A stretch of 8,047 nt of DNA from JALXCG01 sp026991065 [NCBI: Gemmatimonadota bacterium]. GTDB taxonomy: Bacteria; GCA-2686955. Under the pieces are notes generated by a model, which saw nothing but the letters and a program-made list of their open reading frames with translations, did not search any database and was not told the DNA's origin. Of the stretch, positions 1 to 8,047 are shown in pieces. The position numbers and the translations under genes were made by a program. The stretch's first letter is position 1; every line of letters starts with the position of its first letter. Location of the stretch: assembly GCA_026991065.1 (NCBI GenBank), contig JALXCG010000131.1, forward strand, positions 1-8,047, written 5' to 3'.

Positions 1-155
1 ACGCGGTTGCACGAGGCGCAAGACGCGTCTCGCGTTGATACGGCAAGGTCCTGGTTCGCGGCATCGGCATCGGCAAGCTGGAGGAACTCCCCTATATGCA
101 CGGCGAGCCGGAGAGGCCGAAGATCCTGGACCTCGTCGATCAGCAGGAGCGCTGA
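1..155 (+). pseudogene. possible 3' end of an unrecognised convergent gene, frame broken
   Basis: From about position 39 to the TGA at 153-155 one plus-strand frame has very strongly GC-biased third codon positions and reads as a plausible protein C-terminus (GKVLVRGIGIGKLEELPYMH, ending in DLVDQQER). The same frame carries a TGA at 36-38, and no ATG, GTG or TTG lies between that stop and the start of the good coding signal. Upstream of about position 41 another frame (RLHEAQDASRVDT) looks the more protein-like. One missing base near 41-42 would join the two into a continuous reading, so this may be a frameshifted remnant, a sequencing error, or chance. I do not recognise the family. Its 3' end would overlap the 3' end of the minus-strand ATPase gene by 16 bp in a convergent arrangement. 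Confidence 0.3.
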
Positions 156-1390
156 GGGCGATTCCGCCGCGCGGGTGGGCGGAGCTGCGCCGCCGGGCCG
201 AGCGTCCGGCGCGAAGGCAGCGAATTGCCCAACCCGATCGCTCCCAACTCCGTCCAGGGAATTGCCCGGACTCCAGGCGCGATCGATTGCATGTCGACGC
301 CGCCTCGGCTCGGTCGGTGCACGATCCACCCGCGGGAGCTTTCGGCGCCTGTGGCCTTCATGAGCCGACGCAACGACTTCGCCATGGCTGGTGCGGGGGT
401 TCGCGTGGCCTTGGCTTCGATCATCACGAGCGAATGTTCAGGTCGCGGCACGACGAAGTCGACCTCCAGGCCCTGGCGATCGCGGAAGTGATAGATCTCA
501 CGCCGGCGCCCGGTGTGGATCTGCGATTTGACGATTTCCGACGCGACCAGGCCTTCGAAGAGCGGTCCCAGGAATGGAGATCGCGACAGTGCTTCTTCGG
601 ACTCGATTCCCAGCAGGTGAGCCGCAAGACCGCAATCGGTGAGATAGATCTTCGGGGCCTTGGTGATGCGTTTGCCGAAGTTCTCGTAGAACGGAGGAAC
701 AATCAAGACTTGCAGCGTTGTTTCGAGCACCCCGAGCCACTCCGTCACGGTGGGAACCGTGACGCCGAGCGGTCCGGCCAGAGCGGTCTTGTTCAGGATC
801 TGTCCCGTGCGAGTCGCGAGCAGCGCCAGAAAGCGCCGAAATGTTGCTAGATCGCGAACATTCAAAACCTGGCGAATGTCGCGCTCGAGGTAGGTCTGAA
901 CGTAGGACCGAAACCAGAGATCCCGCGTTTTGGGTCTTGCCACTACCTCGGGGAATCCACCTGCGAGGAGAGAGACCGATTCGTGTTCCGAGCGGGAAAA
1001 CGGCAGCAGCGAGAAGACAGCCGCGCGCCCTGCCATGGACTCGCTGACGCCCCGCATGAGGGCCGACTCCTGCGAGCCGGTCAGCAGCCACTGCCCCATG
1101 CGCTCCGGCGCGGCATCGATTCGGGCGCGAATGTGCCCCAAGAGTTCGGGCGTATTCTGGATCTCGTCGAGAATGACCGGAGTGGGCAAGTCGTCCAGGA
1201 ATCCACGGGGATCGCTGCGAACCCTGTCGATCACGTCGGGCGCCTCCAGAAGCACGTAGTGAGCCTCTGGAAAGCTATGCCGCAGGAGAGTGGTCTTGCC
1301 GGACCGACGCGGACCGGTCAAGACCACCGCGGAAAAAGCGCCGGCAGCCCGGAAGAGTTCGGGCCCGAGAGTGCGTGGAGTATAGTCCAT
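140..1390 (-). CDS. AAA_14/DUF4143-type P-loop ATPase
   Basis: This is a 416-residue ATPase of the widespread AAA_14 plus DUF4143 family, whose cellular role is poorly known; members are often mobile, with no fixed neighbours. The Walker A motif is GPRRSGKT (residues 26-33) and Walker B is PVILDEIQ (71-78). A sensor-like LLTGSQ (102-107) follows. Residues about 145-330 form the DUF4143 part: a winged-helix-like stretch (about 196-226), then PKIYLTDCGLAAHLLG (246-261), and a PD-(D/E)XK-like core with GLEVDFVV (307-314) and IEAKAT (324-329). Whether it cleaves DNA is not shown. I chose the ATG at 1390 because a promoter and inverted repeat occupy 1393-1426; a TTG at 1426 would add 12 residues encoded by that repeat, and no Shine-Dalgarno precedes either start. 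The last 34 or so residues (383-416) are Arg/Pro-rich, unlike the family, and run through a direct-repeat copy, so the native stop may have been lost. Confidence 0.9.
   Translation of the reverse strand: MDYTPRTLGPELFRAAGAFSAVVLTGPRRSGKTTLLRHSFPEAHYVLLEAPDVIDRVRSDPRGFLDDLPTPVILDEIQNTPELLGHIRARIDAAPERMGQWLLTGSQESALMRGVSESMAGRAAVFSLLPFSRSEHESVSLLAGGFPEVVARPKTRDLWFRSYVQTYLERDIRQVLNVRDLATFRRFLALLATRTGQILNKTALAGPLGVTVPTVTEWLGVLETTLQVLIVPPFYENFGKRITKAPKIYLTDCGLAAHLLGIESEEALSRSPFLGPLFEGLVASEIVKSQIHTGRRREIYHFRDRQGLEVDFVVPRPEHSLVMIEAKATRTPAPAMAKSLRRLMKATGAESSRGWIVHRPSRGGVDMQSIAPGVRAIPWTELGAIGLGNSLPSRRTLGPAAQLRPPARRNRPQRSC
163..181. repeat. 19-bp direct repeat, copy 1 (left of ATPase)
   Basis: The sequence tccgccgcgcgggtgggcg occurs here and again, identical and in the same orientation, at 1483-1501. 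A GGGCG block sits 2 bases before this copy and 3 bases before the other, so the similarity extends imperfectly to about 26 bp. This copy lies inside the atypical C-terminal tail of the ATPase gene, the other between that gene and the radical SAM operon, so the pair brackets the ATPase and its promoter. It may be a target-site-like or recombination duplication, although the sequence is simple and GC-rich. Confidence 0.6.
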
Positions 1391-1392
1391 GG

Positions 1393-1425
1393 TGACAAAT
1401 CTATAGTGCAACTTTAGATTTGTCA
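1393..1425. promoter_or_regulatory. perfect 11-11-11 inverted repeat, probable operator
   Basis: The left arm tgacaaatcta (1393-1403) and right arm tagatttgtca (1415-1425) are perfect reverse complements separated by an 11-base spacer (1404-1414). The arm centres are 22 bp apart, about two helical turns, so a protein dimer could bind both arms from one face of the DNA. The arms cover the -35 and -10 elements of the ATPase promoter, the layout expected of an autorepressor site. As RNA it would also form a hairpin, but the AT-rich arms and the lack of a following T-run argue against a terminator. The region is markedly AT-rich against its surroundings. Confidence 0.7.
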
Positions 1426-1426
1426 A
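1400..1426 (-). promoter_or_regulatory. sigma-70-like promoter of the ATPase gene
   Basis: On the minus strand TTGACA (1426-1421) matches the -35 consensus exactly, and TATAGA (1405-1400) is a good -10 element. The spacer of 15 bases is shorter than the ideal 17. A start of transcription about 7 bases past the -10 falls within a few bases of the ATG at 1390, so the message would be leaderless or nearly so, consistent with the absence of a Shine-Dalgarno sequence. Confidence 0.55.
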
Positions 1427-1482
1427 TACTGGTCCTGCTGCACCACCATCCCCCGGAGCAGTTCCCGTGATCCCGGGCGTTG

Positions 1483-1501
1483 TCCGCCGCGCGGGTGGGC
1501 G
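1483..1501. repeat. 19-bp direct repeat, copy 2 (right of ATPase)
   Basis: Identical to 163-181. It lies in the 123-bp gap between the ATPase start and the stop of the SPASM-type radical SAM gene, and its right end overlaps the small GC-rich hairpin at 1497-1510. Confidence 0.6.
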
Positions 1502-1510
1502 CAGGCGCCC
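1497..1510 (-). terminator. GC-rich hairpin after the radical SAM operon
   Basis: A short perfect inverted repeat (gggcgc ag gcgccc) begins 3 bases beyond the TAG stop of the last operon gene. Allowing a 4-base loop it gives a 5-bp all-GC stem. The position suits a transcript end, but no T-run follows on the minus strand, so an intrinsic terminator is only weakly supported. Confidence 0.3.
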
Positions 1511-1513
1511 TCG

Positions 1514-2569
1514 CTACAGGGCGTTGAAGCTGAGATTGCCGCAATCTCTGCAGGTGCGCACCTCTTGTCGCCGGCCGAGGGCGTGCAGGCGGCGAATGCG
1601 ATTCAGGCCCTCGTGGGTCCACGCCTGACGCAGGCTCAGTTCCTGAAATCGCAGGCCGAGCCCCAGGTCGCTCCTGTTGCCGGCTGCGCAGCAGAAGTCG
1701 TAGTCACCGTTCCAGCGAATGCCGAGTCGCTTCCAGAGAATCGTACAGGGATACAGGAATCCCGATCCGCTGACTCGACCGTTCCCGCGCATGGTGTCTT
1801 GGTCTTCGCGCTGAGCGCGGTTCTCTGCGTCGGGCGAGAGCAGCGGCTGCACCCAGATCTCGTCCTGGTCCGAGAGCATCGCCTGCCAGCGTCTTCTGAT
1901 CGATTCGATCTCGTGCTCGGTTTCCGGCATGAGGATGGTCCGCAAAACCACCTGTGGTCGCGGGCGACACCGCTTTGATCGTTCCGCCAGAAAATGAGTA
2001 ACGTTCTCGATGGTGCGATCGAAATCCCCACCGACGCGGATGTTGTTGTAGGTCTCGCTGCTGTCGCCGTCGATACTGAAATGAACGCTCTTCACCCCCG
2101 TGGCCAGGATCGCTTCGGTCCTGTCCGCTGTCAAGAGCGTGGCCGAAGTGATGATCCGCATGGTGTCGATGCCGCGACTTGCCGCGTACTCGAGACACTG
2201 GTCGAAGCGCGGGTGCAGCAGGGGTTCCCCGAATCCGGTCAGGAGCACGTCGCAGGCCGGGGAGTGCGCGGCGTCGTCCATGATCCGGCGGAACAGATCG
2301 AACTCCATGGTGCCCAAGTCCCGGGTCTTCGCGTGGTAGCGCACACACATGCGGCACTTCAGATTGCAGCGATTCGTCAGCTCCACGCTGAGATGGGGAG
2401 GGAAAGGGATGAGGCGGTGCCAGGGAAGCAGGGACGCGATCCGCCTCACCGGTCCGATCTTGAAGGCCGCGCGGCCCCACGCTCTCACTTTTGCGTGCCG
2501 CAGCAAGCGCAGGGCATCCTTGCGGCGGGCCAGAAAATCGGTCGCGATCCCGGTGGCATATTTCGCCAT
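1514..2569 (-). CDS. radical SAM protein with SPASM-like C-terminal domain
   Basis: This 351-residue protein is a radical SAM enzyme that would use a [4Fe-4S] cluster and S-adenosylmethionine to generate a 5'-deoxyadenosyl radical. The cluster motif CNLKCRMC supplies Cys68, Cys72 and Cys75 (CX3CX2C). LLTGFGEPLLHP (109-120) is the SAM-binding GGE-type motif, and VHFSIDGDS (162-170) is a typical later strand. The C-terminal region has the SPASM/twitch pattern for auxiliary clusters: YPC (Cys275), WNGDYDFCC (Cys293, Cys294), a W-containing helix (QAW, 315-317) and CRDC (Cys340, Cys343), five cysteines in all. Relatives modify peptides, or sit in polysaccharide and natural-product clusters; the substrate here is unknown and no precursor peptide is evident. 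The ATG at 2569 is preferred over the GTG at 2587 because an AGGAG lies 8 bases before it. The stop of the NHL gene is only 1 base upstream, so the two are probably translationally coupled. Confidence 0.94.
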   Translation of the reverse strand: MAKYATGIATDFLARRKDALRLLRHAKVRAWGRAAFKIGPVRRIASLLPWHRLIPFPPHLSVELTNRCNLKCRMCVRYHAKTRDLGTMEFDLFRRIMDDAAHSPACDVLLTGFGEPLLHPRFDQCLEYAASRGIDTMRIITSATLLTADRTEAILATGVKSVHFSIDGDSSETYNNIRVGGDFDRTIENVTHFLAERSKRCRPRPQVVLRTILMPETEHEIESIRRRWQAMLSDQDEIWVQPLLSPDAENRAQREDQDTMRGNGRVSGSGFLYPCTILWKRLGIRWNGDYDFCCAAGNRSDLGLGLRFQELSLRQAWTHEGLNRIRRLHALGRRQEVRTCRDCGNLSFNAL

Positions 2570-2570
2570 C

Positions 2571-4712
2571 TCAGCGTCTCCTCTCACTCGTCCGGGCGGA
2601 ACCGGTGCCGTTCCCGGTCCGCTCGCCCGTGCAACCGCCTTCTTCGGGCTGCCCGTTACCGGCCGCCTCTCGCCGCGCTTCCGCGTGGACCGGACCGCCG
2701 GCGAGGGTCAGGTCCAGTTCCACCAGCCGATGTCGTTCCGAATCGGCAACGATCAATCGGTGCTCCTCTTCCAGCCACAGCAGGCCCCGCGGATAGAAGA
2801 GTCGCGACACTTCGGTGGCGCCCGTCCAGCTCCGCAGCCACTTTCCGTCCACGGTGTAGAACTGAACGCGGTGGTTTCCGGTATCGGCAACCGCGCACAC
2901 CTGTTCAGAGATGAATTCGAGTGCGTACGGGTAGTTCAGTCCGGCCGGATGCTCGCTCCATCCACCCCAGCGGCCGAGAAGCGCTCCCCGCGCGTCGAAG
3001 ACCAGGATTTGATGCAGCCCGACATCCGCCACGTACAGCCGATCCCCATGCCAGCGCACCCAAGCGGGTTGTTGAATGCCGCCCTCGGCTCGGCGCACGC
3101 TCCAGCGGAGCTTGTGGTCCTCGTCCAGGAGCAGCAGGCGACCGGGAATGGTCTCGACGACCGCCAGGCCGTGGCCCTTCCGATAGGAGATAGAGCGTGG
3201 ATACCTCAGTCCCTTCCAGGCGTTGGCCCGGCCGAGACACTTTCCCTCTTGGTCGAAGCGCTGAAGCCGTGAGTTCAGGGAATCGACCACGAGTATCTCC
3301 TGGCCCGCCATGCCGATATCCGTGGGATTGATGAATCGGCCGGGCGACTTGCCGAGACCGCCCATGACCACGGGTTTCCCGCCCAACCGAGAAAAACGGA
3401 CCACGCGGTTGTGAAAAGTGTCGGCAACCCAGATCCGGTCGCGACCCGCGGCCAGCAGGCCCTGCGGAGACTTGAGGGCCAGGCCGAACGGCAGCGCGCG
3501 GACGAATTCGGCCTCCACCGAGACGGGCGAGGTCGTTGCTCCCCGGGGCGGTTGCGCGACCAATCCGTTGCCTGCGCGCGGGCCCGCGGAGGGGAGTGCA
3601 CCGGTTTCCGGCCGCTCGTCATGCGCAATCGACCCGGCGGAGATGCGGTGCACCTCGATCCGCTGAATCCGATGGTTGTGGGTGTCCGCCAGCAAAACCC
3701 TCCCGCGCGCCCGATCGATCGCCAGGCCCCCCGGCAGGGACAGTTCGCCGATCTTGCACCCCAGGAGCCAGCTGCCCTGGCGGCCCCACGCGGCGATGGC
3801 CCGACCGTCCGGAGCAAAGACCTGAAGACGATTCCCCGCCCACTCCAGCACCAGGAGTTCGCCGGTGGCGAGGTAGGCACAAGCGGCCGGTCCGTTGAAT
3901 TGCCCGGGCCCGAGCCCCGGACCGCCAAGCGTGCGCAGAAGGGTACCATCGTTGGCGAAGATCGCGACCCGATGATGGAGCGCATCGCAGACGGCGATCT
4001 CGCCCGACCTGGCCTGTGCGACACCCATCGGAAAGGCGAAGGGATAGCGTCCCAGGTCTGTCTGCTCCAGGTCGCGCGCACCATTGCCCGTGGCCGGGAA
4101 GGCGAGCAGCCGATGCCGGCGCGTCGCGGCCACCAGAATGGTCCCGTCGATCCCGACGCACAAGCCCCTGGCCCCGACGAGCAGATCGCCTTCGATGCGC
4201 GCAGGATCGTCCAGGTAGCGGCCTCGCGGGTCGTAGCGGTGAAGCTTGCCCTCCCCGCTGTTCAAGACCAGAATGCGGCCTTCGCGATCCAGCGCCACGG
4301 CCATCGGCATGCGCAAGGGCACCCGTCCCTCGTCGGCATGCCGCAGATACGCGCGCGCACTCCCGTTCTCGGCGAAGAGGATCACCCGGTTCTTGAACGT
4401 ATCCGCAACGACAAACGAACCATCCGGAGCGGCCGCGACCCCGTAGGGATGACTGAAACGCACTCGACGGCGAGCAAACCCGTCGCCCAGGAAGGGTGTT
4501 GTATCTTGCACGATTCGAGGATCCGTCACCGGATAGGGAGCGTACCACAGCTTCGGAACTCGCACAGGTATTCTTCGGGCCGCGCGCGGCAAGCGACGCA
4601 GCAGGATTGGCAGAAAGGAGGGACGACGAAGCCCACCCAGGCGCCGCCGGACCAAGCCGAAGCGCAATTCTCCATCGTAGCGAAGTGTCTGTAACAGTTG
4701 CGTTGTTTGCAT
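2571..4712 (-). CDS. double six-bladed NHL-repeat beta-propeller protein
   Basis: This 713-residue protein consists mainly of NHL repeats, which form beta-propellers for protein, RNA or ligand binding. I count twelve. The first six start near residues 83, 132, 178, 223, 270 and 323 (for example VVADTFKNRVILF, VLLADTHNHRIQRI). After a Pro/Gly/Ala-rich linker (about 358-405), six more start near 412, 457, 500, 545, 589 and 636 (IWVADTFHNRVVRF, CAVADTGNHRVQF). Two six-bladed propellers are thus likely. The N-terminus (1-60) is Arg/Leu-rich with no convincing signal peptide, and the last 40 or so residues are a low-complexity Gly/Glu/Arg/Thr tail. The ATG at 4712 sits 5 bases after the stop of the upstream radical SAM gene; the frame stays open to 5315, but that extension lies antiparallel to nothing and in another frame of the upstream gene. 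No clear Shine-Dalgarno is seen, which fits coupled translation. A role as scaffold or sensor for the flanking enzymes is inference only. Confidence 0.92.
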   Translation of the reverse strand: MQTTQLLQTLRYDGELRFGLVRRRLGGLRRPSFLPILLRRLPRAARRIPVRVPKLWYAPYPVTDPRIVQDTTPFLGDGFARRRVRFSHPYGVAAAPDGSFVVADTFKNRVILFAENGSARAYLRHADEGRVPLRMPMAVALDREGRILVLNSGEGKLHRYDPRGRYLDDPARIEGDLLVGARGLCVGIDGTILVAATRRHRLLAFPATGNGARDLEQTDLGRYPFAFPMGVAQARSGEIAVCDALHHRVAIFANDGTLLRTLGGPGLGPGQFNGPAACAYLATGELLVLEWAGNRLQVFAPDGRAIAAWGRQGSWLLGCKIGELSLPGGLAIDRARGRVLLADTHNHRIQRIEVHRISAGSIAHDERPETGALPSAGPRAGNGLVAQPPRGATTSPVSVEAEFVRALPFGLALKSPQGLLAAGRDRIWVADTFHNRVVRFSRLGGKPVVMGGLGKSPGRFINPTDIGMAGQEILVVDSLNSRLQRFDQEGKCLGRANAWKGLRYPRSISYRKGHGLAVVETIPGRLLLLDEDHKLRWSVRRAEGGIQQPAWVRWHGDRLYVADVGLHQILVFDARGALLGRWGGWSEHPAGLNYPYALEFISEQVCAVADTGNHRVQFYTVDGKWLRSWTGATEVSRLFYPRGLLWLEEEHRLIVADSERHRLVELDLTLAGGPVHAEARREAAGNGQPEEGGCTGERTGNGTGSARTSERRR
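2578..2582 (-). promoter_or_regulatory. Shine-Dalgarno that decides the SPASM-type radical SAM start
   Basis: AGGAG on the minus strand lies inside the end of the NHL gene, 8 bases before the ATG at 2569. It favours this start over the in-frame GTG at 2587. Confidence 0.7.
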
Positions 4713-4717
4713 GGCAA

Positions 4718-6214
4718 TCACAACACTTTCAAGAAGCGTCGAACGAGCACCGAGCGCAGGCGCATGGCCAGATACCACAATAGTGGCAATGCGAACACCT
4801 CGTGCCGCACCCGCAGAGCAGCGATCATTTTGATGACGCTCAAGGGAATCCGCAGAAGTCTCCCCCGCCCTTTCGGATTCATGAACGCCAGTTTGAAGTA
4901 GAAGAGCGCCGGCTGACGCCCGAACGCATCTTTGGGGGCCAGCCACGGCACCTCGTGAACCTCCAGGTAGCCCCGGTAGAACTCCTCCCATTCCGCGAGG
5001 GAGTTCGGAAGCCTCTCTTTCCTCTCGTGCTCCACGTGGCGGTAGAGCCTGGTCCACGGCACCGGTGTGAACTGCAGCAAGCTGACCACGTTGCGAGGAT
5101 GGGCGCGACGAACCGCGCACATCGCCCGCAGCGACTCCATGAACTCCTCCCGCGTCTCCGTCGGAGGGCCGATCATAAAATTGGTGCGCACCGCAATACC
5201 GGAAGGGGCGAATCTCTCCAGCAGCAGGTCGAATTGGGCGCCACTGAAACCCTTGTCGTACAGGTCTCGGATTCGTTGCGAACCGCTTTCCACTCCGACG
5301 CCGATGCTGAGGCAACGTGTGGCTCGAAGCAGTTCGAACAGCTCCTCGTCGAACTCGAGCGCCCGCGAAATGTTGCAGAGGGCAAACCAGGAAAAAGTGA
5401 AGTTCTCGGCCAGAAAGCCCCGCAGGATCGCCTTGACGCGGCTCAGGTCAATGAAGAAATCAAAGTCCCAGAACGCCACCTGCCGGACCTGGTGCTCCCG
5501 CGTGATGGCCTTGATTTCGGACACGACCCGGGCGGGATTGAGGCCGTACCAAGTGCGGTTGAAGTAGGGAGCCGGCCCGCAGAAGGAGCACTGGAAGGGG
5601 CAGCCGACGCTGGTCGCGTAGTGGAGCAGTCCGTTGCCGTGTGAATACTGGCGTGGGTCGAGCCTGCCGTAATCCTTGGGCAGAAAGGAGTTCGGGTCGA
5701 CCAATGGCGGCGCGGGGTGGTGGACGATCCGCCCATCGCGTTTGTAGGAGAGGCCGGGAATGTCATCGCAGGCGGCCCCGCGGGCGAGCCTGCGGGCGAG
5801 TTCCGAAAAGCGCTCCTCGCCTTGCCCCCTGAGCGCCAGATCGACGTTGCCGCTGTCCACGCATTGCTCGGGAACAGTGGTTGGAAACCAGCCGCCCCAG
5901 ATGATCGGAAGTTCCGGGCAGCTTGCCTTCACGCGGCGCGAAAAGGCGTGGCCGTCCACGACCTGATACCCGCCCATCACGCTGACGCCGACGCAGAGCA
6001 AGGAATCTCGATGCTGCGTCAGGAGGGCCGAGACATCTCCCGGCAGACGCGCATCGTGGATCAGCACCTCGAAGCCCGCGGCCTCCAGATGAGGCGCCAG
6101 GGCCAGCAGTGGCAGCGGCTCGGCGATTGGACCGTTGCCGCGCGGCGCCGCGGGAGAAAGAGCGGGAAAGTAGAGAAGTACCTTCGACCGACCGCGCACC
6201 GCGGAATACATCAT
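4718..6214 (-). CDS. B12-binding-domain radical SAM protein
   Basis: This 498-residue protein has the layout of the cobalamin-dependent (class B-like) radical SAM family, whose members methylate unactivated carbons or phosphorus or perform ring and C-C chemistry (BchE- and hopanoid-enzyme-like). Residues about 10-145 form a Rossmann-type B12-binding domain (KVLLYFPAL, PLLALAPHLEAAGFEVLIHD, LPIIWGGWFPTTVPE, DLALRGQGEERF). The canonical DxHxxG lower-ligand motif is absent, as in many members. The radical SAM core follows with CPFQCSFC (Cys205, Cys209, Cys212), VAFWDFDFF (246-254), the SAM-contacting GVGVESGSQRI (305-315) and NFMIGPPTET (345-354). The C-terminal 65 or so residues are rich in hydrophobic and basic residues and could associate with membrane. 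The ATG at 6214 is chosen for the GGAGG 7 bases upstream; the frame remains open to 6319 without such a site. It is the first gene of the operon, 5 bp before the NHL gene. The substrate is unknown. Confidence 0.94.
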   Translation of the reverse strand: MMYSAVRGRSKVLLYFPALSPAAPRGNGPIAEPLPLLALAPHLEAAGFEVLIHDARLPGDVSALLTQHRDSLLCVGVSVMGGYQVVDGHAFSRRVKASCPELPIIWGGWFPTTVPEQCVDSGNVDLALRGQGEERFSELARRLARGAACDDIPGLSYKRDGRIVHHPAPPLVDPNSFLPKDYGRLDPRQYSHGNGLLHYATSVGCPFQCSFCGPAPYFNRTWYGLNPARVVSEIKAITREHQVRQVAFWDFDFFIDLSRVKAILRGFLAENFTFSWFALCNISRALEFDEELFELLRATRCLSIGVGVESGSQRIRDLYDKGFSGAQFDLLLERFAPSGIAVRTNFMIGPPTETREEFMESLRAMCAVRRAHPRNVVSLLQFTPVPWTRLYRHVEHERKERLPNSLAEWEEFYRGYLEVHEVPWLAPKDAFGRQPALFYFKLAFMNPKGRGRLLRIPLSVIKMIAALRVRHEVFALPLLWYLAMRLRSVLVRRFLKVL

Positions 6215-6221
6215 GCCTTGC

Positions 6222-6226
6222 CCTCC
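6222..6226 (-). promoter_or_regulatory. Shine-Dalgarno of the B12-type radical SAM gene
   Basis: GGAGG on the minus strand, 7 bases before the ATG at 6214, is a near-ideal ribosome binding site. It sets the start 35 codons inside the longest open frame. Confidence 0.75.
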
Positions 6227-6344
6227 GATGCCGACTGGTAAGGGGGAAAGACTAACACGTTCCCCGCTGCTCCATTGCGGCGTTGTGTTTCGCGCAGTCA
6301 AGTCGACGCACCATGGCACGCCCCGGATGAGGAGGATCTATTCC

Positions 6345-6410
6345 GCGGTGCCGGGCAAGGTCTGGCACCCGCCCCGGGACAGGTGGAGCACGCGCCGCAC
6401 CTGTTTCCCC
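6345..6410. repeat. two consecutive imperfect hairpins in the intergenic region
   Basis: The first is gcggtgcc (6345-6352) against ggcacccgc (6364-6372), pairing with one bulged base. The second pairs acaggtg (6379-6385) perfectly with cacctgt (6398-6404) around a 12-base loop, and extends to GGG/CCC beyond a 2-base bulge. They lie in the non-coding gap upstream of the B12-type radical SAM gene, so on the minus strand they could form part of its leader or of the preceding gene's trailer. I do not recognise a known RNA family; the canonical cobalamin-riboswitch box is not evident. Confidence 0.4.
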
Positions 6411-6431
6411 TATTGGCACACAACCTGGCAA

Positions 6432-6479
6432 GGCGCTCGCCCCAGCGCCGCCCATCCGGCAATAACCGAGAGGGGCGGC
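6432..6479 (-). terminator. overlapping hairpins after the membrane-protein gene
   Basis: Reading on the minus strand, the first hairpin starts 4 bases after the TGA stop at 6486-6484. It pairs gccgccc (6479-6473) perfectly with gggcggc (6453-6447) and contains a small inner cgg/ccg stem. A second hairpin pairs ggcgct (6449-6444) with agcgcc (6437-6432) and shares bases 6447-6449 with the first, so the two cannot form together. No T-run follows. The position suggests a transcript end or attenuation; in such GC-rich DNA the pairing could also be incidental. Confidence 0.4.
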
Positions 6480-6483
6480 TTAT

Positions 6484-7548
6484 TCAGTCGGCTGCCGACT
6501 CGGATCCACCGATCACTTTGCGGATGAAGGAATCAACGATCTCCTGGCGGTCTTGGACCCAAAGTTGGGACGAAACCTCCTTTGGGAACGCCATTTCGGA
6601 TCCCAGGTCATAGGCGCCTGTATTGGTGTAGCCGTAGATATTCAGGGCACCGATCATATTGCAAACGACCAAACAGAGCATTGCCGCACGATAGAGCTTG
6701 TGCCGAGAGAGGATTCGGGCGACAAGTATGTAGCAAAACGGAATGATGGGCATGAGGGCGCGCAGCCCCGGAGCAAACGCAAGCGGTATCCAGGTAGCAA
6801 CAAGGAACGCCAGGAGTGATCGCTGATTCCTGTAAAGCGACAGAAGGCGGCTTGGATGGAAAAACTCCCATCCAATCCACAGAAGGATCGCTGAATAGAG
6901 CGCAGCGATTGGCAACAGGAACGGCGTTTTGTAGAGTGCGGGGAAGGGCACGAAGACAAGGAGCAGGTTTTCCAGTGCTTTGACGGACCGTGCCGCAACG
7001 GTAAACGCTAGTGTTTCCAGTCCGCCACCGTGTATCGCGCCCAGACCCACTCCTCGAGACTGCATCGCCTGGTACTGAGTGAAGTAGTCAATTGCAATGA
7101 TCGCGAGGGTAGTCAGTAGCAGCACAAGAGAAAGAGCTATTCTTCGCCTGCGCAACGTGTAGATCGCTACTGGAAAGCTGTGGAAAACAAACGGAGACTT
7201 GGCAAGATTGGCCAGGATAGAGAAGATACCGGCACGCCTTGGGTTGTGGAGATTCAACCAAGCAAGAAGGAGAAATGTCGTCAAGATCAAGTCATTGCGC
7301 TGGGCGATCCAGGTTACTGGATACACTAGAGTTGGGTGTAGAAACAGCGCAACGACCGTAAGGGCCGCGTGTTTTGTCCCATTGAGTGCTCTATGTGAAA
7401 GAACGATGCAGATGTTAAAGAATACGAGACCGACCAATCTGTGCAGAAAGGCGCCCGTGCTGACCAAGGAAACCACAGGGTAGGAGATGTGCCACAGCGG
7501 CCTGAAGAAGCTCTTGAGGCTTAGTGCCATGGCCTCGCCGAAATCCAA
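6484..7548 (-). CDS. C-terminal part of a GT-C-like polytopic membrane protein
   Basis: The fragment is 354 residues from a TTG at 7548. About nine to ten hydrophobic segments can be seen, near residues 22-50, 61-80, 86-100, 106-130, 137-154, 192-203, 208-228, 244-260, 264-280 and 287-304. RPLWHISYP (16-24) and HPTLVYPVTWIAQRNDLI (71-88) match a pattern familiar from the TMTC-like GT-C membrane glycosyltransferases, which use lipid-linked sugars. In that family the first helix and an acidic motif precede the RPL motif; here they lie upstream of the start, beyond a TAA at 7576-7578 (see the whole-locus entry). No Shine-Dalgarno precedes the TTG at 7548 or the ATG at 7530, so independent translation is doubtful. 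G+C is 57 of 120 bases over 7081-7200, well below the neighbours, hinting at transfer. It ends 269 bp before the radical SAM operon on the same strand. The sugar donor and acceptor cannot be told. Confidence 0.75.
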   Translation of the reverse strand: MDFGEAMALSLKSFFRPLWHISYPVVSLVSTGAFLHRLVGLVFFNICIVLSHRALNGTKHAALTVVALFLHPTLVYPVTWIAQRNDLILTTFLLLAWLNLHNPRRAGIFSILANLAKSPFVFHSFPVAIYTLRRRRIALSLVLLLTTLAIIAIDYFTQYQAMQSRGVGLGAIHGGGLETLAFTVAARSVKALENLLLVFVPFPALYKTPFLLPIAALYSAILLWIGWEFFHPSRLLSLYRNQRSLLAFLVATWIPLAFAPGLRALMPIIPFCYILVARILSRHKLYRAAMLCLVVCNMIGALNIYGYTNTGAYDLGSEMAFPKEVSSQLWVQDRQEIVDSFIRKVIGGSESAAD

Positions 7549-7575
7549 GCGCAGAAGTGTGAAGTCGTCCGAAGC

Positions 7576-7983
7576 TTACCCGAAGGTGAGCGAGTATGCA
7601 TAAAACGCATTCAAAATGAAGAGAGCAATCAGGAGGTTCGTGTGCTGGGAGACCGGTCCCTCTCTGAGCAGTTCACCAGTTGGTTGCCAGCTCGGGACTC
7701 GCGAGTAATCGCCCCGCTTCACGGTTGCTGGTGCAGCAAGAGAAGGGCTTAGGGTGGCTTTGGGCATGGGGGGCTTCGTCCTTGGCGCTTTCGACGTACC
7801 GGCGGCAAGATCCCTGGTTGGAAACCTGACGACTTCTGGAGCATCGGCAGAAGGAAGGAATCCTGGAGTTGGGAGTCTGCCGGTCCTTTCTGCCTGGCTC
7901 GGCGTCGCCATCCGGATCGACTTTTTTTCACGCACCGCTCCAGGTTTTCCAGGCGCCGGTGCCAAACGCCGCGGAGCAATCAT
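7576..7983 (-). CDS. N-terminal fragment of the GT-C-like protein
   Basis: This is a 135-residue open frame from the ATG at 7983. Residues 1-112 are rich in Pro, Ala, Arg and Lys with no recognisable domain; residues about 115-131 (NLLIALFILNAFYAYSL) form one strong transmembrane helix ending four residues before the stop. The true start is unclear: ATGs at 7983, 7911 and 7767 are all in frame, and none has a strong ribosome site (GGAG is only 3 bases from the first; an AAGGA lies about 11 bases before the third). Starting at 7767 gives a short cytoplasmic tail more typical of a GT-C protein. As a separate protein it would be a single-pass peptide of no known kind; I favour the split-gene reading. 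Confidence 0.5.
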   Translation of the reverse strand: MIAPRRLAPAPGKPGAVREKKSIRMATPSQAERTGRLPTPGFLPSADAPEVVRFPTRDLAAGTSKAPRTKPPMPKATLSPSLAAPATVKRGDYSRVPSWQPTGELLREGPVSQHTNLLIALFILNAFYAYSLTFG

Positions 7984-8047
7984 CCGCTCCGGGCAGCGAA
8001 GATCCTGGCCGAAGGGGCGCTTGGCGCGGCACCCGGTTTCGGCTCAA

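What the first reader, a model, noticed from the sequence alone, without database searches (positions are those of the whole stretch)
1514..6214. B12-type radical SAM, 12-blade NHL protein and SPASM radical SAM in one coupled operon
Three genes with gaps of 5 bp and 1 bp encode two mechanistically different radical SAM enzymes around a large propeller protein. I know of no named pathway with this trio. No small precursor peptide, methyltransferase or transporter is visible in the window, so the substrate may be a larger protein, a lipid or a glycan. The cassette is the best candidate here for an undescribed biosynthetic system.
Basis: partly seen in the sequence, partly recalled or inferred. 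Interest (0 to 1): 0.7.

Follow-up and report, generated by a model that had tools for sequence, protein, structure and literature searches.

The report
Two radical enzymes and a propeller
A bacterium from a barely sampled phylum has three tightly packed genes, two for radical enzymes of kinds often found beside surface-sugar genes and one for a large propeller protein; the set was seen nowhere else we looked, and what it makes is unknown.

Summary
Three minus-strand genes at 6214-4718, 4712-2571 and 2569-1514, with gaps of 5 and 1 bp, encode a B12-binding radical SAM enzyme (498 aa), a 713-aa protein with two sets of six NHL blades, and a radical SAM/SPASM enzyme (351 aa). Neither enzyme reaches a curated NCBIfam cut-off among those listed. 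The trio was found nowhere else: in 386 genomes the NHL protein matched only its own (E<=1e-30), and no NHL lies in the relatives' loci held; a lone NHL paralogue (44%) sits on another contig of the same genome. Relatives of both enzymes (33% and 38% identity at most) often neighbour glycosyltransferase, NDP-sugar, DegT or flippase genes; in two relatives the B12 gene directly precedes a SPASM-type gene in such a setting. My reading: a pair of membrane-associated tailoring enzymes of a surface glycan or glycolipid, with the propeller as adaptor. The glycan link is contextual; the propeller's role is unproved; the window is the whole contig, so missing partners cannot be excluded. An inverted repeat could mask the B12 gene's start codon. 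An interesting orphan operon, not yet a demonstrated system.

The parts
4718..6214 (-). B12-binding radical SAM enzyme, 498 aa, CX3CX2C at residues 205-212; basic helical C-terminus
   Evidence: Pfam B12-binding and Radical_SAM above cut-off; AlphaFold2 model pLDDT 88.4, folds like TsrM, OxsB, MgmA, TokK, AprD4
2571..4712 (-). Double six-bladed NHL propeller protein, 713 aa, no signal peptide by inspection, basic N-terminal 60 residues
   Evidence: Pfam NHL 132 bits; blade alignment; charge profile; its structure model is poor (pLDDT 39)
1514..2569 (-). Radical SAM/SPASM enzyme, 351 aa, CX3CX2C at 68-75, C275-X12-G-X4-C293 and C340-X2-C343; basic N-terminal part
   Evidence: Pfam; cysteine map
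6215..6483 (-). Leader of the operon; its arm 6351-6335 can pair with 6212-6196, over the first codons of the B12-rSAM gene
   Evidence: the repeat finder I1, 17 nt, 94% complementary; 0 of 400 random leaders have such a pair; whole-leader folding energy not exceptional, z -1.16

Best explanation
A three-gene operon encodes two cytosolic, probably membrane-associated radical SAM enzymes that modify one substrate, most likely a sugar or lipid-linked intermediate of a cell-surface glycan. The B12 enzyme would carry out a methylation or another radical step at an unactivated carbon, and the SPASM enzyme a dehydrogenation, dehydration or epimerisation-like radical step. The double NHL propeller between them would act as a scaffold or adaptor that holds enzymes or substrate at the membrane. 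Shown: the genes, their spacing, domain and cysteine motifs, the predicted B12-rSAM fold, the basic terminal segments, and the context of distant relatives. Inferred: co-transcription, shared substrate, glycan as substrate, membrane association, scaffold role, and the reactions.
For: Gaps of 5 and 1 bp on one strand. B12-rSAM relatives: of 8 loci with one or both adjacent genes scanned (11 fetched), 6 have a GT2, NDP-sugar epimerase or MurJ-type flippase next door (L159, L162, L163, L164, L166, L167) and 2 do not (L165, L168); the closest, G310, also has an O-antigen ligase and GT4 close by. SPASM relatives: of 13 loci scanned (20 fetched), 7 have a glycosyltransferase or DegT aminotransferase next door (L123, L124, L125, L129, L130, L131, L136), from 4 of 10 bacterial families. 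A B12-rSAM gene directly precedes a SPASM-type radical SAM gene in L032 (with GT2 and asparagine synthase genes following) and in G001 (there fused to a GT2, four-base overlap). Named plasmid relatives of SPASM (23.8-27.2% identity) lie near DegT/perosamine synthetase, AsnB and methyltransferase genes (Lawsonia, Smac51) or in the Brachyspira rhamnose plasmid; PMC4267127 (passages) predicts LOS or glycosylation roles for that plasmid's radical SAM block. In each of the three proteins the most basic 58-residue stretch (+12) is at or near an end. The gene upstream (7983-6484) encodes several predicted membrane spans.
Against: The relatives are distant, and no control on random genes or other radical SAM genes was run, so the excess of sugar genes is not quantified; 6 of the 13 SPASM loci lack it. 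L032 was looked at because a search had shown both gene types there. No glycosyltransferase is identified in the window; the upstream membrane gene has no Pfam match and is broken by a stop. No second occurrence shows that the three genes travel together, and an NHL paralogue exists without the B12 gene upstream of it. G001, the only other held genome of the phylum (84% complete), has only a weak NHL match (E 5e-5). The SPASM part of the G001 fusion is not BLASTP-similar to the window SPASM protein at E 1e-3. The DUF4143 protein next door also has its most basic stretch (+8) at an end.
Confidence: 0.42

Rival explanations
1. The enzymes modify a protein or peptide: the NHL protein itself or an unseen peptide is the substrate (RiPP-like or maturase-like system).
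For: Best NCBIfam scores go to the RiPP enzyme ApyD for the B12 enzyme and to a tungsten-enzyme maturase for the SPASM enzyme, all far below cut-off. The PDB sequence matches include PqqE and SkfB for SPASM and TsrM for B12. A 67-aa ORF lies 37 bp upstream.
Against: The small ORF is not gene-like in codon composition. The cut-offs are missed by a wide margin (92.5 against 750; 103 against 380). No peptidase or transporter was recognised by Pfam in the six genes scanned, but the contig is short.
Confidence: 0.2
2. The NHL protein is itself an enzyme, a cytosolic double propeller that forms or breaks a bond between the two radical steps, as the NHL-repeat propellers CylK and BrtB do in cyanobacteria.
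For: PMC7081238 (passages) describes BrtB/CylK as propeller enzymes with NHL repeats that form O-C or C-C bonds. The gene sits inside the operon.
Against: No molecule named CylK or BrtB appears among the 38 PDB sequence matches at E<=1e-3, which are TRIM/Brat-type NHL, designed propellers, PAM, PknD and others. Conserved catalytic residues cannot be tested with one partial paralogue.
Confidence: 0.15
3. No joint pathway: three unrelated accessory genes brought together by chance in one lineage, each with its own partner elsewhere.
For: The trio is seen once in everything searched. The NHL has a paralogue in another context. Nearby DNA hints at rearrangement (direct repeats flanking the DUF4143 gene; broken membrane gene).
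Against: Gaps of 5 and 1 bp, and alike codon-position GC in the three genes, are usual for co-translated genes. B12-rSAM and SPASM genes are adjacent in two distant relatives.
Confidence: 0.2

Closest known systems
Class B (cobalamin-binding) radical SAM enzymes: TsrM, OxsB, MgmA, TokK, CysS; also BchE and HpnJ by profile
   Same: B12-binding domain, CX3CX2C radical SAM core, fold
   Different: 14-21% identity to these solved structures; no NCBIfam cut-off reached; substrate unknown
Radical SAM/SPASM proteins of surface-sugar gene sets (Lawsonia, Smac51 and Brachyspira plasmids)
   Same: Radical SAM core with SPASM-type relatives, matches over 82-89% of the query, 23.8-27.2% identity
   Different: Those lie near DegT, AsnB, methyltransferase or rhamnose genes; here the partners are an NHL protein and a B12 enzyme
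B12-rSAM directly before a SPASM-type radical SAM gene in G001 (L163) and a Bacteroidetes MAG (L032)
   Same: The two enzyme types side by side: four-base overlap in L163, no gap beyond the stop codon in L032
   Different: No NHL; the G001 SPASM protein is fused to a GT2 and not BLASTP-similar to the window's; the L032 SPASM domain is at the N-terminus and belongs to a larger protein (480 aa)
CylK/BrtB NHL-repeat propeller enzymes
   Same: NHL-repeat propellers in a biosynthetic gene set (PMC7081238 passages)
   Different: Not among the PDB sequence matches; no direct comparison made; no alkyl-halide chemistry suggested in the window

Membership tests
Cobalamin-dependent radical SAM enzymes | B12-binding domain before a CX3CX2C radical SAM core | tested here: met
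   Pfam above cut-off, motif at 205-212, fold
Cobalamin-dependent radical SAM enzymes | cobalamin bound and used in catalysis | not testable with these tools
   AprD4, a structural match, is a diol dehydratase; that it does not use cobalamin is recalled
SPASM radical SAM proteins | radical SAM core plus SPASM domain above the Pfam cut-off | tested here: met
   30.8 bits against 21.5
SPASM radical SAM proteins | full seven-cysteine motif for two auxiliary clusters | tested here: not met
   Only C275, C293/C294, C340, C343 in the SPASM region; none beyond 343; motif recalled
Named NCBIfam families (ApyD, BchE, PhpK, HpnJ, W_rSAM_matur, ScyF) | score at or above the curated cut-off | tested here: not met
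   92.5/750, 92.4/481, 88.9/600, 81.2/578, 103/380, 141/350
RiPP cluster | small precursor peptide gene | tested here: inconclusive
   One 67-aa ORF upstream, not gene-like; the contig ends 1.8 kb upstream of the B12 gene
Surface-glycan gene cluster | glycosyltransferase, NDP-sugar enzyme, flippase or polymerase gene in the locus | tested here: inconclusive
   None recognised by Pfam in the six genes scanned; present beside many relatives; contig too short
CylK/BrtB propeller enzymes | sequence similarity to CylK or BrtB | tested here: inconclusive
   Not among PDB matches at E<=1e-3, but no direct comparison was made and I did not check that CylK is in that library

The most novel reading that the evidence does not exclude
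A new two-radical-enzyme pathway in which a cytosolic double NHL propeller is an essential catalytic or substrate-presenting subunit joining a B12 enzyme and a single-auxiliary-cluster SPASM enzyme at the membrane, under a translational switch at the B12 gene's start codon.
Probability: 0.12. Interest if true: 0.65.

Novelty: new variant of a known kind. Interest (0 to 1): 0.36.

Why it matters
Relatives of both enzymes turn up in surface-glycan gene sets, yet in what I searched I saw no assigned reaction for them. An operon that pairs a B12 enzyme and a SPASM enzyme with only one further protein would be a small system in which to find such a chemistry, and a cytosolic double propeller as a partner of radical SAM enzymes would be new to me.

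Tried and rejected
The NHL structure prediction from a single sequence failed (pLDDT 39) and was not searched. One search (first 98 residues of NHL, 372 genomes, E<=0.01) gave 17 places outside its own genome: 12 hold stop codons in the matched stretch; of the open ones G314 lies in an ORF that I take for a glycoside hydrolase from its sequence, G077 overlaps a complex I subunit gene (Proton_antipo), and G216, G156 and one of G348 lie in short frames of 63-121 aa that I did not examine. I treat all as chance. The best NHL match on a plasmid (Chlorohelix, 26.9%) lies among other propeller genes, a kinase and hypothetical genes, with no radical SAM gene listed in the 19.5 kb shown (that gene table is incomplete). 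The missing half of the C391 NHL paralogue was looked for on other contigs and not found. RNA families: none in the window at gathering threshold or in 6100-6600 at E<=1. A transfer or mis-binning origin was considered: tetranucleotide correlation of the window with four other contigs of the MAG is 0.66-0.84 and with six loci of other genomes 0.55-0.79, so composition does not decide it. First-pass scripts had faults that were repaired: one search used an out-of-frame SPASM query (replaced); searches dropped genes shadowed by antisense ORFs (one search used all six frames). Searches for closer relatives in the phylum of G103 (1 genome) and the order of G310 (3 genomes) added nothing. Adjacent genes not scanned with Pfam: 7 of 20 SPASM loci (L120, L121, L126, L127, L128, L134, L137; of L137 one gene two places away was scanned) and 3 of 11 B12 loci (L160, L161, L169; of L161 one distant gene was scanned). 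In one search only the two best candidates of each genome were scored; one search scored more of them in a 60-genome subset with the same result.

Full report
What is there. The window is the whole of contig C131 (8047 bases) of a MAG of 4.14 Mb in 902 contigs, 84% complete. Its phylum is represented by two held genomes only, this one and G001. Genes, all on the minus strand: a membrane protein 7983-6484 split by an in-frame TAA; the B12 radical SAM enzyme 6214-4718; the NHL protein 4712-2571; the SPASM enzyme 2569-1514; a DUF4143/AAA_14 ATPase 1390-140. Gaps inside the trio are 5 and 1 bp.

The proteins. The B12 enzyme has Pfam B12-binding and Radical_SAM above cut-off and, aligned with 49 relatives chosen from 76 (21-30% identity), gives a model of pLDDT 88.4 whose nearest solved folds are TsrM, OxsB, MgmA, TokK, CysS and AprD4. 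These include methylases, a ring-contraction enzyme (OxsB, recalled) and a diol dehydratase, so the fold does not fix the reaction. The three cysteines at 205, 209, 212 are invariant in the alignment. The NHL protein has twelve blades in two sets of six and no signal peptide by inspection; its PDB relatives by sequence are mainly TRIM71-, TRIM2-, Thin- and Brat-type NHL domains and designed propellers. The SPASM enzyme has a radical SAM core and a SPASM region with the cysteines for one auxiliary cluster. No NCBIfam cut-off is reached among the families listed.

A shared feature. In each of the three proteins the most positively charged 58-residue stretch of the whole chain (+12) lies at or near an end: residues 1-58 in NHL, 14-71 in SPASM, 439-496 in the B12 enzyme. 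In the neighbouring DUF4143 protein the highest is +8, also at an end. The last part of the B12 enzyme is predicted helical. Among its 49 aligned relatives the charge of the same C-terminal part ranges from -1 to +13 with mean 5.6, so it is partly a family trait. I read this as membrane association; that is inference.

Does the trio recur? None of the 77 has an NHL match at tblastn E 1e-3, and two (L032, L064) also have SPASM matches. The NHL protein searched in 386 genomes at E<=1e-30 matched only its own genome, at two places (two candidates scored per genome, 60 of these genomes, more scored, same result). The SPASM enzyme matched 74 of 386 genomes, its own included, at E<=1e-25, best elsewhere 33-34% in G103 (identities up to 35%, and 38% over part of the protein in G121). 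The B12 enzyme matched 26 of 386, its own included, at E<=1e-40, best elsewhere 31% by E-value in G310, and 33% in G001. In 20 SPASM loci fetched, two also had a B12-type match (L130, L136) and none an NHL match. Contig C7 of G089 has two B12-type and two SPASM-type matches. A six-frame search of the 164 loci held at that time, five copies of the window left out, found NHL only in the C391 paralogue. Many loci are cut by contig ends, so absence is not proof.

The paralogue. C391 carries the first 265 residues of an NHL protein 44% identical to ours, with the same unusual N-terminus; it runs off the contig. On the other side lies a divergent gene that I read as SCO1-like, followed by genes that I read as cytochrome oxidase genes (names are my reading of the sequence). 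No B12 enzyme precedes it. So this NHL type is not tied to the B12 enzyme. The N-terminal 98 residues were found elsewhere in no convincing case among 372 genomes.

Context of relatives. B12-enzyme relatives: one or both adjacent genes of 8 of 11 fetched loci were scanned; 6 have a sugar-type or flippase gene next door: MurJ in L159 (with Wzy_C and GT4 further on), GT2 in L162, a GT2-rSAM-SPASM fusion in L163, NDP-sugar epimerases in L164, L166, L167; L165 and L168 do not. By bacterial family this is 6 of 7. SPASM relatives: of 13 of 20 fetched loci scanned, 7 have a glycosyltransferase or DegT neighbour (L123, L124, L125, L129, L130, L131, L136); L133 has an asparagine synthase and a methyltransferase, L119 a sulfatase-family gene, L132 another SPASM protein, L135 a metallophosphatase, L138 a NIF3 gene, L122 no match. 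By family this is 4 of 10. No control count was made. In two relatives a B12-rSAM gene directly precedes a SPASM-type gene: in G001 (L163) with a four-base overlap (ATGA) and a GT2 fused to the SPASM protein, and in a Bacteroidetes MAG (L032), where two SPASM proteins, a GT2, an asparagine synthase and two further radical SAM genes follow. I looked at L032 because one search had shown both matches there. Named plasmid matches agree: Smac51 has radical SAM, perosamine synthetase, asnB and methyltransferase genes in a row, Lawsonia has the radical SAM gene next to a DegT gene with methyltransferase and asnB genes following, and L136 has SPASM, DegT, asparagine synthase. The Brachyspira plasmid carries several radical SAM genes among rhamnose genes, which PMC4267127 links to LOS synthesis or glycosylation as a prediction (passages only). 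Three Lawsonia records match each of the two queries; I did not check that they are the same three.

How it may work. I favour a two-step radical modification of a sugar or lipid-linked intermediate at the inner face of the membrane, with the propeller as adaptor. The evidence for a glycan is contextual and from distant relatives. Rivals are a peptide or protein substrate, the propeller as an enzyme (precedent CylK/BrtB, PMC7081238, passages), and no joint pathway. Held-paper searches for NHL with radical SAM, propeller with radical SAM and radical SAM with glycan terms listed no description of the trio; in the three papers the terms occur apart (passages), and the papers, PMC4267127 excepted, were seen as listings only.

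Regulation. The leader holds a 17-nt arm (6351-6335) that pairs, with one mismatch, with 6212-6196, at the start codon of the B12 gene. In 400 first-order random leaders none had such a pair, and among 51 half-overlapping 304-nt pieces of the window one did. The folding energy of the leader as a whole is ordinary (z -1.16), and no Rfam family matches at E<=1. I chose this test after seeing the repeat, so it is a lead.

Verdict. A tightly packed operon of two enzymes of known kinds plus an unusual partner, so far a singleton. It deserves a better assembly and a wide search before being called a system.

Noticed in passing
window 7576-7578: In-frame TAA splits a membrane protein (7983-6484; several predicted spans) into two ORFs of 135 and 354 aa; the frame is open on both sides. 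It may be a pseudogene or an assembly error; the motif after the break (SDDF) recalls GT-C glycosyltransferases (recalled, no Pfam match).
   Followed up: partly
window 163-184 and 1483-1504: A 22-bp direct repeat (95%) brackets the DUF4143 ATPase gene, one copy inside its 3' end; elsewhere in the genome its 19-base core was found once, with two mismatches. The ATPase gene may have been inserted behind the operon.
   Followed up: partly
window 6196-6212 and 6335-6351: Inverted repeat that could mask the start of the B12-rSAM gene in the mRNA; possible translational switch without an Rfam match.
   Followed up: partly
L163 2019-5881 (G001:C30): B12 radical SAM gene overlapping by four bases a gene for a GT2-radical SAM-SPASM fusion protein (732 aa), in the only held relative of the same phylum.
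   Followed up: partly
L032 2177-12261: B12 radical SAM gene followed by two SPASM proteins with the SPASM domain at the N-terminus, a GT2, an asparagine synthase and two more radical SAM genes.
   Followed up: partly
L136, L204, L206: Radical SAM/SPASM-type gene next to a DegT/perosamine-synthetase gene, with an asparagine synthase gene near, in three records; looks like a recurrent sugar-modifying cassette.
   Followed up: no
L086 1-795 (G000:C391): Second NHL gene with the same N-terminus, cut by the contig end, divergent from a gene that looks like SCO1 beside cytochrome oxidase genes.
   Followed up: partly
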